Source of the DNA: Caulifigura coniformis
GTDB taxonomy: Bacteria; Planctomycetota; Planctomycetia; Planctomycetales; Planctomycetaceae
Length of the DNA: 64,000 nucleotides
Assembly: GCF_007745175.1 (NCBI RefSeq)
Contig: NZ_CP036271.1
Span: 2,190,154 to 2,254,153, forward strand
Reading direction: 5' to 3'
The translations under genes were made by a program, and so were the position numbers. How positions within the stretch are numbered: position 1 is the first letter of the stretch; each line of letters starts with the position of its first letter. A model generated the notes under the pieces. The model saw only the letters and a list, made by a program, of their open reading frames with translations, made no database searches and had not been told where the DNA came from. Positions 1-64,000 of this stretch are shown piece after piece.

Positions 1-444
1 AGCGTCGTAGGAGAGCTTCGGCCCGCTTCGGAGTTCGTCCCGCACGAAGCGATCCAGTTCCGCCACCTTGGGGGGGAGCTGCGGCAGGCTGACGCGGTAG
101 TCCTTCGGACCAGTCAGCAGCTGATCGAGGGTTGCAACCTGCTTCTCGTTCAGTCCGTAATGCGCAACGAACGTATCGCGCCACCGCGTCCAGCGATTGT
201 TGACCGTGTCGAAGTCGAACCAGCCCAGGTCATCAGGATCGCCCGTCATGTTCCGGAAATGATCCCGGAACGGCCCCTGCGCCGCCTTGAGATAACCTTC
301 CGCCGACCACGGATTCGGCCCCTTCAACTGGTCGTACTTCCACAGCCCTTCGTAAAGAAACTGCCAGCCAATCGAAAGCCGGAGCAGGACGATCAAAATC
401 ACCGCTGCCAGCGAAATACGTTTCCAGTCGTTCACCAGTCGCAT
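1..444 (-). CDS. DoxX-like membrane protein, N-terminal part (runs off the window)
   Basis: The frame is open from an ATG at 444 to base 1, so 148 codons are visible and the C-terminus lies outside the window. The protein starts with a basic n-region (MRLVNDWKR) and a hydrophobic segment around residues 10-25. A soluble, Trp-rich part follows, with WQFLYEGLWKYDQL and GWFDFDTVNNRWTRWRDTF. This layout resembles the long planctomycete DoxX/DoxD-like proteins, in which a periplasmic insert follows the first membrane helix. The family assignment is from memory of that pattern and is tentative; no catalytic residue can be checked. It lies 87 bp downstream of the ApbE-like gene on the same strand and may be co-transcribed with it. 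The two would both fit a redox role at the membrane, but that is inference. Confidence 0.55.
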   Translation of the reverse strand, partial: MRLVNDWKRISLAAVILIVLLRLSIGWQFLYEGLWKYDQLKGPNPWSAEGYLKAAQGPFRDHFRNMTGDPDDLGWFDFDTVNNRWTRWRDTFVAHYGLNEKQVATLDQLLTGPKDYRVSLPQLPPKVAELDRFVRDELRSGPKLSYDA

Positions 445-531
445 CCCTCGGCCGCTCCAGGCGCGGCGCCGCTTGAACCTGTTCCACGGGGCGGCCGGAA
501 AAAACGTCGGCGGCCCCGGAAAGTCGAAGCC

Positions 532-1626
532 TCAAGCATCCTCGCTCGCGACGTCCTCCGCAAGGAACACGAGGTCCCGCGGCAGGTTGCACACCACGGG
601 CAGGAGTTCTCCCGAGGAAGACGGAGGAGGTACCAGCAGCGCCCCTACCTCCGGATGTGCCTGGCACCACTCGATGGCGGCTTCCCTCCCCATCACGAAG
701 AGAGCAGTCGAAATCGCGTCCGCATCGGCCGTGCTGGCCGCCAGAACTGTCACTGACAGAAGACCTTCCGCCGGCCAACCCGTCCGGGGATCGAGGATGT
801 GACCAAATCGGCGTCCCTCGTGCCGGAAGTACTGCACGTTCGAGCCGCTTGTCCCCAACCCTGCGTCGTTCAGCAGCACTGTGGCGTAGGAGCCCTCGAG
901 AAACAGTGGATTCTTGAGCGCCACGGGCCAGCCCCCCTGGCCCAGATGGTCCCCCGCCCCGTACACGCTGCTGAACCCGCCATGCACGAGAAAATCGGTC
1001 AGTCCCGCTCCGCGAAGCGACTCCGCCGCCCGGTCGACTCCGTGCCCCTTGCCGATCGCCCCCAGGTCGAACGCGAATCCCGCACGCGGAAAACGGATCG
1101 TCCTCGCCCCCGCATCGAACTCGATCTTCGCCACCCCCGTCGAAAGCAGCGCCTCGTCGATTTCCGACTGCGTCGGAATTCGTCCCTCACGGCGCGCGGC
1201 CCGCCATGTTCGCAGCAGCGCCCCCGTGGCCGGGTCAAACGCGCCATTCGTCTCCAAGCTCAACTTCCGGGCGCGGTCGAGGAAATCAAAGAGTTCCTGC
1301 GACACCTCCACCGGCCCCTCCGCCGCGTGAAAGTTGACCTGCGAGATTTCACTTTCCGCCCGGTAGACCGTCAGCTGCGACTCGACGTCGTGGACCACCT
1401 CGAACGCATCGGACGCCTTCATCACCTGGTCCGGCGGACCGGGATTCATGATCACGTTCCACGGGCAGGCCATCGCCTGCGTCTCGAGCCGGATCGTGTC
1501 CCCGGCCATCGGAACCCGCTTCTCTTCCGTGATACGGTCCGCAATCACGTCCCCCGCCGCCTCGACCACGCGACGGGCCGAGCGTCCAGACAGAAAATCA
1601 CGACGGGAGGGGGAAGGGGTCGACAT
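532..1626 (-). CDS. apbE: FAD:protein FMN transferase (ApbE family)
   Basis: The 364-aa product matches ApbE, which attaches FMN covalently to Thr/Ser of target flavoproteins outside the cytoplasm. Visible family blocks are the AFDPATGALLRTWR block, the FMN-site region GAIGKGHGVDRAAESL, the HGGFSSVYGAG loop, and GHILDPRTGWPAEG followed by TADADAISTALFVMG, which carries the conserved Asp region for Mg binding. The N-terminus has a twin-arginine-like string SRRDFLSG. No clear hydrophobic h-region follows, so Tat export is doubtful although ApbE normally acts outside the cytoplasm. The ATG at 1626 has GGAG about 5 bases upstream. Length and motif order are normal. The next gene downstream is the partial DoxX-like gene. 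Confidence 0.9.
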   Translation of the reverse strand: MSTPSPSRRDFLSGRSARRVVEAAGDVIADRITEEKRVPMAGDTIRLETQAMACPWNVIMNPGPPDQVMKASDAFEVVHDVESQLTVYRAESEISQVNFHAAEGPVEVSQELFDFLDRARKLSLETNGAFDPATGALLRTWRAARREGRIPTQSEIDEALLSTGVAKIEFDAGARTIRFPRAGFAFDLGAIGKGHGVDRAAESLRGAGLTDFLVHGGFSSVYGAGDHLGQGGWPVALKNPLFLEGSYATVLLNDAGLGTSGSNVQYFRHEGRRFGHILDPRTGWPAEGLLSVTVLAASTADADAISTALFVMGREAAIEWCQAHPEVGALLVPPPSSSGELLPVVCNLPRDLVFLAEDVASEDA

Positions 1627-1714
1627 GCTCCGATTGTAGAGCAGTCGTCAGCGTCCGCAGCGCATCGGGCAGGGGGGCCCCCGCACACGCTTGCGTCACC
1701 CGCCTCCGCAGCAC

Positions 1715-4084
1715 TTACACCGTTACCGGCTCTTCCGCCTTCCGCGGAGCCGCCGGCGCGCTGTAGTACACGTCGTAACTGTTGTAGTGATAACCATCTC
1801 GCTGGGCCGCGTGGCTGGCGTCGTTGGCAATCGCTCCCAGCAGCCGGACTCCGTAGGAGTCGAGTTGCTCCCGGGTATGCGTGACCGAGGCCCGCTTGTT
1901 CTTCTCCATCCGGACCACCAGCACCATCGCGTCCGTCTGCGGAGCGATCACGCACGGGTCCGTCACCGCCAGCACCGGCGGCGAATCAATCAGCACGATG
2001 TCGTATTCATCCCGCACCTGTCGCATCAAGGCGCCGAATCCGCTGCCCGAAAGCAGCTCGGCCGGATTCTCCGGCGACAGCCCGGCCGTCATCACGGACA
2101 GGGTCGCGAACGGCGTCGTCTTGATGACGTTCACCCACTCGATCTCCGACAGCAGCACATCCGAAAGCCCCGCTTCCTGCGACAGCCGGAACATGTCGTG
2201 CACCGTCGGCCGCCGCATGTCCGCATCAATCAGCAGGACCTTCTTCCCCGACTGGGCGATCGCAATCGCGAGATTCGAGATCGTCGTTGTCTTCCCGTCC
2301 CCCGGTTCCGCACTGCTAAACTGCAGCAGGCGAACGTTGTGTTCCTGGCAGGCGAAGAGCAGGGCCGTTCGGATCGTGCGGAACGATTCCGCCTCCCGTG
2401 ACCCCGGATGGTGCGAGTAGCACAACCGCGGATGCAGCCTGCTGTTCCGCGCCGCGCGTTCAGCCTCGGGAGTCGTCTTGAACGTCGGAACGGCTCCGAG
2501 CAGCTGCGTGCCGGCCGTTTCACTCACTTCATCCAGCGACCGCAGCGACGTGTCGTACCATTCGCGGAAGTAGGCCAGTCCGAACACCGCCGCGATCCCT
2601 GCGAGCGTGCAGGCGCCGACAATCTTCAGGAATCGTTTCATCGACTTCCCGACGCGCACCTGGGCGATCTGCTCCATCCGATAGCCTTCCTGGTCCCGCG
2701 TCTGGTTGAACGACGCCAGCTTCATCTGCAGATCGTCGCGGAACTTCTTCTGGTCGGCGATCCGTTCTTTCCAGTCACGGTCGTCCTTCTCAAGCAGCAT
2801 CCCGCTCTTCGCACGCTCCATCGAGCTCTTCTGCTCCTGTTCCAGCAGCCGCGAATTGCTGTCCAGTTCCTCGAGTTGATCCTGGAGAACATCCACGTAC
2901 GTCGAAGCCAGGTCTGCCGAAGCGACCGCGGCCGGTTTCTGTTCGTCGTTCAACGTCTCCATCACCGGCGGTGCAAAGCCGTTCTGGGCATACATCTTCA
3001 CGATCGCATCGATCTGCCGGCGCACGTCCACCACGTCGTTGTGGTTCGGCCCGAGTACATACAGCAGTCGATGCTCGAGCAGTCTCGCCGCCAGCAGCTG
3101 CGAATCGAGTTCGGCCTTGCCGGGCGGGGACGCAAGAATCGAGCCCCCCCCTCCGCCGCCTCCACCGCCCCCTTCCGCTCCGCCGGCGGCCACCGTCCCC
3201 GTCGACAGCGACCACAGCACCCGCATCTGGATTGCTTCCCGGGGTTCATTCCGCGCCAGCATGTCCTTCAGCGTCTTCAGCTTCGCCTCCACGGCCGTCC
3301 GCTTCAGCATGTTGTCGCGGACCGCCGTGTTGATCCGGTCGAGCTCCACCATGTACGGGCTCTGGCCCGGCATGGCGGTTCCCTGGGCCGTCACGATCAC
3401 GGGCGTCGACAGGAAGAACGGGGCGTTGTTCCGCCAGTCGTGGTATTCCTTGTCCAGGTCGCGAATCGTCTGCTCCGCATCCTTCAGCTGCCGCGTCAGG
3501 TTCGTGAACAGCTCGGCCGAGTTCGTCTCGAGATTGGCCTTCAAGTAGGCGTCGTACGCTTTGACAATCGCCTCGACGACGGCCTTCGCAACATTCGGAT
3601 CCGGATACAGGTAGGTGATGTCGATCAGGTTGTCGAACGACGAATCCTGTCCCGACGTCCGTTTCACCGTCAGCCGCTCGCTGATCTCTTTCGCGGCGTC
3701 ATCGGCCCCCTCGAAGGCCGGAAGTTTGTTCAGGCCAAACTCGTCCAGTGCCCGCTGGCAGATGGCGTCACTCTTGATGAGGTACACATGCTCGCCGCGG
3801 TCGCCATAACGCCGTGCCTGGTCGGAACTCGGCAACGAGGCCTTCTGCGACACCTTGACCTGCGTATTCGCTTCAAAGGTCGGGCCCAGGTAGGAATACG
3901 CGCCCAGTCCCATGAGGCAGCCGGCGACCAGCCCGAGGACCATCGGCTTCCACAGCGACAGCGCGAACCGTGCAATGTCGATCGACCGTCCCTTGTTTCC
4001 GCTGACGACGCCCAGCGGAGCAAACTCCACGGACTCCGACGAACGGGCATTCTGGGGCATATTCACTGGCTCGACCTCGTTCAT
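1715..4084 (-). CDS. Exopolysaccharide chain-length regulator / BY-type tyrosine kinase (Wzz-CpsD fusion)
   Basis: A 789-aa single-chain polysaccharide co-polymerase with tyrosine autokinase. A Wzz domain starts at about residue 35, with membrane helices at about 45-68 and 484-506 and a coiled-coil-rich periplasmic stretch between them. The cytoplasmic BY-kinase has Walker A (AEPGDGKTT, about 592-600), Walker A' (LLIDADMRRP, about 617-626) and Walker B (DIVLIDSPP, about 695-703). The C-terminus carries a Tyr cluster (Y765, Y767, Y770, Y773, Y774), as expected for autophosphorylation. Within the periplasmic part a run of ten Gly (residues 305-314) interrupts the coiled coil. The kinase controls export and length of capsule or exopolysaccharide. 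The sugar-epimerase gene directly upstream (4176-5132) fits the same pathway. Confidence 0.93.
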   Translation of the reverse strand: MNEVEPVNMPQNARSSESVEFAPLGVVSGNKGRSIDIARFALSLWKPMVLGLVAGCLMGLGAYSYLGPTFEANTQVKVSQKASLPSSDQARRYGDRGEHVYLIKSDAICQRALDEFGLNKLPAFEGADDAAKEISERLTVKRTSGQDSSFDNLIDITYLYPDPNVAKAVVEAIVKAYDAYLKANLETNSAELFTNLTRQLKDAEQTIRDLDKEYHDWRNNAPFFLSTPVIVTAQGTAMPGQSPYMVELDRINTAVRDNMLKRTAVEAKLKTLKDMLARNEPREAIQMRVLWSLSTGTVAAGGAEGGGGGGGGGGSILASPPGKAELDSQLLAARLLEHRLLYVLGPNHNDVVDVRRQIDAIVKMYAQNGFAPPVMETLNDEQKPAAVASADLASTYVDVLQDQLEELDSNSRLLEQEQKSSMERAKSGMLLEKDDRDWKERIADQKKFRDDLQMKLASFNQTRDQEGYRMEQIAQVRVGKSMKRFLKIVGACTLAGIAAVFGLAYFREWYDTSLRSLDEVSETAGTQLLGAVPTFKTTPEAERAARNSRLHPRLCYSHHPGSREAESFRTIRTALLFACQEHNVRLLQFSSAEPGDGKTTTISNLAIAIAQSGKKVLLIDADMRRPTVHDMFRLSQEAGLSDVLLSEIEWVNVIKTTPFATLSVMTAGLSPENPAELLSGSGFGALMRQVRDEYDIVLIDSPPVLAVTDPCVIAPQTDAMVLVVRMEKNKRASVTHTREQLDSYGVRLLGAIANDASHAAQRDGYHYNSYDVYYSAPAAPRKAEEPVTV

Positions 4085-4175
4085 GTCTTTTCATTCGTGC
4101 GCGGCCGAATCTCGTCGCCGCGGGGTCTTCATCCTGAGTGAGCGCCGGGCTTCAGGCCCAGGTCGGTCACAACTC

Positions 4176-5132
4176 TCAGGTCCGCGTCGCGACCGGCTTC
4201 CCCGCCAGTTCGACGTAGTAGTCGATCGTCTTCTCGAGCCCCGCCTGCTGGGGCGCCGGGCGATAACCCAGGTCTCGCATCGTGGCCGAGATGTCCGCCG
4301 CGGAATGCAGGACGTCACCGGCGCGGGGCGGCAGGTACTCCGGATCGAACGGCTGTCCCACGCGCTCGCAGATCGCCCGCAGCAGCTGGTTCACCGTGAT
4401 CGACTCGCCGCTGCCGACATTGAACACGCGTCCCGAAACACCCGGCGTCGTCGCGGCCCGGATGTTGGCCTGCACCACGTTGTCGATGTACACGAAGTCG
4501 CGCGACTGCTCGCCGTCACCGAAAATCTTCGGACGCCTGCCCGCCGCCATGGCCGATGCGAACAGCGGGATGACTGCGGAATAGGGACTCTTCGGATCCT
4601 GCCGCGGCCCGAAGACGTTGAAGTACCGCAGGCGAACCGTTTCGAGATTCAGCGACGCCGCGAACGATTCCGCATACAGCTCCCCCGCCAGCTTCGCGGC
4701 GGCATAGGGAGACAACGCCTGTGGGGTCATCTGTTCCGTCTTCGGCGAGACGGGCGCATCGCCATAGGCGCTGCTCGACGCCGCGTACACAACGCGACTG
4801 ACGCCTGCACCGCGCGCCGCGTCGAGAACCGTCAGAGTCCCCGTCGCGCAGGCCCGGTGAACTTCCAGCGGCTTCTCCAGGCTCAGCGGGACGGAAGCCA
4901 GCGCCGCCTGGTGGAAAACCACGTCCATCCCTTTCGCGGCCAGAGAGGCCGCCACGGGATCGGCCACGTCCCCTTCGAGGAAATCGACATCGGCTTCGAT
5001 GTGAGCGAAGTTCGCCATCGAACCAGTCGAAAGGTTGTCGAGAATGCGGACCTGCCACCCCTCATGGACGAGTCGAGTTGCAAGATGGGACCCGATAAAC
5101 CCGGCGCCCCCCGTGACCAGACATTTCCGCAT
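4176..5132 (-). CDS. NAD-dependent nucleoside-diphosphate-sugar epimerase/dehydratase
   Basis: A 318-aa extended short-chain dehydrogenase of the UDP-glucose 4-epimerase type. It shows the Rossmann dinucleotide-binding start [12 protein letters not shown] (residues 6-17), the FHQAA block, the SSSAYG catalytic Ser region (about 119-124), and the catalytic YxxxK (Y143, K147) in [23 protein letters not shown] and [11 protein letters not shown] follow as in GalE-like enzymes. The frame stays open upstream to 5273. The ATG at 5132 is chosen because GGGAG precedes it by about 7 bases and the Rossmann motif begins right after it. Substrate cannot be read from sequence; UDP-glucose/galactose or UDP-glucuronate are typical. 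It lies 91 bp upstream of the exopolysaccharide kinase gene on the same strand, so a role in extracellular polysaccharide synthesis is likely. Confidence 0.9.
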
Positions 5133-5441
5133 CAAACGTCTCCCGCAGGGCCGCAGTCGCACGAAACGGAACCCGCGCGCACTCGACCCGTCGGGGAAAC
5201 CTACGTCGCCTTTGGGGAACATGCGGCCAAACGACAGCGCCCCCGGAAGAAGAACGGCGACGCCCAAAGCCATCCAGCCGTCACAAACCGCCCAGCCCGC
5301 AATTCAGGACGCCCCACCGGGCGCCGCAGCCACGACTCTCTGAGCCTTGCGCCCCCGGGAGAACGAAGCCGGGCTTCTTGTATCGTGTCCAACGCGAACA
5401 GCTCTGGAGGCCGTCCAAGTGCAGGAGACGCCACCCGACGA

Positions 5442-6605
5442 TCAATGAACCGTCGGCATCCACCCGCCGTCGCTCACAGGGGCCGTCGACGCCGCGGGAG
5501 TCAGGAACGGATTGCCAGGATCCGCATCCTGAGTCGTCGACGGCGGCGTGAACGAAACTTCTTCCGATTTCGACGGCGAGGCCGTCCCCACCCAGGTCGC
5601 CTGCGTGGGAGGAGAATTCGACGCCTGCACCGGCGTCTGCCGGGAGGGGGCGAATGCGTTCTTGGGCACGAAGGCCTCGGCAGCCGACGCGGGCATCACC
5701 GAACCATCCGTCTTGGCGACCGTGTTGGTCGACGGCTTCGTCAGCAGGTTGGCGATCGTCGCCCCGCGATCGAGCTTCTTTTCAACCGCCGCGTAGTATC
5801 GCTCGGCCTGCGGCAGCAGGTCGATGAGGTTGGAAGCCCGCCGTTCATCGGCCGGGTGGGTTGAGAGCAACTCGGGAATGGCCGACTTCCCCGACGACTG
5901 GAACCGCTTCCAGAAGCGAGGCGCCTCTTCGGGGTTGTATCCGGCCCGTGCCATCAACATCAGCCCGATGGAATCGGCCTGGGTCTCCTGGGCCCGGCTG
6001 AAGGGAAGGAGGAGGCCGACCTGGGTTCCCATGCCGTACGCTGTTTCGACGAGGAGCTGCTTCTGCTCGTCGCTGTCCTTGACCGTGTCCGCCACCACCT
6101 GGCCGACGGCGTCGACGACCGCCTGTTCGCGAACCCGCTGCCCGCCGTGGCGCGCGACGGCGTGCGCGATCTCATGCGACATGACCACCGCCAGCCCTGC
6201 CTCGTTTTCGCACAGCGGAAGCAGGCCTTCGTAGACGACCACTTTTCCCCCCGGCAGGCAGAACGCATTCTGAGTCGGTCCGGCGAGAACGTTGAACTCC
6301 CAGTCGAAGTCAGGTCTGTCGGCCACGTCGGCGATCCGGCGGCCGACCTGTTCCACGATCGCCTGGTATTCAGGATGCGCGGTCCGTTTCGAGGTGCGGA
6401 GGAGTTCCGCGTACGACTGCGCGCCCAGTGCCTTCTCTTCCTGCTCGGTCATCGCGAGCGTGGGCAGATGCGTCCCCAGCGCATTGGCGGCCGAGGCGAG
6501 AAAGGTCGACTGGCAGCCGGACGACCACAGGCAGGTCGCCCCGGCGAGGAGAGCAACGCGGGTTCGACGGAATCGAGGCGAGCCAGCCATCGGGCGGGTC
6601 CTCAT
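5442..6605 (-). CDS. M48-family zinc metalloprotease, probable lipoprotein
   Basis: A 387-aa periplasmic protease of the M48/BepA-LoiP type. The zinc site is MSHEIAHAVARH (HEIAH, residues 144-148). The third ligand is probably E207 in ETQADSIGLMLMARAGY, and the STHPADERRASNL block follows as in bacterial M48 enzymes. The N-terminus has basic residues, a hydrophobic stretch and WSSGC, a plausible lipobox, so the protein is probably anchored to a membrane. The C-terminal 110 residues are Ser/Thr/Pro-rich and low complexity. Two starts are possible, ATG 6605 and ATG 6590. The second has AGGA about 11 bases upstream; the first has no clear ribosome site. Such proteases usually act in envelope protein quality control. 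Neighbours give no further hint. Confidence 0.9.
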   Translation of the reverse strand: MRTRPMAGSPRFRRTRVALLAGATCLWSSGCQSTFLASAANALGTHLPTLAMTEQEEKALGAQSYAELLRTSKRTAHPEYQAIVEQVGRRIADVADRPDFDWEFNVLAGPTQNAFCLPGGKVVVYEGLLPLCENEAGLAVVMSHEIAHAVARHGGQRVREQAVVDAVGQVVADTVKDSDEQKQLLVETAYGMGTQVGLLLPFSRAQETQADSIGLMLMARAGYNPEEAPRFWKRFQSSGKSAIPELLSTHPADERRASNLIDLLPQAERYYAAVEKKLDRGATIANLLTKPSTNTVAKTDGSVMPASAAEAFVPKNAFAPSRQTPVQASNSPPTQATWVGTASPSKSEEVSFTPPSTTQDADPGNPFLTPAASTAPVSDGGWMPTVH

Positions 6606-6794
6606 GGAAGTGGGGGGACCGACTCTCCCTTTCCCACGGAGTGCGAGGCCATCGGATGGGGCTCCACGGTGAGAGAGGGGTGAGGGAGGTGAAATCAGGG
6701 GAAGTGACGGTCGCCGCTCGCATCTCGCGGGCCGGTTGGCCCTTTCATCCCAGAGGAAGGGACGAAGTTGTCATGAGAGGCGAACTGTCCGCAA

Positions 6795-6826
6795 ACGGAA
6801 AATGGCGCCGGGCTGAAGCCGGCGCC
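6795..6826 (-). terminator. Hairpin with short U-tract downstream of the 6970-7986 gene
   Basis: An 8-bp perfect inverted repeat (GGCGCCGG at 6804-6811, CCGGCGCC at 6819-6826) is followed on the minus strand by ATTTTCC. It lies about 140 bp beyond the stop of the repeat-rich secreted protein. It resembles an intrinsic terminator but its T-tract is short. The rest of the 364-bp gap 6606-6969 shows nothing recognisable. Confidence 0.45.
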
Positions 6827-6969
6827 GGAGGGGAAAAACTCAACGACTCGGAGGGACGTGGGGGAGGGACGATTCGGTGTCCCGCCTGGGGAAGGCGGGG
6901 GCACGCAGAACGGAAGTGGAGGGGAGTCTTCAGGAGGCCGACGCGGTGAGCGTCGGCCAGGGGGAGGAA

Positions 6970-7986
6970 TTACTTCGCGACAGCTCCGCTTTCGCGGCTC
7001 GGCCGCCAACCGACGGTGTGGATCACCGGGCCGGTCTTCGGAGCCGGAGCAGCCGCCACCTTGCCCTTGGGCTCGGCCAGCGTCGGCTCGGCTTCCGTCT
7101 TCGGAGTCGGGTTCGACAGCGACTTGAACGATTCACCGTTCGGGTTGTCGGCACGCCGCGGGATCGGTCCGTCGGCCGGCGTCGGATTGGCGGCGCTCAT
7201 CGTTCCGGACGGAGCCAGGGCCGTGCCCGTGACCGAATCGACCATCGCGTACTGGTACTGCACGCCGACTGCCATTCGCTTCGTCGTCGTGTACGGTTCC
7301 ATGGCGGTGACCGTCCGCGATTCCATCTCGGTGATCACGCGGGCGACTTTCTGCGTCGTCTGCTCGGGGACCAGGGTGGCGACGTTGTAGCTCACCTGGC
7401 GGACCGTCGGGACGGCCACCACGCGGTTCTGCTGGACGTTCACCATCTGCATGTTCGGGACGTAGTCGCGACGGGGGATGAAGTCGGGCGTAAACGCCAT
7501 CCGGGTCGCATAGCCGAGTCGGTTTAGTTCACCGAGCAGCGTCGGCCGCTGGTCGTACTGGCAGGGAGCCATCTTGGGCACTGGCTGCATCGTCGTCTGC
7601 CAGTAGCCGCGATTGACGCACACCTGCTTGCATTCGGCGACGTTCTGGTAGGAGACCGACTGCACATCGCAGGTCTTGGTCTGCATGACCTGCCGCATCA
7701 CCGTCACAGGCTGGTCTTCATAAACGACCTTCTGCACCGGCACCTGCACCGACTTCTGCACCGGGCGGTATTCCGTGACCGGAACGTCGCGATAGACAGT
7801 TTGGGGAATCGCCTGCATGCAGACCTGGGGCTGCGGCATACAGCAGGGGTTCATGGCAAGCGGCACGGGGGCCGGGGCAGCCTGACCGCAGCAGGCGCCG
7901 GAATTGGGCCAGAACTGAGCCTGGGCGGCGGAGGTGAACGCGGCGGCGATCAGCCCCGCGAACAGACGGGTGCGGTAACGAAGCAT
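6970..7986 (-). CDS. Secreted repeat protein rich in V/P/Q/Y, function unknown
   Basis: I do not recognise an enzyme here. The 338-aa product has a clear signal peptide (MLRYRTRLFAGLIAAAFTSAAQAQ). Residues 50-220 are loosely repeated short beta-strand-like units such as VPVTEYRPVQKSVQVPVQK, QPVTVMRQVMQTKTCDV and VRQVSYNVATLVPEQ. The rhythm is that of the short planctomycete YTV-type tandem motifs, but I cannot confirm the family. Scattered Cys pairs (CCGQ, CCMPQPQVC) could form disulphides. The last 100 residues are Pro/Ala/Lys-rich. The ATG at 7986 has GAGGA about 10 bases upstream and leads straight into the signal peptide; the frame is open further upstream but without coding character. 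A candidate promoter with a palindrome lies about 110 bp upstream. A cell-surface or cell-wall role is inference. Confidence 0.72.
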   Translation of the reverse strand: MLRYRTRLFAGLIAAAFTSAAQAQFWPNSGACCGQAAPAPVPLAMNPCCMPQPQVCMQAIPQTVYRDVPVTEYRPVQKSVQVPVQKVVYEDQPVTVMRQVMQTKTCDVQSVSYQNVAECKQVCVNRGYWQTTMQPVPKMAPCQYDQRPTLLGELNRLGYATRMAFTPDFIPRRDYVPNMQMVNVQQNRVVAVPTVRQVSYNVATLVPEQTTQKVARVITEMESRTVTAMEPYTTTKRMAVGVQYQYAMVDSVTGTALAPSGTMSAANPTPADGPIPRRADNPNGESFKSLSNPTPKTEAEPTLAEPKGKVAAAPAPKTGPVIHTVGWRPSRESGAVAK

Positions 7987-8100
7987 GATGGCTGTCCTCA
8001 ACGACTGGGTCAAAAACGGTTGGATTGGCGAGGAGGAGCGGAGGTGCTCTTGCGGGGACTTCGAGGTGACTTTGGCAGTCCCCGCGGCGTGTGGGCGGGC

Positions 8101-8129
8101 TTGTAACCGGGACCAAAATTTTGGGTCAA
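8101..8129 (-). promoter_or_regulatory. Candidate sigma70-type promoter with palindromic spacer
   Basis: On the minus strand a TTGACC (8129-8124) and a TTACAA (8106-8101) are separated by 17 bp. The spacer begins with the perfect 12-bp palindrome CCAAAATTTTGG (8113-8124), which touches the -35 box and could be an operator. It points at the gene starting at 7986 and would give a leader of about 105 nt. This AT-rich patch stands out in GC-rich surroundings. The rest of the gap 7987-8444 holds only the terminator at 8378-8410. Confidence 0.45.
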
Positions 8130-8377
8130 GACGGGGGGCAGGAATTGCCGATACTTTGTCATTTGGCGTGTAAGACACGGATGTTTCGCGCCTCAGCGAA
8201 CGCCGTGCCATCCACGACTCGGCTCAATTCCGCGCTGCGAATTGCCCCGCCAACTGTTCAAAAGCACGCCGCGCACGCGAATTCCCCCGCCTCGCCACGC
8301 CCGAAAGAGTTCCTCGCCTCCCGGCAAGACCAAGCCGCCTCTCCTCGCCAGCCGTCGCACCAGGCCGGGCCCCAAAC

Positions 8378-8410
8378 AAAAAGGCGGCGGAGTGCTTCCA
8401 CTCCGCCGCC
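8378..8410 (-). terminator. Strong intrinsic terminator after the Cys-rich 90-aa gene
   Basis: A perfect 12-bp stem (GGCGGCGGAGTG at 8383-8394, CACTCCGCCGCC at 8399-8410) encloses a 4-nt loop. Read on the minus strand it is followed directly by TTTTTGTTTG. It lies 35 bp beyond the stop of the gene at 8445-8717, so it should end that transcript. Confidence 0.85.
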
Positions 8411-8444
8411 AGGGCACGCAATCAGGTCAGTCGTCGACTGACTC

Positions 8445-8717
8445 TTACTTCGCGCTGCAGCACGCCGCACCGCCGGCGTTCGCCGCGCAGGTGGCATTGC
8501 CTGCGGCTGCGGCCTTCGCGGCCGAGCAGCAGCCATTCACCGTGCAGCAGCCGCCCGCTTCGCAGCAGCCGGGACCGACGCACGAGTCGCCGCAGCAAAC
8601 GGCGCAGTCAACGCAGGTTGTGCAACCTGCGGCGTTCGTGCCCGTCGAGGCACTCAGGGACAGACCGCCAAGGCTGAGAACGGCGGCAACGGCAGCCAGG
8701 GACAGAAAACGAGACAT
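8445..8717 (-). CDS. Small secreted cysteine-rich protein
   Basis: A 90-aa protein with a good signal peptide (MSRFLSLAAVAAVLSLGGLSLSAS). The mature part has 15 Cys, mostly as CC pairs spaced by Gly (CAVCCGDSCVGPGCC, GGCCTVNGCC, GGAACC), with the rest Ala/Gly-rich. No enzyme fold is suggested; metal binding or a disulphide-rich structural role is the natural guess. The ATG at 8717 is preceded by GGAGAGAG at good spacing. A strong terminator follows, so it is a complete unit, possibly co-transcribed with the Cys/His-rich gene 103 bp upstream. I know no name for this family. Confidence 0.75.
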   Translation of the reverse strand: MSRFLSLAAVAAVLSLGGLSLSASTGTNAAGCTTCVDCAVCCGDSCVGPGCCEAGGCCTVNGCCSAAKAAAAGNATCAANAGGAACCSAK

Positions 8718-8820
8718 GGACTCTCTCCGAATGTTTGTTCACGAGGGAGAGCGACGAACGCCACCGACATGGTGCACGCCCCGCACTCCCGGAAAATCAC
8801 CGATCAACACATGCAGTGGA

Positions 8821-9273
8821 TCAGGCGACGTTCGGAGGAGGAGTCGGCGGAGTATCACGCCGGCCGGAGAGTTCAGCCGAGTGCATCAAACACGAATGTT
8901 CGAGCACACACGACGACCATTCAAACAGCCGCACCGGAAGCGCGGCGGCCATCATCGAAGGACAACAGGGGCAACCACAGCCCCCCATTCCTCCACAGCA
9001 CGACTTGCCCGAGCCATTGGCAGGCACCGGAACGTTCGTGGAATGCTGACAGCAGGCAGAGCGGACCCCTTCATGAGGACCTGCATCTGGCGAACACGAC
9101 TCGTGGTCCGTCCCCTGTGCGTGGCAGCAGGACTTTGCCGATGCAACCACCGGAGACTGAGACGGCGCCGATGCCATTCCCACGGCGAGCCCCGGCGGTG
9201 CGCTCAGGGTCAATGCGGCCGCAAACGCCAGCAGCGTTCGCGACGATCGGCCCAGACACAACACCAGATTCAT
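8821..9273 (-). CDS. Secreted Cys/His-rich protein, possible metal-binding
   Basis: A 150-aa product with an N-terminal hydrophobic segment (about residues 12-32). Paired-Cys motifs follow: KSCCHAQGTDHESC, RSACCQHS, KSCCGGMGGCGCPCC. There is a second hydrophobic stretch (MMAAALPVRLFEW) and a Pro-rich tail TPPTPPPNVA. The general plan (signal, CC/H clusters, short hydrophobic stretch, TPPP tail) resembles the protein at 55781-56326 in this window. It also faintly recalls DUF2946-type copper-associated proteins, but no identity is claimed. It lies upstream of the 90-aa Cys-rich gene on the same strand; both probably handle metal or thiol stress in the periplasm (inference). Confidence 0.6.
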   Translation of the reverse strand: MNLVLCLGRSSRTLLAFAAALTLSAPPGLAVGMASAPSQSPVVASAKSCCHAQGTDHESCSPDAGPHEGVRSACCQHSTNVPVPANGSGKSCCGGMGGCGCPCCPSMMAAALPVRLFEWSSCVLEHSCLMHSAELSGRRDTPPTPPPNVA

Positions 9274-9399
9274 GAAAGCTCGACCTCAGGACGCCCCCAT
9301 TCTCCGGTCTTCCTGAATCGGGTCAAGGCGAATTGCCCCGATGTCGGCGCCGAACCTGGTTTTCCGGCATCGACAGCCGACGAGGAGCGGAGATGACGG

Positions 9400-12300
9400 T
9401 CACACCGAATCCCCGCCGGAAGCCCGCCGGCCCGTTCCCGCATGGCTTTCGAGCAGTTGCGACAACTCCAGTACGTACCGCGTGTTCCGCTCGAGATCCC
9501 GTTCAAACTTCGCCAGGTCTTCGCCGTACTCCAGTCGGCGCGCCAGGAACTCGAACTCCTCTGTGTCGCGCGCCGGGACGGCCAGGTCACGTGCATCTCC
9601 GCGGACCATCCGCAGCCCGTCGATCACCCGTCGCCAGAACCGGTAGGCGTCCCGCAGCCGCACCCGCTGCCCCGAGGCCAGAATTCCCGCATTCTGAAGC
9701 GCCTTCATCGCCGTGCGCGTGTTCGTGGCGCGCAGCGACTCATCGCGATGGCCATAGGTGATCTGCAGCCCCTGCACCAGGTACTCGCAGTCGACCAGTC
9801 CCCCCGGCGACAGCTTGGCGTTGAACGTTCCTGCCCGCACGAGCTGGCGATTCTGCTTCTCGCGCATCCCGCGCATCGCCGCAACGTCGAACGGCCGACC
9901 TGTGTAGATCAGCTCGTCCCGCACTTCAACCACCTGCCGGCCGAACGCACCATCCCCCGACACCGGCCGGAGCTTCACCAGCGCCTGCCGCTCATAGGGC
10001 CATGCCGGGCCGTCGCTGGAGAAATATTTCCGGAACGTCTCCAGCGAAACCGCCAGACTCCCCGCCTTCCCGTACGGACGCAATCGCAGGTCGACCTCGA
10101 AGATCCCCTTGCGCTTGGCGTGAATGTGCGTCCGGAACAGGTCGACAATCTTCTGGTAATACTCGGCGTTGGTGATGACGTTCGGCCCCGACGTCCTTCC
10201 GTCCGCCTCGTATACGAACATCAACTCGATGTCGGATGCGTATCCCAGTTCGTATCCGCCGAACTTTCCCAGCGCGCACAGCGCCAGCCGGCTTGGCAGC
10301 GGCTTCCCGTCGGGCTGCCACTCGGGCGAACCATGAGCCGGCTGCAGCTCCTGCTCGCACAGGCGCAGATTCGCCGTCACGACGGCCTCGGCCACCTCCG
10401 TCAGCTCGCGCGAAAACTCGACGAACTTGTCCTGCAGGTTCAGGATGTGCCGCATGTCGACGCGCAGCATCTCGCGGTCTTTGAACGCATTCAGAGCGGC
10501 GATCTTCCCTGCCAGATCGCTCGCCGCATCCATCTCCGACTGCACTTCGCGGTTCAGTTCGGCAAGCGGCCGTGCCTGTCGAAGCCCCTCGACGTTCGCC
10601 ACCACCGGGAACAGGTTCTCATGCTGCAGGCGCAGGAAATCGTGCCACAGGAACTCACTGACCCCCAGCAGCTGCGCCAGCGCCGCGAGAACTTCCGTCT
10701 GCTGCAGCGAAGCGAGTTGCTCGAGCCAGTTCGGCTGCTGGAACAGATGCTCGAGGAACTGCCGGAACTGCACCAGCGCCGATTCCGGATTCGGTGACTG
10801 GGGCAACAGGTGTGTGAAATGCTTCGTCAGCACGACCGCGGCCCGCAGCTCACTGAGCCTCAGCGGGTCGGTGATCTTCTTGCCGTCCTGTCCGACAACA
10901 GCCAGCGTGTCGAGCGCCTGCTCCCGGTTCGATTGGATGCGCACGCGATGAATCGACACCCCGCTCACCGACAGCGAGTTGGTCAGCTCGTACAGGAAGC
11001 CGATCGTGTCCTCTGCCTCGATGTGCATCACGGTGCACTCCGGATCGGCTTCGTTGTCGATATCGATTTCCACCGGCAGCAACGTCGTCGATGAACGCGG
11101 CCCGATCACCCGGTCCCGCAGCGCGCGAGCCACGCGCTTGGCCAGCTTCCCCTGCGCCTCGTCCAGCTTTCCCTGAAGCGCCAGCCGCAGCAGCTCATTG
11201 AGGTCGGCCGAATACTTCGTCCAGGCGTCGTCGGGAACAGGCGATTTGACGGGACGGACCGTAAACACGTTGACGTACTTCCGCCGTCGTTCGTCGGCAC
11301 GCCGTTCACCCCCGTCACGCTTCGGCTCGAACACCTCGGCCCCGGTGAACACCCATCCCGATTCGATGTTCCAGCCCCACACAAACAGCAGCCCGCACAT
11401 CAGCGACAGGTTGCCCAGCACGTCATAGCCGACGACTGTGAGTTCCCACGCGCCATCCCGCGATGGCCGGGCCTCGAGGTGCATCATCTTCTGGTCGTCG
11501 AGATGGTCGAGCATGTCAAGATGCCGCTCGGCCTGCTCGTCGTTGAAGATTTCCCGGTAACCGGCCGCCGCCAGCCCGAAATGCGTGTCGACTGTTCGTT
11601 GCAGAAGCACGATCGGCGTCGACGCCACTTCGCCACGCAGGATGTATTTCTCGTAAATCGCGCGAATCGCGCGGCAGTGCTGCGTGTAGTGCGACAGGAA
11701 AACGTCCGCATTCGGATAGTCGAGACGGCGGGCCAGGTAGGCCAGCTCGCGGGGCGATTCCGGAAGTGAATGCTCCTGCTTGTTGTGCATCAGCTGGAGT
11801 GAATGCTCGATCGTTCGCAGGAACACGTAGCCGCTGCTCAGCTGCCGGAATTCATCCGCTCGCAGCAGGTCGAACTCCGCGAGCCGCACCAGGGCGTCCA
11901 GCGTGTTGAAGCTCCGGACCTCTGGCATCGCATGGCCGTTCGCGAGCTGCAGGTACTGCACCACGAACTCGACGTCGCGGATGCTCCCCTGCCCCCCTTT
12001 CACCTCGCCCCACGCCTTGCCCCGTTTCGCAAGGTGCTGCTCGATCTTCTGTTTCATGTCGGCCACGTTGGCCCGCGCCGCTTCCGCATCGATCTCGAAG
12101 ATGAATGGCTCGAGACGTTTCAGCGTCGCGTTTCCGACCGCGTGATTCCCCGCGATGACACGCGCCTTGAGCAACGCCTGCTTTTCCCACAACCGGCCGT
12201 GCTTCTTCAGGTAGTCGACATATGCATCGCTCGTCGACACCAGCGGGCCCGAACTCCCCCACGGCCGCAGGCGCATGTCGACGCGGTACAGAAACCCGGC

Positions 12301-13092
12301 CGAAGTCGGCTCGCTGATCGCGTTGATCAGCTTCTGGCCCAGTCCCCAGTAACGATCGGCCCCTCCCTGGCAGACAAACACCAGGTCGATGTCCGAACTG
12401 TAGTTCAGCTCCTCGCCTCCCAGCTTGCCGAACGCCAGCACGGAAAAGTCGTCAGCCTGCAGCTTCAGCTCCGCGGCCGCGATGTCGAGCGACGACTGCA
12501 CGAGGCTGTCGGCCAGCAGCGCCAGCTGCAGCGTGGCGCTTTTCAGATCCATCAGGCCGAACGTGTCACACGCCGCCAGTCGCAGCAGTTCCCACTGCTG
12601 GTACCGGCGCAGCTCATCGAGGCGGTCCCGGAACGTGCTCGTCGGTGCAATCGCTTCCTGTTCCTCATCGACGAACTGGGTGCGGCTCTTGAAGTCGGCC
12701 AGGCGCTTGTGCTGCGTCAGCCGTTCCAGGTAGTGCGGATTCCTCAGCAGAATCTCTGTGAGGAACTGGCTGCCGACAAACAACCGGAACAGGATCTCCA
12801 CCGCCCGAGGATTCTCCGCCAGGTAGCGGAACAGACCTTCGCTGTCCTGGGCGGCCTGAACGAATCGCTCAAGGTTGATGAGCGACGTATCCGGCACAGC
12901 GCCGTCGGCCAGCGCGTGGACGATCCCCGGCAATGCCCGTGCAAAGAGTTCCCGTTCCGCATCCGTTCGGGCAAGACCCCGGAAGCGGGCCCGCGCTTCG
13001 GGAATGCTCAGGAATCCGGCCGACCGAAGCGTCTCCTCCGCTTCCGCCTCATGAGCCGGGTCGGCAGACAAAAGCAACGGCGCAACATCCAT
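9400..13092 (-). CDS. glnE: Glutamine-synthetase adenylyltransferase/adenylyl-removing enzyme with central tandem ACT domains
   Basis: GlnE adenylylates and de-adenylylates glutamine synthetase. Both nucleotidyltransferase halves are present. The N-terminal one has GKLGGEELNYSSDIDLVF (about residues 222-239) and RPWGSSGPLV. The C-terminal one has ALGKFGGYELGYASDIELMF (about 939-958) and DLRLRPYGKAGSLAVS. The product is about 1230 aa, while the E. coli enzyme is about 950. The extra part lies between the halves and reads as two ACT domains, about 545-620 (TVVGYDVLGNLSLMCGLL) and about 684-751 (TVMHIEAEDTIGFLYELT). This is the arrangement seen at the C-terminus of GlnD. The start at ATG 13092 is preferred; an in-frame GTG at 13134 would add 14 residues. 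No glnA or glnB is in the window. Confidence 0.93.
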   Translation of the reverse strand: MDVAPLLLSADPAHEAEAEETLRSAGFLSIPEARARFRGLARTDAERELFARALPGIVHALADGAVPDTSLINLERFVQAAQDSEGLFRYLAENPRAVEILFRLFVGSQFLTEILLRNPHYLERLTQHKRLADFKSRTQFVDEEQEAIAPTSTFRDRLDELRRYQQWELLRLAACDTFGLMDLKSATLQLALLADSLVQSSLDIAAAELKLQADDFSVLAFGKLGGEELNYSSDIDLVFVCQGGADRYWGLGQKLINAISEPTSAGFLYRVDMRLRPWGSSGPLVSTSDAYVDYLKKHGRLWEKQALLKARVIAGNHAVGNATLKRLEPFIFEIDAEAARANVADMKQKIEQHLAKRGKAWGEVKGGQGSIRDVEFVVQYLQLANGHAMPEVRSFNTLDALVRLAEFDLLRADEFRQLSSGYVFLRTIEHSLQLMHNKQEHSLPESPRELAYLARRLDYPNADVFLSHYTQHCRAIRAIYEKYILRGEVASTPIVLLQRTVDTHFGLAAAGYREIFNDEQAERHLDMLDHLDDQKMMHLEARPSRDGAWELTVVGYDVLGNLSLMCGLLFVWGWNIESGWVFTGAEVFEPKRDGGERRADERRRKYVNVFTVRPVKSPVPDDAWTKYSADLNELLRLALQGKLDEAQGKLAKRVARALRDRVIGPRSSTTLLPVEIDIDNEADPECTVMHIEAEDTIGFLYELTNSLSVSGVSIHRVRIQSNREQALDTLAVVGQDGKKITDPLRLSELRAAVVLTKHFTHLLPQSPNPESALVQFRQFLEHLFQQPNWLEQLASLQQTEVLAALAQLLGVSEFLWHDFLRLQHENLFPVVANVEGLRQARPLAELNREVQSEMDAASDLAGKIAALNAFKDREMLRVDMRHILNLQDKFVEFSRELTEVAEAVVTANLRLCEQELQPAHGSPEWQPDGKPLPSRLALCALGKFGGYELGYASDIELMFVYEADGRTSGPNVITNAEYYQKIVDLFRTHIHAKRKGIFEVDLRLRPYGKAGSLAVSLETFRKYFSSDGPAWPYERQALVKLRPVSGDGAFGRQVVEVRDELIYTGRPFDVAAMRGMREKQNRQLVRAGTFNAKLSPGGLVDCEYLVQGLQITYGHRDESLRATNTRTAMKALQNAGILASGQRVRLRDAYRFWRRVIDGLRMVRGDARDLAVPARDTEEFEFLARRLEYGEDLAKFERDLERNTRYVLELSQLLESHAGTGRRASGGDSV

Positions 13093-13288
13093 GGCAGTGA
13101 GCGTCCCACGAGAATGAACTCCCGCGAGCTTCACGCATCAACCGCAAACACGCAACGATGAGCGGGCGGGGCGTTCAATCCAGTCGACACCTCCGGCCTC
13201 TCCACGACCGCGAAGCCCCTCCTGAAGTGGGCCGGCCGAGTGCGAACCACATCTCTCTGCCGCAGTGCTGGCCCGGTCCACACCTCGC

Positions 13289-13960
13289 TCAAAACGCCGG
13301 CCAGTAACACCCGTTCGGCGCGATCGGCGGATCGAAGACCGGATTGCGAAGCGGCCACACCTGGTGCGGCCAGACGTCGCTATACGACGGCAGGTAAGGG
13401 CGATACGGCGATTCCGCCGGTTGTTCAGGCGCCGGAGCCGGCATCTGCTTCACGATCGTTGTCGGACGCATCTGCCCGAACACCAATTCCATCGCCGCCT
13501 CGTGACGATAGCTCGGGTTGGCGTCGTATTCCGCCCGGTTGAAGGGAATCGCACGGTAGGCCTCCGCGTAACGCAGCCCCAGTTGTTCGACCGAAGATCG
13601 AGCATCCGGAGAAACAGTCACGCCGTGAGCGCTGCGGACGCCGGACGCCGGCTCTTGAATCTGTGGAATCGGAGGCAATTCGGCAGGAGGCTCGGCCGGC
13701 TCGGTCGCCTGGACCAGCGCGACGGCCGGGGTCACGTCCATCGGCGAGGGCACTGGCAACGTCCGGGGCTCGGCTTTGGCCGTTCGGGCCGCCGGCTTGA
13801 TCGAGACCGTCCAGGCTTCCCCCGCATCCGACTTGAACACCGTGTTCCTGGGCGTCGTTTCACCCGCCGTCACGTGGGCGACCGCGGCGACCAGCAGAGC
13901 TCCGGCACAGGCAAGACGCCGTCCAGGGCGGTTGAACATGATGCGGATGGGGCGGGCCAT
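13289..13960 (-). CDS. Secreted protein of unknown function
   Basis: I do not recognise this 223-aa protein. It has a signal peptide (RRLACAGALLVAAVAHVTAG, cleavage about residue 33) and a Pro/Glu-rich middle. The C-terminal region contains SVEQLGLRYAEAYRAIPFN, RAEYDANPSYRHEAAMELVF and Tyr/Pro/Trp-rich end sequences (PYRPYLPSYSDVWPH). The AEAYRAIPFNRAEY and RHEAAMELVFGQ stretches look conserved rather than random, so a planctomycete-specific envelope protein is likely. The ATG at 13960 has AAGGA 8 bases upstream, one of the better ribosome sites here. It is divergent from argH across a 331-bp gap that contains repeated GCAAC boxes. Confidence 0.72.
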   Translation of the reverse strand: MARPIRIMFNRPGRRLACAGALLVAAVAHVTAGETTPRNTVFKSDAGEAWTVSIKPAARTAKAEPRTLPVPSPMDVTPAVALVQATEPAEPPAELPPIPQIQEPASGVRSAHGVTVSPDARSSVEQLGLRYAEAYRAIPFNRAEYDANPSYRHEAAMELVFGQMRPTTIVKQMPAPAPEQPAESPYRPYLPSYSDVWPHQVWPLRNPVFDPPIAPNGCYWPAF

Positions 13961-14034
13961 GACATTCCTTCTACGAGCTTGCCTGCTGATTGAGTCAGGA
14001 GCCACGCTAAAGGAGACGGGGGACCGATGTCAAA

Positions 14035-14108
14035 AAGCAACACCCGCAATCGACGCAACAGTTGCCTCAATCGTCGGTTCTGCAGGCGTGTTGCAAAAAA
14101 GCAACGCG
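14035..14108. promoter_or_regulatory. Cluster of GCAAC/GTTGC boxes in the divergent gap before argH
   Basis: Five copies of the pentamer GCAAC or its complement fall within 74 bp. One is at 14037-14041. Another pair is GCAAC-A-GTTGC at 14056-14066. The last is GTTGC-A6-GCAAC at 14090-14105. Flanking A-tracts repeat as well (CAAAAAGCAAC and CAAAAAAGCAAC). The pairs form two inverted repeats of different spacing. The gap (13961-14291) separates a minus-strand secreted-protein gene from plus-strand argH, so an operator is possible. Nothing else is recognisable in the gap. Confidence 0.35.
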
Positions 14109-14291
14109 AAATCATCCCCCCGCACAATCGGCCCCCCCCATGGAGCCCGTCCCGTCAAGAGTGCCCGACCCTCAAGTCGCCGATTCAGGCCCTCGCCCGC
14201 GTCCAGAACTCCGATGGGGAGCGGACCGCGACCTGGCCGGTTAAATTGTGCGAAGTCCTCGTCCCGTGTTTGATTCGAACGCCGCATTTCA

Positions 14292-15680
14292 ATGTCCAAA
14301 GCCTGGTCTGGCCGCTTCTCTCAGCCCACTGACAAGCTCGTCGAAGCTTTCACCGAATCGATCAGCTTCGATGCCCGTCTGGCCGAGGTCGATATCCGCG
14401 GCTCGAAAGCCCACGCGCAGATGCTCTCGGAAACCGGGCTGATCTCCGCCGACGAATCAAAATCCATCGCCGCCGCGCTCGACTCGATCGGCGAGATGAT
14501 CCGCAAGGGGGAGATGAAGTTCTCCTCCGAGCTCGAAGACATCCACCTCCACATCGAAAGCGAACTGATCCGCCGCCTCGGCGACGTCGGCCGCAAGCTC
14601 CACACCGGCCGCAGCCGCAACGACCAGGTCTCCACCGACCTCAAGCTTTACACCCGCGACGCCATCGACCACATCGACCAGTTGCTGGAAGCGGTGCAGA
14701 AAGCCTTCGTTGGCCGCGGCGATGCCGATCTCGACATCATCGTCCCTGGCTACACGCACCTGCAGCGCGCCCAGCCCGTCGCGGCGCCGCACTACTGGCT
14801 GGCTTACGTCGAGAAGTTCCAGCGTGACCGCGAGCGCCTCGCCGATTGCCGCAAACGTGTGAATCTCTCACCGCTCGGCGCTGCCGCCCTCGCTGGCTCG
14901 TCACTCCCGATCAACCGTCATCGCACGGCGGAACTGCTGGGCTTCAGCGCCCCGGCCGCCAACAGCCTCGATGTCTCCAGCGATCGCGATTACCTCGTCG
15001 AGTTCACCAGCACTCTCGCCCTCGTCGCGGCCCACCTCAGCACCTGGGCCGAAGAATGGATTCTCTGGAACACGACCGAGTTCGGCTTCCTGCGGCTGCC
15101 AGATGCCTTCACGACCGGTTCGTCGATCATGCCGCAGAAGAAAAACCCGGACGTCCTGGAGCTGATTCGCGGGAAGTCGTCGCGCGTGATCGGCGCGGCC
15201 CAGACGCTGCTCGTCCTGATCAAAGGCCTTCCCATGGCCTATAACCGCGACCTGCAGGACGACAAGCGGGCGATGTTCGATGCCTATGACACAATCGTCG
15301 CCTGTCTCGAAGTGGCTCCCCAGATTATCGCCGGCGCGGAACTCCGCCGCGACGTCATCGCCTCGCGGATCGATGACGGATTCCTCGACGCGACTGCGCT
15401 GATGGAATACCTCATCAAGCGTGGCGTTCCCATGCGGACCGGACACGAAGTCGTCGGCAAGCTCGTCGCCGAATGCGAGCAACGGAAATGCCGCCTGAAA
15501 GACCTGACACTCGCCGAGATTCGGTCCCTGGTCCCCGCGACCGCCGCGCCGCTCATCGATGAATCGGTTTCAAGCGTGCTGGGATCGGCCAACGCCGCCG
15601 CCGCTCTCGTCAGCTACGGCTCCGGCAGCCGGGAACGCGTCAAAGAGCAGCTCGCCGAATGGAAGAAACGTCTGGCGTAA
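14292..15680 (+). CDS. argH: Argininosuccinate lyase
   Basis: The 462-aa product cleaves argininosuccinate to arginine and fumarate, the last step of arginine biosynthesis. It is of normal length and shows the fumarase/ASL superfamily signature [17 protein letters not shown] (about residues 279-295). [17 protein letters not shown] is the family substrate-binding block, and [11 protein letters not shown] contains the catalytic His region. The C-terminal ASL_C2 region [21 protein letters not shown] is also present. The ATG at 14292 has no clear Shine-Dalgarno site. No other arg gene lies next to it; the downstream gene (chorismate mutase) is convergent. Confidence 0.97.
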
Positions 15681-15778
15681 CACAAGCTGCGAAACGCAAA
15701 CTCCAGGTCAACGCGTCCTCCGCATCCCCATCCCCGCGTTGCGATGAAAGCGATGGAAGAGGCGACGCCTGGTCGCTT

Positions 15779-16150
15779 CTATTGAGCGCTGCACACGTCC
15801 GGACGCAGCTTCTTCGCTTCGCCCAGGTAGACGTGGACCACTTCCTTCTGGCTGCGCTCGGTGTTGATGTGCAGCAGGATGCGAATGATCTGCGGCATCC
15901 CATGCGGAACGGCGATCTCCGACGCACACAGCAGCGGCACCTGGCTCATTCCCAGATGACGGGCCGCCTCGGCCGGAAACGCGGCCGTCAGGTCGGGCGT
16001 CGTCGTGAAGATCGCCGAAATGACGTCGTCGAACACCGTGATGCCGTTCGCGCGCAGCAGCTCCGTGAGCAGTTCGCGCGTGGCGGCGACGATCTGCTCG
16101 GACGTGTTTTCAGTGACGCTGATCGCGCCGCGAAGGCCTCGGACGGACAT
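15779..16150 (-). CDS. aroH: Monofunctional chorismate mutase, AroH (Bacillus) class
   Basis: A 123-aa enzyme converting chorismate to prephenate for Phe/Tyr synthesis. It is the small trimeric AroH fold rather than the helical AroQ fold. The start [20 protein letters not shown] is characteristic, with the active-site Arg in [47 protein letters not shown] and [13 protein letters not shown] follow in the right order and are family-typical. Length is normal for the class. It is convergent with argH (98 bp between stops); a small GC hairpin lies in that gap. Confidence 0.95.
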
Positions 16151-16258
16151 GGAACGCTGAACGACGCAGTGGGACGGGTAACAGGCGAGAACTCACCTGC
16201 GCGGGACGTTAAGCCGCCCGTTCAACGAACGCAAGCGGCGGCATTCTCAACACCGATC

Positions 16259-16531
16259 TTACTTCCCCGGAGGCTCGAATCCGAACGCCTGGAACTTCGA
16301 AAGTTCGAACACGTCCAGCAACTTCAGACCGGCGATTGCCGAGAAGGCGACCATCGCTTTCCGGGCCCCCTGGGCGTCCGGCTTGTCCCGTTCCAGGAGC
16401 AGGATCTGCTCTGACAGCAGGAAGTTGCAGAACGGAATCGTCTCCTGGAACGTCGTGATCAGCAGCCCGCTCTTCGGATAGCCCGCAGGCCACGATTTGA
16501 AAACGTGTCGCCAGCCTTGTCCCGCATCCAT
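16259..16531 (-). CDS. Conserved small protein of unknown function
   Basis: A 90-aa protein, KSWPAGYPKSGLLITTFQE then IPFCNFLLSEQILLLERDKP then GARKAMVAFSAIAGLKLLDV. It has no signal peptide and no known motif. The ATG at 16531 has GGAGGGG about 10 bases upstream. Composition (TTFQE, LLLERD, ARK.MVAFSAI) and third-position GC fit a real coding region. It lies between the chorismate mutase and VWA genes on the same strand with gaps of 108 and 71 bp, so co-transcription is possible. I assign no function. Confidence 0.65.
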   Translation of the reverse strand: MDAGQGWRHVFKSWPAGYPKSGLLITTFQETIPFCNFLLSEQILLLERDKPDAQGARKAMVAFSAIAGLKLLDVFELSKFQAFGFEPPGK

Positions 16532-16602
16532 CCGAAAGCCCCTCCGTACGACGTCGTCGAAATCACCGGCCCGCCCCGTCAGGCGCGACTCTGATCGGGA
16601 CT

Positions 16603-17658
16603 TTAACGACTCGCGCCGCCCGTGATATCGAAATAGGCGTAGCCCCCACCGGATTCCTTCGCCAGCTTGTGCAGAAAGTTCGGTGCCTGTTTTCCATCCG
16701 GCCCCGTCACCGGCCTGCCCGATCCAAATTCGATGCAGTTGATCTGCGCCCCGCGCAATCGCTTCCGGATTCCCTCCCTCTGCGCCGCCGTCATCTCATC
16801 CTCTGAGTCGGTCAGGAAGTAGATCACATCCGGCCGCAACTCCAGCGCCGTCTCGAGAGCCAGCACACGATTCGTCCCCCCGGACGCGGAGATCCCGGAG
16901 AGCTGGTCCTCCACAAGCTGACGGTCTGATTCCGACCCGTTGAACAGCACGAACCGGTTCTTCTTGAGTTCGTGAGGAGAGTTGTTGAAAAAGATCACCT
17001 GGAACTCCTGCGACTCATCGAGCCGCCTCAGGCTCGCCATCAGTTCGTTCTTCGCGCTCCGAAGCACGTCTGTCATGCTCGACGAGCGGTCAATCACATA
17101 GACGAACCTGCGCCCCTTCGCGGTGACGCCATACATCGTCGTTCCGTTGCCGTTCCCAGCCCCGTTCCTGCTTCCCTGGCCTGATCCGAATTCGCCACGA
17201 CCGCCAAGGCCTGTGTTCTGGACGACCGGCCCGCCAGCGCCCCGCGCCGCCTGGGCGGCAAATGCAGGCATCGGCCCCAGTCCGATGACCCCCGGCGCCT
17301 CGACCGACGGCAGCGACAGCGGAATCTCCGGCGAGATTGTCGGAGCCACCGCGGCTTCCACACGGGTTTCGTCCGTGCTCGCCGAGGGATTCGCCTCGGC
17401 CGCGGGCGGACTCGCTCCGACCTCTCGCGGATCTTCCGGACCACGTTCACGAACGACGATGCCGACCTCCCGCCCTTCGGAGACCTGTTCACCACGGCGG
17501 GCCTGGCACCCGGGCGACTGCGCGAGCTGCCACAGGATCCACGCAGCTGCAAGATGCATCACGCCCGAAAGAAACCAGCTCGGGGCAAGCACCCACGCAG
17601 ACCGGGCCTGTAGCCAGTCGGGCACTTCTCCTGAGCGGTGATCTGCAGCGGAAGCCAT
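16603..17658 (-). CDS. Membrane-anchored von Willebrand factor A domain protein
   Basis: A 351-aa protein. The N-terminal membrane helix (about residues 30-48, WFLSGVMHLAAAWILW) is followed by a low-complexity Ala/Pro/Gly linker of about 100 residues. A VWA domain fills the C-terminal half. The metal-ion-dependent adhesion site is VIDRSSSMTDVL (DxSxS), with SGGTNRVLALE and YFLTDSEDEMT supplying the other MIDAS parts. Such proteins mediate protein-protein contacts in the envelope. The ATG at 17658 is chosen; an in-frame TTG at 17694 would overlap the stop of the upstream methyltransferase gene. It is the last gene of a tightly spaced minus-strand run that starts with the efflux adaptor at 26528. 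Confidence 0.88.
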   Translation of the reverse strand: MASAADHRSGEVPDWLQARSAWVLAPSWFLSGVMHLAAAWILWQLAQSPGCQARRGEQVSEGREVGIVVRERGPEDPREVGASPPAAEANPSASTDETRVEAAVAPTISPEIPLSLPSVEAPGVIGLGPMPAFAAQAARGAGGPVVQNTGLGGRGEFGSGQGSRNGAGNGNGTTMYGVTAKGRRFVYVIDRSSSMTDVLRSAKNELMASLRRLDESQEFQVIFFNNSPHELKKNRFVLFNGSESDRQLVEDQLSGISASGGTNRVLALETALELRPDVIYFLTDSEDEMTAAQREGIRKRLRGAQINCIEFGSGRPVTGPDGKQAPNFLHKLAKESGGGYAYFDITGGASR

Positions 17659-17690
17659 GCCGAAACTGTACGGCTGCCGGAGAAAACCGG

Positions 17691-18890
17691 TCAACGCGTG
17701 TTCTCGGACTCCCGCGATTCACCCCCGCTCGCCCGGCCGATCGCCTCGACCGCCGTCGTCGGAATTCCCAGCAGCGCCTGGAGTTCCCGGAGCCGGTTCG
17801 ACCACCGCGACCGGGCTTCCGGTTCCGGCCGTTCCCGACGGACCGCGCGGATCAGCAGGTTTTTCGGTGTGTGGTCGAGATCGATGAATTCGATCACCTG
17901 CGTTCGGTAGCCGGCCGATTCCAGCGCCGCCGCCCGCAGCGCATCGGTCGCCAGAGCCGCGAACCGCTCCTTCAGGATGCCATGCGTCTGCAGGAGTTCC
18001 AGCGCGGGCGCGTTCATCTGACTCGCGACTTCATGCTGGCAGCACGGTGCGGCAAGAATTACGTTCGCCTGCCATTCCACGGCCTTCGCGAGCGCGGCGT
18101 CTGTCGCCGTATCACATGCGTGCAGCGCGACGGCCAGATGCACCGGCGGGGCGATCGCGGCACTTCCGATCTCCCCCACTTCAAACGCCAGCCCCTCCAG
18201 TTCGAGTCGCTCGGCCACGCCACGGCAGGTCGCCACCACGTCAGCCGTCCGGTCGATTCCCGTGATGTCGACCTCCCGCCCGTGGATCACCGCCAGCAGG
18301 TGGTGGATCGCCAGTGTGAGGTAGCTCTTGCCGCAGCCAAAGTCGACAACGCGAATCACCCCGTCCGCCGGCAGGTCGCGGTACACGTCATTCACGAACT
18401 CCAGGAACCGGTTGATCTGCCGGAACTTGTGCTGCATCGCGGCCCGCACCCGCCCGTCCGCGGTCATCACCCCCACCGCTTCCAGAAAGGCGCACGGCTG
18501 GCCTTCAGGGATCAGGTACTGCTTGGCGGAGTCATGTGCGACATTCACCGGCTGCCGGCTGGATGCCTTCCCGCGACGCGCGATGATGTCCCCGCGATGG
18601 CCGAGCCGGAATTCGAAGTCTGCGTCGGTGGTGAGCAGGTTGACCTGGTGAAAACGCGACGGAAACTCGCGTTCCAGCCGCTTCAGCGACTCGTCGAGCG
18701 TCAGGTTCGCATGGACTTCCTGCTTCCCACGACGGTCGGCCCACTGCAGCCGCGGCTCCCCCTTGATCGCAACAGGCCGCGCGGACGATTTCACCCCTTG
18801 TTCGCCACTGCGGGCCAGGACGAGCTTGACCAGCCGGTTCTCCGCGAACGCGGCCGCCAGTTCCCTGCGAAGATCGATTGAAGAAGCCAT
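17691..18890 (-). CDS. SAM-dependent methyltransferase (Methyltransf_32-like)
   Basis: A 399-aa class I methyltransferase. Motif I is RVVDFGCGKSYLTLAIHHLL. HACDTATDAALAKA and ILAAPCCQHEVASQM are hallmarks of the cytoplasmic methyltransferase family that has an APCCQHE signature. The 140-residue N-terminal part is substrate-specific and unassigned. The target (RNA or small molecule) cannot be told. The frame is open upstream into the RND permease gene, but the ATG at 18890 begins the real protein (MASSIDLRRELAAAF). It starts 8 bp after the permease stop, suggesting translation from one message. Linkage with an efflux pump may be chance or may mean shared transcription. Confidence 0.87.
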   Translation of the reverse strand: MASSIDLRRELAAAFAENRLVKLVLARSGEQGVKSSARPVAIKGEPRLQWADRRGKQEVHANLTLDESLKRLEREFPSRFHQVNLLTTDADFEFRLGHRGDIIARRGKASSRQPVNVAHDSAKQYLIPEGQPCAFLEAVGVMTADGRVRAAMQHKFRQINRFLEFVNDVYRDLPADGVIRVVDFGCGKSYLTLAIHHLLAVIHGREVDITGIDRTADVVATCRGVAERLELEGLAFEVGEIGSAAIAPPVHLAVALHACDTATDAALAKAVEWQANVILAAPCCQHEVASQMNAPALELLQTHGILKERFAALATDALRAAALESAGYRTQVIEFIDLDHTPKNLLIRAVRRERPEPEARSRWSNRLRELQALLGIPTTAVEAIGRASGGESRESENTR

Positions 18891-18898
18891 AAGCCAGC

Positions 18899-21800
18899 TT
18901 AACCGACTGTCGGCTGCATGCCGACCATCCCAGGCTCCCAGCGATTCGCCTCCTCCCGGGCGACTTCCTCCGGACTCCGTTTCCGCAGCCGGTCGAGGAA
19001 CAGGTACACGACGGGCGTCGTGTACAGCGTGAGAGCCTGGCTGAAGATCAGCCCGCCGACGATCGCGACCCCCAGCGGCTGACGCAGCTCGGCCCCGGTC
19101 CCCATGCCGATCGCCATCGGCAACCCGCCCAGCAGTGCGGCCATGGTCGTCATGGTAATGGGTCGAAAGCGGAGCACGCACGCTTCGAAGATGGCGTCCT
19201 GCGGAGTCATCCCGCGGTTGCGCTCGGCGTCGAGCGCGAAGTCGATCATCAGGATGGCGTTCTTCTTAACGATCCCGATCAGCAGCAGGATGCCGATCAT
19301 CCCGATGACGTTGAGATCCATGCCGCACAGCATCAGAGCCAAGATCGCCCCGACGCCTGCGGATGGCAGCGTCGAGAGAATCGTCAAGGGATGGATGTAA
19401 CTCTCATAGAGCATTCCCAGCACGATGTAGACGGTCACCAGCGCTGCCAGGATCAGCAGCGGCTGGTTGCTGAGCGAATGCTGGAACGCCTGCGCCGTCC
19501 CCGCGAACTGTCCCTGGATGCTCTCCGGCATTCCCAGGTTGTTCACCAGGTCTTCCACCTTGGGAACAATGTCCCCCAGCGACGTTCCATGAAGCAGGTT
19601 GAACGAGATCGTGCTGGAGGGAAACTGCCCCGAGTGGGCCACCGACAGCGAGGCGTTCGTCATCCGTGGCTGGTACAGGTCGCTCAGAGGCACGAGGCTG
19701 CCGTTGCTCGTCTTTACGTAGATGTGCCTGATCGACTCCGGTCCTTCGGCATACGCGTCATCCACTTCCATCACGACGCGGTACTGGTTCAGCGGCAGGT
19801 ACATCGTCGACACCTGCCGCTGCCCGAACGCGTCGTACAGCGTGTTGTCGATCGTCGCGAAATCGATACCCAGGCGGGCCGCCGTTTCACGATCGACTTC
19901 CAGCCGCGTCTGCAGCCCCTTGCTCTGAGCGTCCGTATTCACGTCCGCGATTCCCGGAATCTTCTTGAACTCCGTGAGCAGCTTCGGAGTCCACTCGTTG
20001 AGTTCCTGCAGGCTGTTTCCCCGGATCGTGTACTGGAACTGCGCGCTGCTTCCACGACCGCCGAACCGCAGGTCCTGCGACACCTGCATCAACAGCGTTC
20101 CACCCGGGATCTTGCCCGCCTTGGCCCGGATCCGGCCGATGACCCCGTCCGAATTCAGCTGGCGTTCCGACTGCGGAACGAGCGTCGCAAACATCCGCGC
20201 CGAGTTCGTCGCGCCGCCCCGCCCGCCGCCCGCAAAGGCCACCACGGAAGCGACGTCCGGGTCAGCAGCCACCACCGCGGCATACTGCTGGACGAGCGTC
20301 GTCATCGCATTGAACGAAATGCTCTGGTCGGCCATCACGCTCGCCATGATTCGACCGGTGTCCTGTTGCGGGAAGAACCCTTTGGGCACGATCGCATACA
20401 GGTACACCGTCAGCGCGACGGTCCCGACCATCACCACCATTGTCGCCCACTGATGACGCAGCACGACGATCAGCGACCGCGAATACCACCCCAGCACCCA
20501 GTCGTAGAACTTCTCGCTCAGCTGGAACGTCCGGCCATGCTTCTTCTGGGGGTCGTGCGGCTTCAGGAACAACGCGCATAGCATCGGCGTCGTCGTCAGT
20601 GAAACGATCAGCGAGATCACGATCGCCGCCGAAAGCGTGACGGCGAACTCGCGGAATAGCAGGCCCACCAGGCCGCGCATCAGCAGAATCGGTATGAAAA
20701 CCGCCACCAGCGAAATACTGATCGAAAGAACCGTGAAGCCGATCTCTCGTGCGCCGATCAGTGCCGCTTTCCGCGGAGACATTCCCTGCTCGAGATACCG
20801 GCTGACGTTCTCGATCACGACCACCGCGTCGTCGACGACGAAGCCCGTGGCGATCGTCAGCGCCATCAGTGACAGGTTGTCCAGCGTGTAACCGAACAGG
20901 TACATCACCCCGAAGGTCGTCACCAGCGAGACTGGCACGGCAATGCTTGGAATCAGCGTGGCGCGGACATCGCGCAGGAACGCGAACACCACGAGAATCA
21001 CCAGCACGACCGAAAGCACGAGCGTGAACTGCACGTCGTGCAGCGAGGCCCGAATCGTCATCGTCCGGTCCATCGTTACGTCCATGTCGATTCCCGCGGG
21101 AATCTGCGTACGGAGCTGCGGCAGGGTCTCCCGCAGCCGGTCCACCGTGGCGATGATGTTCTCGCCCGGCTGCCGGTACACGATGATGCTCACCGCCGGC
21201 CTGCCGTTCGCGATTCCGAACGACCGGACGTCCTCGATCGAGTCCGTCACCTTCGCGACGTCGCGGATGCGGATCGGGGCCCCGTTGCGGAACGTGATGA
21301 CCAGGTTCTCATACTCTTCCGCCTTGAACAGCTGATCGCTCGCCGTGATCGACCACGTCCGCGTCGACGACGTGATCGACCCCTTCGGCCGGTTCGCGTT
21401 CGCCGCCGTCAGTGTCGCCCGCACGTCGGCAAGGCTCAGCCCCAGCGCATTGAGGATCGTCGGATTGACGTCGACCCGGACGGCCGGATTCGACCCTCCG
21501 CCAATCGTCACCTGCCCCACGCCCTGCACCTGCGCGATCTTCTGCTGCAGGATCGACGACGCGATGTCGTACATCTGCAGCTTCGTGTAGGTGTCCGACG
21601 TCAGGGCGAAGATCATGATCGGCGAATCGGCCGGATTGACCTTCTGGTACGACGGGTTGTTCGGCAGGTTCGCCGGAAGCTGGCTGCGCGCCGCATTGAT
21701 CGCCGCCTGGACGTCGCGGGCCGCGGCGTCAATGTTCCGGCTGAAATCGAACTGCAGCGTGATCGACGTATTGCCGAGCGAACTGCTCGACGTCATCTCC

Positions 21801-22033
21801 GTCACCCCGGCGATCCGCCCGAACTGGCGTTCGAGGGGCGTCGCCACCGCAGTCGCCATCGTTTCGGGATTTGCCCCCGGCAGCGACGCACTCACCTGGA
21901 TCGACGGAAACTCGATCTCCGGCATCGGCGACACCGGCAGCATGAAGTAGCCCAGTACTCCCAGCAGCGTCATCGCGATCGTCAACAGTGTCGTCGCGAC
22001 GGGCCTGCGGATGAAGGGGCCGGAGAGCGTCAT
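18899..22033 (-). CDS. RND multidrug efflux permease, second copy (MdtC-like)
   Basis: A 1044-aa inner-membrane proton/drug antiporter of the AcrB/MdtB-MdtC (HAE1) type. The first membrane helix follows the short start [20 protein letters not shown]. The transport core [20 protein letters not shown] contains the Asp pair in TM4 that carries protons. [18 protein letters not shown] is the conserved TM11 region. Length and the two large periplasmic loops are normal. Its ATG overlaps the stop of the preceding permease by 4 bp, so translation is coupled. Sequence resembles but clearly differs from the neighbour at 22030-25155, as in MdtBC, where two different permeases form one trimer. Substrate is unknown. 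Confidence 0.95.
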
Positions 22034-25000
22034 CCCTGCTCCTCGGCTTCCACGAGTTCCTCATCGGCCGCCAGGTCCGTCTGCGTGCTGAATCCCAGCC
22101 GCCTCGCCCACCGCTCGAACCACAGGTAGATCACCGGCGTCGTATACAGCGTGAGGATCTGGCTGAAAATCAGTCCGCCAATGATCGTGATGCCCAGCGG
22201 CCGGCGCAGCTCCGAGCCCACTCCCGTTCCAAACGCCAGCGGCACGCCGCCCAGGAGCGCGGCCATCGTCGTCATCATGATCGGGCGAAAACGGAGCAGG
22301 CACGCCTGGAAGATCGCCTCGTCCGGAGACTTCCCTTCCTTGCGCTGCGCTTCAAGCGCGAAGTCGATCATCATGATCGCGTTCTTCTTGACGATGCCGA
22401 TGAGCAGGATGATGCCGATCAGCCCGATCACGCTCAGATCGATTCCGCAGATCATCAGCGCCACCAGCGCCCCCACGCCGGCCGACGGCAATGTCGACAG
22501 GATCGTGATCGGGTGGATGTAACTCTCGTAAAGAACGCCAAGAACGATATACACCGTCACCAGCGCCGCGAGAATGAGCAGCGGCGTGTTCGTCAGCGAC
22601 GCCTGAAAAGCCGCGGCCGTTCCCTGGAAGGCGCCCGCGATGCTCGGCGGCATATCGAGTTCCTGTTTCGCCTGGTCGATCGCCGTCACGGCGTCCCCCA
22701 GGGAAACACCGGGCCCGACATTGAACGAGACGGTCGCCACTGGGAACTGCCCCTGGTGGTTGATAATCAGCGGAGCTGTCTTCTCCTGCAGAGAAGTGAG
22801 CGAGTTCAAAGGGGTCATCCCCCCGGAAGCCGACCTCACATACACCTCGTTGAGATCCTTCAGGTCGTCGCGGAACTCCGGCTTCACTTCCAGCACGACG
22901 CGGTACTGGTTGAGCTGTGTGAACATGATCGACACCTGCCGCTGCCCGTAGGCGTCGTACAGGGCATCATCGATCTGCCGCGGCGTGACCCCCAGGCGGG
23001 CCGCGGTGTCGCGATCAATGACGACGTGTGCTTCCAGCCCCGAATTGAGCTGATCGCTTGCGACGTCGCGAAGCTGCGGAAGCGATTGCAGCTTGGCCAC
23101 GAACTTCGGAGTCCACTCCGCCAGTTCCTCCGCGTTCGGATCTTCGAGGCTGTACTGGTATTGCGTGCGGCTGACCCGAGTCTCCACGGTCAGGTCCTGC
23201 ACGGGCTGCATGAACAGCGTGATCCCCGATACGTCCGCGAGCTTCGGCTGCAGGCGGCGGATCACTTCCACCGCGTTCGCATCCCGCTCATCGAGAGGCT
23301 TCAGGTTGATCTGGATACGGCCGCTGTTGAGCGTCACGTTCGTGCCGTCGATCCCGATGAAGCTCGACAGGCTCTCGACCGCGGGATCCTTCAGAATGAC
23401 CTTGTTCAGCGCCAGCTGACGCTCCGCCATCACCCCGAACGAGCAGTCCTGCGGCGCCTCGGAGATCCCAAGAATCACGCCGGTGTCCTGCACCGGGAAG
23501 AAGCCTTTGGGGACAAGCAGGTACAGGTACACCGTGGCCACGACTGTGGCGACGGCCACCACCATCGTCAGCCCCTGGTTCCGCAGCACGACCCCCAGCG
23601 TCTTCCCATACAGGGTGATCGTCTGGTCGAAGCCCCATTCCGAAGCCCGGTACAGCCAGCCGTGGTCATCCGGATGAACGTGCTTGAGCAGCCGGGCGCA
23701 CATCATCGGCGTCAGCGTCAGCGACACCACCGCTGAAACCAGGATGGTGACGCTCAGCGTCACGGCGAACTCGCGGAACAGGCGCCCCACGATGTCGCCC
23801 ATGAACAGCAGCGGGATCAGCACCGCGATCAGCGAAACGCTGAGCGAGACGATCGTAAACGCGATCTCCTGCGATCCCTTGAGGGCGGCCGTCAGCGGCT
23901 TATCCCCCTCTTCGAGATAGCGCATGATGTTCTCGCTCATCACGATGGCGTCGTCCACCACGAAGCCGGTCGAGATCGTCAGCGCCATCAGCGTCAGGTT
24001 GTTCAGGCTGTAACCCAGCAGGTACATCACCCCGAACGTGCCGACCAGCGACAGCGGCACGGCCACGCTGGGAATGATCGTCGCCCGCATGTTCCGCAGG
24101 AACAGGAACATCACCAGCACGACCAGCCCGATGGTCGTCATCAGTTCGCGCTGAACGTCATGCACCGATGCACGGATTGTCGTCGTCCGGTCGGTCAGCA
24201 CGTGGATCTTCACCGACGCCGGCATCGCTTCGCGCAGCTGCGGCAACAGCGCCTTCACGCGATCGACCACTTCAATGATGTTCGCGCCCGGCTGCCGCTG
24301 GATGTTCACCACGACGGCCGGCGTGTCGTTCATCCACGCGGCCTGCCGCACGTTTTCGGCATCGTCAATGACGTCCGCAACTTCCGAAAGTTTGACTGGA
24401 GCCCCGTTGCGATATGCGATCACCAGGTCGCGATACTGCTTGCTGGTGAGCATCTGGTCGTTCGCGCCGATGATCACCGCCTGCCGTTCGCCGTCGACGC
24501 TCCCCTTCGCCTGGTTCACATTCGCCGCCGCCAGCGCGAGCCGGACGTCCTCCAGCGTCATGCGCAGGGCCGACAGTGCGACCGGATTGGCCTGCACGCG
24601 GATGGCCGGCTTCTGACCGCCGCTGATGCTCACCAGCCCCACGCCGCTCAGCTGCGAAATCTTCTGGGCCAGGCGCGTGTCCGCCAAGTCCTGGACCTCC
24701 GGCAGACGCAGCGAACTCGAGGTGAGCGCCAGCGTCAGGATCGGTGAATCGGCGGGATTCGTCTTTGTATAGATCGGCGGATTCGGAAGATCCTGCGGCA
24801 GGAAGTTGCTGGCGACGTTGATCGCCGCCTGCACCTGCTGCGCCGCCACATCGATGTTCAACTCGAGGTTGAACCTCAGCGTGATGACCGAACATCCCTC
24901 CGAACTGCTGGAGGTCATCTGCGCCAGCCCCGGAATCTGGCCGAACTGCCGCTCCAGAGGGGCCGTCACCGAGGACGTCATCACCTCAGGTCCCGCACCG

Positions 25001-25155
25001 GGATAAAGCGTGATGACCTGCATGGTCGGATAGTCGACCTGCGGCAGCGCCGAAACCGGCAGTTCCTGATAGGCCACCATGCCCGACAGTGTGATCGCCA
25101 CCATCAACAGCACGGTGGCAACCGGTCGCAGGATGAATGCCCGCGACGGATTCAT
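22030..25155 (-). CDS. RND multidrug efflux permease, first copy (MdtB-like)
   Basis: A 1041-aa HAE1-family permease. It begins [20 protein letters not shown] and carries [20 protein letters not shown] (TM4 Asp pair) and [18 protein letters not shown]. The pore-domain strings [12 protein letters not shown] and [16 protein letters not shown] are typical of the MdtB/MdtC branch. Its start overlaps the stop of the adaptor gene by 4 bp, and its stop overlaps the next permease start by 4 bp. This gives a strictly coupled adaptor-permease-permease cassette. No outer-membrane TolC-like gene is next to it, so the pump would need one encoded elsewhere. Confidence 0.95.
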
Positions 25156-26528
25156 GCCTTGCCCTTCTCAGCGACTGGTCTGGCCGCGCCCGCTCCTCCC
25201 TTGTTTCCTGCCCCCGATGGAGCAACCTCCGGCCTCGCGTCCGCCGTCTTGGCGCCGCGGTACGAAATCTTCGTCCACGGCTCGGTCGGCTGAAGCTTGT
25301 CGACGCCGTCCGTAATGACCATGTCTCCCGGAGACAGCCCGGTCTGGATTGATGTCTCGTTCCCCTGCGACGGCCCCGTCACCACCGGCCGCCGTTCGGC
25401 CGTGTTCCCCGCCGTGGCGATGTAGACGAACGGCCCCTCAGGCCCACGCTGCACGGCGGCGGAAGGAACCACATAAGCGTTCCGGACCGTCTCGACAGTC
25501 AGCCGGGCATTGACGAACTGGTTCGGAAACAACACGCCATTGGCGTTCTTGAACTCCGCCTTCAACCGCAGCGTGCCGGTCGTCGCGTCGACCTGGTTGT
25601 CGATCGCCAGCAGCTTGCCGGTCGCCAGTTGCGTGCGGAAGTCGCGATCATACGCCTCGACGGGCAGTTCCTTGCTGTCCCGAATCCTCTTCTGGACCCT
25701 CGGAATCTCGTCCTGCGGAATGGTGAACACCACACCGATTGGCTCGAGTTGCGTAATGACGACGATCCCATTCGGATCATTGGCACGCACCATATTGCCC
25801 CGGTCCACGAGCTTCAGGCCGACGCGCCCGCTGATCGGAGCGGTGATGCGGCAATACTGCAGTTGGAGTTCGGCGTTCTCGAGCACAGCCCGATTGGTTT
25901 CGACGACCGCCGCCGCCTGGGCCACCATTCCAAACTGCTGGTCGTACTGCGCCTGCGTGGTCGCGTTCGATTTGAGCAGTTCATCCTGTCGCTTGAGATT
26001 CAGCTTCGCCAGATCGAGCGAGGCCTGGTCGCGGGCCAGCGCCCCTTTCGCCTGGTCGCGCTGACGTTCAAACGGACGAGGATCAATCTCTGCGAGAAGG
26101 TCTCCCTGCTCGACCATCTGCCCTTCCTGGAAGGCGATGTTCACGATCTCCCCTTCGACCCGGCTCCTCACCGTGACGGTGTTCAACGCCGTCACCGTTC
26201 CCAGACCGTTCAGGTACAGTTCCATGTCCCGCTTCAGAACCGGAGCGACAATCACCGGCGTGACTCGTGCAGGAGGCGCTCCAGGTCCCGCGGCACGGCC
26301 CGGCAGACGCGCCTGAACCCACGGCCACCAGACCGGAAAGTACTTCCACCCGGCGCCGATCATCACCAGTAGGATGGTCCAGCGAATGATCCGGCCTGCA
26401 ACAGTCGGAGGCGCTGCGGGCAAGGGAGGCGTCAGCCGTTCCCACGCCGGGCGCGCATCGCCGCTCGACTTGCTTTCGATGACGGGCTTGTGTTCGGCCA
26501 TGGGGGGCGGGGCCGTGGGACTTTTCAT
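25152..26528 (-). CDS. RND efflux periplasmic adaptor (MdtA-like, HlyD/MFP family)
   Basis: A 458-aa membrane-fusion protein. One N-terminal helix (about residues 45-65, [19 protein letters not shown]) anchors it. The biotinyl-lipoyl half-motif is [20 protein letters not shown], and an alpha-hairpin with coiled coil follows ([18 protein letters not shown]). The second lipoyl half is [18 protein letters not shown], then the beta-barrel and membrane-proximal domain. The C-terminus is Lys/Ala/Gly-rich. The ATG at 26528 is chosen. The adaptor bridges the two permeases to an outer-membrane channel. It is the first gene of the operon and is divergent from the sensor-kinase gene across 284 bp. Confidence 0.94.
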
Positions 26529-26812
26529 AATCGCACGTCCCGGGGAGGGAGGGGGGACTGTCGACGAGAGATCAGGGAGGAAGGGCCTCGCGGCTCTCCT
26601 CAAACTCTACAAAATCTCGCGACGGAATGGATTGGGGAAAACGTCGTTCGGGCAAACACGCCTCATCCGCAGAGAGACCTGTATGCCATTCGGCAGTCGT
26701 TTGACCGGATCTCGCCACGGATCATCGTGACCGCGGTCCGTCCGGCTATGATAACTGACTGTGGGATCGCAATGACCGGGGTCGCCCAGTGCTTGGGAAA
26801 TTTGCCGTCTGG

Positions 26813-29800
26813 ATGAGCTTCAGCCCGCAGGCTGTTCCGGTTCTTCGGGCCGTAATGGCCGTTGCGTGGCTCCTCATTGCCACGCAGCCCGCCCTCGCTC
26901 TCGACTCCCAGCGCACCCTCACACAGGCACTGCTTCGCAAGTGGCAGATCCAGCAGGGCCTCCCGCAACCGACGATCACCGTCATCATCCAGGGGGCCGA
27001 CGGCGGCCTCTGGCTCGGAACCCAGGCCGGCCTCTACCAGTTCGATGGCATCCGCTTCGATCCCGCGCTCGTAGTCGAAGGGGAATCGCTCGCCGATATC
27101 TGGATCAACGACCTCTGCGAAGACTCGCAGGGCCGCCTGTGGATCGCGACCCGCGGCGAAGGACTGCTTTACCTCCACGACGGCGAGGTCGTGAAGCACA
27201 CGTCTCCCGTCGGCTTTCCGATGCAGAACGTGAACTGCCTCATGCTCAGCCGTCAGGGTGAGCTCTGGGCCGGCGGAGACGGAGGACTCGCCGTCTATCG
27301 CAACGACACCTTCCGAAAATACGACCACGCGGACGGCCTCCACATCCCGATCGTTCGCGATATCGCCCAGGCCGCCGACGACTCCATCTGGATCGGGGGA
27401 GACGGCAGCGGACTGATGGTCTGGAAAGACGGCACGCTCTCCAATCATCCCGACGCCGACCGGCGAACTGTCAACACGCTCCTCGCGGCAGCAGATGGCA
27501 GCCTCTGGGCCGGAACGAACAGGGGCCTGCTCAAGATCGACGGCCCCGGCATCACATCCGCCATCACGACCGGTGAAGGACTCCCCGACGATACGGTCGA
27601 ATGTCTTCTGCGAGCCCAGGACGGAGTCCTTTGGGCCGGGACGCGCAACGGCCTCTGCCGGATCATCGGTCAGGAAGTGGAAGCATTCGGCACGCGTGAA
27701 GGACTCACGCAGAGCGCCGTCCTGACGATCTGCGAGGACCACGAAGGCAGCCTCTGGGTCGGAACCAAGCACGGACTCAATCAGCTCTCCGATCGTCGCA
27801 CTCTCCCCCTCACCAGCACCGAAGGCCTCCCGACCAACGACGCCGGCCCCATCGTACAGGCCCCCTCCGGACAGATCTGGGTGGGAACGCTCGGGGGAGG
27901 GCTCGCCCGATACGACGGCCGCAGGTGCGAAGTCGCCGCCAATCGCCGCGCCGGACTGCCGAGCAGTCGGCTGCACGCACTGGCGGCCGGAAAGACCAAC
28001 GACCTCTGGATCGGAACCGACAAGGGCGTCTGCCTCTGGCGCGACGGCGAGGTCGTCAAGGTCCTCAACATCAAGGACGGACTTCCCGGCAACGACGTCG
28101 CCTGCCTCACCTTCGACGACGCTAGCCGACTCTGGATCGGAACGCGCCGGGGACTGGTTCGCTACGACGGAAACTCCATCGAACGGCCGATCAGCGATCC
28201 CGTTGTGGCGAGCGCCCGCATCTCTGTGTTGAAAAACGCCGGGCAGCAGGGACTCATCGCTTCGACCTCGAACGGCGTCTTCCTCATCAGGGACGACAAA
28301 CTCACACCCCTTCCGGGAGACGAAGCCTGGCTTCGCGAAGTCCATGCCATCGAAATCGGCCCGGAAGGGGAATTCTGGCTCGCCTCGCGCGGCCGCGGCC
28401 TGATGCTCATCAAGGACGGCGAAGTCTCCCTGTTTACCATCGCGGATGGCCTGTTCGACGATGAAATCGTGGGCATCGCCATCGATGACCGCGACCAACT
28501 CTGGATGGGTTGCAGTCGAGGGATCTTTTCCGTTCCCCGCACACAGGTTCTCAGCGTGGCCAGGGGCGAGCGTGCCCGTCCACTCGACTGCTTCTCGCTC
28601 AGCCCCACGGAAGGACTGCGCACCGTCGAATGCCAGCGCGACGTCCAGCCGGCCGTCTCACGTACCACCGATGGACAGATCTGGTTTTCGACGATTCACG
28701 GCGTCCTCGTCATCGACCCCGAAAAACTCCAGCGCGAACTCCCCACGCCGCATGTCGAAGCGAATCGCCTTCTCGTGAACGGCGAACCGATGCGCCCCAA
28801 CCATCCGGTCGTCGTCCCTCCGGGGACATTGAACGTTTCCATCGGCTATACGGCCCACACTTATTCCTGGCCGTCCCGGACCTCGTTCCGATACCAGCTG
28901 GAAGGATTCGATAAGGACTGGGTCTACGCCGGCACGCGCCGGGACGCCTTCTACACCAACCTCTCGCCCGGCACCTACCGGTTCCGCGTCAGCGCCGCCA
29001 ATTTCGGAGGAAGCTGGAGCGAAGCGAAGTTGCCTGTCGAGATCACCCTCCGAGCCGCCTTCTGGCAAACTCCGTGGTTCCCCCTCCTCCTGGGGCTGCT
29101 CGCCATGGGAACCGTCTGGCTCATCCTTCGGCTCCGCGTCCTGCGGGTCCGCGCCCGCATGGATGCCATCATCTCCGAACGTGTCCGCATCGCCCGTGAA
29201 CTCCACGACACCCTCATCCAGGGCTTCTCCGGCGTCACCATGCAGATGCAGGCAGTCTCGTCGCAGGTCAACGATCCGAATCTCCGCAAGTCGATTCACG
29301 ACGTGATCTCCGATGCCGGAGCCTGCCTCCGCGAAGCCCGACAGTCCGTGGCCGGCCTGCGGAACTCCCAGGGAACCTCAATGGGGCTCGCCGCCGCCCT
29401 CGAACAGGCCGCTCGCCAGATCACCGAAACACGCGATGTCCGTCTTCATCTCGACCTCCCCGCCGCGTCGCCCAGCCTGCCGGTCGAAGTCGAATTCAAT
29501 CTCCTGCGCATCGCCCAGGAAGCCATCACCAACGCCGCACGTCATTCCCACGCCCGCACGATCGATGTCGCCCTCACCCCGAAGCCCGGGCGGCTCGCCC
29601 TCCGGGTGCGTGACGACGGCGTCGGGTTTTCGACCGCCGATCGCGAGCGATCCGACCATCGACACTATGGCCTCATCGGCATGCGCGAGAGATCACGCCA
29701 GATCTCCGCCGACCTCACCATCGAGAGTCGCCCCGGTGCGGGCACCACGATCCTCGTGGACCTTCCTTTGACGGGTCACGAAACAAATGGCGCTCCGCCC

Positions 29801-29836
29801 CACTCAAGCGTCTATAATCCTTCCGGTGATACATGA
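26813..29836 (+). CDS. Periplasmic-sensing histidine kinase with about 13 Reg_prop propeller repeats
   Basis: About 1007 aa. A signal peptide or first helix (AVMAVAWLLIATQPALAL) leads to about 13 two-component-propeller repeats of the form LW.GT..GL..., for example LWLGTQAGLYQFDG, IWIGGDGSGLMVWKDG, LWVGTKHGLNQLSD and LWIGTRRGLVRYDG, enough for two 7-blade propellers. A Y_Y_Y domain follows (RYQLEGFDKDWVYAGT), then one membrane helix (PLLLGLLAMGTVWLILRL). The HisKA_3 dimerisation helix carries the phospho-His in ARELHDTLIQGFSG, and the HATPase has N-box EAITNAARH, DDGVGFS and HYGLIGMRER. Start codon is uncertain: GTG 26789, ATG 26813 or ATG 26855. Its stop overlaps the response-regulator start. 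Being divergent from the RND pump, it may control it (inference). Confidence 0.93.
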   Translation: MSFSPQAVPVLRAVMAVAWLLIATQPALALDSQRTLTQALLRKWQIQQGLPQPTITVIIQGADGGLWLGTQAGLYQFDGIRFDPALVVEGESLADIWINDLCEDSQGRLWIATRGEGLLYLHDGEVVKHTSPVGFPMQNVNCLMLSRQGELWAGGDGGLAVYRNDTFRKYDHADGLHIPIVRDIAQAADDSIWIGGDGSGLMVWKDGTLSNHPDADRRTVNTLLAAADGSLWAGTNRGLLKIDGPGITSAITTGEGLPDDTVECLLRAQDGVLWAGTRNGLCRIIGQEVEAFGTREGLTQSAVLTICEDHEGSLWVGTKHGLNQLSDRRTLPLTSTEGLPTNDAGPIVQAPSGQIWVGTLGGGLARYDGRRCEVAANRRAGLPSSRLHALAAGKTNDLWIGTDKGVCLWRDGEVVKVLNIKDGLPGNDVACLTFDDASRLWIGTRRGLVRYDGNSIERPISDPVVASARISVLKNAGQQGLIASTSNGVFLIRDDKLTPLPGDEAWLREVHAIEIGPEGEFWLASRGRGLMLIKDGEVSLFTIADGLFDDEIVGIAIDDRDQLWMGCSRGIFSVPRTQVLSVARGERARPLDCFSLSPTEGLRTVECQRDVQPAVSRTTDGQIWFSTIHGVLVIDPEKLQRELPTPHVEANRLLVNGEPMRPNHPVVVPPGTLNVSIGYTAHTYSWPSRTSFRYQLEGFDKDWVYAGTRRDAFYTNLSPGTYRFRVSAANFGGSWSEAKLPVEITLRAAFWQTPWFPLLLGLLAMGTVWLILRLRVLRVRARMDAIISERVRIARELHDTLIQGFSGVTMQMQAVSSQVNDPNLRKSIHDVISDAGACLREARQSVAGLRNSQGTSMGLAAALEQAARQITETRDVRLHLDLPAASPSLPVEVEFNLLRIAQEAITNAARHSHARTIDVALTPKPGRLALRVRDDGVGFSTADRERSDHRHYGLIGMRERSRQISADLTIESRPGAGTTILVDLPLTGHETNGAPPHSSVYNPSGDT

Positions 29837-30474
29837 CTGACACAATTGCACTGCAGACGATCCGCGTCCTTTGCGTGGACGATCATCCGCTGGTCCGCAA
29901 AGGGATCGCGGCCATTCTCTCGAATGAAGCCGACATGGAGCTCGTCGGCGAAGCGTCCAACGGTGACGAGGCCGTGGAGCAGTTTCGCCAACTCCAGCCC
30001 GATGTGACCCTCATCGACCTCAAGATGCCCGTGAAAGACGGCATCGCTGCCGTGACGGCCATCCGCAACGAGTTTCCCGAGGCGCGCTTCATCGCCCTCA
30101 CCAGCTATGACGGCGACCACGACGTCTTCCGCGCCCTCGAAGCCGGCGTCCGCGGCTACATCCTCAAGGAGTCGGTCCACACCGAAATCCTCGGCGCGAT
30201 TCGCCGCGTTCATTCTGGCGGGCAACTCTTTTCCCAGGACACCGCCCAGCGCTTCGCCGCTTCGTTCTCGCAGGCCTCGCTCACCCCGCGCGAAATCGAG
30301 GTTCTCAGCCTCGTCGCCCAGGGCTTCGGCAATAAGGAAGTGGCCGCCAAGCTCGGGCCGTCCGTCGGCACGGTGAAGATCCACGTGCAGAACATCCTCG
30401 CCAAGCTCAATGCGACCGACCGCACCCACGCCGTCACCATCGCACTGAAACGCGGGCTCATCCAGCTCCCCTGA
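29833..30474 (+). CDS. NarL/FixJ-family response regulator
   Basis: 213 aa. The receiver domain has the acidic pocket VDDHPLVRKG, the phospho-Asp in LIDLKMPVKDG and KESVHTEILGAI near the end. A LuxR-type HTH follows: LTPREIEVLSLVAQGFGNKEVAAKLG, with SVGTVKIHVQNILAKLNATDR as recognition region (each quoted from longer stretches). It overlaps the kinase gene by 4 bp (ATGA), so kinase and regulator are made together and form one phosphorelay pair. HisKA_3 kinases of the NarX type pair with NarL-type regulators, which agrees. Targets are unknown; the divergent efflux operon is the first candidate. Confidence 0.95.
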   Translation: MTDTIALQTIRVLCVDDHPLVRKGIAAILSNEADMELVGEASNGDEAVEQFRQLQPDVTLIDLKMPVKDGIAAVTAIRNEFPEARFIALTSYDGDHDVFRALEAGVRGYILKESVHTEILGAIRRVHSGGQLFSQDTAQRFAASFSQASLTPREIEVLSLVAQGFGNKEVAAKLGPSVGTVKIHVQNILAKLNATDRTHAVTIALKRGLIQLP

Positions 30475-30498
30475 GCGGCGGGAGGCGGCCCACGGGCG

Positions 30499-32151
30499 TT
30501 ACTGCGGCGTACGCCCCACTTCGACGTCGACGATCCGCGCCGTCGGACGCGACAGGTCGACCAGCAGCGGCTGCTCCGCCAGCGCGATCGAAGTGTTCCC
30601 CGCCGCGTCACGGGCTTCCAGCCGGATGTACACCCGCTGCTTCAGCGGCTCAGTAATCGTCCACACGTAGCGGCCCGAGTTCTCGGTCCAGCCCGTGATC
30701 GGACGCCACGGCCCTGTCGGTGATTCCGCGAAGGTCAGAGCCACCGGCTGTTCCGCAAGCAATTCGTCCTGCACCGACCACTCGATCAGCACCTGGTTGT
30801 TGTGCGACCCCTGACCCTGCCGGAGCGGCAGCAGCTGCGCCACCGGCGCCGATTGGTCGATCGAAATCCGGATGTCCGGAGCATCTCCCGGCTGCGGTGG
30901 ATCGGCAACCACTCCCAGCCCGTTCTGCACCCGGATGCAGAACCCGTAGGTTCCGTCCGCGGGAACGGTCACGTCAAACGGGCTCTGCCGGTCGGCATCG
31001 CTTCCGTAGTGGAACCACTTCCGGCCACCGTCCTCGGTGATGTACAGGTCGACGTTCGCGACCCCCGAAGGACCAACGTCATCCAGTTGGTAGCCGATCT
31101 TGAACGTCCGTGACCGAACCGAGCGGACCGCGACTCCGGCCGTCTGCGACGGAAACGCACTGGCCCCCTGGCCGATCGGAGGTCCCCAGCGGTCGTCCGT
31201 GATCGCCGGACGGTTCGCGGCGTTACTGTTCGTCAGCATTCCGGTGCGATGCTGCTGCCGGAAGTATCCGCTTGGCGCCTGGCTGCGGACGATCGGCAGC
31301 GCATCGAATTGCGGATCGGATGGCTGCATCGCCGTCTGCGGCGGATTCTCGAACTCGGGCGGCAGCGGTTCCATGGCCTCGGCCACAGGCTTGCTGAAAT
31401 CCGGCTCGCTCCGTCGCGGAGACCGCGCCGGAGCGAAGGCCGGCAGCGAAGGCGCTTCCAGGCTCGATCCGCCGCGCGTGCTCGCCGACGATTCCACCGG
31501 ATTCCCGGCCAGGTCCCTGATCGATCCGCGCACCTCGACCACGCCCCGGGTCGTCCAGCTCGTCTGTCCGCTTGCGGCGGCGTAGATCCCTACCGTCTGC
31601 CATTCGCGATTCACTTCGTCGCGCCACTCGATCTTCAGGCTCGACGGATCGATGTTCGGATCGCTCGCGTCCCACGACAGCGAGACCCGGTCACGCCCCA
31701 GCGCTTCGACGCGCAGATCGAGGCTCGGCGGCTGCGAGTCCACGACGACGCGGAGCCCCACTTCCGGAGGTCCTTCCGGAAAGACCTTCTGGTTCCTGTC
31801 GACTGTCCGCACCGCGAACCAGTACTCGCCGTTGCCCGGCGCTTCGAACGCGAATTTGCCGGCCGTCGGATCAACCGATTGCTCGCGGTTCCAGTTGGTT
31901 CCCATGTCCGTCGAGACGAACAACTGGATCTCGACAGCCCCCAGCCGCTGCATCTCGGCAGCGTCGAACTGGAAAGGGATCCGGAAGCGAGGCTTCTGGG
32001 TGTAAAGCGGTTTGCCGCCCGGTCCCTCCGCGGCGGCCAGGGGGGCAGCGAGCAGCAGTCCCGCAACACCAGCCATGCAGGCGCGGCGCAACGGTCGCCA
32101 CAGTCCGGCAAGCCGGACAGCGAATGGCGATCGGGAGTGGCTGTCGGTCAT
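30499..32151 (-). CDS. Secreted Ig/fibronectin-like multidomain protein, function unknown
   Basis: About 550 aa with a signal peptide (RRACMAGVAGLLLAAPLAAA, cleavage near residue 42). It then has repeated beta-sandwich-like units with fibronectin-III or bacterial Ig flavour, for example DRVSLSWDASDPNIDPSSLK, RGSIRDLAGNPVESSA and IRLEARDAAGNTSIALAEQP. A repeated theme is TDMGTNWNREQ, TEDGGRKWFHYG and ESPTGPWRPITGW: each domain describes a strand-turn with G.W. No enzyme motif is seen. Several starts are possible (ATG 32151 or ATG 32076). It ends 24 bp after the stop of the convergent response-regulator gene. An outer-surface or adhesive role is inference. Confidence 0.75.
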   Translation of the reverse strand: MTDSHSRSPFAVRLAGLWRPLRRACMAGVAGLLLAAPLAAAEGPGGKPLYTQKPRFRIPFQFDAAEMQRLGAVEIQLFVSTDMGTNWNREQSVDPTAGKFAFEAPGNGEYWFAVRTVDRNQKVFPEGPPEVGLRVVVDSQPPSLDLRVEALGRDRVSLSWDASDPNIDPSSLKIEWRDEVNREWQTVGIYAAASGQTSWTTRGVVEVRGSIRDLAGNPVESSASTRGGSSLEAPSLPAFAPARSPRRSEPDFSKPVAEAMEPLPPEFENPPQTAMQPSDPQFDALPIVRSQAPSGYFRQQHRTGMLTNSNAANRPAITDDRWGPPIGQGASAFPSQTAGVAVRSVRSRTFKIGYQLDDVGPSGVANVDLYITEDGGRKWFHYGSDADRQSPFDVTVPADGTYGFCIRVQNGLGVVADPPQPGDAPDIRISIDQSAPVAQLLPLRQGQGSHNNQVLIEWSVQDELLAEQPVALTFAESPTGPWRPITGWTENSGRYVWTITEPLKQRVYIRLEARDAAGNTSIALAEQPLLVDLSRPTARIVDVEVGRTPQ

Positions 32152-32372
32152 CGCGAACGGAAGTGGATGCGGAAAGCCCGAGGCGCGGCACACAGTCCGC
32201 TCATCGATGTATCGGCGCTCCCCGGCGGGGCGCATGAGACGAACCGTCTCTCCAGCGGGCTTGGTCGCGATCCTGCTCCCCCTCCTTCGGCGCCTCACGT
32301 TGTTTCACGGTGAATTCCGGCGCACAATCGCGGTCTCTTCGGCAGTTCCTGCCTGTCGCTCCCCGGCCGCCC

Positions 32373-33158
32373 ATGTCTTCGCTCGCATTCGCGCCTGCCG
32401 CTCCACCATCTCTGGACGCACGGATTGCGGCCCGCAGCCGCCCTCCGGAGACGCCCGTGATGTATCAGGCATGGCGTGAGTTGCTCTTCCTGCACTGGCG
32501 ATTCCCGTCGCACGCCCTGCAGGCGATTCTCCCCCCCGGGCTCACTCTCGATACGTTCGACGGCCAGGGCTGGCTCGGAGTCGTCCCTTTCTTCATGCGG
32601 AACATCCGCCCCCGCTGGTCCCCCGTCGTCCCCGGAATCTCGAACTTCCTGGAACTCAACCTGCGGACCTACGTCTTCGACGAGACCGGCCGGCCCGGTG
32701 TCTGGTTCCTCTCACTGGATGCCAACCGGAAGCTGGCCGTCTGGTGGGCCCGCAGATTCTTCGGCCTCCCTTATCACCATGCGGACATGACCGCCGACTG
32801 GAACCGCACCACCGGTCACGTCCGCTACTCATCCCAGCGACGCGATGCGCCCCCCCGGCTCACCTGCCGCTACGAGTATGCCGCGGCCGGCCCCGCGGAA
32901 ACGGCGATCCCCGGCACGCTCGAATTCTTCCTCATCGAGCGCTACTTCCTGTTCGCACTGACTCCTGCAGGACTGATGACCGGACAGGTTCATCACTCCC
33001 CCTACGAGTGCAGTCCTGTCGATCTCCGTCACTGGGACGAACACCTGATCGAGCTGGCCCGGCTCCCGCTCCCCGGCCGCCGTCCGGACCACGCCGTCGT
33101 CTCGCGCGGCGTGACGGTCGACGTGTTCCAGACCCAGCCGGTCAGCAAGCCTGAGTGA
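32373..33158 (+). CDS. DUF2071 (YqjF-like) family protein
   Basis: 261 aa. The sequence fits DUF2071: WRELLFLHWRFPSHALQAIL near the start, then LTLDTFDGQGWLGVVPFFM, SNFLELNLRTYVFDETGRPG and WFLSLDANRKLAVWWARRFF, ending in VHHSPYECSPVDLR-type residues. Function of the family is not established; the fold is related to acetoacetate decarboxylase-like beta barrels. The ATG at 32373 is preferred over an in-frame GTG at 32310, whose added residues look non-coding. A 6-bp hairpin (CAGAGG/CCTCTG at 33165-33182) follows the stop but lacks a T-tract. No functional link to neighbours is visible. Confidence 0.88.
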   Translation: MSSLAFAPAAPPSLDARIAARSRPPETPVMYQAWRELLFLHWRFPSHALQAILPPGLTLDTFDGQGWLGVVPFFMRNIRPRWSPVVPGISNFLELNLRTYVFDETGRPGVWFLSLDANRKLAVWWARRFFGLPYHHADMTADWNRTTGHVRYSSQRRDAPPRLTCRYEYAAAGPAETAIPGTLEFFLIERYFLFALTPAGLMTGQVHHSPYECSPVDLRHWDEHLIELARLPLPGRRPDHAVVSRGVTVDVFQTQPVSKPE

Positions 33159-33423
33159 GTCCTGCAGAGGGACGAACCTCTGACACCGGACAGGACGTTT
33201 CGTCAGTCGATCGCTCCACGAAGTCTCATCACGCCACCGTCGGGCCATCAAACCCGTTGAAGTCGCTGGGCCGCCCGGTAACGGGTGACGCCGGCGTTTC
33301 TCCGCCCGGATCGGAAGTGTCCTTGTTGCGAAAACGGGGTTCCGATTACAAATCGCGGCCGCAATTGGCTTTTGGTCGCTGGGATGCGACGGCCGATCAC
33401 CGCAGGGCCTCAGGGAGGAGGAC

Positions 33424-34272
33424 ATGGCGGCTTTCCGCGAGCACATCACTTTCAGTACGCTCCTCGGCGCCGGCTATGGCATCGCGGCCGCGACTGTGCT
33501 CGGCTTCACTCCCACCCAGGGCCTTCTCGCCGCCGTTCTCACGGGCGTTGGCGGCATGCTGCCGGACATCGATCTCGACACCGGTCGACCCAGCCGCGAA
33601 GTCTTCAGCTTCGTCGCCGCGATCGCCCCTATGTTCCTTGTTCATCATGTCCTGAGATTCTTCAAGCTTCCCTACGACGCCGAAACCATCCTCCTCTCGC
33701 TGATCGTCCTCTACACCATCATCCGCTTCGGAGTTTCGGAACTCGTCGACCGCCTCAGCATCCACCGCGGCATGTGGCACAGCCTCCCCGCCATGGTCAT
33801 CGCGGCCGACATCGCTTACCTCGGTTACCCCGGCCCGAACATCAAGTCGAAAATCCTGATGGGCACCGGAGTCGCCATCGGGTTTCTCTCCCATCTCATC
33901 CTCGATGAGATCTACAGCGTCGAACTGAACGGCGTCGCCGTACGGCTCAAGAAGTCCGCGGGCAGCGCACTCAAGATTGCGGGACCGAAGTTTGTCCCGA
34001 ACGTCTTTACCTTCGCGCTCTTCTGCACCATGAACTTCGCCGTCCTCTCGCAGATGGGCGTTCTGGATCCCCCCAGCCCCGAGCCGGCGTCGTCCCCCGT
34101 CATCGCCCAGCCGGTCAACCCGTACTTCCCCCAGGCTGTGCCCGGCGTCACGCCCGTCAACTCGCAGCCCCTGTACACCCCCTCCAGCATTCCGGTCCAG
34201 CGCTACCCTCAGTCGCTTCAGGCTCCGGGAACGCTCCAGGAAGCCGCCGGCCAGCAGACTCTCCCGCGCTGA
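33424..34272 (+). CDS. YdjM-type membrane-bound metal-dependent hydrolase-like protein
   Basis: 282 aa. The start MAAFREHITFSTLLGAGYG with His in helix 1, the GGMLPDIDLDTGRPSRE loop (Asp cluster), SIHRGMWHSLPAM and FLSHLILDEIY together give the His/Asp set of the YdjM (DUF457) family of inner-membrane proteins. Four to five hydrophobic segments lie between them. The C-terminal 80 residues are a Pro/Gln-rich soluble tail that typical family members lack. The ATG at 33424 has an excellent GGGAGGAGGAC ribosome site. Family function is unproven; the hydrolase label comes from the metal-ligand pattern. The 265-bp gap upstream holds no gene. Confidence 0.87.
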   Translation: MAAFREHITFSTLLGAGYGIAAATVLGFTPTQGLLAAVLTGVGGMLPDIDLDTGRPSREVFSFVAAIAPMFLVHHVLRFFKLPYDAETILLSLIVLYTIIRFGVSELVDRLSIHRGMWHSLPAMVIAADIAYLGYPGPNIKSKILMGTGVAIGFLSHLILDEIYSVELNGVAVRLKKSAGSALKIAGPKFVPNVFTFALFCTMNFAVLSQMGVLDPPSPEPASSPVIAQPVNPYFPQAVPGVTPVNSQPLYTPSSIPVQRYPQSLQAPGTLQEAAGQQTLPR

Positions 34273-34340
34273 CCGCCATTTCGATACCTCTCACGCCCAG
34301 CCAGCGGTTACGATCAAGGCCTCCTTTCCGAGGTCCCGCC

Positions 34341-35783
34341 ATGCTGGCTTCCCAATTGCGGCTCGAAGCTCTGACCCGTCGGCATTTCCTCCGACAGTCC
34401 CAGACAGGCGTCGGCGCGGCCGCACTCTTCTCGCTTCTCAATGGCTCGTCAGGCGCCGCACCGGTCGACAACCCGCTCGCAGCGAAGCAGCCGCCCGCCC
34501 CCGCCAAAGCAAAGAGCATCATCTACCTGCACATGGCAGGCTCGCCGCCGCAGCACGACCTCTTCGACTACAAGCCGGAGCTCGTGAAGCACAACCTCGA
34601 GCCCTGCCCCGAGCAGTACACCAAAGGGGAGCGCTTCGCGTTCATCAAGGGAACGCCCAAGCTGCTTGGCACGCCGCACCAGTTCGAGCAATGCGGAGAA
34701 AGCGGCGCCACGATCTCGAGCGTCCTCCCGAACCTCAAGACCGTCGCCGACGATCTGTGCTTCATCAAGTCGATGTACACCGATCAGTTCAACCACGCCC
34801 CGGCTGAACTGTTGCTCTACACCGGCTCCCCCCGCTCGGGCCGCCCCTCCATGGGCAGCTGGGTCACCTATGGACTCGGCACCGAGAACCAGGACCTCCC
34901 TGGCTTCGTCGTTCTCATTTCCGGCGGCACCAGCCCCTCCGCCGGGAAGAACAACTGGTCGAGCGGGTTCCTCCCGTCCGTCTACCAGGGAGTCCAATGC
35001 CGCTCGAAGGGTGATCCCGTTCTCTATGTCAGCGATCCCCCCGGAATGGATCGGGCCATGCGTCGGGAGAGCCTTGACGCCATCAAGGCGCTCAACGAGA
35101 TCCAGGCCCGCGAATTCGGAAACCCCGAAACCGTCACCCGCATCGCGCAGTACGAACTCGCCTACCGCATGCAGACGACGGTCCCCGATGTCATGAACAT
35201 CAGCGCCGAACCGAAGCACATCCAGGAGGCCTACGGCGCCGTCCCCGGCGAGTCGAGTTTCGCCAACAACTGCCTCCTCGCTCGCCGGCTGGTGGAGCAG
35301 GGGGTTCGCTTCGTCCAGCTCTTCGACTGGGGCTGGGATTTCCACGGCACCAACCCCGACAGCGACATCGCCGTCGGACTTCCGCGAAAATGCCAGCCGA
35401 TGGACCAGGCGGTCACCGCCCTCATCAAGGATCTCAAGGCCCGCGGACTTCTCGAATCGACCCTCGTCGTCTGGGGCGGTGAGTTCGGCCGCACGCCGCT
35501 CAACGAAGAACGCAATGGATCGAAGTTCCTCGGCCGTGACCACCATCCCCACTGCTTCACGGTCTTCATGGCCGGCGGCGGTGTGAAAGCTGGAACGACT
35601 TTCGGCTCGACGGATGAGCTCGGCTACTTCACGGCCGAGAACAAGACCCACGTCCACGACCTGCAGGCCACGATGCTGCATCTCCTCGGGTTCGATCACA
35701 CCCGTCTGACCTACCGCTTCCAGGGACGCGACTACCGCCTGACCGACGTTCATGGAAACGTGATCAGGGAAGTGCTCGCCTGA
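34341..35783 (+). CDS. DUF1501 protein with Tat-type signal
   Basis: 480 aa. The N-terminus LTRRHFLRQSQTGVGAAALF is a twin-arginine signal. The body is the DUF1501 (sulfatase-like, alkaline-phosphatase fold) family that is very abundant in planctomycetes: KSIIYLHMAGSPPQHDLFDY, DDLCFIKSMYTDQFNHAPA, RLVEQGVRFVQLFDWGWDFH, LVVWGGEFGRTPLNEE and GRDHHPHCFTVFMAGGGVK. Metal-site His/Asp residues fall in these blocks. In other genomes these genes often sit beside DUF1553/cytochrome-like genes; here no such partner is adjacent. It is exported folded, and its substrate is unknown. Length is normal. Confidence 0.95.
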   Translation: MLASQLRLEALTRRHFLRQSQTGVGAAALFSLLNGSSGAAPVDNPLAAKQPPAPAKAKSIIYLHMAGSPPQHDLFDYKPELVKHNLEPCPEQYTKGERFAFIKGTPKLLGTPHQFEQCGESGATISSVLPNLKTVADDLCFIKSMYTDQFNHAPAELLLYTGSPRSGRPSMGSWVTYGLGTENQDLPGFVVLISGGTSPSAGKNNWSSGFLPSVYQGVQCRSKGDPVLYVSDPPGMDRAMRRESLDAIKALNEIQAREFGNPETVTRIAQYELAYRMQTTVPDVMNISAEPKHIQEAYGAVPGESSFANNCLLARRLVEQGVRFVQLFDWGWDFHGTNPDSDIAVGLPRKCQPMDQAVTALIKDLKARGLLESTLVVWGGEFGRTPLNEERNGSKFLGRDHHPHCFTVFMAGGGVKAGTTFGSTDELGYFTAENKTHVHDLQATMLHLLGFDHTRLTYRFQGRDYRLTDVHGNVIREVLA

Positions 35784-35884
35784 ATTCTGACACAGGCCTG
35801 CGTTCGACCGAACAACCTCTTGTGGCGCTGCGCCGCTCCCATACAAAGAAGGGAGGAACTCGTCCTCACCGAAAGGGAGTCATC

Positions 35885-36052
35885 ATGGCCACAACCATTC
35901 AGAACGACAAAGGCCTCGCCCCGCCGAAGAAGGGCGAAAAATACGTCTGCGAAGCGTGCGGAATGGCCCTGCAGATCACGGCCGACTGCCACTGCGATGA
36001 GTCCGAACACGTCCACTTCCACTGCTGCGGCATGGAAATGAAGAAGCAGTAA
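35885..36052 (+). CDS. Small zinc-ribbon-like protein (55 aa)
   Basis: The product reads MATTIQNDKGLAPPKKGEKY then VCEACGMALQITADCHCDE then SEHVHFHCCGMEMKKQ. CxxCGM near the middle and CCGMEM near the end, with an intervening CHC and three His, suggest a zinc ribbon or rubredoxin/desulfoferrodoxin-N-like knuckle. The ATG at 35885 has AAAGGGAG about 8 bases upstream; the frame is open upstream but that part looks non-coding. Its stop is 2 bp from the convergent GNAT gene stop. Function is unknown; metal binding is a fair inference from seven Cys and His residues in 30 positions. Confidence 0.72.
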   Translation: MATTIQNDKGLAPPKKGEKYVCEACGMALQITADCHCDESEHVHFHCCGMEMKKQ

Positions 36053-36054
36053 CG

Positions 36055-36546
36055 TCAATCGGCTTCCAGGCTTTGCCACATCACGTGAGCTCCGACGAGC
36101 CCCCGTGTGGGATGACGGAACGCACGCGGAACAGTCGCAACGATCTGGAAGCCCAGACGCTGCCAGAGTCTCACTGCCGTCTCATTGGTTTCCACCACAA
36201 AGTTGAACTGCATCGCGAGATATCCTCGATGGCGGGCCTCGCTCAGAGAATGCTCGCAAAGCCGCTTCGCAACCCCCTGTCCACGGGCGAACGGAGCGAC
36301 CAGATAGCCCGCATTCGCAACGTGCGACCCGTTCCCCAGCTGGTTCGGCTTCAGGTAATACGTTCCGACAACCTGCCCGCCGATCTCGGCAACGAGCACG
36401 GATTCTTTGCCCTCGGTCCACCAGCGGACGCCATCGTCGCGTGACATCTGCATGGGCGCCGCATACGTCTCGCCGGCACGGATCGTCTCTTCCATGACGC
36501 TCCACAGCGTTTCATGGTCTGCAGGTTCAATAGGCCGAATCAGCAT
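36055..36546 (-). CDS. GNAT-family N-acetyltransferase
   Basis: 163 aa, the size of a single GNAT domain. It begins MLIRPIEPADHETLWSVMEE. The acetyl-CoA site is in motif A, ANAGYLVAPFARGQGVAKRL, with the R/Q-x-x-G-x-A pattern (RGQGVA). FVVETNETAVRLWQRLGFQI is the usual C-terminal strand-helix. The ending PRAFRHPTRGLVGAHVMW is typical of cytoplasmic small-substrate acetyltransferases such as the phosphinothricin-type branch. The substrate cannot be named. It lies 22 bp downstream of no obvious partner; the upstream gene on this strand is the hydrolase-rhodanese fusion. Confidence 0.93.
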   Translation of the reverse strand: MLIRPIEPADHETLWSVMEETIRAGETYAAPMQMSRDDGVRWWTEGKESVLVAEIGGQVVGTYYLKPNQLGNGSHVANAGYLVAPFARGQGVAKRLCEHSLSEARHRGYLAMQFNFVVETNETAVRLWQRLGFQIVATVPRAFRHPTRGLVGAHVMWQSLEAD

Positions 36547-36567
36547 GTCCGCGCGTCCCTCAGAAGC

Positions 36568-37851
36568 CTATTTCGCCTTCTCGAATCCCTGCTTCACCAG
36601 TTCATCATACCCGTCCGAAAGCGGACGCACGTCGTACCCCATCGACTGCAGGATCCCCGCCGCGTCGAGAGCTCGTCTCCCCACCGCGCAGTGCGTGTAA
36701 ACCACCTTGTCTTTCGGCACGCCCTTCAACAGTTCGCTCGCCGAAGCCGGCTTCCGCAACTGACCCAGCGGAACCAGGATCGCCGCGGCGAGGTGTCCGT
36801 CCTCCCATTCATCCCTGTCGCGCACATCGAGCAGGACCGCCTTGTTCCCGCTCAGGTTCGCCCGAACCGTTTCCAGCGAGTCACGTGTATGCGTGGTGAT
36901 CGGGGCCATCGGCATGGGTGACGCGGCCAACGTCAGCGCCTCGTCCCGCAACGCTCTCGTCAACGCCTGCAGATCCTCGTATTCAGCCGATCGGTTCTCG
37001 GCCTGCGTGATCGGCCGCCGCGCCATCACCACGAACACGAGACCGCCCCGCGGCGTCTGCTTCCACCCCGCGCGGGTCGACGTCATCGGATCCGACCCCA
37101 GCCCCCCATCCTTCGCGAACAGCGGCGCCTCGGCGTCCGACTTTCGCCGAAGCACCTCCTGAACCGCGGAGATCACCGCGTCGGGAACCCCCTTCAGCGT
37201 GCGTGACGCCAGCGCCTGGTGCAGCGCCGCGAACGACTCCGCCGTCGCTTCGTTGTCTCCCCGCTCGGTGCGGTCGCGAAGCATATACCTCCGCACCATC
37301 ACCGACTTGAACCGCGCATCACGCGCGTGGATCAAGGCAGTCAGCTTTTCCGGCCCTCCCAGGTGCGCCGTCACCAGGTTGGCCGCGGCGTTATATACGG
37401 CGTTCGAGAGATCCGAGTTCCCCTGCATGATGTTCGCGACCCGCCGCACGCTCGCGCTGGTCAGCTCCCTCCGGATCTCGTCACGCACCGCCGCCGGGAA
37501 ATGCGAAACGGCCGGGTGGTCGTCCTTCAGGATCTCACCCGCGTCGGGAATCGGACCGTCGAGCCCGTCCGCATGTCGCACGAACAGTTCCACAAGAAAG
37601 AACGCCTTGATGGCGCTCGCCGTCGGCATGACGTTCCCGGCGCCCCGCTCCAGGATCGCAGGCCCCTCGACGCCGCCAACCCAGTACGTCACGTCGACAT
37701 TCTCCGGCCGCGCTTTCACTCGCGCCGCGATCCCCGCACGCACGGCCTCCAGGCTGGCCCCGGCCAGCCTCAGCTCCTGGCAAACCGCCGGAACCGGCTG
37801 AAGAAAGGGGGCCGCTGCGACGGCAACCAGCAGGAATGGTTTCAGAAACAT
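36568..37851 (-). CDS. Secreted class A beta-lactamase-like serine hydrolase fused to a rhodanese domain
   Basis: 427 aa. A signal peptide (MFLKPFLLVAVAAAPFLQPV) leads to a beta-lactamase2-type domain, residues 30-310. The nucleophile motif is SAIK (S79, K82). GNSDLSN (SDN-like, residues 145-150) and DNEATAESFAAL follow. AKDGG at 247-251 stands where KTG is usual, which argues against efficient beta-lactam hydrolysis. A rhodanese domain occupies residues 320-425 (LLDVRDRDEWEDGHLAAAI) with the active-site loop HCAVGRR and Cys388. The combination is unusual: a penicillin-binding-fold hydrolase joined to a sulfur-transfer or sensing domain, both probably periplasmic. The ATG at 37851 is chosen since the longer frame begins with TTG and adds no coherent sequence. 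Neighbours give no pathway. Confidence 0.85.
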   Translation of the reverse strand: MFLKPFLLVAVAAAPFLQPVPAVCQELRLAGASLEAVRAGIAARVKARPENVDVTYWVGGVEGPAILERGAGNVMPTASAIKAFFLVELFVRHADGLDGPIPDAGEILKDDHPAVSHFPAAVRDEIRRELTSASVRRVANIMQGNSDLSNAVYNAAANLVTAHLGGPEKLTALIHARDARFKSVMVRRYMLRDRTERGDNEATAESFAALHQALASRTLKGVPDAVISAVQEVLRRKSDAEAPLFAKDGGLGSDPMTSTRAGWKQTPRGGLVFVVMARRPITQAENRSAEYEDLQALTRALRDEALTLAASPMPMAPITTHTRDSLETVRANLSGNKAVLLDVRDRDEWEDGHLAAAILVPLGQLRKPASASELLKGVPKDKVVYTHCAVGRRALDAAGILQSMGYDVRPLSDGYDELVKQGFEKAK

Positions 37852-38068
37852 ATCGTGTACGGCTCCCTCGGAACTGACGGCGAACGCTTCATCCAGGAGA
37901 GTCGCAGTCGGCGCCGGAACCGTCAACAGGCCCGTTCCGCGCCTGATGCCTCCGCAAAGTTTCCAGGAACTCGCCCGAAAGTCGCCCCCAGGCCGTGCTA
38001 TCCCCGGCCTCGCCCCGCCTGCGAAGCCATCAACCCATCAGCCCGGCCTCCTGTTCTGCGAGTCACTC

Positions 38069-38257
38069 ATGGCCACTCCCGTCGGTACGATCCTCTGCGC
38101 AGGCATGCTCTCGCTCGCCACCGGAATCCTGCTCACGGCGGCCCTGATCACTGCCTGCTTCGACCCGCCCATCGATCGGCCCCAGGCAGGCATTCGCAAG
38201 TCATCCGGCGATCGCCTCAGCCGCAATGACCAGCGCCAGATCACCACGGCGGCCTGA
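38069..38257 (+). CDS. Possible small membrane protein (62 aa)
   Basis: An ATG at 38069 opens 62 codons giving one good hydrophobic helix (VGTILCAGMLSLATGILLTA, about residues 5-27). A short polar tail follows, DPPIDRPQAGIRKSSGDRLS. No ribosome site is convincing and no family is recognised. Its support is only the coherent helix-plus-basic-tail plan and coding-like composition, so it may be spurious. Confidence 0.35.
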   Translation: MATPVGTILCAGMLSLATGILLTAALITACFDPPIDRPQAGIRKSSGDRLSRNDQRQITTAA

Positions 38258-38279
38258 AGTGGCCCAGGGGGCGTGGACT

Positions 38280-38391
38280 TTCGCTGTCGCGGAGGCCGGT
38301 CCCCGGGGGACACCTGTGACGACCTGTGACGACCTGTGACAGCGAAGAACCGTCTGAAACATTGGAGTTCTGGACCTGTGACATGTGTGAC
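38280..38391. repeat. Tandem 10-bp repeat array flanked by inverted repeats
   Basis: Three adjacent copies of a 10-bp unit (consensus GACCTGTGAC) occupy 38311-38340. A fourth exact copy is at 38373-38382 and a degenerate one follows at about 38383-38391. The tandem block is framed by a perfect 9-bp inverted repeat, TTCGCTGTC (38280-38288) and GACAGCGAA (38338-38346). Inside it lies GTCCCCGGGGGAC. Ten-base spacing puts all copies on one face of the helix, as for an iteron or operator array. It sits in the 372-bp gap 38258-38629, which otherwise shows nothing. Confidence 0.6.
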
Positions 38392-38629
38392 GAGTTTTGG
38401 AGTGCTTTTTTCACCCCCTCTCGCGGGGCTGATCACCCCCTGTTTGCGTTGCCAAAGAACGAACTCTCCACCCTGACTGGAGGGGTTGCGCGTTGGGAAG
38501 AGTCTTGGCATGCCCGAAGGGTCTTCAGGACGGAACCATCGGCTGAGAAGGTGGTTGCGTCGTGTGCCGAATCGAGATCCTGACATCGAGCCGGGGGGTG
38601 TTCGCCAGCGAGGAGGGCGGGTTGAACGC

Positions 38630-39505
38630 TTAGGCGCTCGATGGCTCGTGGATCGTGCCCGAAGTCGCCAGCATCGGTTCCGCGTCTTCCAGCTGGGTCT
38701 TCTGCGTCCGGGCCGACATGAGTTTCTCCACCGCTCCCGGCAGCAGTTTGTGAAACGTGTTGAACACCGGCCCCTGCCAGCCGGTGATCACTTCATCCTC
38801 CGGTTCCACCACCAGCTGGACCAATTTGTCCACCGTCACTTTCGGGTCGTACACCGGTGGAATTGGAGTCGACTCACGCCCCGAGTAGTTCCCGGCATGC
38901 TCGAAGAACTCCGTTGTGTGCGCCATCGGCATCACGGTGCAGACGTGGATCCGGTCCACCCCCTCCGCCTTGAGTTCCTGCCGCAGCGCATCCGAAAACC
39001 CCACCACGCCGAATTTCGCGGCGACGTAAGACGTGTAGAGCGGCGCAGGAATTTTCCCGACGACCGACGCCACGTTGATCAGCACGCCCACCCCCGTGCG
39101 CCGGAAGTAGCGAAGCGCCTCGTAGCTCCCGTACAGCGTCCCCAGGAGGTCGGTGCGGATCACCTGCTCATGGTCTTCGATCGGGACTTCGTCGAATCGA
39201 CCGATCACTCCCACGCCCGCGTTATTGATCCAGGCGTCGATCTTTCCGAATCGACGCCTGGCCATCTCGAACAATTGCTGCACGTCCTCTCGCCTGCTGA
39301 CGTCCGTCGGGACAGCCAGGGCCGCACATCCTCCGTCCTGCATCTCGCATTGGCTCGCCAGCTCGTGCAGCGTCTGCTCGCTCCGGGCGGCCAGCACCAC
39401 GTGAGCTCCGCGGCGGGCAAGTTCGAGGCTCGCCTGGCACCCGAACCCGCTCGACGCGCCTGTAATCACCACGACCTTTTCGAAGTAAGGATTGAGTTCA
39501 GACAT
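38630..39505 (-). CDS. Short-chain dehydrogenase/reductase
   Basis: 291 aa, classical SDR. The NAD(P) site is VVVITGASSGFGCQASLELA (residues about 10-29). The NAG motif is AWINNAGVGVIGRFDEV, catalytic Ser is in LINVASVVGKI, and YxxxK is in YTSYVAAKFGVVGFSDALR. The C-terminal 60 residues (after PPVYDPKVTVDKL) are longer than in minimal SDRs and resemble the membrane-associated SDRs often found in pairs in Bacteria. The ATG at 39505 has a very good GGAGGAG site, so the longer open frame upstream is not used. Substrate unknown. Another SDR lies 41 bp upstream on the same strand. Confidence 0.92.
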   Translation of the reverse strand: MSELNPYFEKVVVITGASSGFGCQASLELARRGAHVVLAARSEQTLHELASQCEMQDGGCAALAVPTDVSRREDVQQLFEMARRRFGKIDAWINNAGVGVIGRFDEVPIEDHEQVIRTDLLGTLYGSYEALRYFRRTGVGVLINVASVVGKIPAPLYTSYVAAKFGVVGFSDALRQELKAEGVDRIHVCTVMPMAHTTEFFEHAGNYSGRESTPIPPVYDPKVTVDKLVQLVVEPEDEVITGWQGPVFNTFHKLLPGAVEKLMSARTQKTQLEDAEPMLATSGTIHEPSSA

Positions 39506-39546
39506 GACGATGCTCCTCCAGGTCGGAACATGCTCGATCGGCCTGT

Positions 39547-40422
39547 TCAACCGGCGCGCGTCTCTCCTCCCAGAACTGTGAGAATCTCGCCGCTGATGTA
39601 GCTCGAGTCGGCTTCGGATGCGAAAAAGACAAATGCAGGAGCAACCTCTTCCGGCTGTCCCGCGCGCTTCATCGGCGTGTCTCCGCCATGATCGGCGACG
39701 TCGTCGGCCGGCTTCGATACTGGCTGCAGGGGCGTCCAGATCGGGCCGGGGGAAACGCAGTTCACGCGGATCTTTCGTTCTGCAAGGTTCTGCGCGAGCG
39801 ACTTCGTGAATGCGTGAATGGCCCCTTTGGTCGAGGCATAGTCGATCAGTTTCTTGCTCCCCTCCAGGCCGGTAATCGACCCGCAGTTGATGATCGTGCT
39901 CCCGGCCTTCATGTGCTTCAGCGCCGCCCGGGCCAGGTAGAAGTAGGCATGGATGTTCGTCCGGAACACCTTGTCCCACTCCTCGTCGGTAATCTCCTCC
40001 AGACTCTCGTGCGTCTGCTGGTAAGCGGCGTTGTTCACGAGGATGTCCAGCTTTCCGAACTCCTGCACCGTCCGCTCGACCGCCTCATCGCAGAAGGTGC
40101 GCGACGTCACGTCTCCTGGCAGCAACAGCGCCCTCCTTCCCGCTTTCTCGATCGCCGCCTTCGTTTCTTCCGCGTCGGACTTCTCCGCCGGCAGGAAGAC
40201 GATCGCCACATCTGCCCCTTCACGCGCATAGAAGTTTGCGACCGCCTTTCCGATTCCCGAATCGCCCCCGGTCACCAGCGCCGACTTCCCTTCGAGTTTC
40301 CCGGCCGCCCGATACTCCCGCCCTTCAAACATCGGCTTGGGAGTCATCTCGGAATCCAACCCCGGCTTGGGCTGCGTCTGCGGTGGAAGCGGAGCCTTCG
40401 GATACTTCGTCGCGGGAGACAT
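39547..40422 (-). CDS. Short-chain dehydrogenase of the YghA/YhdF (general stress) type
   Basis: 291 aa. The 40-residue N-terminal extension with PKAPLPPQTQPKPGLDSEM is characteristic of the YghA/YhdF/Gsp39 branch. SALVTGGDSGIGKAVANFYA is the cofactor site, DILVNNAAYQQTHESLEEI the NAA motif, and DYASTKGAIHAFTKSLAQNL contains YxxxK. FFASEADSSYISGEILTVLG ends the domain. These enzymes use NADP and are usually general-stress or osmotic-stress proteins with unknown substrate. AAAGGA precedes the ATG at 40422. It forms a two-SDR unit with the downstream gene. Confidence 0.93.
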   Translation of the reverse strand: MSPATKYPKAPLPPQTQPKPGLDSEMTPKPMFEGREYRAAGKLEGKSALVTGGDSGIGKAVANFYAREGADVAIVFLPAEKSDAEETKAAIEKAGRRALLLPGDVTSRTFCDEAVERTVQEFGKLDILVNNAAYQQTHESLEEITDEEWDKVFRTNIHAYFYLARAALKHMKAGSTIINCGSITGLEGSKKLIDYASTKGAIHAFTKSLAQNLAERKIRVNCVSPGPIWTPLQPVSKPADDVADHGGDTPMKRAGQPEEVAPAFVFFASEADSSYISGEILTVLGGETRAG

Positions 40423-40670
40423 CGAGGAATCCTTTCACGGTTCGTGGAAAGCACGTTCGTCGCCTCTGTCCCGGCAACGCCAATGCCAACCCGCACGGAA
40501 GCCGACGATCCGCCCCGAAATCACAGCCCCAACCGGATGTCGGTCCAGAAAGGCCCCCGCAAGTGTGCGAAGAACAGACACCCTGACGCGAGAACGCCCA
40601 CCTGAGCCCCGACAGGGGCGGCACATCTCAGCCCCCCGAGGAGCCGCAATCGCCCCGAAAAACCGCCGCC

Positions 40671-41639
40671 CTAGTTCAGCGAAGGATCGCTTTTCGTCGC
40701 GGTCCCTTCGGTCGGCCGGACTTCTCCCTCGCTGCGGAAGAACTCCATCGCCGATTCCACGTCCGCTTCAGCCGCCAGGAGACGCCTTCGTGGAGGACTC
40801 CGGCGAAACGCCGAACGGACGCCGAACCCGATGATCGCGGCCCCGCCCGCGAAGAAGACGATGTCCCAGATCGTCCAGGGCGCCGGCTTCGCCGCGGCCG
40901 CAGCCGGCGGTGCCGGTTTCAGACGCCCCAGGAGCAACGGCGCCGTCTGCTTCTGTCCCTTGAACGTCTCATACTGCATCCATTTCAGGAAGTAGCCGGC
41001 GAAGACGACCTCATGATCGACGTCCGTCCCCACCTTCACTCCCGCCGGCAGTTCAGCCAACACGACGACGTACGGCCTCGCCTTGGAGTCGTTGGTCCAG
41101 CCCCACGCCTCATACACCTTCTTCAATCCGACGGAGTTCTCCGGAGCGTCAAAATCAAGAATGCGTTTGACGTTGAGACGCAGCCGGATCGGTTGCCCCC
41201 GATATTTCCCCGGTTCCTCGTGCAGCTTCGTTAGCGGAACGTCGCGCTGCGATCGCTTCTCCAGATCCTGGAACGACTGGGCCTGGGCCCAGCCGAGCAG
41301 CCGCCAGTACGCCGGCATCTCCACGTCCACGAGCTTCTGGCGATCCGTCACCGCCGCCAGCAGCTTCGCCGCTTCCGCGCGCTGCTCCTCATCCAGGTCG
41401 GTCGGACCGTCCAGCACCGTCTCTTTCGCCGACACGACTTTGGCCGGAGGTGCAGAAGCCTGCGCAGCGACCTCTTCGTTCGCTCCGGGCTCGGAGACCA
41501 GCCAGGTCCACGTCCGCGCGTCCCTGGCCCGGTTGTACAGCAGCCCGATCACCGCCAGCATCACGATCATGCTGAACAGCCGGGCCTTCAATCGCCCCGA
41601 CTGATCGCGGTTTTCGGTACGTCGTGAGCGGCGTGTCAT
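40671..41639 (-). CDS. Inner-membrane protein of unknown function linked to ExbBD genes
   Basis: About 322 aa from the ATG at 41639 (ATG 41666 and a GTG at 41705 are also in frame; the GTG overlaps the stop of the ExbD gene as GTGA). It has a basic N-terminus MTRRSRRTENRDQSGRLKAR and a membrane helix SMIVMLAVIGLLYN. A soluble domain of about 200 residues follows with KLHEEPGKYRGQPIRLRLNV, DAPENSVGLKKVYEAWGWT and YVVVLAELPAGVKVG, which look like an OB or beta-barrel-type fold. A second helix is near the C-terminus (WDIVFFAGGAAIIGFGVRSA). I recognise no family. Its position at the end of the ExbB-ExbD-ExbD operon suggests a role with that energised complex. Confidence 0.72.
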   Translation of the reverse strand: MTRRSRRTENRDQSGRLKARLFSMIVMLAVIGLLYNRARDARTWTWLVSEPGANEEVAAQASAPPAKVVSAKETVLDGPTDLDEEQRAEAAKLLAAVTDRQKLVDVEMPAYWRLLGWAQAQSFQDLEKRSQRDVPLTKLHEEPGKYRGQPIRLRLNVKRILDFDAPENSVGLKKVYEAWGWTNDSKARPYVVVLAELPAGVKVGTDVDHEVVFAGYFLKWMQYETFKGQKQTAPLLLGRLKPAPPAAAAAKPAPWTIWDIVFFAGGAAIIGFGVRSAFRRSPPRRRLLAAEADVESAMEFFRSEGEVRPTEGTATKSDPSLN

Positions 41640-41701
41640 CAGTTTCAGGCCAGGTCGACCGCCCATAGGTGAGGCCGCGAACGACCTCGACGAAGCGATC
41701 G

Positions 41702-42229
41702 TCACATCGGCTCACTGACAGGCAGTTCCGTAAAATTGATCTTCGTCAGGGGAGTCCCGTCGGGCAACGTCTGCTTCAGGCAGACGTCGATGATCTTCAT
41801 CAGTTCATCGTAGTGCAGTGTCGGATCGACCTGAATCAGGATCTGGTCGTACAGGCTCCCGTCGACGCTGATCGCGTCTTTCAGGATCTGGTTCAGGCGC
41901 TGCAGGTTGGCCGCATCGGCCGGACCGCGGAATCCCGTGTCCCCCGAGAACGCCGTCACTCCCGCCACCTTGCCGGCCGGGTCCGACATCACACTCAGCA
42001 GCACCGGCTCCACGTCGCTCGCGGGAACCGCGGGCCCCTCGCCTCCGGCGGAACTCACCTTCGTCACGGGCGTCGGCGGAGGCAGGTTGAGCAGCAACTG
42101 TCCTTCCACTGGAGAAGGACGGAACGTCAGGATGAAGAAGGCCAGTAGCTGGAACGCCATGTCGAGCATGGCCGCCAGATTCAGCTGGACCTCTTCGGAG
42201 CTACGGTGTTTCTTCGCGCGCTTGGCCAT
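41702..42229 (-). CDS. ExbD/TolR-type biopolymer transporter, second copy
   Basis: 175 aa. A short cytoplasmic start (MAKRAKKHRSSEEVQLNLAA) is followed by MLDMAFQLLAFFILTF, the single membrane helix whose Asp (in MLDM) is the proton-carrying residue of ExbD/TolR. The periplasmic domain includes ILIQVDPTLHYDELMKIIDV, typical of the family. It begins 3 bp after the stop of the first ExbD gene. Together with the ExbB-type gene it should form a proton-driven stator-like complex that powers outer-membrane transport or gliding-type work. Its partner TonB/TolA-like protein is not visible nearby. Confidence 0.94.
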   Translation of the reverse strand: MAKRAKKHRSSEEVQLNLAAMLDMAFQLLAFFILTFRPSPVEGQLLLNLPPPTPVTKVSSAGGEGPAVPASDVEPVLLSVMSDPAGKVAGVTAFSGDTGFRGPADAANLQRLNQILKDAISVDGSLYDQILIQVDPTLHYDELMKIIDVCLKQTLPDGTPLTKINFTELPVSEPM

Positions 42230-42232
42230 GAG

Positions 42233-42685
42233 TCAGCTGCTCCGATTCATGGCGTTGAGGCTGAACTTCCGGTAGCCGTATTCCTGGCACGTCTTGATCG
42301 CGTCATTGAGGACGCGGAACGGCGTCCGGCGATCCGCGCGGATGGCCACCATCGTCGGCAGCTCCTGACCCGCCTGGAAACCCGACTTGGTCTTCTGCAT
42401 CTTCGCGACTTCCGCCCGCGCTTCGCCTTCGATGTACGACTTCAGGTCCATCACGTTGCCGTACAGCTTGAACACCCCTTCCGAATCAAGGTTGATCACC
42501 ATCACCGCCTCGACTCCTCCGGTGTCGAGCGGCCTGGCCGATCCCAGCACCGGCAGCTCCAGCGACATGTCCAGGGCCCCCCCCTTGAAATTCACCACGA
42601 GCATGAAAAACGTGATCAGCTGGAACACCATGTCCAGGATCGGCGTCAGATTCGGCTCAATGCTCGTATCAGAGGACGCAGACAT
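42233..42685 (-). CDS. ExbD/TolR-type biopolymer transporter, first copy
   Basis: 150 aa. MSASSDTSIEPNLTPILDMV contains the TPILDM helix start with the conserved Asp, and the membrane helix FQLITFFMLVVNFK follows. The periplasmic part ends TMVAIRADRRTPFRVLNDAI, the characteristic D..... pattern of ExbD C-terminal folds. The protein differs clearly from the second ExbD next to it, so the pair may form a heteromer. It lies 55 bp downstream of the ExbB/TolQ gene and is followed after 3 bp by the second ExbD. Confidence 0.95.
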   Translation of the reverse strand: MSASSDTSIEPNLTPILDMVFQLITFFMLVVNFKGGALDMSLELPVLGSARPLDTGGVEAVMVINLDSEGVFKLYGNVMDLKSYIEGEARAEVAKMQKTKSGFQAGQELPTMVAIRADRRTPFRVLNDAIKTCQEYGYRKFSLNAMNRSS

Positions 42686-42740
42686 CTTCGTTCAGACGGC
42701 TCTCTCTTGTGGAAACTCCTGCGATCCAACCCCGTCCGCT

Positions 42741-43619
42741 TCACGACGTGACCGAAGTCGGCATCGCCGCAGGCGCGGCCCCGGCAGCCGGCTTGGCCTT
42801 GAGCGCGGTGTGCACGCGACGCAGGAAGTCATGCACGGCCAGCGCCGTGTCGTCCGAGAGGGTGAAGATCCGGTTCCGGAAGTAGGCGAAGAAGAAGATC
42901 GCGGGGACTGACAGGCCGACGCCTTCGAACGTCAGCACCAGCGCTTCCGAGATGCCGTGCGCGACCTGATCCGGCTTCAGCTGCGTGCCCGACGTCGCGA
43001 TCGCGCTGAAGCTGTGAATCATGCCCTTCAGCGTGCCAAGAAGTCCGATCATCGGGCCCAGCGACCCGATGACGGCCAGCATGCTGATCTTCTTTTCCAG
43101 CCGCATCGTCTGGGCGTCCGAAACGCGATCCACCGCTTCCCGGGCGTCGTCGAGGCTGTACTGCATTTCCGTCAGGCCGGCGGTCAGCGTCTTGCCGACC
43201 ATCGAGTCTTCTTCTTTCACCAGCTTGTACATCCCCGCAAAATCTCGCGACTTCAACAGCCCGTCGCACGATTCAAGCACCAGCTTGGTCGACTCCTCTT
43301 CCGACCACAGGTCCAGGAACGTCTGCACCACCACCGTCACGAAGTAGATCGACAGCGCCAGGATGATCGCGCCGATCCATCCCGAGGTCTTGATCAGCCA
43401 CATCAGCATGCTGTCTTCCTGCTTCGGCGCCTCCTCGGAGGCGGCCGGAGCGGCTTCAGCCGGCGCCGGGGCGGGAGCGGGGGCAGCCGCCGGAGCCGGT
43501 TCAGCCCCCTCCTGTGCAAACGCGGCAGGCGACAGGCTGGCGGAAAGCATTCCCGCAAGCAGCAGCAACCCCATCGTGGACCGGAGTACCTGCGGAATCC
43601 CGAACGAAAGTCGTTGCAT
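42741..43619 (-). CDS. MotA/TolQ/ExbB proton-channel protein
   Basis: 292 aa. A signal-like hydrophobic N-terminus (STMGLLLLAGMLSASLSPAA) and an Ala/Pro/Glu linker (residues 37-65) precede the channel domain. The first core helix is SGWIGAIILALSIYFVTVVV. The paired helices IGSLGPMIGLLGTLKGMIHS and ALVLTFEGVGLSVPAIFFFA carry the Thr/Gly pattern of the proton path. An N-terminal secreted extension of this kind is common in planctomycete and bacteroidete ExbB proteins. It is the first gene of the ExbB-ExbD-ExbD-unknown operon on the minus strand. Confidence 0.94.
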   Translation of the reverse strand: MQRLSFGIPQVLRSTMGLLLLAGMLSASLSPAAFAQEGAEPAPAAAPAPAPAPAEAAPAASEEAPKQEDSMLMWLIKTSGWIGAIILALSIYFVTVVVQTFLDLWSEEESTKLVLESCDGLLKSRDFAGMYKLVKEEDSMVGKTLTAGLTEMQYSLDDAREAVDRVSDAQTMRLEKKISMLAVIGSLGPMIGLLGTLKGMIHSFSAIATSGTQLKPDQVAHGISEALVLTFEGVGLSVPAIFFFAYFRNRIFTLSDDTALAVHDFLRRVHTALKAKPAAGAAPAAMPTSVTS

Positions 43620-43881
43620 AGGGCAGTGCGGGCGAGATGACGTGAGGAGCGTCGTGCGGGCAAAACGGCGCCAGCTCCGAACGGAACCCTCGCCAACCCG
43701 TCAACGTGCATAGTGTCAGGCAGTCCCCATCGTTGCAACGACAGCCCACCACCTCGCACCGAGTACTCCCTCCCCCAGGCTCCTTCACACCATCCCCCAG
43801 CGGTCGCCGGAGTTGTCTGCCGGTCTCGAGGCCGTAAAGTGGCGGCGGTCGATTGCTTCCCTCAGTCCGGAACACCCTCCT

Positions 43882-45057
43882 ATGAACGCCCGCCATCTGC
43901 GCTCCATCGCATGCCTTGGTTTCCTCGCGGCCGCACTGCCTGCCGGCGCCCAGGACGGACGCCGGCAGGGGGCTCCGTCAAACCTCAAATCGGTGGAAGT
44001 CTCTCCGGAGAAGCAGGTGACCTTCCGGATCTACGCCCCGAACGCCGAAGCCATTTCCGTCGCGGGGGATTTCGGGAACGGCAAGATGATGAAGGACGAC
44101 CGCGGCGTCTGGTCGGTGACGGTCGGCCCGCTTCCGTCCGATTTCTACACCTATTCGTTCAACATCGACGGCGTGAAGACCCTTGATGCCCGTAACCCGA
44201 TGTTCAAGCCGGGCATTGCTGGCAACGACAGCATGTTCGAGGTGCCGGGCCAAGAATCCGACTTCCAGGCCACGAAAGACATCCCCCACGGCTCGCTCCA
44301 CGCGGCCTGGTTCCCCGCCTCCGTCCTCGGCGGGCAACGGCGGCTGCACATCTACACCCCTCCCGGCTACGAGGTCTCGAAGGACGCCTACCCTGTCCTC
44401 TATCTCCTGCACGGCTCGGGTGACGACGACGCTGGCTGGAGCACCATCGGCCGCGCCGGCTTCATCCTCGACAACCTGATCGCTGCCGGCAAAGCGAAGC
44501 CGATGCTCATCGTGATGCCCAACGGCAGCCTCTCCATCCCGGATGGCATCCGGCGACACGAGGCGGACGGCAAAACTCTGACCGCGGAATGGAAGGCCGC
44601 GTCGGATGCCAACCAGGCGAAGATCGCCCGGCATCTGGTCGATGACGTTGTCCCGTTCATCGAAAAAACCTGCCGTGTCAAACCGGGACCCGCCAACCGC
44701 GCCCTGGCCGGCCTCTCGATGGGCGGCGGCCACACCACCCGCGTCCTGACGTCGACCCCCAGAGCGTTCACCGCCTACGGAATCTGGAGCGCCAGCATCG
44801 GCAAGGACGGCGGCAAGGAATGGGAAGCGAAGAACACGGAGTTTCTCTCCGGAGCCAATCTCCTCAACGGCTCGATCGGCATCCTCTCGATCAGCGTTGG
44901 CGAAAAGGACGAAGGCGCCCTGGCCGGCTCGAAGGCCCTCGGCGAAGTTCTCACCCGGCATGGCATCAAGCATGAGCTGAACATCGGAAGCGGCGGCCAC
45001 ACCTGGATCAACTGGCGAAAGTACCTGAACGACTTCGCCCCACGGCTCTTCCAGTGA
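43882..45057 (+). CDS. Secreted esterase (feruloyl esterase/EsteraseD-like) with N-terminal CBM48-type domain
   Basis: 391 aa with a signal peptide (RHLRSIACLGFLAAALPAGA). Residues 30-115 form an early-set/CBM48-like module (VTFRIYAPNAEAISVAGDFG). An alpha/beta hydrolase of the esterase D type follows, with LHIYTPPGYEVSKDAYPVLY, the HGSGDD oxyanion region, the nucleophile in ALAGLSMGGGHTTR and the terminal His in IGSGGHTWINWRKYL. This two-domain plan is that of secreted xylan/feruloyl esterases, common in polysaccharide-degrading planctomycetes. ATG 43882 begins the signal peptide. No glycoside hydrolase lies nearby, so the natural substrate is open. Confidence 0.9.
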   Translation: MNARHLRSIACLGFLAAALPAGAQDGRRQGAPSNLKSVEVSPEKQVTFRIYAPNAEAISVAGDFGNGKMMKDDRGVWSVTVGPLPSDFYTYSFNIDGVKTLDARNPMFKPGIAGNDSMFEVPGQESDFQATKDIPHGSLHAAWFPASVLGGQRRLHIYTPPGYEVSKDAYPVLYLLHGSGDDDAGWSTIGRAGFILDNLIAAGKAKPMLIVMPNGSLSIPDGIRRHEADGKTLTAEWKAASDANQAKIARHLVDDVVPFIEKTCRVKPGPANRALAGLSMGGGHTTRVLTSTPRAFTAYGIWSASIGKDGGKEWEAKNTEFLSGANLLNGSIGILSISVGEKDEGALAGSKALGEVLTRHGIKHELNIGSGGHTWINWRKYLNDFAPRLFQ

Positions 45058-45130
45058 TCGACCGGCGCCGTTCCCACATCCGGCGCTGCGGATGCGTAAG
45101 ATGGCAGCGGATCCCCGGGGCGGTGAGCGA

Positions 45131-46174
45131 ATGTTCCGATCGAAACTGTCGCTGAAACAACTGGCGATCGTCTGCCGTTCTCTCGGCACGACGCTCCAGG
45201 CGGGCGTCCCGGCGCTCAAGGCGATCGGCATCGCCGGGGGAAAGGCGTCACAGCCAGCCCTCCGCAACGCGATGGTCGACATCGCCGACCGCATCAAGGA
45301 GGGAGAGCAGCTCGCCGAGGCGATGGACGCGCAGGACGGCCTGTTCCCCGACCTGACCGTCGACATGGTCCGCGTGGCCGAGCAGACCGGGATGCTCCCC
45401 GAGGTCTTCAAGTCGCTGGCCGACCACTACGAGAGCAACCTGCGGCTGAGACGAGATTTCTATGGCCAGATCACCTGGCCCGTGCTGCAGTTCTTCGCGG
45501 CCCTGTTGATCATCGCGTTCCTGATCATCCTGATGGACGTGCTGGGGTCGGGCCCCGACCGGCTCGATCCGCTCGGATTCGGCCTGTTCGGCGTCTCGGG
45601 AGCCTTGACCTGGCTGGGAGGCTGGGCCGCGCTCCTGGTGGGGCTGGTTGTCAGTTACCGCATCCTGACGTCGTACGAGTCCTTCACCGCAGCTGTCTTC
45701 CGCGCAATGATGCAGATGCCTGTCATCGGCCCCTGCATGGAGGCCTTCGCGATCGCCCGCTTCAGCTGGGCCTTCTACCTCACCCAGGAGGCCGGAATGC
45801 CGATCGACGACAGCCTCGAGGCCAGCCTGAAAGCCACGGCCAACCAGGCGTTCATCGCCGCGACGCCGCAGATTGTCCGCAGTGTCCGGGAAGGGGAATC
45901 CCTGACCGAAGCCCTCGGGGAATGCGGACTGTTTTCAACCGAGTTCGTGCAGATGGTGCACGTCGGCGAAACGACCGGCACCGTTCCGGAAACTCTGAAC
46001 CGGCTCAGTCCGCAGTTCGAGGATCAGGCCCGCCGATCGCTCCGAAACCTCGCAACCGCCGCCGGCTGGGCCATCTGGTGCATGGTCGCCGCGTTCATCA
46101 TCTTCCTGATCTTCCGCATCGTCTTCTGGTACACCGGCATGATCAACGACGCGATTCGGGACGTGAATCGCTAG
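45131..46174 (+). CDS. Type II secretion / type IV pilus inner-membrane protein F (GspF/PilC-like)
   Basis: 347 aa. Two T2SSF repeats are present. The first has KLSLKQLAIVCRSLGTTLQA then PDLTVDMVRVAEQTGMLPEV. The second has AFAIARFSWAFYLTQEAGMP then LFSTEFVQMVHVGETTGTVP. Three membrane segments lie at about 117-140, 160-180 and 311-335. The family member sits in the cytoplasmic membrane as platform for pseudopilus or pilus assembly. No GspE/PilB or pseudopilin gene is adjacent, so this is an orphan copy in the window; a DUF1559 prepilin-like gene lies 10 kb away beyond the island. ATG 45131 has GGTGAG close upstream and is preferred to ATG 45092/45101. The 252 bp after it hold no gene. Confidence 0.88.
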   Translation: MFRSKLSLKQLAIVCRSLGTTLQAGVPALKAIGIAGGKASQPALRNAMVDIADRIKEGEQLAEAMDAQDGLFPDLTVDMVRVAEQTGMLPEVFKSLADHYESNLRLRRDFYGQITWPVLQFFAALLIIAFLIILMDVLGSGPDRLDPLGFGLFGVSGALTWLGGWAALLVGLVVSYRILTSYESFTAAVFRAMMQMPVIGPCMEAFAIARFSWAFYLTQEAGMPIDDSLEASLKATANQAFIAATPQIVRSVREGESLTEALGECGLFSTEFVQMVHVGETTGTVPETLNRLSPQFEDQARRSLRNLATAAGWAIWCMVAAFIIFLIFRIVFWYTGMINDAIRDVNR

Positions 46175-46426
46175 AAGTCGCCGCCGATCCCTTTTCGCGG
46201 GGCCCGAATCCTTCTAGCATTTCCTCCCCGGAGTTTACCGATGGCGGACTTCGGGCAATCTGGCGAACCGGGGCGGCGTCCCTGGTGTCACCAGTCTGGA
46301 GACTCTGCCGGTTTTCCTGATGGAACATCACGCGGGTTTCCGAATGATTGTGTGCTGGCAACGGACCTGCCTGGCTCCCGCGGGAGTCGAGACGGCGACC
46401 CGACAGCACGCTGACAATCTGCTCAA

Positions 46427-46497
46427 GGGTCCTTAGCCAAGCGGTAAGGCAATGGATTGCAAATCCATCATCCCCGGTTCGATTCCGGGAGGACCCT
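46427..46497 (+). tRNA. tRNA-Cys(GCA)
   Basis: A full cloverleaf can be drawn. The 7-bp acceptor stem is GGGTCCT (46427-46433) with AGGACCC (46490-46496). The D arm is GCC/GGC, the anticodon stem ATGGA/TCCAT, and the loop TTGCAAA with anticodon GCA (46459-46461). The T arm is CCCGG-TTCGATT-CCGGG. The discriminator base is T, as expected for tRNA-Cys, and CCA is not encoded. The 3' part from 46452 on is the left attachment site of the integrated element, so the gene is kept intact by the element's own copy. Confidence 0.95.
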
Positions 46498-46503
46498 CTT
46501 TCT
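46452..46503 (+). repeat. Left attachment site (52-bp direct repeat)
   Basis: Identical over 52 bp to 55524-55575; the match starts at the anticodon stem of tRNA-Cys and ends 6 bases beyond the tRNA. Bases on either side differ (A versus C before; G versus T after). This fixes the repeat limits and implies that crossover took place inside the 3' half of the tRNA gene. Confidence 0.93.
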
Positions 46504-46510
46504 GAACAAG

Positions 46511-46540
46511 AGCCGTGACTCGCGATGAGTCGCGGCTTTT
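46511..46540 (+). terminator. Intrinsic terminator behind tRNA-Cys
   Basis: AGCCGTGACTC and GAGTCGCGGCT form an 11-bp stem (one G-T pair) with a 5-nt loop, followed by TTTTCTC. It lies 14 bases after the tRNA 3' end and just inside the element. The element therefore supplies both the tRNA 3' half and its terminator. Confidence 0.75.
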
Positions 46541-46555
46541 CTCGTTCCGTGGACG

Positions 46556-46605
46556 AAAAATCCCCTGTTCCCTTCAGGTAACTGCACCTTACAGAAGAAC
46601 AGGGG
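46556..46605 (-). terminator. Probable intrinsic terminator for the leftward island genes
   Basis: CCCCTGTTC (46562-46570) and GAACAGGGG (46597-46605) pair perfectly over 9 bp; inner bases TTC/GAA can extend the stem. On the minus strand it is followed by ATTTTTCG. It lies 11 bp after the stop of the HNH gene, which fits the end of the leftward transcript. Confidence 0.6.
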
Positions 46606-46615
46606 TGATTCAATA

Positions 46616-47200
46616 TCAACCGCTTTGGTGCACGTTTGGTGCACCACTTCTCCTTCGCGGACGACGGTTCCGGCTCTGCTGGCTGGCTGTCGCCCACCTC
46701 AGATTGCCGGCTTCGTAATGGCCGTCGTTGTCAATCCGGTCGATCGACAGCGAACGGTCGTCTGCACCTGGCAGCGACTTCAGGTGCTGGGCGCACGCCG
46801 CGACTGACGCGAACCGAAACTCGATCCCGCGACCGCCGTAGTCCTCCCAGTGCTTGTTTCGCTGGTTGGTGCACCGCTGGTACGCCTGAGCGCCGGCCGA
46901 ATAGGCCCGCGTGCCGTACAGCCCATGACGGAAGCGCTGGGATCGATTCCAGCACCCGCATGAGAATGTCCTGTCGCCGAGATTCGAGATCTCAGGCGAC
47001 CAGAGTTTCCCGCACTCGCACCGACACAGTGCGTACCACCGACTTCGTCTTCTCCTTGGTCCCGTCGCAACGATGTAGAACGATTCCACGATTCGTAGCT
47101 TCCCGACAACGCTGCCAGGGACACAGTCGGCCCTTTTCAGGACCGCGTCACTTTCTTCACTCTGGGCAACCTCCTCGCTTTGAAAGTCTTCCCCGGTCAA
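46616..47200 (-). CDS. HNH-type nuclease-like protein
   Basis: 194 aa. An N-terminal zinc-finger-like segment has WYALCRCECGKLW and FSCGCWNRS. It is followed by a phage-type HNH block: AYQRCTNQRNKHWEDYGGRG, then SLSIDRIDNDGHYEAGNLRW and ATASQQSRNRR. This D.IDNDG.Y..GN.RWAT.. signature is common in phage and island HNH endonucleases with C4-type knuckles. No ATG occurs before the conserved part, so translation would begin at TTG 47200 or another rare codon; the start is uncertain. It is the leftmost gene, transcribed leftward after the ATPase gene. Role: DNA cutting, possibly homing or defence (inference). Confidence 0.72.
   Translation of the reverse strand: MTGEDFQSEEVAQSEESDAVLKRADCVPGSVVGKLRIVESFYIVATGPRRRRSRWYALCRCECGKLWSPEISNLGDRTFSCGCWNRSQRFRHGLYGTRAYSAGAQAYQRCTNQRNKHWEDYGGRGIEFRFASVAACAQHLKSLPGADDRSLSIDRIDNDGHYEAGNLRWATASQQSRNRRPRRRSGAPNVHQSG
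46627..46645. repeat. Two GGTGCAC motifs at the left island end
   Basis: GGTGCAC (46627-46633) and GGTGCACC (46638-46645) lie 4 bp apart, about 125 bp inside the left attachment site. They match the inverted pair at 55422-55438 at the other end. The core GTGCAC is itself palindromic. A further copy lies inside the HNH gene at 46868-46875. Confidence 0.5.
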
Positions 47201-47267
47201 CGCCTGCCGGGGACTGAGTACTAAATCGACTCGGGCGTTGAGGCATCAGTTCGACCGCTCGACCAGG

Positions 47268-48317
47268 TCACGCTGACGTGCTTCCGTCGACTCGGACACA
47301 GCGTCGGTGGTAACGAAACGGGCTTCCCTTGCGACCCCGTCCAGTTTGAACAAGGCCACCTTCGAGACCCCTCTGCAGTGCCTTCGCGACTGTCTTCTCT
47401 GTCGCGAGACCCTTGTCGACGACATCGTCACGAGTCCATCCCGCTGCCTCGTCCGTTGGGAACTGCTCCACGAAGTTCGTGACAGCGTCTCCGTCGGGCG
47501 AGGCCGAGTTCAGGTTCCCCGCCAGCTGCAGGCCTCCCTCGTGTTCCATCACACGCAGTGCGGGAAGCACGGCGTCTCTGGTTTTGACTCGCAGCGTCGA
47601 CGTCTTGGAGGTCTCGTGTCGCTCGATACTCCACACTCCTTCCGTCGCACCAGGAATCGCCGCAGAGCCGCTGTAATCGCCGCTCGACCGGTTTGAGTGA
47701 TGGAGAACCAGGATGACCCAGCCGGTCTCTCTCGCAAGATTCCGGATCGGCCTCAGGATGCGTGACATCGACGCCGAGTCGTTTTCGACATTCGCTGCCT
47801 CACCAACGAGGAGGCCAGTTCGTAGTCCGTCGATGACGACGATCCCTCGTTCCTCCGCACCAAACCGAGCTTGCACAGCCTCGATCTTCAGCCGCAAAAA
47901 CTCCGCGTCGAGCGGGAGCTTCATGGCATTCGTCGCGACGCTGTAGAACCGTCGGTTCCAGGCATCTACCCCGTCTGGTTTCACGGCACGCTTGAAGCGA
48001 TTCCTCAGTGTCCGCTCGTGAGCGCCATCGGCGTTCACGAACAGAATCAGGTGCTTCTCTGGTACCGGAAAACCCAGGAAGGGCGATCCGGTTGCGGCGG
48101 CCACGGCCAACTCGCATGTGGTCGTGGTCTTTCCGCTGTACGGTGCCCCGTGGAACAACACCAGTTCACCTTGTCGGAGTAACCCCTCGAAAACCCAGCG
48201 ATCCTCCTGAGAGTCCGCGAGACGTTCGAGTTCGCTCCAGGTCAGGAGGCCGTCAGACAACTGTCTGCGACTCCGACTGAAGGTGCCGCCGGCCGAAGTA
48301 CTCGGCAAAGCGCGCAA
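47268..48317 (-). CDS. RepA/RAD55-like AAA ATPase (AAA_25 type)
   Basis: About 349 aa. Walker A is LFHGAPYSGKTTTTCELAVA and Walker B GIVVIDGLRTGLLVGEAANV. The sensor region VILVLHHSNRSSGDYSGSAA with GATEGVWSIERHE follows. This is the order found in hexameric RepA-type helicases and RAD55-like ATPases carried by plasmids and islands. The C-terminal part, GWTRDDVVDKGLATEKTVAK then ALQRGLEGGLVQTGRGRKGS, is a winged-helix domain. There is no ATG at the N-terminus: the frame begins with TTG 48317, and a short ATG-started frame (48345-48253) with a good ribosome site overlaps it. The true start may be lower or involve coupling or frameshift. Likely helps replication or maintenance of the excised element (inference). 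Confidence 0.82.
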   Translation of the reverse strand: MRALPSTSAGGTFSRSRRQLSDGLLTWSELERLADSQEDRWVFEGLLRQGELVLFHGAPYSGKTTTTCELAVAAATGSPFLGFPVPEKHLILFVNADGAHERTLRNRFKRAVKPDGVDAWNRRFYSVATNAMKLPLDAEFLRLKIEAVQARFGAEERGIVVIDGLRTGLLVGEAANVENDSASMSRILRPIRNLARETGWVILVLHHSNRSSGDYSGSAAIPGATEGVWSIERHETSKTSTLRVKTRDAVLPALRVMEHEGGLQLAGNLNSASPDGDAVTNFVEQFPTDEAAGWTRDDVVDKGLATEKTVAKALQRGLEGGLVQTGRGRKGSPFRYHRRCVRVDGSTSA

Positions 48318-48345
48318 TGGTTACCTGTGCAGCCTCTCGTCTCAT
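48253..48345 (-). CDS. Possible 30-codon leader frame overlapping the ATPase start
   Basis: An ATG at 48345 preceded by AAGGAG at about 11 bases opens a 30-codon frame (MRREAAQVTIARFAEYFGRR, then HLQSESQTVV) ending at TGA 48253. It overlaps the 5' end of the ATPase frame. VTIARFAEYFGRR looks like a normal protein start, so this could be the real ATPase N-terminus cut off by a frameshift, or a leader for translational coupling. It could also be chance. Confidence 0.35.
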   Translation of the reverse strand: MRREAAQVTIARFAEYFGRRHLQSESQTVV

Positions 48346-48847
48346 CTACCTTCGTCTCCTTACGTGGAGATCGACGCAACGCGGACCCGGTGCGTCATCG
48401 GGTCGACCCGAATGGTCGTCAGTCTGCTTGGCGAACAATCGCCGGTAGTCGAGCAAGACGCCGTGAAGACAGTTCAATGAAACTGCCGCTATCCATGAGA
48501 GCTGGTTGCGATTGCTGCCCAGTGAGCCGAGATAGCCTTGGATGGCCGTTCAGAAAAATCCTTAGTACGGACACCCTCATTCGCCAGCGTCCTGCTGACG
48601 TCACCCGAGGATACTCGTCGACAGGAACTTGTCTACTGAATTGACCTAGATTTTTTTCGACGGACCTGCATGGCTCCAGATCTCCAGCATTCGTCGACGG
48701 AATTCTCCTTCCCCTAAGTGTGGAGAGGAAAGGAAACGAATGACGGGTGGCGTACGCACGGGAGAAACGTTGTTTCTCTCCGTGCTTCGCCGCGACACCT
48801 TTTTGCTGAGAGAACGGTCGACAGCGAGGTGTCAGATCAGAACTCCG
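48346..48847. other. Island intergenic region with spaced TCGAC motifs
   Basis: About 500 bp without a convincing gene. TCGACRG-type motifs recur at 48618, 48657, 48694 and 48818, the first three 37-39 bp apart. An AT-rich patch with seven T (48651-48657) lies among them. Placement upstream of the RepA-like ATPase would suit an origin or operator, but the repeats are short. Confidence 0.3.
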
Positions 48848-49558
48848 CTAGCTGCCGGCATTCGCTTGAGCAGCCCACGCGGTTGCGTATTCGGCACACG
48901 AGGCCTCAACGATGTTCATAGTCCTCACGACGGCATTGGGTGCCCTCACGAGGCGTTCTCGGAAGAGATCGAGCGAGAAGCAGTGGGACTTATCCGGTAC
49001 ACGGTTCTGCGAGTTGTCCAGTAGCCAGCGATGGCAGATGGCTGCAACGAATTCCTGCCCCTGTTCGGAGAGAGCTTGGGCATCCCCCTTGATGAAGTGC
49101 AGTTTGAGTGCTCCGACACGTTGTTCGCCGGTCCGGCTGGTGAACCTGAGGATGAAGTCAGGACGTACGCTGATTCGCACTCCCGCGATCTGCAGGGGCG
49201 ATGGGGAATTCTCACCGCGAACCCAGGTGACGCCATCCATCGGCAATTGATCCGCGACAGCGAGGAAGTGTCTCAGCGCGTCGGCCGTGTTGTTGGCATC
49301 GTCCAGTGACCATGATGACGTCGGCGTCGAGTTCCTCAGGCGCACGATGGCACGATCAATCGGAGTTGTGTCCTCTCCGCCGCTGACAAGAAACTGCTCG
49401 ATGGGATCCATGGCCTTCGTGTAGCGAGCCACGACAACGTCGGGCGGGTTCCGTTGATCGCGAACGATTGCACGTCGCCGGACAGCGGTTGCCGTGGTGC
49501 AGTATTCGCCCAGCTTGTTTAGAGAAATGCGTGGATTACGCGGTGCAGCCTGTGCCAT
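48848..49558 (-). CDS. Conserved protein of unknown function, divergent from the restriction gene
   Basis: 236 aa from ATG 49558. The N-terminus RISLNKLGEYCTTATAVRRR then AIVRDQRNPPDVVVARYTKA is a pattern I recall from uncharacterised proteins of genomic islands (KLAEY, RRR, DQ, ARY). The middle has GVRISVRPDFILRFTSRTGE then RVGALKLHFIKGDAQ; the late part has HCFSLDLFRERLVRAPNAVV. The PD followed by a K-x-H-x-x-K strand could be a degenerate nuclease core, but that is weak. No membrane segment or known domain. It is divergently transcribed from the restriction-modification gene across 182 bp, so shared regulation is possible. No function is claimed. Confidence 0.7.
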   Translation of the reverse strand: MAQAAPRNPRISLNKLGEYCTTATAVRRRAIVRDQRNPPDVVVARYTKAMDPIEQFLVSGGEDTTPIDRAIVRLRNSTPTSSWSLDDANNTADALRHFLAVADQLPMDGVTWVRGENSPSPLQIAGVRISVRPDFILRFTSRTGEQRVGALKLHFIKGDAQALSEQGQEFVAAICHRWLLDNSQNRVPDKSHCFSLDLFRERLVRAPNAVVRTMNIVEASCAEYATAWAAQANAGS

Positions 49559-49740
49559 CTTAGCCTCGCCCGTGAGAGTGATGGTCGCCCCAAAGCCCTC
49601 GAACGAAACTACCGCATCGGAAGGCCGGCTGACAATCCCATGCCGCGGCAACGAGTCTCGGCTTTTCAGGGCGTGATGATGGTTGGGTGTCTGCGGCGAG
49701 CATGTTAAGGTGCTCGGCATTCTCATCTCAGGGCTCGCGC

Positions 49741-52700
49741 ATGACGCCGAACGAATTCGTCAATAAGTGGCAGGCCGCGGCGGGGAAGGAGATCGCGAAC
49801 TCGCAGTCGTTTCTGATCGACCTCTGCGAACTGCTCGACGTCGAAAAGCCTCGGCCGACGGTCTCCGATGATGCCGCGAACACCTACGTGTTTGAAAAGG
49901 GCGTCACGTTCAACAACGGCGACGGGTCCACCAGCCAGGGCCGGGTCGATCTCTATCGCCAGGGGTGCTTCGTCCTGGAGTCCAAGCAGGGGAGCGAACG
50001 CAAAAGCGCTGAGGAGGCCGAAGCACTGGCCGAGGTGACGAAGAATCGTCGACTGCTCAAGGGGACGGCCCAGCGCGGATCGGAGAGCTGGCGTCAGGCG
50101 ATGACCAAGGCGTACCGGCAGGTCAAACGGTACGCCGAAGCGTTGCCGGAATGGCCACCGATCCTGATCGTGGCCGACATCGGCCACTGTTTCGACCTGT
50201 ACGCCGATTTCAGCGGGACGGGGAAGCTGTATCAGCCGTTTCCTGATCCGAAGACGTTCCGGATCCCGCTTGCCGACATCGTCCATCCGGAGCGGGGCCA
50301 GAAGACCCTGGCGATGCTGCGGGCCGTGTGGCAGGACCCGCAGTCGCTCGATCCGGCGAAGCGGGCGGCGAAGGCGACGCGAGATCTGGCGGCCAAGCTG
50401 GCGGAACTGGCGAAGCGGCTGGAGGGGCAGATCTACGATGAGGACACAGCGACCGAAGCACAGGGGGCTGACGCCCCCCGCTCGCCGAAAGGATCGCGGA
50501 AGAAGCATTCGCCGGAGGCGGTGGCGCAGTTTCTGATGCGTTGCCTGTTCACGATGTTCGCGGAGGACCTGCAGGTCGGCGGGTTCCGGAAGGACGACTT
50601 CCGCAAGTTCCTCGAAGCCCGGCGGGACGACCCTTCCACGCTGAAGCCGATGCTCGAAGCGCTGTGGTCGCAAATGAACACCGGCGGGTTTTCGACGGTG
50701 CTGGCGCGGAAGATCCTTGAGTTCAACGGCGGACTGTTTTCCGAGTGCCAGGCCATTCCCCTGACGGCCGATCAGTTGGAACTGCTGATCGAAGCCGCGC
50801 GGGCCGACTGGTCCGACGTCGAGCCCGCCATCTTCGGCACTCTGCTGGAGCGGGCCCTCGACCCACACGAGCGTCACAAGCTCGGCGCACACTACACGCC
50901 ACGGGCCTACGTCGAGCGGCTGGTCATGCCGACCATCATCGAGCCGCTCCGCGAGGAATGGGACGACGTCTATGCCGAGGCGATCGCGCTGGTGGCGGCC
51001 CAGAAGCCGGGCGAGGCTCGGCGGACGGTGCGGGAGTTCCACGAGAAGCTGTGCGAGACGCGTGTGCTGGACCCGGCGTGCGGGAGCGGGAACTTCCTGT
51101 ACGTGTCGCTGGAGCTGATGAAGCGGCTGGAAGGCGAGGTGCTCAACGCCCTGCGGGAGTTCGGCGAGAACCAGTTGCCGCTGCTGACGATCGATCCACA
51201 CCAGTTCCTGGGAATCGAGGTGAACCCTCGGGCGGCGGCGATCGCGGACCTGGTGCTCTGGATCGGCTACCTGCAGTGGCATTTCCGGACGCGAGGTCCT
51301 GACACGCTGGCGGAGCCGATCATCCGGAAGTTCCACAACATCGAGTGCCGGGACGCGATGCTGGCGTGGGACTCGGTGGAGCCGGTCGTCAATGAGGAGG
51401 GCCAGCCGGTGACGCGGTGGGACGGCCGGACGACGAAGACGCATCCGGTGACGAGGGAGGAAGTGCCCGACGAGACGGCGCGGGTGCAGGAGATGCGGTA
51501 TGTGAATCCGCGGAAGGCAGAATGGCCGAAGGCGGATTATATCGTGGGGAATCCTCCGTTTGTGGGAAATAAGCGGATGAAGACGGTCCTCGGAGACGGT
51601 TATGTCAAGGCTATCAGAGACGCCTTTCGAGAGCTGCCAGAGAGCATCGACTACGTGATGTACTGGTGGCATTCCGCAGCACACCTGCTGGGCCAGCGCC
51701 TCATTCACCGCTCAGGATTGATTACCACCAATAGCATCACCCAGACGTTCAACAATCGCGTAGTTCGAGACAATTTAGTGCAGTCACAAGCCTCAATCGT
51801 CTTCGCGATTCCGGATCATCCCTGGGTGGATTCTTCAGATGGAGCATCTGTGAGAATTGCGATGACAGTCCTGGGACCCGGCGGTCTTCAAGGCGTACTT
51901 TATGAGGTGCAGGATTCAAGCTCAGAATCTGATAATCCGCTGCTGACTTCGAAGGTGGGTGAAATCGCAGCTGATCTGACGGTTGGCGTCAATTTGACCT
52001 CGGTCCAAAAGCTCGCGTCGAATCAACGGCTAGCTTGCCCTGGCGTTCAATTATCTGGACAAGGGTTTGTAATCTCGCCAGCTGAGGCCAAAGCAAGTTT
52101 CGGTGAGGCGGATCGGTTGCTTTTGAGGCCGTACATTACCGGCCGGGACATCACTCAATTAAAACGCGAACAGTACGTTTTGGATACATATGGCATCTCT
52201 CTGGCGGAGTTGACGGAGCGATATCCAGCGACCTATCAGTGGCTATCAACGCGTGTGAAACCAGAACGCGACCAAAATCCTCGTGAAAAATATGCCAAGG
52301 AGTGGTGGCTTCACTCAGAGCCTCGCGGCAAATTTCGGAGAGCTCTAGATGACCTAGAGAAAATCGTTGTAACTTCACGAACATCACGACACCGTTTTTT
52401 TCAGTTTGTTGGCTCGCGAGTATTGCCTGAGACCAAAGTCTTGGTGTTTGCCCTGCAGGACCCGGCAAGCCTGGCTGTGCTGTCATCGAGGATTCACGTT
52501 GTCTTTGCTAATCGCGTTGGTGGTTGGTTGGGTGTAGGAAACGACTCGACCTACAATCATTCGGTTTGCTTCGAATCGTTTCCATTCCCTGATATGCAGG
52601 GAGATCTGAGTACGCTGAGGAAACGCGCTGAGCAACTCGACACGCATCGCAAACGCCAGCAGCAGCTTCATCCCGACCTCACGATGACCGGGATGTACAA

Positions 52701-53307
52701 CGTCCTCGAAAAGCTCCGCTCCGGAGAGCCGCTGACGGCGAAGGAACAGGTCATCCACGAGCAAGGCCTCGTCTCCGTCCTCAAGCAGATTCACGACGAA
52801 CTCGACGCCGCCGTCTTCGAAGCCTACGGCTGGCCCGCCACGCTGACGGATGAAGAGATTCTCGAACGGCTCGTCGCCCTGAACCATGAGCGGGCGGAGG
52901 AGGAGAAGCGGGGGCTTGTGCGCTGGCTGCGGCCGGAGTTCCAGAATCCGTCCGGGCAGGGGAAGACGCAGCAGCGGCTGGACGTCGAGGAAGCTGACGA
53001 CGAGGAGGATGAACAGCCCGCGAAGGGGCGGAAGACTAAGGGGAAGAAGGCCGGCAAGGGAGCGGCCGGCACCGCGGGTGCGGCGAAGGGGGCCAAGCGG
53101 GCGAAGAAGCAGGCCTGGCCGGCGAAACTGGCGGAGCGGATCAAGGCGGTTCGCGGGGCGCTTGTCTCCACCGGAAAACCGGCCACGCTCGACGACATCG
53201 CAGCGCAGTTCACCCGGCCGAAGAAGGAGCAGGTCGGCGAAGTGCTGGAGGTGCTGCTGGAGGTGGGCCAGGCGCGGCTGGTGGGGACCAACAGGTTCGT
53301 GGCCTGA
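49741..53307 (+). CDS. MmeI-like (type IIL/IIG) restriction endonuclease-methyltransferase
   Basis: 1188 aa, one chain. An N-terminal PD-(D/E)XK nuclease has D70 in QGRVDLYRQG and E80-S-K82 in CFVLESKQG, the same spacing as known for MmeI. A helical connector follows, then a gamma-class adenine methyltransferase with motif I LDPACGSGNFLYVSLELM (about residue 443) and motif IV IVGNPPFVGNKRM (about 600, NPPF). The target-recognition part is about residues 620-960. An extra C-terminal tail has a Lys/Ala/Gly linker and a winged-helix-like end (KPATLDDIAAQFTRPKKEQV). DNA for about 51.55-52.62 kb is visibly more AT-rich than the flanks, which suggests exchange of the recognition domain. One enzyme would both modify one strand and cut unmodified DNA; no separate methylase is needed. 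Confidence 0.9.
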   Translation: MTPNEFVNKWQAAAGKEIANSQSFLIDLCELLDVEKPRPTVSDDAANTYVFEKGVTFNNGDGSTSQGRVDLYRQGCFVLESKQGSERKSAEEAEALAEVTKNRRLLKGTAQRGSESWRQAMTKAYRQVKRYAEALPEWPPILIVADIGHCFDLYADFSGTGKLYQPFPDPKTFRIPLADIVHPERGQKTLAMLRAVWQDPQSLDPAKRAAKATRDLAAKLAELAKRLEGQIYDEDTATEAQGADAPRSPKGSRKKHSPEAVAQFLMRCLFTMFAEDLQVGGFRKDDFRKFLEARRDDPSTLKPMLEALWSQMNTGGFSTVLARKILEFNGGLFSECQAIPLTADQLELLIEAARADWSDVEPAIFGTLLERALDPHERHKLGAHYTPRAYVERLVMPTIIEPLREEWDDVYAEAIALVAAQKPGEARRTVREFHEKLCETRVLDPACGSGNFLYVSLELMKRLEGEVLNALREFGENQLPLLTIDPHQFLGIEVNPRAAAIADLVLWIGYLQWHFRTRGPDTLAEPIIRKFHNIECRDAMLAWDSVEPVVNEEGQPVTRWDGRTTKTHPVTREEVPDETARVQEMRYVNPRKAEWPKADYIVGNPPFVGNKRMKTVLGDGYVKAIRDAFRELPESIDYVMYWWHSAAHLLGQRLIHRSGLITTNSITQTFNNRVVRDNLVQSQASIVFAIPDHPWVDSSDGASVRIAMTVLGPGGLQGVLYEVQDSSSESDNPLLTSKVGEIAADLTVGVNLTSVQKLASNQRLACPGVQLSGQGFVISPAEAKASFGEADRLLLRPYITGRDITQLKREQYVLDTYGISLAELTERYPATYQWLSTRVKPERDQNPREKYAKEWWLHSEPRGKFRRALDDLEKIVVTSRTSRHRFFQFVGSRVLPETKVLVFALQDPASLAVLSSRIHVVFANRVGGWLGVGNDSTYNHSVCFESFPFPDMQGDLSTLRKRAEQLDTHRKRQQQLHPDLTMTGMYNVLEKLRSGEPLTAKEQVIHEQGLVSVLKQIHDELDAAVFEAYGWPATLTDEEILERLVALNHERAEEEKRGLVRWLRPEFQNPSGQGKTQQRLDVEEADDEEDEQPAKGRKTKGKKAGKGAAGTAGAAKGAKRAKKQAWPAKLAERIKAVRGALVSTGKPATLDDIAAQFTRPKKEQVGEVLEVLLEVGQARLVGTNRFVA

Positions 53308-53359
53308 ACCTAACGGCCCGATCAACCCGGCGAGAGCGACAAGAAACAGGTGGAGCGGC

Positions 53360-53962
53360 GTGACCGATATCATCATCAAGGAACAACCGGGCCCCGACGA
53401 CACCTATCGGAAGTCGCAATTCTACGAGCAGATCGTCGAACACGCGTTCGTCTCGGAAGTGCTCCAGGAGGTCTGGTATGGCTTCGGAGAGACGATCGAG
53501 GTCCTGCGGTCCGAAGTCGACTCCTCGGGCTACGACGTCGTGTTCGAATGCGGCGGCGTCCTACGGCACGTTCAACTGAAGACCTCGAAGCCGGACGCGA
53601 AAGTGGCCAGCCAGAAGATCAACATCGCTCTGGCCGAAAAGCCAGGCGGCTGTGTTGTCTGGCTCGTCCGCAACGAAGATCCGAACACGTGCCGGTTGCG
53701 CCTCTCCTACCTCTACTTCGGCGGCGTCGCCGGTGAGCCCTTGCCGTCCTTGGAGAACTTCAAGACGGCCAAGCACACGAAAGCGAATGCGGCCGGCGTC
53801 AAACTGGAGCGGCCGGGGATTGTGCTGGTTCCCAAGAGCAGGTTTCGGAAGATCGCCACGACCCGAAACCTGGTCGAGAACCTGTTTGGACTGCCCCGGC
53901 CGAAGCCAGGACTCCTCAATGCAGAAACGAATGCTGGCAATGGCTTAGAACGACACGACTGA
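53360..53962 (+). CDS. Putative PD-(D/E)XK-type protein following the restriction gene
   Basis: 200 aa from GTG 53360, with GGAG about 7 bases upstream. It lies 52 bp after the restriction gene on the same strand, so they are probably co-transcribed. The core SSGYDVVFECGGVLRHVQLK, with KTSKPD after it, matches the D...(Q/E)xK pattern of Mrr/DUF4365-like nucleases: Asp in GYD and Q-L-K on the next strand. An upstream Glu in FYEQIVEHAF could be the fourth residue. The rest (CVVWLVRNEDPNTCRLRLSY, PLPSLENFKTAKHTKANAAG) is unassigned. It may cut DNA or only bind it. I know no named family for this neighbour of an MmeI-like enzyme. Confidence 0.72.
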   Translation: MTDIIIKEQPGPDDTYRKSQFYEQIVEHAFVSEVLQEVWYGFGETIEVLRSEVDSSGYDVVFECGGVLRHVQLKTSKPDAKVASQKINIALAEKPGGCVVWLVRNEDPNTCRLRLSYLYFGGVAGEPLPSLENFKTAKHTKANAAGVKLERPGIVLVPKSRFRKIATTRNLVENLFGLPRPKPGLLNAETNAGNGLERHD

Positions 53963-54355
53963 AACGTTTCGCCAGCGTCGCTGATGGTCGTGGATCGCTC
54001 CATCAGTTGATGGGCAGGCACCCTGCCGTTGTTAAAGCCAACGTCAACTCGGCGAGACGTGGGCAGTCGCCCGAACCCTCGGAAAACACCTGGCCGATCG
54101 AGATCTGAGACGAGGAATTGCAGATGACATTCTGCCCTCCAGGATAGGGAACGCCTGTTCATGTCTAAAGCCGGGGAGGGGTTACGGACCGATCTCGCCA
54201 GGCGACACATCCCAAGGAATAGCTGGCAGTTCGATCCCGCAGGCTACTCGCTCGTCACGGACGCCGCTGATTGTGACCAGCGGGCCCATGACGTCCGCCC
54301 GACCAATGGACGACGGGGAAGCTCTTCGACGTCCGAGAGTTGCGTCGAACGCGAT
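53963..54355. other. Island intergenic region between the putative nuclease and integrase stops
   Basis: 393 bp between convergent genes with no supported coding sequence. A compact hairpin, GGCAGG-CAC-CCTGCC at 54013-54027, lies 50 bp after the plus-strand stop and is followed by GTTGTTAAAG, so it could weakly end the rightward transcript. Nothing else stands out. Confidence 0.4.
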
Positions 54356-55402
54356 CTAGGTACGGACGGGATTCGATCCCCGGATCGTTGCCGACGCCGC
54401 CAGAAGGCACTCTGCACGCTTCTCCAGCACGCTGTAGACGGTCTGAATCATCCGCGTCGAGGCATGGCCGACGACCGTCTTGAGGACATCCGACGTCACA
54501 CCGAGTGCGAGACCATCGGTGATGAAGGAACTCCGCAGAGCGTAGGCGTGGATCCTGAAGCCCAGTTTCTCACTGAGGTGGCCGAGGCGTTTGGCCAGGG
54601 CGTGTTTCGTGATCGGATTCCCCCGGCGGTTCACAAACAGATGTTTCCTTCGCGTCGCGGCGAGCCGGGTGATGATCTCAACGGCCCGATCCGTCAACGG
54701 GATGATGCGTTCCTTTTTCCCCTTGCCCTCGTCCTGGGGGATGACGAGAACCTTCAGTTCCGGCAGGAAGTGACGGACTTCGAGAATCCGGATCTCGAAC
54801 GGACGCGCTCCCGTTTCCCGGAGGAGGACGAGCAGGTCGGCGAGCCAGTCGTCGGACGCGACCGACTCAATCGCCGCCTTCCACTGTTCCTCGTTCAGGT
54901 AGCTCCGTCGTGGTTGATAGGATGCAAGGCGACGTGCACCCGGACGCGAGTAGATGTCCGCTCCCGAGAGCGGATTTGTCGGGCATAGTCGCTTCTTGAC
55001 GGCCCAGTTGAAGCAACGCATCACCGCCCGCTTGATTCCGAGCCGGCCGTTCTCGCTGGCCTTCGAGAAGTGACGGTCGATCCACTGCTCAAGGTCGAGC
55101 GGCCCCATGTCGCTGACGAGGCGGTCGCCGAAGACGCTCACGAACGCCTTCCGGGATCCGACAAGGTATGCGGCGTACCACTTCACAGTGGCAGGAGCAC
55201 AATGACCGGTCGACCAGACGAGGAAGTCGTCAACGAGTTGTCGAACGCTCAGACCAGAATCCGGCGTTGCCTCGTGACCGGACATCATTCGGTGCCAGGC
55301 CTCGAACGCCTCAGTTCGAGTCGAGCCAAGCCGAAGGAACCGGCCTGAAGAATCTTTGACGTACCACGAGCGGGTTTGCTTCCGGAAGAACGGCTTTCTC
55401 AC
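54356..55402 (-). CDS. Tyrosine-family site-specific integrase
   Basis: 348 aa. The N-terminal arm-binding-like part has RKPFFRKQTRSWYVKD, the core-binding domain DFLVWSTGHCAPATVKWYAA, and the catalytic domain these residues: Arg in LLRETGARPFEIRIL, Lys in GKGKKERIIPL, the H-x4-R box HAYALRSSF, His in VVGHASTRMI, and the nucleophile Tyr in MIQTVYSVLEKRAE. HAYALR is a variant of the usual H.LRH box. The start is GTG 55402. It reads inward from the right end, about 120 bp from the right attachment site, as usual for tRNA-targeting islands. It should catalyse insertion and, with a directionality factor, excision. No excisionase is obvious. Confidence 0.93.
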   Translation of the reverse strand: MRKPFFRKQTRSWYVKDSSGRFLRLGSTRTEAFEAWHRMMSGHEATPDSGLSVRQLVDDFLVWSTGHCAPATVKWYAAYLVGSRKAFVSVFGDRLVSDMGPLDLEQWIDRHFSKASENGRLGIKRAVMRCFNWAVKKRLCPTNPLSGADIYSRPGARRLASYQPRRSYLNEEQWKAAIESVASDDWLADLLVLLRETGARPFEIRILEVRHFLPELKVLVIPQDEGKGKKERIIPLTDRAVEIITRLAATRRKHLFVNRRGNPITKHALAKRLGHLSEKLGFRIHAYALRSSFITDGLALGVTSDVLKTVVGHASTRMIQTVYSVLEKRAECLLAASATIRGSNPVRT

Positions 55403-55421
55403 AGGGCTCTCTGACCGAAAT

Positions 55422-55438
55422 GGTGCACTCAGTGCACC
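55422..55438. repeat. Inverted GGTGCAC pair upstream of integrase
   Basis: GGTGCAC-TCA-GTGCACC is a perfect 7-bp inverted repeat with a 3-nt centre. It lies 20 bp upstream of the integrase start and 85 bp inside the right attachment site, and the same heptamer occurs twice at the left end. It could be an integrase arm site, an autoregulatory operator, or both. Confidence 0.55.
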
Positions 55439-55523
55439 GTGGAGAGGTTCTGGAGAGGGTTGTCACCCTCGCCAGCCCTGAAGAATTGCAGGCTTTTTTC
55501 GCGTTCGGTCAGGTCTGAGGGTC

Positions 55524-55575
55524 ATGGATTGCAAATCCATCATCCCCGGTTCGATTCCGGGAGGACCCTCTTTCT
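55524..55575 (+). repeat. Right attachment site (52-bp direct repeat, tRNA-Cys 3' fragment)
   Basis: Same 52 bases as 46452-46503. It holds only the anticodon arm onward; the 5' acceptor strand and D arm are missing, so this is not a second tRNA. It marks the right border of the element and the original tRNA 3' end of the empty site. Confidence 0.93.
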
Positions 55576-55780
55576 TTCTTCCGGTGTGACTCATCGGCGA
55601 TTCGCAGAGATTCCTGCGTCGCTGAACCAGTGAGTGTGTTTTCTTCGCACTCGAACTGTCCCCGCCCCGCTTCGCCTGCCCGCATTGCCGCGGGCGAGAA
55701 AGTTCTCCAGGTCGCCTGACAAGTCACGTCAGGCTGCGTATCCTCGCTCGCGGAGAAGGCGTCCCTCGTGACTGCCCGTG

Positions 55781-56326
55781 ATGCGATCTGTCTGGCCACG
55801 CCGGCTGCTTGCCGGCTTCATGCTCGTCTGGATGGGAATCCTGCAATTCCCGCTGCCGAGCGCTGCGCCGACAGCGAAGGATCTCTCGATTCCCTTCCCC
55901 TGCATGAACCGGCCCTGTGGATGCCGCTCGGCACACGACTGCTGGACGAGTTGCTGCTGCACCACGAGGGCCGAGCGTATCGCCTTCGCTGAAGAGCGTC
56001 TCGGGTACATTCCGGACGCTCTGGTGGCGACCGAGACCAGACCCGCCGTGTGCGCCCGGTCGTGCTGTTCGAAGGATGCACCTCCAGCCGCCGCCAGGCC
56101 GAAGCCGAAATCAAAGACTCGCACACTGGTGCTGAGTGAAGTGATGAAGTGCCGCGGCCTCACGGCCAGCTGGTCAATCTTCGCCTTGGCCGTTCTGCCG
56201 CCAGTCCCTGATTTCTCAGCGGTGATGGAAGCGAATTCTCCTGCTCCGCTTTGGGGATCCGAGTCGGCAGATTCTCCCGTGCTGGAAACTCCGACGCCGC
56301 CGCCGAGACGACACGACTGGGCCTAG
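55781..56326 (+). CDS. Secreted Cys-rich protein of unknown function
   Basis: 181 aa. A signal-type helix (RLLAGFMLVWMGILQFPLPS) precedes the Cys block CMNRPCGCRSAHDCWTSCCC, then TTRAERIAFAEERLGYIPDA. The CGCRSA..CW..CCC plus ERIAFAEE pattern is familiar to me from uncharacterised secreted proteins in planctomycetes and proteobacteria. A second Cys group (VCARSCCSKDAPP), a short hydrophobic stretch (WSIFALAVLPPVPDF) and the tail TPTPPPRRHDWA follow. This plan parallels the protein at 8821-9273. It lies 60 bp upstream of the DUF1559 gene. Metal handling, perhaps copper, is inference. GTG 55778 is an alternative start. Confidence 0.68.
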   Translation: MRSVWPRRLLAGFMLVWMGILQFPLPSAAPTAKDLSIPFPCMNRPCGCRSAHDCWTSCCCTTRAERIAFAEERLGYIPDALVATETRPAVCARSCCSKDAPPAAARPKPKSKTRTLVLSEVMKCRGLTASWSIFALAVLPPVPDFSAVMEANSPAPLWGSESADSPVLETPTPPPRRHDWA

Positions 56327-56386
56327 TCAGTCGTTTTCTCGTCAACGTCCCCGGGGCCGCTCTGCGCCCGCTGCTGGAGTTTCTGT

Positions 56387-57370
<984 letters not shown>

Positions 57371-57404
57371 AAACCGTCTCAGAGAATCGCACCGGGAGAT
57401 TTCA

Positions 57405-58208
57405 ATGCGCTGGGTGGCTTTCACAGTTCTCTTGAGCGTCTGCAGTGCGGCTCAAGCTCACGACACGTGGATCCAGGTCGACTCACCGCTCGTCGTCGCC
57501 GGCGACGTGGCGCACGTCGATCTGTGCCTCGGCAACCATGGGAATGAACATCGCGACTTCAAACTTGCCAGCAAAGTCGAGCAGGGCGGATGGAGCCTGG
57601 ACGTCACGTCGCCCTCCGGCCGCAAGCGGGATCTCACCAAGGTCCTGACCGACACGGGGCTGACGACCCGGGAGGGCTTCTGGACGGCTCGATATGTCGC
57701 TGATGAGCCGGGGCTGCACGTCATCACCCACCAGCTCGACAAGCCACATGGCACGACACGGAGCGTCAAAAGCAGCAAGGCGTATCTGTATGCTGCCAGA
57801 CAGGGTCAGATCGCAGATTCGTCCGGGGACGTCTCGAAGCCTCTCGGCTTCCCGATCGAACTGGTCCCTCTCTTCGACCCGATCCTGGGGTCAACGGCCG
57901 GGCAGCCGCTACGTGTCAGGGTGTTGCATGAGGCGAAGCCGCTCGCCAATGCACACGTTTCGTTCGTACCGCGGAGTAAGTCGCTGCAGGCAGGATTTGA
58001 TGCGAAGTACGAGCGGCACACGGACGCCCAGGGCGAAGCCGTCTGGACTCCCGAAGAGGGAGACTGGGTTCTGATCTGCGTTCATCACATGCGCGACGAT
58101 CAGAAAGGTGAGGGTTACGACAAGACGCAGTACACGGCCACGCTCGCGTTGCCGGTCTCCCAGGTTCCGCGCCAGGTCGTGCGGCAGACCGCCACTCAAG
58201 GAAAGTAA
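57405..58208 (+). CDS. DUF4198 (NikM/CbiK-like) periplasmic protein
   Basis: 267 aa with signal peptide (MRWVAFTVLLSVCSAAQA) cleaved just before HDTWIQVDSP, so a His becomes N-terminal; this is typical for DUF4198 proteins linked to metal uptake. Beta-sandwich strands follow, with LTTREGFWTARYVADEPGLH, VRVLHEAKPLANAHVSFVP and YERHTDAQGEAVWTPEEGDW, matching the family. The last part (HHMRDDQKGEGYDKTQYTAT) carries the usual His/Asp. ATG 57405 has GGGAGA 8 bases upstream. It follows DUF1559 and precedes the redoxin after 9 bp. Binding of Ni, Co or another metal is inferred from family. Confidence 0.88.
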   Translation: MRWVAFTVLLSVCSAAQAHDTWIQVDSPLVVAGDVAHVDLCLGNHGNEHRDFKLASKVEQGGWSLDVTSPSGRKRDLTKVLTDTGLTTREGFWTARYVADEPGLHVITHQLDKPHGTTRSVKSSKAYLYAARQGQIADSSGDVSKPLGFPIELVPLFDPILGSTAGQPLRVRVLHEAKPLANAHVSFVPRSKSLQAGFDAKYERHTDAQGEAVWTPEEGDWVLICVHHMRDDQKGEGYDKTQYTATLALPVSQVPRQVVRQTATQGK

Positions 58209-58217
58209 GGACTGACA

Positions 58218-58994
58218 ATGGTGTTTCAGGAGGGTTCCGGAGTGCGAAGAAACCTGGGAACGCGACTGTTCCTCGGCCTGTTGGCGGCCGTTGCGATACT
58301 CTACGCGTCGCTCGTGAGCTACCATATTCTCGGCCCCGAACTGCGGGCAACCGATGCGGATCTGCTGGCGCAGTGCCGGCTTCTCTGCCAGAAGTATGGT
58401 CTTGTTCCCACCGGGAATATCGCCGCGGATGCCGAGGCCTACCTGGCTGCGACACAGACGAAACCGCTGTCGGCGGGACTGTCCGAGATCCTGAATGACG
58501 CGAGCTTCCAGCCGGTCCCCAGCCAGCAACACCCGCTGATCGGCAAGCCTGCCCCGGCGTTTGCGCTGAAGGATTCGAAGGACGTCGAACGCTCGTTCAG
58601 TGAGTGGTCGTCCAGAGGGCCGGTGATCGTCGTGGTCTACTACGGCTACGGATGCAACCACTGTGTGGCGCAGTTGTTCGCGATCGACAAAGACCTGGAG
58701 CTTTTCCACGAGCTCGGGGCCGAGGTCGTGGCGATGAGCTCCGACAGCACGGAACACACGCGAGATCGCTTCAAAGAATATGGGGAGTTCCACTTTCCAG
58801 TGCTCAGCGACCCGGAGAACAAGACCGCCGCGAGTTTCGGCGTCTTCGACGGCAAGGAGTTGGATCACGGCACGTTCGTCGTGAAAGACGGACGGGTCGT
58901 GTGGGCCAATACGGGCAACGAACCGTTCCTGGACAACAAGACGCTCCTCCATGTCCTGAAGTCGTCAGAAGGGAAATCGAGCGGAGTCTTGTGA
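58218..58994 (+). CDS. Membrane-anchored peroxiredoxin/redoxin (AhpC-TSA family)
   Basis: 258 aa. An N-terminal anchor (NLGTRLFLGLLAAVAILYAS) is followed by about 75 residues including CRLLCQKYGL. The thioredoxin-fold redoxin domain comes next: LIGKPAPAFALKDSKDVERS, then VVYYGYGCNHCVAQLFAIDK with a CNHC pair where peroxiredoxins have the peroxidatic T..C, then AMSSDSTEHTRDRF and FPVLSDPENKTAASFGVFDG. The CxxC spacing (C-N-H-C) may make it a disulphide reductase instead of a peroxidase. AAGGA precedes the ATG at 58218. It closes the DUF1559-DUF4198-redoxin unit. Confidence 0.9.
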   Translation: MVFQEGSGVRRNLGTRLFLGLLAAVAILYASLVSYHILGPELRATDADLLAQCRLLCQKYGLVPTGNIAADAEAYLAATQTKPLSAGLSEILNDASFQPVPSQQHPLIGKPAPAFALKDSKDVERSFSEWSSRGPVIVVVYYGYGCNHCVAQLFAIDKDLELFHELGAEVVAMSSDSTEHTRDRFKEYGEFHFPVLSDPENKTAASFGVFDGKELDHGTFVVKDGRVVWANTGNEPFLDNKTLLHVLKSSEGKSSGVL

Positions 58995-59063
58995 GGTTGT
59001 GAGAACAATGGAGATCGCCGGCAGGCGAGACGGCCGGGAGGGCGAAGAGACAGCCAACAAAAA

Positions 59064-59101
59064 AACGAACCGGCGTGCCGCCTCAGGCACTCCGGTTCGT
59101 T
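59064..59101. terminator. Strong hairpin terminator, usable from both sides
   Basis: AACGAACCGG (59064-59073) pairs perfectly with CCGGTTCGTT (59092-59101). GTGCC/GGCAC extend the stem after one mismatch, with a 6-nt loop. On the minus strand it is followed by a T-tract (TTTTTTTGTT counted through the stem end); on the plus strand TTGTCTTT follows. It lies 70 bp after the redoxin stop. Confidence 0.75.
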
Positions 59102-59441
59102 GTCTTTGCCGAGGGGGCCGGAATCAATTCCGGCACCTGTTCGTTCAGTCAGAGGGGCCCAGGAAAGTGGAAGCGCGGAACGAATCGTGGGATGAGCCGG
59201 GTTGGTGAGAGGGTCGCGGTTCGTTCCGCCAGGACAGGCCCGCCCGCAGGTGGACCAGACTCACGAGTGAGCCCGATGGTGGAATCCTTCGCGATCGTCG
59301 CCAGCTCGGTTTCATCGATCCGGTCTGACACGTCCGGCATCTGGCCTCCTTGCCGTCGTTGCCATTTCGAAGAGGCGTCTTGTCAGCGCGTTCGAACCGG
59401 CAGCGGCCGGAACAGGGTTGCGTTGTCCAGGCGATCGAAGA

Positions 59442-59538
59442 ATCACCGGCGGCAAAGTGACGTTGCCCGCCGCGAACTTCCGACTGCGTCGTTGACGACG
59501 TCCGGGAACGACAGAAGCCGCCGGTGATCGCTCACCGG
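59442..59538. promoter_or_regulatory. Nested inverted repeats with alternative pairing
   Basis: ATCACCGGCGGC (59442-59453) is perfectly complementary to GCCGCCGGTGAT (59517-59528). The same right arm can instead pair with TCACCGG (59532-59538) as CCGGTGA-TCGC-TCACCGG. Between the long arms lies a small hairpin, CGTCG-TTGA-CGACG. Mutually exclusive stems are the plan of attenuators or terminator switches. On the minus strand the short hairpin is about 55 bp beyond the stop of the HTH-receiver gene. The rest of 58995-59591 has no supported gene. Confidence 0.4.
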
Positions 59539-59591
59539 CAGCTCCTGTTGTGAATCGGATCGTCGCCTGTCGCCCTGTGACGCGGCTCGGC

Positions 59592-60164
59592 TCAGACGAG
59601 CTGCTTTTTGCGGCTGACCAGCGTCCGGATGCGTTCGGCCAGCAGAGCGGCGTCGAACGGCTTCCGGAAAGTCTCGCTGAACAGCGTGCGGTCGAAACCG
59701 CTGGCGTTGTCTTCGTCCGTCAACAGTGCAATCAGCACCGTGTCGTTGTAATCCGCATTGCGGCGAAGGTTCTGCGCGATCATCAGGGCTTCGTTGCGGC
59801 CCATGCCGAAGTCGATGACCACTGCGTCCGGATCAAGCGATTCCGCCTGGATGCCGGCTTCGAATCCGCTCGCGGCGAATTCCATCTTGAAGTCCTCGGC
59901 CGAAAGCACGTCTTTCAGGCCACCCTGGACTCCCGTCTCGACGCCGACGAGGAGCAGTTTGCCCATCGCTTCGTCTTCGAGTTCCCCGAGGGGCATTCCG
60001 TGTTCCTTCAGGAACCGGATCAGGTGTTCGCGGGGGATGCGACGGTCCTGCGAGCCGGGGATCCGGTAACCGCGAAGGCGGCCCGAATCAAACCACTTGC
60101 TGACCGTGCGGGGCGCGACCTTACAAATCTTGGCGACTTGTCCAGTCGTAAAAATCGTCCTCAT
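59592..60164 (-). CDS. HTH (excisionase/MerR-like) protein with degenerate receiver domain
   Basis: 190 aa. Residues 1-60 form a helix-turn-helix of the MerR/excisionase type: FTTGQVAKICKVAPRTVSKW, then FDSGRLRGYRIPGSQDRRIP. Residues 68-187 look like a CheY-type receiver: strand KLLLVGVETG, DPDAVVIDFGMGRNEALMIA with the likely phospho-Asp, LIALLTDEDN, and FRKPFDAALLAERI with the conserved Lys-Pro. The acidic pair normally following strand 1 is absent (VGVET), so phosphorylation by Mg-dependent chemistry is doubtful. The ATG at 60164 has GGAGAG 8 bases upstream. This domain order (HTH first, receiver last) is unusual. No kinase is adjacent. Confidence 0.82.
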   Translation of the reverse strand: MRTIFTTGQVAKICKVAPRTVSKWFDSGRLRGYRIPGSQDRRIPREHLIRFLKEHGMPLGELEDEAMGKLLLVGVETGVQGGLKDVLSAEDFKMEFAASGFEAGIQAESLDPDAVVIDFGMGRNEALMIAQNLRRNADYNDTVLIALLTDEDNASGFDRTLFSETFRKPFDAALLAERIRTLVSRKKQLV

Positions 60165-60932
60165 TGCGGGCTCTCCGAATCACTTGCGGTTCTGGGTCGA
60201 AGGGGGCGTCACACCCTTCGGGTTGAATTCACCCATCCATCAGCCGGTCCGTTCCCCCCGTGTCTTTCAGCGGCCAGGCCGAAAGCAACGGACTCGTCTC
60301 ATGGGACCGAATGACGAGGAGTGCAGCTTGTTTGCCTTCGAATCGCTGCCTTGCCGAACACGCGGGATGTTCAGAAAGGCAGTCGCCTCGTTGGCAGGCA
60401 TCGCAGGAGGCCGGAACATTTCAGCCCGGCGCAAGCGGAGAGGAGGACGGACTGCACGGGCCAGACTTCCCTGTCCGGCAATCGAGCAGCCTGGTTGTCC
60501 ATTCCCCCCTTGCACGGTCCAGCCCGTCCTGAGTGATTGCCTCTTGCAATCCGGGGTCATCGCAAACCCCCTCAGTTCAGATCGAACCGTCTGCGTATTA
60601 ATTTCGTCGAACGTGTGCGAACGTCTTCAGTCGTTTTGTCGTGCGTTCGCGGGTTATCGGGCGGATTCGGCAGGACCGTCCTGCCAGACGCCCGTGAAAA
60701 CCTCACAGATCGTTCCACCCCTACAACCGTACGCCCGAACGCCCCGGAATCCGGCCGGAAACGGTTAATCGCGCAGCGATCGGGCGTTGCCGTTTTGCAA
60801 CACGTCGGAACAATCCGCCCAGATTGCCATTTCCTTCGCACGCGAAGCTTCGCTCCCGAAGCAATTCCACGCCCCACTCCAGCTCGCCCCCCGCTGCTTG
60901 ACGTGCTCCAACCGGTTCCCGACTCTGCGGGT
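60165..60932. other. Long intergenic region upstream of the PMT-like gene
   Basis: 768 bp with no supported gene; open frames here look compositionally random. Two hairpins are present: CGAAGGG/CCCTTCG (60198-60220), in the likely leader of the minus-strand HTH-receiver gene, and GGCAGGA-CCG-TCCTGCC (60669-60685). Around 60595-60660 there is a locally less GC-rich stretch with repeated CGAACG, the most likely promoter area for the rightward genes. Confidence 0.4.
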
Positions 60933-62627
60933 GTGCCATCGGATCCTCACCCCAGTCCTGCTCCGCCACACAACCGCATCGGGAGACGCTGCGGACCGGC
61001 CCTCGTCGCGCTCATGGCTCTGGCCGCAGTTCTGGCCAGCGGAGAACGGGGACTCTTCGTCCCGCAACTCGCCCAGGCCCCGGGCCTGACACTCGATGAA
61101 GGGTTCAACGTCGCGGCCGGCGTCTATCTCGTCGACGCGCTCGAGGCCCAGGGGATCGGCAGCCTCCACCCCGCCGCCATTCGCGAGGTCTACGGCAGCC
61201 GCAACTACAACCCCGACCACCCGCCGCTCGGCCGCTGGGCGCTCGGATTCATGCACGAGTACCTCAAGGGGAACGCAGACTCCCCGTTCGTTGAAACTGC
61301 GGCCCGGCCCGCATCGGCCATCGCGTTCGCTCTCACCGTCTTCATCGCCGGCTGGTTCCTCCAGAAATGGTTTGGGCCTCTCGCCGGAAACGCCGCCGCG
61401 TTCGCCGTCGCCATCCTCCCGCGCCAGTTCGCCCACGCGCATCTCGCGTCGCTGGAGACCTTCATCGGGCTCGCCTACGCGGCCTGCGTATTCGTCACTG
61501 CCGACCGGTGCACCCTGAAGTCAGCCCCTCCCGGATGGCGTTCCTTCGTGCTCCCTGGCGTGCTCTTCGGGCTGGCCCTCCTGACGAAGATGCAGGCCGT
61601 GTTTCTCGGCCCGGCCGTGGGAGTGTGGGCCCTGACGCAGTGGAAGCTCAAAGCGGTTCCGCGCGTCGCCCTGTTCGGGGCAGTGGGGCTCGCCGTGTTC
61701 TTCATCGGCTGGCCCTGGCTGTGGCTCGACCCGCTGGCACACGTGAAGGAGTACTTCGCCCGGACCACCGAACGTCAGACGCTCTATTGCTTCTACTGGG
61801 GCGAGCGCTGGGCGGACGCCGACGTTCCGTGGCACTACCCGTGGGTCATGTTCGCGGTCACGGTGCCGATTGGTCTACACCTCCTCGCCACCCTGGGGCT
61901 GTGGAGAAGTCGTAGTCTCCAGTTCCAGGCTCCCGTCGAATTCCCCCCGTCGCCAACAGTCGCCGACACGCCCCACACAACGCGATCTTGGGGCATCGAT
62001 CCTCGCGTTCAGCTGATTCTCTGGGCGATCGTGGTTCCGCTGGCGGTCTTCACGAAACCAGGCATCCGCGTCTACGACGGCGAGCGTCTGTTTGGAGTGG
62101 TCTTCCCGCTCTGGGGCGCACTCGCGGGACTCGGAGCCGCCATCTTGCTGCGGCGTTTCCCCGGTCGTACCACGGCGGGCCTGCTCACCGTCGGGCTGGC
62201 CGCACAGGCGTGGGGGATCCCGGCCCTCAATCCGTTTCAGCTCAGTTACTACAACGCCCTCACCGGCGGCCTGGCCGGGGCCGATCGCCTTGGCTTCGAG
62301 CGCAGTTACTGGATGGAAGGACTGACCGATTCCTTCCAGCGGGAGATCGTCGCCAAGATTCCTCGCGGCAGCCGGATCGACGTCGCCCCGGTGCTGCACC
62401 CGATTTACCTGCCACACCTGCTCCGCCAGTCTCCGATCCTTCAGGCGGCCGGGATCTCCCTGGCCCCTTATGACGACAAGCGTCCCGACGGATCGCCCTA
62501 CGTTCTTCTCTTTCAACGCAGGGCCGACCCCTGGACATCGCTCGATCCGCCCCCCGCCGGGACCACCATACTGGATGAAGTCAAACGTTCTGGCGTTCCT
62601 CTCGTGACGCTGCTCAAACTGCCATAG
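60933..62627 (+). CDS. PMT/ArnT-like membrane glycosyltransferase (GT39/GT83 type)
   Basis: About 564 aa with 10-12 hydrophobic segments. The first luminal loop has the key acid in LTLDEGFNVAAGVYLV (DE) and RNYNPDHPPLGRWALGF, the usual N.DHPPL block of dolichol-/undecaprenyl-phosphate-sugar glycosyltransferases. FAHAHLASLETFIGLAY and LLTKMQAVFLGPAVGVWA follow as in the family. The C-terminal soluble part (SYYNALTGGLAGADRLGFER, then SYWMEGL) is also typical. The enzyme moves a sugar from a lipid carrier to protein or lipid on the outer face. The frame is open to 60537, but coding character starts at about 60933 (GTG); ATG 61014 is an alternative. Acceptor unknown. Confidence 0.85.
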   Translation: MPSDPHPSPAPPHNRIGRRCGPALVALMALAAVLASGERGLFVPQLAQAPGLTLDEGFNVAAGVYLVDALEAQGIGSLHPAAIREVYGSRNYNPDHPPLGRWALGFMHEYLKGNADSPFVETAARPASAIAFALTVFIAGWFLQKWFGPLAGNAAAFAVAILPRQFAHAHLASLETFIGLAYAACVFVTADRCTLKSAPPGWRSFVLPGVLFGLALLTKMQAVFLGPAVGVWALTQWKLKAVPRVALFGAVGLAVFFIGWPWLWLDPLAHVKEYFARTTERQTLYCFYWGERWADADVPWHYPWVMFAVTVPIGLHLLATLGLWRSRSLQFQAPVEFPPSPTVADTPHTTRSWGIDPRVQLILWAIVVPLAVFTKPGIRVYDGERLFGVVFPLWGALAGLGAAILLRRFPGRTTAGLLTVGLAAQAWGIPALNPFQLSYYNALTGGLAGADRLGFERSYWMEGLTDSFQREIVAKIPRGSRIDVAPVLHPIYLPHLLRQSPILQAAGISLAPYDDKRPDGSPYVLLFQRRADPWTSLDPPPAGTTILDEVKRSGVPLVTLLKLP

Positions 62628-62701
62628 GATGTCTTCGAGACTCCGCCGATCAGACGCGAGTCGTGGTTCCGGTCGAAACTTCTTCGTGCGAACGAGTCCA
62701 A

Positions 62702-63964
62702 ATGCTCTCACAGCGCTGGCGCTGGAATCTGCAGCGTCTGACGAAGCGGCTCTGGGCGCGGGCAACGCTGTTTTGCCTTCTGGGCATCATCACCGCACTG
62801 ATTGCCAATGTTCTTTCCCCCTACATCTCTTACCGACTGAGCAAAGGGCTCGGCGCGGATGCCGTCGAGAGCATCCTGACGATTCTCGCCTCCAGCATGC
62901 TGACGGTGACCGTCTTCTCGCTCTCGACGATGGTCTCCGCCGCGTCCGCCGCCGCCAACGGCGCGACGCCGCGCGCCACGCGGCTGCTGCTGGAGGATTC
63001 CACCGCACAGTCCGCACTCTCGACGTTCCTGGGCGGGTTTCTCTTCAGCCTCGTCGGAATCATCGCCCTCAACTCGAATTACTACGGAGACGGTGGTCGA
63101 AGCGTCATGTTCCTCGTGACGCTCGCCGTGATCGGGATGATCGTGGTCACGCTGGTGCAGTGGATCGACTATCTCGCCCGACTGGGACGCGTCGGCGAAA
63201 CGATCGACCTCGTCGAGAAAACGGCGTCCACCATCATGCGGCAGTACGTGGAAGATCCGGACCTCGGCGGCACGCGCCTCGTTTCAATTCCTTCAGACGC
63301 ACTGCCGGTCACCACGAATTCGATTGGCTACCTGCTGCACGTCGATGCGGGACAACTCTCCGCCATCTCCGACGAACTCGATGCCGACATCTTCCTGGCA
63401 ACTCGCCCGGGAACGTACTGCTCTCCCGTGCGGCCGCTCGCCCATGTGTTGCCGCGCGGACAGGACTTCGACGAACAGGAGGCGACGCGAAAGATTCTGA
63501 AGGCGTTCTCCATCGGCGATGACCGTTCGTTCGACCAGGATCCTCGGTTTGGACTGGTCGTCCTCTGTGAAATCGGCTGCCGGGCGCTTTCGCCGGCGAT
63601 CAACGACTCCGGCACGGCCATCGACGTCATCGGCACACTGATTCGGGTCCTGTCGCCCCTGGCCGGCATCGACCGCGAGGATCGTGAAGTGAAGCACCCA
63701 CGTCTCTTCGTGCCGCGGATCTCGCTGGAAGACTTCTTCGAAGACGCATTCCTGCCGCTCGCCCGCGACGGAGCATCGCGCGTCGAAGTCGGACTTCGAC
63801 TCCAGAAAGCCGCGGCCGCCCTGGCATCTATGGGGCGCCCGGAGCTGACCACGGCCGCCGAAGGTTTCGCCGCTTCGGCGCTCGATCGCTCACTCCGGGC
63901 TCTGGAGTTTCAGGAAGATCGGGACCGCCTGGAACGGGAAGCGTTCCGATCAGAGACGCACTGA
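62702..63964 (+). CDS. DUF2254 membrane protein
   Basis: 420 aa. Four hydrophobic segments lie in the first 190 residues (TLFCLLGIITALIANVL; SILASSMLTVTVFSLSTMVS-type; FLGGFLFSLVGIIAL; VMFLVTLAVIGMIVVTLVQW). The S-x-x-A-x-A-A-A-N-G-A-T-P-R-A stretch and the DST.QSALSTF block match DUF2254. The C-terminal soluble domain has GYLLHVDAGQLSAISDELDA, RSFDQDPRFGLVVLCEIGCR and LSPAINDSGTAIDVIGTLIR, also family-typical. Function is unknown; members are predicted inner-membrane proteins. ATG 62702 is chosen; GTG 62663 would add 13 residues. It lies 74 bp after the glycosyltransferase gene, possibly co-transcribed. Only 36 bp remain to the window end. Confidence 0.92.
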   Translation: MLSQRWRWNLQRLTKRLWARATLFCLLGIITALIANVLSPYISYRLSKGLGADAVESILTILASSMLTVTVFSLSTMVSAASAAANGATPRATRLLLEDSTAQSALSTFLGGFLFSLVGIIALNSNYYGDGGRSVMFLVTLAVIGMIVVTLVQWIDYLARLGRVGETIDLVEKTASTIMRQYVEDPDLGGTRLVSIPSDALPVTTNSIGYLLHVDAGQLSAISDELDADIFLATRPGTYCSPVRPLAHVLPRGQDFDEQEATRKILKAFSIGDDRSFDQDPRFGLVVLCEIGCRALSPAINDSGTAIDVIGTLIRVLSPLAGIDREDREVKHPRLFVPRISLEDFFEDAFLPLARDGASRVEVGLRLQKAAAALASMGRPELTTAAEGFAASALDRSLRALEFQEDRDRLEREAFRSETH

Positions 63965-64000
63965 GACCAGCCATTCATTTCCCGTCGACGATCCCCGACA

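Follow-up and report, generated by a model that had tools for sequence, protein, structure and literature searches.

Within the window, a 64,000-nucleotide stretch of contig NZ_CP036271.1 of Caulifigura coniformis, an intact open reading frame at positions 9400–13092 on the reverse strand (ATG at 13092, no internal stop codons) encodes 1230 amino acids. Its product is a putative glutamine synthetase (GS) (de)adenylylation enzyme, GlnE. In Pfam, PF03710 was matched by two stretches (4.5e-100 together) and PF08335 by two more, each PF03710 catalytic domain being followed by the GlnD_UR_UTase helical domain. The NCBIfam equivalog models for GlnE gave scores below their cut-offs (best 478.9 vs. 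487). The protein was distinct from GlnD, with no match to the HD domain and scores of 64.2 bits for TIGR01693 (cut-off 519.4) and 91.2 for PRK05092 (cut-off 959). Acidic catalytic residues were present in both halves, as DxD in the N-half and DxE in the C-half, and the third aspartate lay within VDMRLRPWG and VDLRLRPYG. By analogy with E. coli, the N-half PF03710 domain would be the deadenylylase and the C-half domain the adenylyltransferase. The features of the gene are as follows:

9400..13092 (stop codon included), reverse strand: GlnE with a central ACT pair, 1230 amino acids
12121..12792, reverse strand: N-half nucleotidyltransferase domain (PF03710, residues 101–324)
12385..12429, reverse strand: N-half catalytic motif GKLGGEELNYSSDID (DxD)
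11647..12060, reverse strand: N-half helical domain (PF08335, residues 345–482)
10798..11595, reverse strand: insert resembling the GlnD C-terminus (residues 500–765), comprising a helical lead-in, ACT1 and ACT2
11176..11484, reverse strand: ACT1 (residues 537–639), broken by a variable hydrophilic loop; from predicted secondary structure and alignment
11413..11424, reverse strand: ACT1 loop between strand 1 and helix 1, DVLG; the place of the ligand-contacting glycine in ACT domains
10798..11070, reverse strand: ACT2 (residues 675–765)
10999..11010, reverse strand: ACT2 loop between strand 1 and helix 1, DTIG
9934..10683, reverse strand: C-half nucleotidyltransferase domain (PF03710)
10225..10269, reverse strand: C-half catalytic motif GKFGGYELGYASDIE (DxE, the usual form in ACT-bearing GlnEs)

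E. coli GlnE (2841 nt) has 946 amino acids, so that the C. coniformis protein is longer by 284, in agreement with the excess of about 280 residues given in the original prediction. That prediction also placed two GlnD-like ACT modules at residues 530–760; the location was correct, while the extent proved slightly wider, at approximately 500–765. Both of the motifs it quoted were found, TVVGYDVLGNLSLMCGLL at residues 552–569 and TVMHIEAEDTIGFLYELT at residues 687–704. GlnD is the PII uridylyltransferase/uridylyl-removing enzyme, and senses glutamine through its C-terminal tandem ACT domains. The likeness to GlnD was borne out when residues 485–764 were searched alone: PRK05092, an NCBIfam model for GlnD, was matched with E = 7.3e-15 over residues 15–270 of 280 (model positions 690–920 of 940), followed by PRK03381 (3.2e-12) and TIGR01693 (2.8e-11). 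This similarity spanned the lead-in helices and both ACT domains, that is, the helical segment and tandem ACT of the GlnD C-terminus were aligned over their whole length; unlike GlnD, the window enzyme carries the module mid-protein, on a GlnE, and has no HD domain. In Pfam the best match of ACT2 was PF24931, ACT_ACR9 (1.5e-6; 28.6 bits, cut-off 27), while ACT_4 (0.0045) fell under its cut-off. PF24931 is the ACR9-like ACT model, and plant proteins of the ACR11/ACR9 type share GlnD-like ACT repeats with the insert, although no GlnE halves are fused to them; in plants, ACR11 and a glutamine synthetase are co-expressed (PMC3173338).

Structure prediction, which had been proposed as a check, returned the ACT fold: the AlphaFold2 model of the insert consisted of two ACT folds (pLDDT 88). 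ACT-containing structures were among its top fold matches, namely the ACT-type regulatory domains of large glutamate dehydrogenase, aspartate kinase and threonine deaminase. The best Foldseek matches were to the large (180 kDa) glutamate dehydrogenase of Mycobacterium, where ACT1 and its helical lead-in were superimposed (model 16–175, Z = 8.2, rmsd 3.1, 127 aligned); this is a different enzyme with 11–18% identity to the insert, and a Z of this size can stem from a common arrangement. No GlnD structure was seen among the fold-match rows shown. The Foldseek list also held unrelated entries, such as a viral RNA polymerase and carboxysome shell proteins. When PDB sequences were searched with a profile of the insert, none of the 8 rows obtained was meaningful (E no better than 0.14), so that no close solved relative was identified by sequence. 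The full-length model had a pTM of 0.56, leaving the packing of the domains unsure.

The insert is not the normal GlnE linker. The central linker was about 285 residues long in the window GlnE and 223–314 residues in 36 of 37 ACT-bearing two-half rows, compared with 89–153 residues in 13 canonical GlnEs; no match to the insert was found in E. coli GlnE. E. coli-type GlnE is likewise built of two PF03710+PF08335 halves that each carry a nucleotidyltransferase motif, and differs in lacking both the central GlnD-type tandem ACT module and the DxE of the C-half. Among 44 ACT-bearing rows, the C-half motif was DxE in 40 and DxD in two, the pattern being unmatched in two, whereas the 13 canonical GlnEs had DxD in seven, no match in six and DxE in none. 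The loop residues of the insert were mostly retained in the 44 rows (ACT1: Asp in 41, Gly in 39; ACT2: Asp in 44, Gly in 37); two genomes, G087 and G205, appear twice in these rows, as they do in the motif and linker-length counts. The ACT1 loop was changed in relatives L039 and L042, strongly so in the latter. An apparent loss of the ACT1 glycine from the GlnD of Planctomycetaceae was dropped, since the alignment was shifted by one residue and the glycine is mostly present.

The same arrangement occurred in 17 of 17 sampled genomes of the window's family (Planctomycetaceae, f1), which rules out chance or an assembly error. The proposed survey of Planctomycetota showed that the module is not universal there: it was present in 24 of 116 GlnE-bearing genomes and absent from the other 92. 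It was also found in 8 of 9 Chloroflexota genomes with a GlnE domain. When relatives were sought by scanning with peptide patterns of the insert, the insert lay in the same frame as a GlnE half at all 80 loci inspected (the best 80 of 146 relatives). A single-species oddity is ruled out by these occurrences in the family, other Planctomycetota, Chloroflexota and the scan relatives.

The ACT pair lay just upstream of the C-half in all domain orders seen. One of these orders is AR-ACT-ACT-AT; a permuted form, ACT-ACT-AT-AR, was found in G290, and ACT-ACT-AT alone in G077, G037, G111, G317 and G457, with one PF03710 match per genome. The phylogeny of the halves (36 ACT C-halves, 29 ACT N-halves and 13 of each from canonical enzymes, with 8 of 57 proteins omitted as redundant) grouped all 36 C-halves of ACT-bearing enzymes as one clade (SH-aLRT = 100). 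Two N-halves, those of G290 and G004, had long branches and did not group with the ACT N-half clade. In the ACT phylogeny (51 rows, leaving out the same 8 proteins and one duplicate GlnD), a single branch parted the GlnE inserts from the GlnD C-termini, with an SH-aLRT of 93 that is under the starred level; the insert is therefore unlike a recent copy of the host GlnD. This tree included several long branches, the longest being L174, a broken GlnD. Both trees came from 'quick' searches without bootstrap.

In the C. coniformis genome GlnD is retained at full length (588.6 bits), alongside four genes for PII, each of which has the tyrosine of the T-loop (Tyr51); replacement of GlnD by the ACT-bearing GlnE is thereby ruled out in this species. 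Second matches of GlnD size were present in 17 of 17 genomes of the family, and the five that were checked were GlnD. Altogether, 42 genomes with ACT-bearing GlnE were examined, of which 23 had GlnD (the window's included) and 19 had no GlnD match outside GlnE; these genomes were chosen by hand, so 19/42 is no rate, and many of those without GlnD are MAGs, where absences may be gaps. Firmer cases are provided by the named isolate Anaerolinea thermolimosa IMO-1 (G294) and by G077 and G111 (99% and 98% complete). PII gave no match in 7 of the 19, weak matches only in 8 (best 22–40 bits) and strong matches in 4. Tyr51 was absent from the PIIs read in three of these four; the other, G300, had a strong PII with Tyr51, yet no GlnD was found. 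The original prediction allowed for sensing that bypasses or complements PII. Complementing suits C. coniformis and bypassing does not, although bypassing fits other lineages with this enzyme, in which no GlnD was found and PII either gave no match, gave weak ones or mostly lacks Tyr51.

Both class-I GS of C. coniformis have an adenylylation-type motif (DRDIYEM or DKDIYDL). GS was inspected in 15 of the 19 GlnD-less genomes, and the motif D-x-[DN]-[IL]-Y was present in 15 of 15, against 1 of 5 Chloroflexota lacking GlnE. All GS matches of these five controls were fetched, the motif not being extracted for the second of G316 and the fourth of G321. A GS gene lay less than 4 kb from the ACT-bearing GlnE in 9 of the 15 and was not near it in 6; some further GS copies of G441, G317 and G299 were unread or in other contexts.

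From the computed identity, predicted fold and distribution of the module, together with its gene context and the retention of the GS motif, we consider it rather probable that this is a GlnE in which a tandem ACT module of the GlnD type, sensing glutamine in the manner proposed here, has taken the place of the central regulatory region. Direct sensing of glutamine is plausible by analogy with GlnD. In the mechanism we infer, glutamine at high concentration would bind the ACT pair and shift the enzyme to adenylylation, turning GS off; the shift would run through the C-half, to which the pair is directly joined. At low glutamine, the N-half would take AMP off GS. One review ascribes a single glutamine site to GlnD (PMC4285133), so that sensing may fall to no more than one of the paired ACT domains.

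The amino acids bound by ACT domains are diverse, and certain ACT domains have no such ligand. A real ACT pair might read another amino acid (glutamate, arginine or branched-chain), or serve mainly in dimerisation; in either case glutamine would be sensed at another site, like that of E. coli GlnE. The regulatory domains of other enzymes that head the fold matches agree with this; so does E. coli AT/AR, which lacks the insert and is described or modelled with a glutamine site of its own (PMC5448240). The nearest kin by sequence is nonetheless the C-terminus of GlnD, from the helical segment ahead of ACT1 onwards, and the substrate is the enzyme that makes glutamine; we regard this alternative as unlikely, if appreciable. 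The persistence of GlnD in Planctomycetaceae and the four PIIs with Tyr51 in C. coniformis would also suit a module that gives the PII cascade of this family an additional docking or coupling element, PII remaining the controlling input, but the module is retained in the 7 GlnD-less genomes without any PII match, which makes such a role improbable. Least credible, and very improbable, is a degenerate, non-sensing linker left by an old fusion. The insert does change more quickly than the halves (mean identity 0.43 vs. 0.60–0.61), and the ACT1 loop of L042 is strongly changed; against this, the ACT fold and loop residues are conserved across several phyla, and the module also occurs in permuted and one-half enzymes.

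If glutamine is indeed the ligand, ACT sensing in C. coniformis would supplement a GlnD/PII cascade that is itself intact, while in lineages without GlnD or modifiable PII the ACT pair would be the only glutamine input. The chances are about even that the two tiers of the GlnD-PII-GlnE cascade have been reduced, in Chloroflexota and some Planctomycetota, to one ACT-bearing GlnE (in some cases just ACT-ACT-adenylyltransferase), which reads glutamine and modifies an often neighbouring GS without PII. Given the site modelled for E. coli AT/AR (PMC5448240), direct control of GlnE by glutamine has a precedent; what is new is a dedicated GlnD-type sensor module within GlnE. No description of an ACT domain in GlnE was found in the literature, which is weak evidence of absence as subscription journals were mostly outside the search.

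Textbooks illustrate nitrogen control with the bicyclic GlnD-PII-GlnE cascade. That ACT-bearing GlnE is retained where GlnD and modifiable PII were not found suggests that this cascade is reducible to one enzyme, and such an enzyme offers a simple in vitro system for learning which signal ACT domains respond to and how adenylylation is set by them. In Planctomycetota and Chloroflexota, annotation of GlnE alone is no proof of control by PII.

The window's GlnE was encoded by an ORF of 1230 aa, free of internal stops, in which Pfam recognised two GlnE and two GlnD_UR_UTase stretches. E. coli K-12 glnE (2841 nt) encodes 946 aa, and the difference of 284 aa agrees with the excess of about 280 residues in the original prediction. 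This ORF and its neighbours were as follows:

8821-9273, minus strand: 150-aa ORF directly downstream of glnE, unmatched in a Pfam search; by eye, it shows Cys-rich clusters and what seems to be a signal peptide
9400-13092, minus strand: glnE
14292-15680: argH-like ORF (by eye)
15779-16150, minus strand: small ORF downstream of the argH-like ORF, with a match to chorismate mutase type I (PF07736, 5.9e-45)

Taken alone, the central stretch (residues 485-764) matched PF24931 (ACT_ACR9) at 1.5e-6, barely above the cut-off, and ACT_4 weakly. Three NCBIfam GlnD models also matched (E = 7.3e-15 to 2.8e-11), spanning most of the stretch and mapping onto the GlnD C-terminus. It was confirmed as an observation that the extra central part comprises ACT modules akin to GlnD. 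Structure prediction, the check originally proposed, gave the same picture: an AlphaFold2 model built from 58 aligned inserts (the window's own and those of 57 among the 80 loci kept from a contig scan) showed two helices followed by two ACT-like alpha/beta units, with a mean pLDDT of 88.2 and a pTM of 0.86. The top PDB matches in Foldseek were large glutamate dehydrogenases bearing ACT, and lower rows included SerB2, threonine dehydratase and GL3 ACT-like domains, mixed with unrelated rows. In VIA-align 2 the leading hit was aspartate kinase (Z = 11.9, rmsd 3.6, 149 aligned), followed by threonine deaminase (Z = 9.7, rmsd 3.0, 138 aligned). A near-full-length GlnE model (1199 residues) retained the ACT pair (pLDDT 85), with a pTM of 0.56 and the packing of domains not fixed.

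The insert might have been the ordinary GlnE linker, but this was ruled out by the gap between the catalytic halves, which measured 89-153 aa in 13 canonical GlnEs (12 of them from Planctomycetota and one from E. coli) and 223-314 aa in 36 of 37 ACT-bearing two-half sequences, two genomes being counted twice. The 37th, from the permuted G290, had a gap of 81 aa, there running from C-half to N-half. In window-type GlnE, the ACT module occupies the place that the regulatory domain takes in the E. coli enzyme.

The survey is the main strength of the case, and the ACT module in GlnE is widespread. PF03710 was present in 116 of 294 Planctomycetota genomes; the insert profile gave 24 strong matches (at least 114 bits), all within these 116, comprising all 17 genomes of the window's family and 7 others, and did not find the module in the other 92. 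Remaining Planctomycetota matches scored at most 62 bits, mostly in GlnD-sized ORFs. PF03710 occurred in 9 of 251 Chloroflexota genomes, and the insert in 8 of these (at least 157 bits), the exception being the one weak PF03710 match (30 bits). When contigs were scanned with insert peptides and the best 80 of 146 relatives analysed, all 80 carried insert and GlnE half in one frame, some of these loci being truncated at contig ends or interrupted by frame breaks; these best 80 included 39 Chloroflexota, 36 Planctomycetota, 2 Acidobacteriota, 1 Spirochaetota and 1 Abditibacteriota.

Domain order varied, and in every order seen the ACT pair lay immediately upstream of the C-half (AT; the N-half being AR). 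G290 encoded a 1281-aa ORF ordered ACT-ACT-AT-AR. Five genomes (G077, G037, G111, G317 and G457) had ACT-ACT-AT, with no recognisable N-half within the ORF and a single PF03710 match per genome; G441 had the same appearance, but a contig end cuts its C-side. By eye, the tails of G111 and G317 resembled the start of the G290 AR half. Loci L161 (914-4186) and L195 (3484-6129) had C-terminal tails resembling a truncated AR-half start, as though from a permuted enzyme without its last domain, again by eye. C-halves of ACT-bearing enzymes formed a single clade (SH-aLRT 100, 36 sequences), and their motif read DxE in 40 of 44 and DxD in two, the pattern being unmatched in two. The window's own C-half (adenylyltransferase) motif (10225-10269) was DxE in place of DxD.

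When 36 GlnE inserts were placed in a tree together with 15 GlnD C-termini, a single branch with moderate support (SH-aLRT 93) parted the two sets, which points to an old event as the probable source of the insert, rather than recent copying from the host's own GlnD.

The window's genome also contained a full-length GlnD (588.6 bits), directly downstream of a tandem PII pair (contig C1, 1149.2-1155 kb; locus L007), itself preceded by the final part of an ORF that looks amt-like by eye. A second tandem pair, nearly identical to one another, lay at 6124.4-6128 kb, and all four PIIs contained YRGAEYTVDF. TIGR01693 was searched in 26 ACT-GlnE genomes, this one included, and GlnD was present in seven (this genome, G295, G298 below the cut-off, G297 partially, G004, G200 and G280) and not found in 19. 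The other 16 genomes of the window's family each had a GlnD-sized second insert-profile match, four of which were checked as GlnD; combined, 23 of 42 ACT-GlnE genomes had GlnD and 19 did not. The ACT module of GlnE persists in genomes where GlnD was not found. PII was sought in these 19 and in G004. Among the 19, seven gave no match (G290, G037, G299, G303, G317, G392, G528), eight gave weak matches alone (G294, G301, G302, G304, G440, G441, G457, G520) and four gave strong ones (G077, G111, G296, G300). No PII sequence read from G077, G111 or G296 (two of three G296 copies) had tyrosine at position 51; G300 had a PII with this tyrosine. Four Chloroflexota with GlnD (G385, G449, G465, G537) gave no GlnE match.

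Two class-I glutamine synthetases (GS) in the window's genome carried the motifs LDRDIYEM and LDKDIYDL. A GS bearing the pattern D-x-[DN]-[IL]-Y (DKDLYELPP-like) occurred in all 15 GlnD-less genomes examined, of the 19 (G441 partial), and in one of five GlnE-less Chloroflexota (G321). Elsewhere in these five genomes, the GS copies that were read had EENLYHF, EENVYDF, INLYHL, EEDLFHI and others, and two copies yielded no extracted motif. Among the 15, GS lay within 4 kb of GlnE (3.5 kb at most) in G294, G520, G077, G304, G303, G528, G299, G440 and G290, and not within that distance in G301, G392, G317, G441, G457 and G111. A third, GS-like ORF in the window's genome (locus L062, 1453-2472, minus strand, C1 near 4.553 Mb; 339 aa, 54 bits to PF00120) had a class-I glnA about 0.4 kb away and resembled eukaryotic-type GSII by eye; in G077, a weak GS match adjoined its glnA.

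The original prediction joined a GlnD-like tandem ACT module in GlnE to glutamine sensing; the module stood, through the GlnD-model matches and the fold, and the reading as a whole was supported in part, direct glutamine sensing being plausible. E. coli AT/AR is described as having a separate allosteric site for glutamine (PMC5448240); the glutamine response of GlnD is reported to act via one single site (PMC4285133), with the ACT domains as its proposed location (PMC3173338). We infer that the ACT pair would provide GlnE with a GlnD-like glutamine input, with a putative ligand and sign, that may act on the adjoining C-half.
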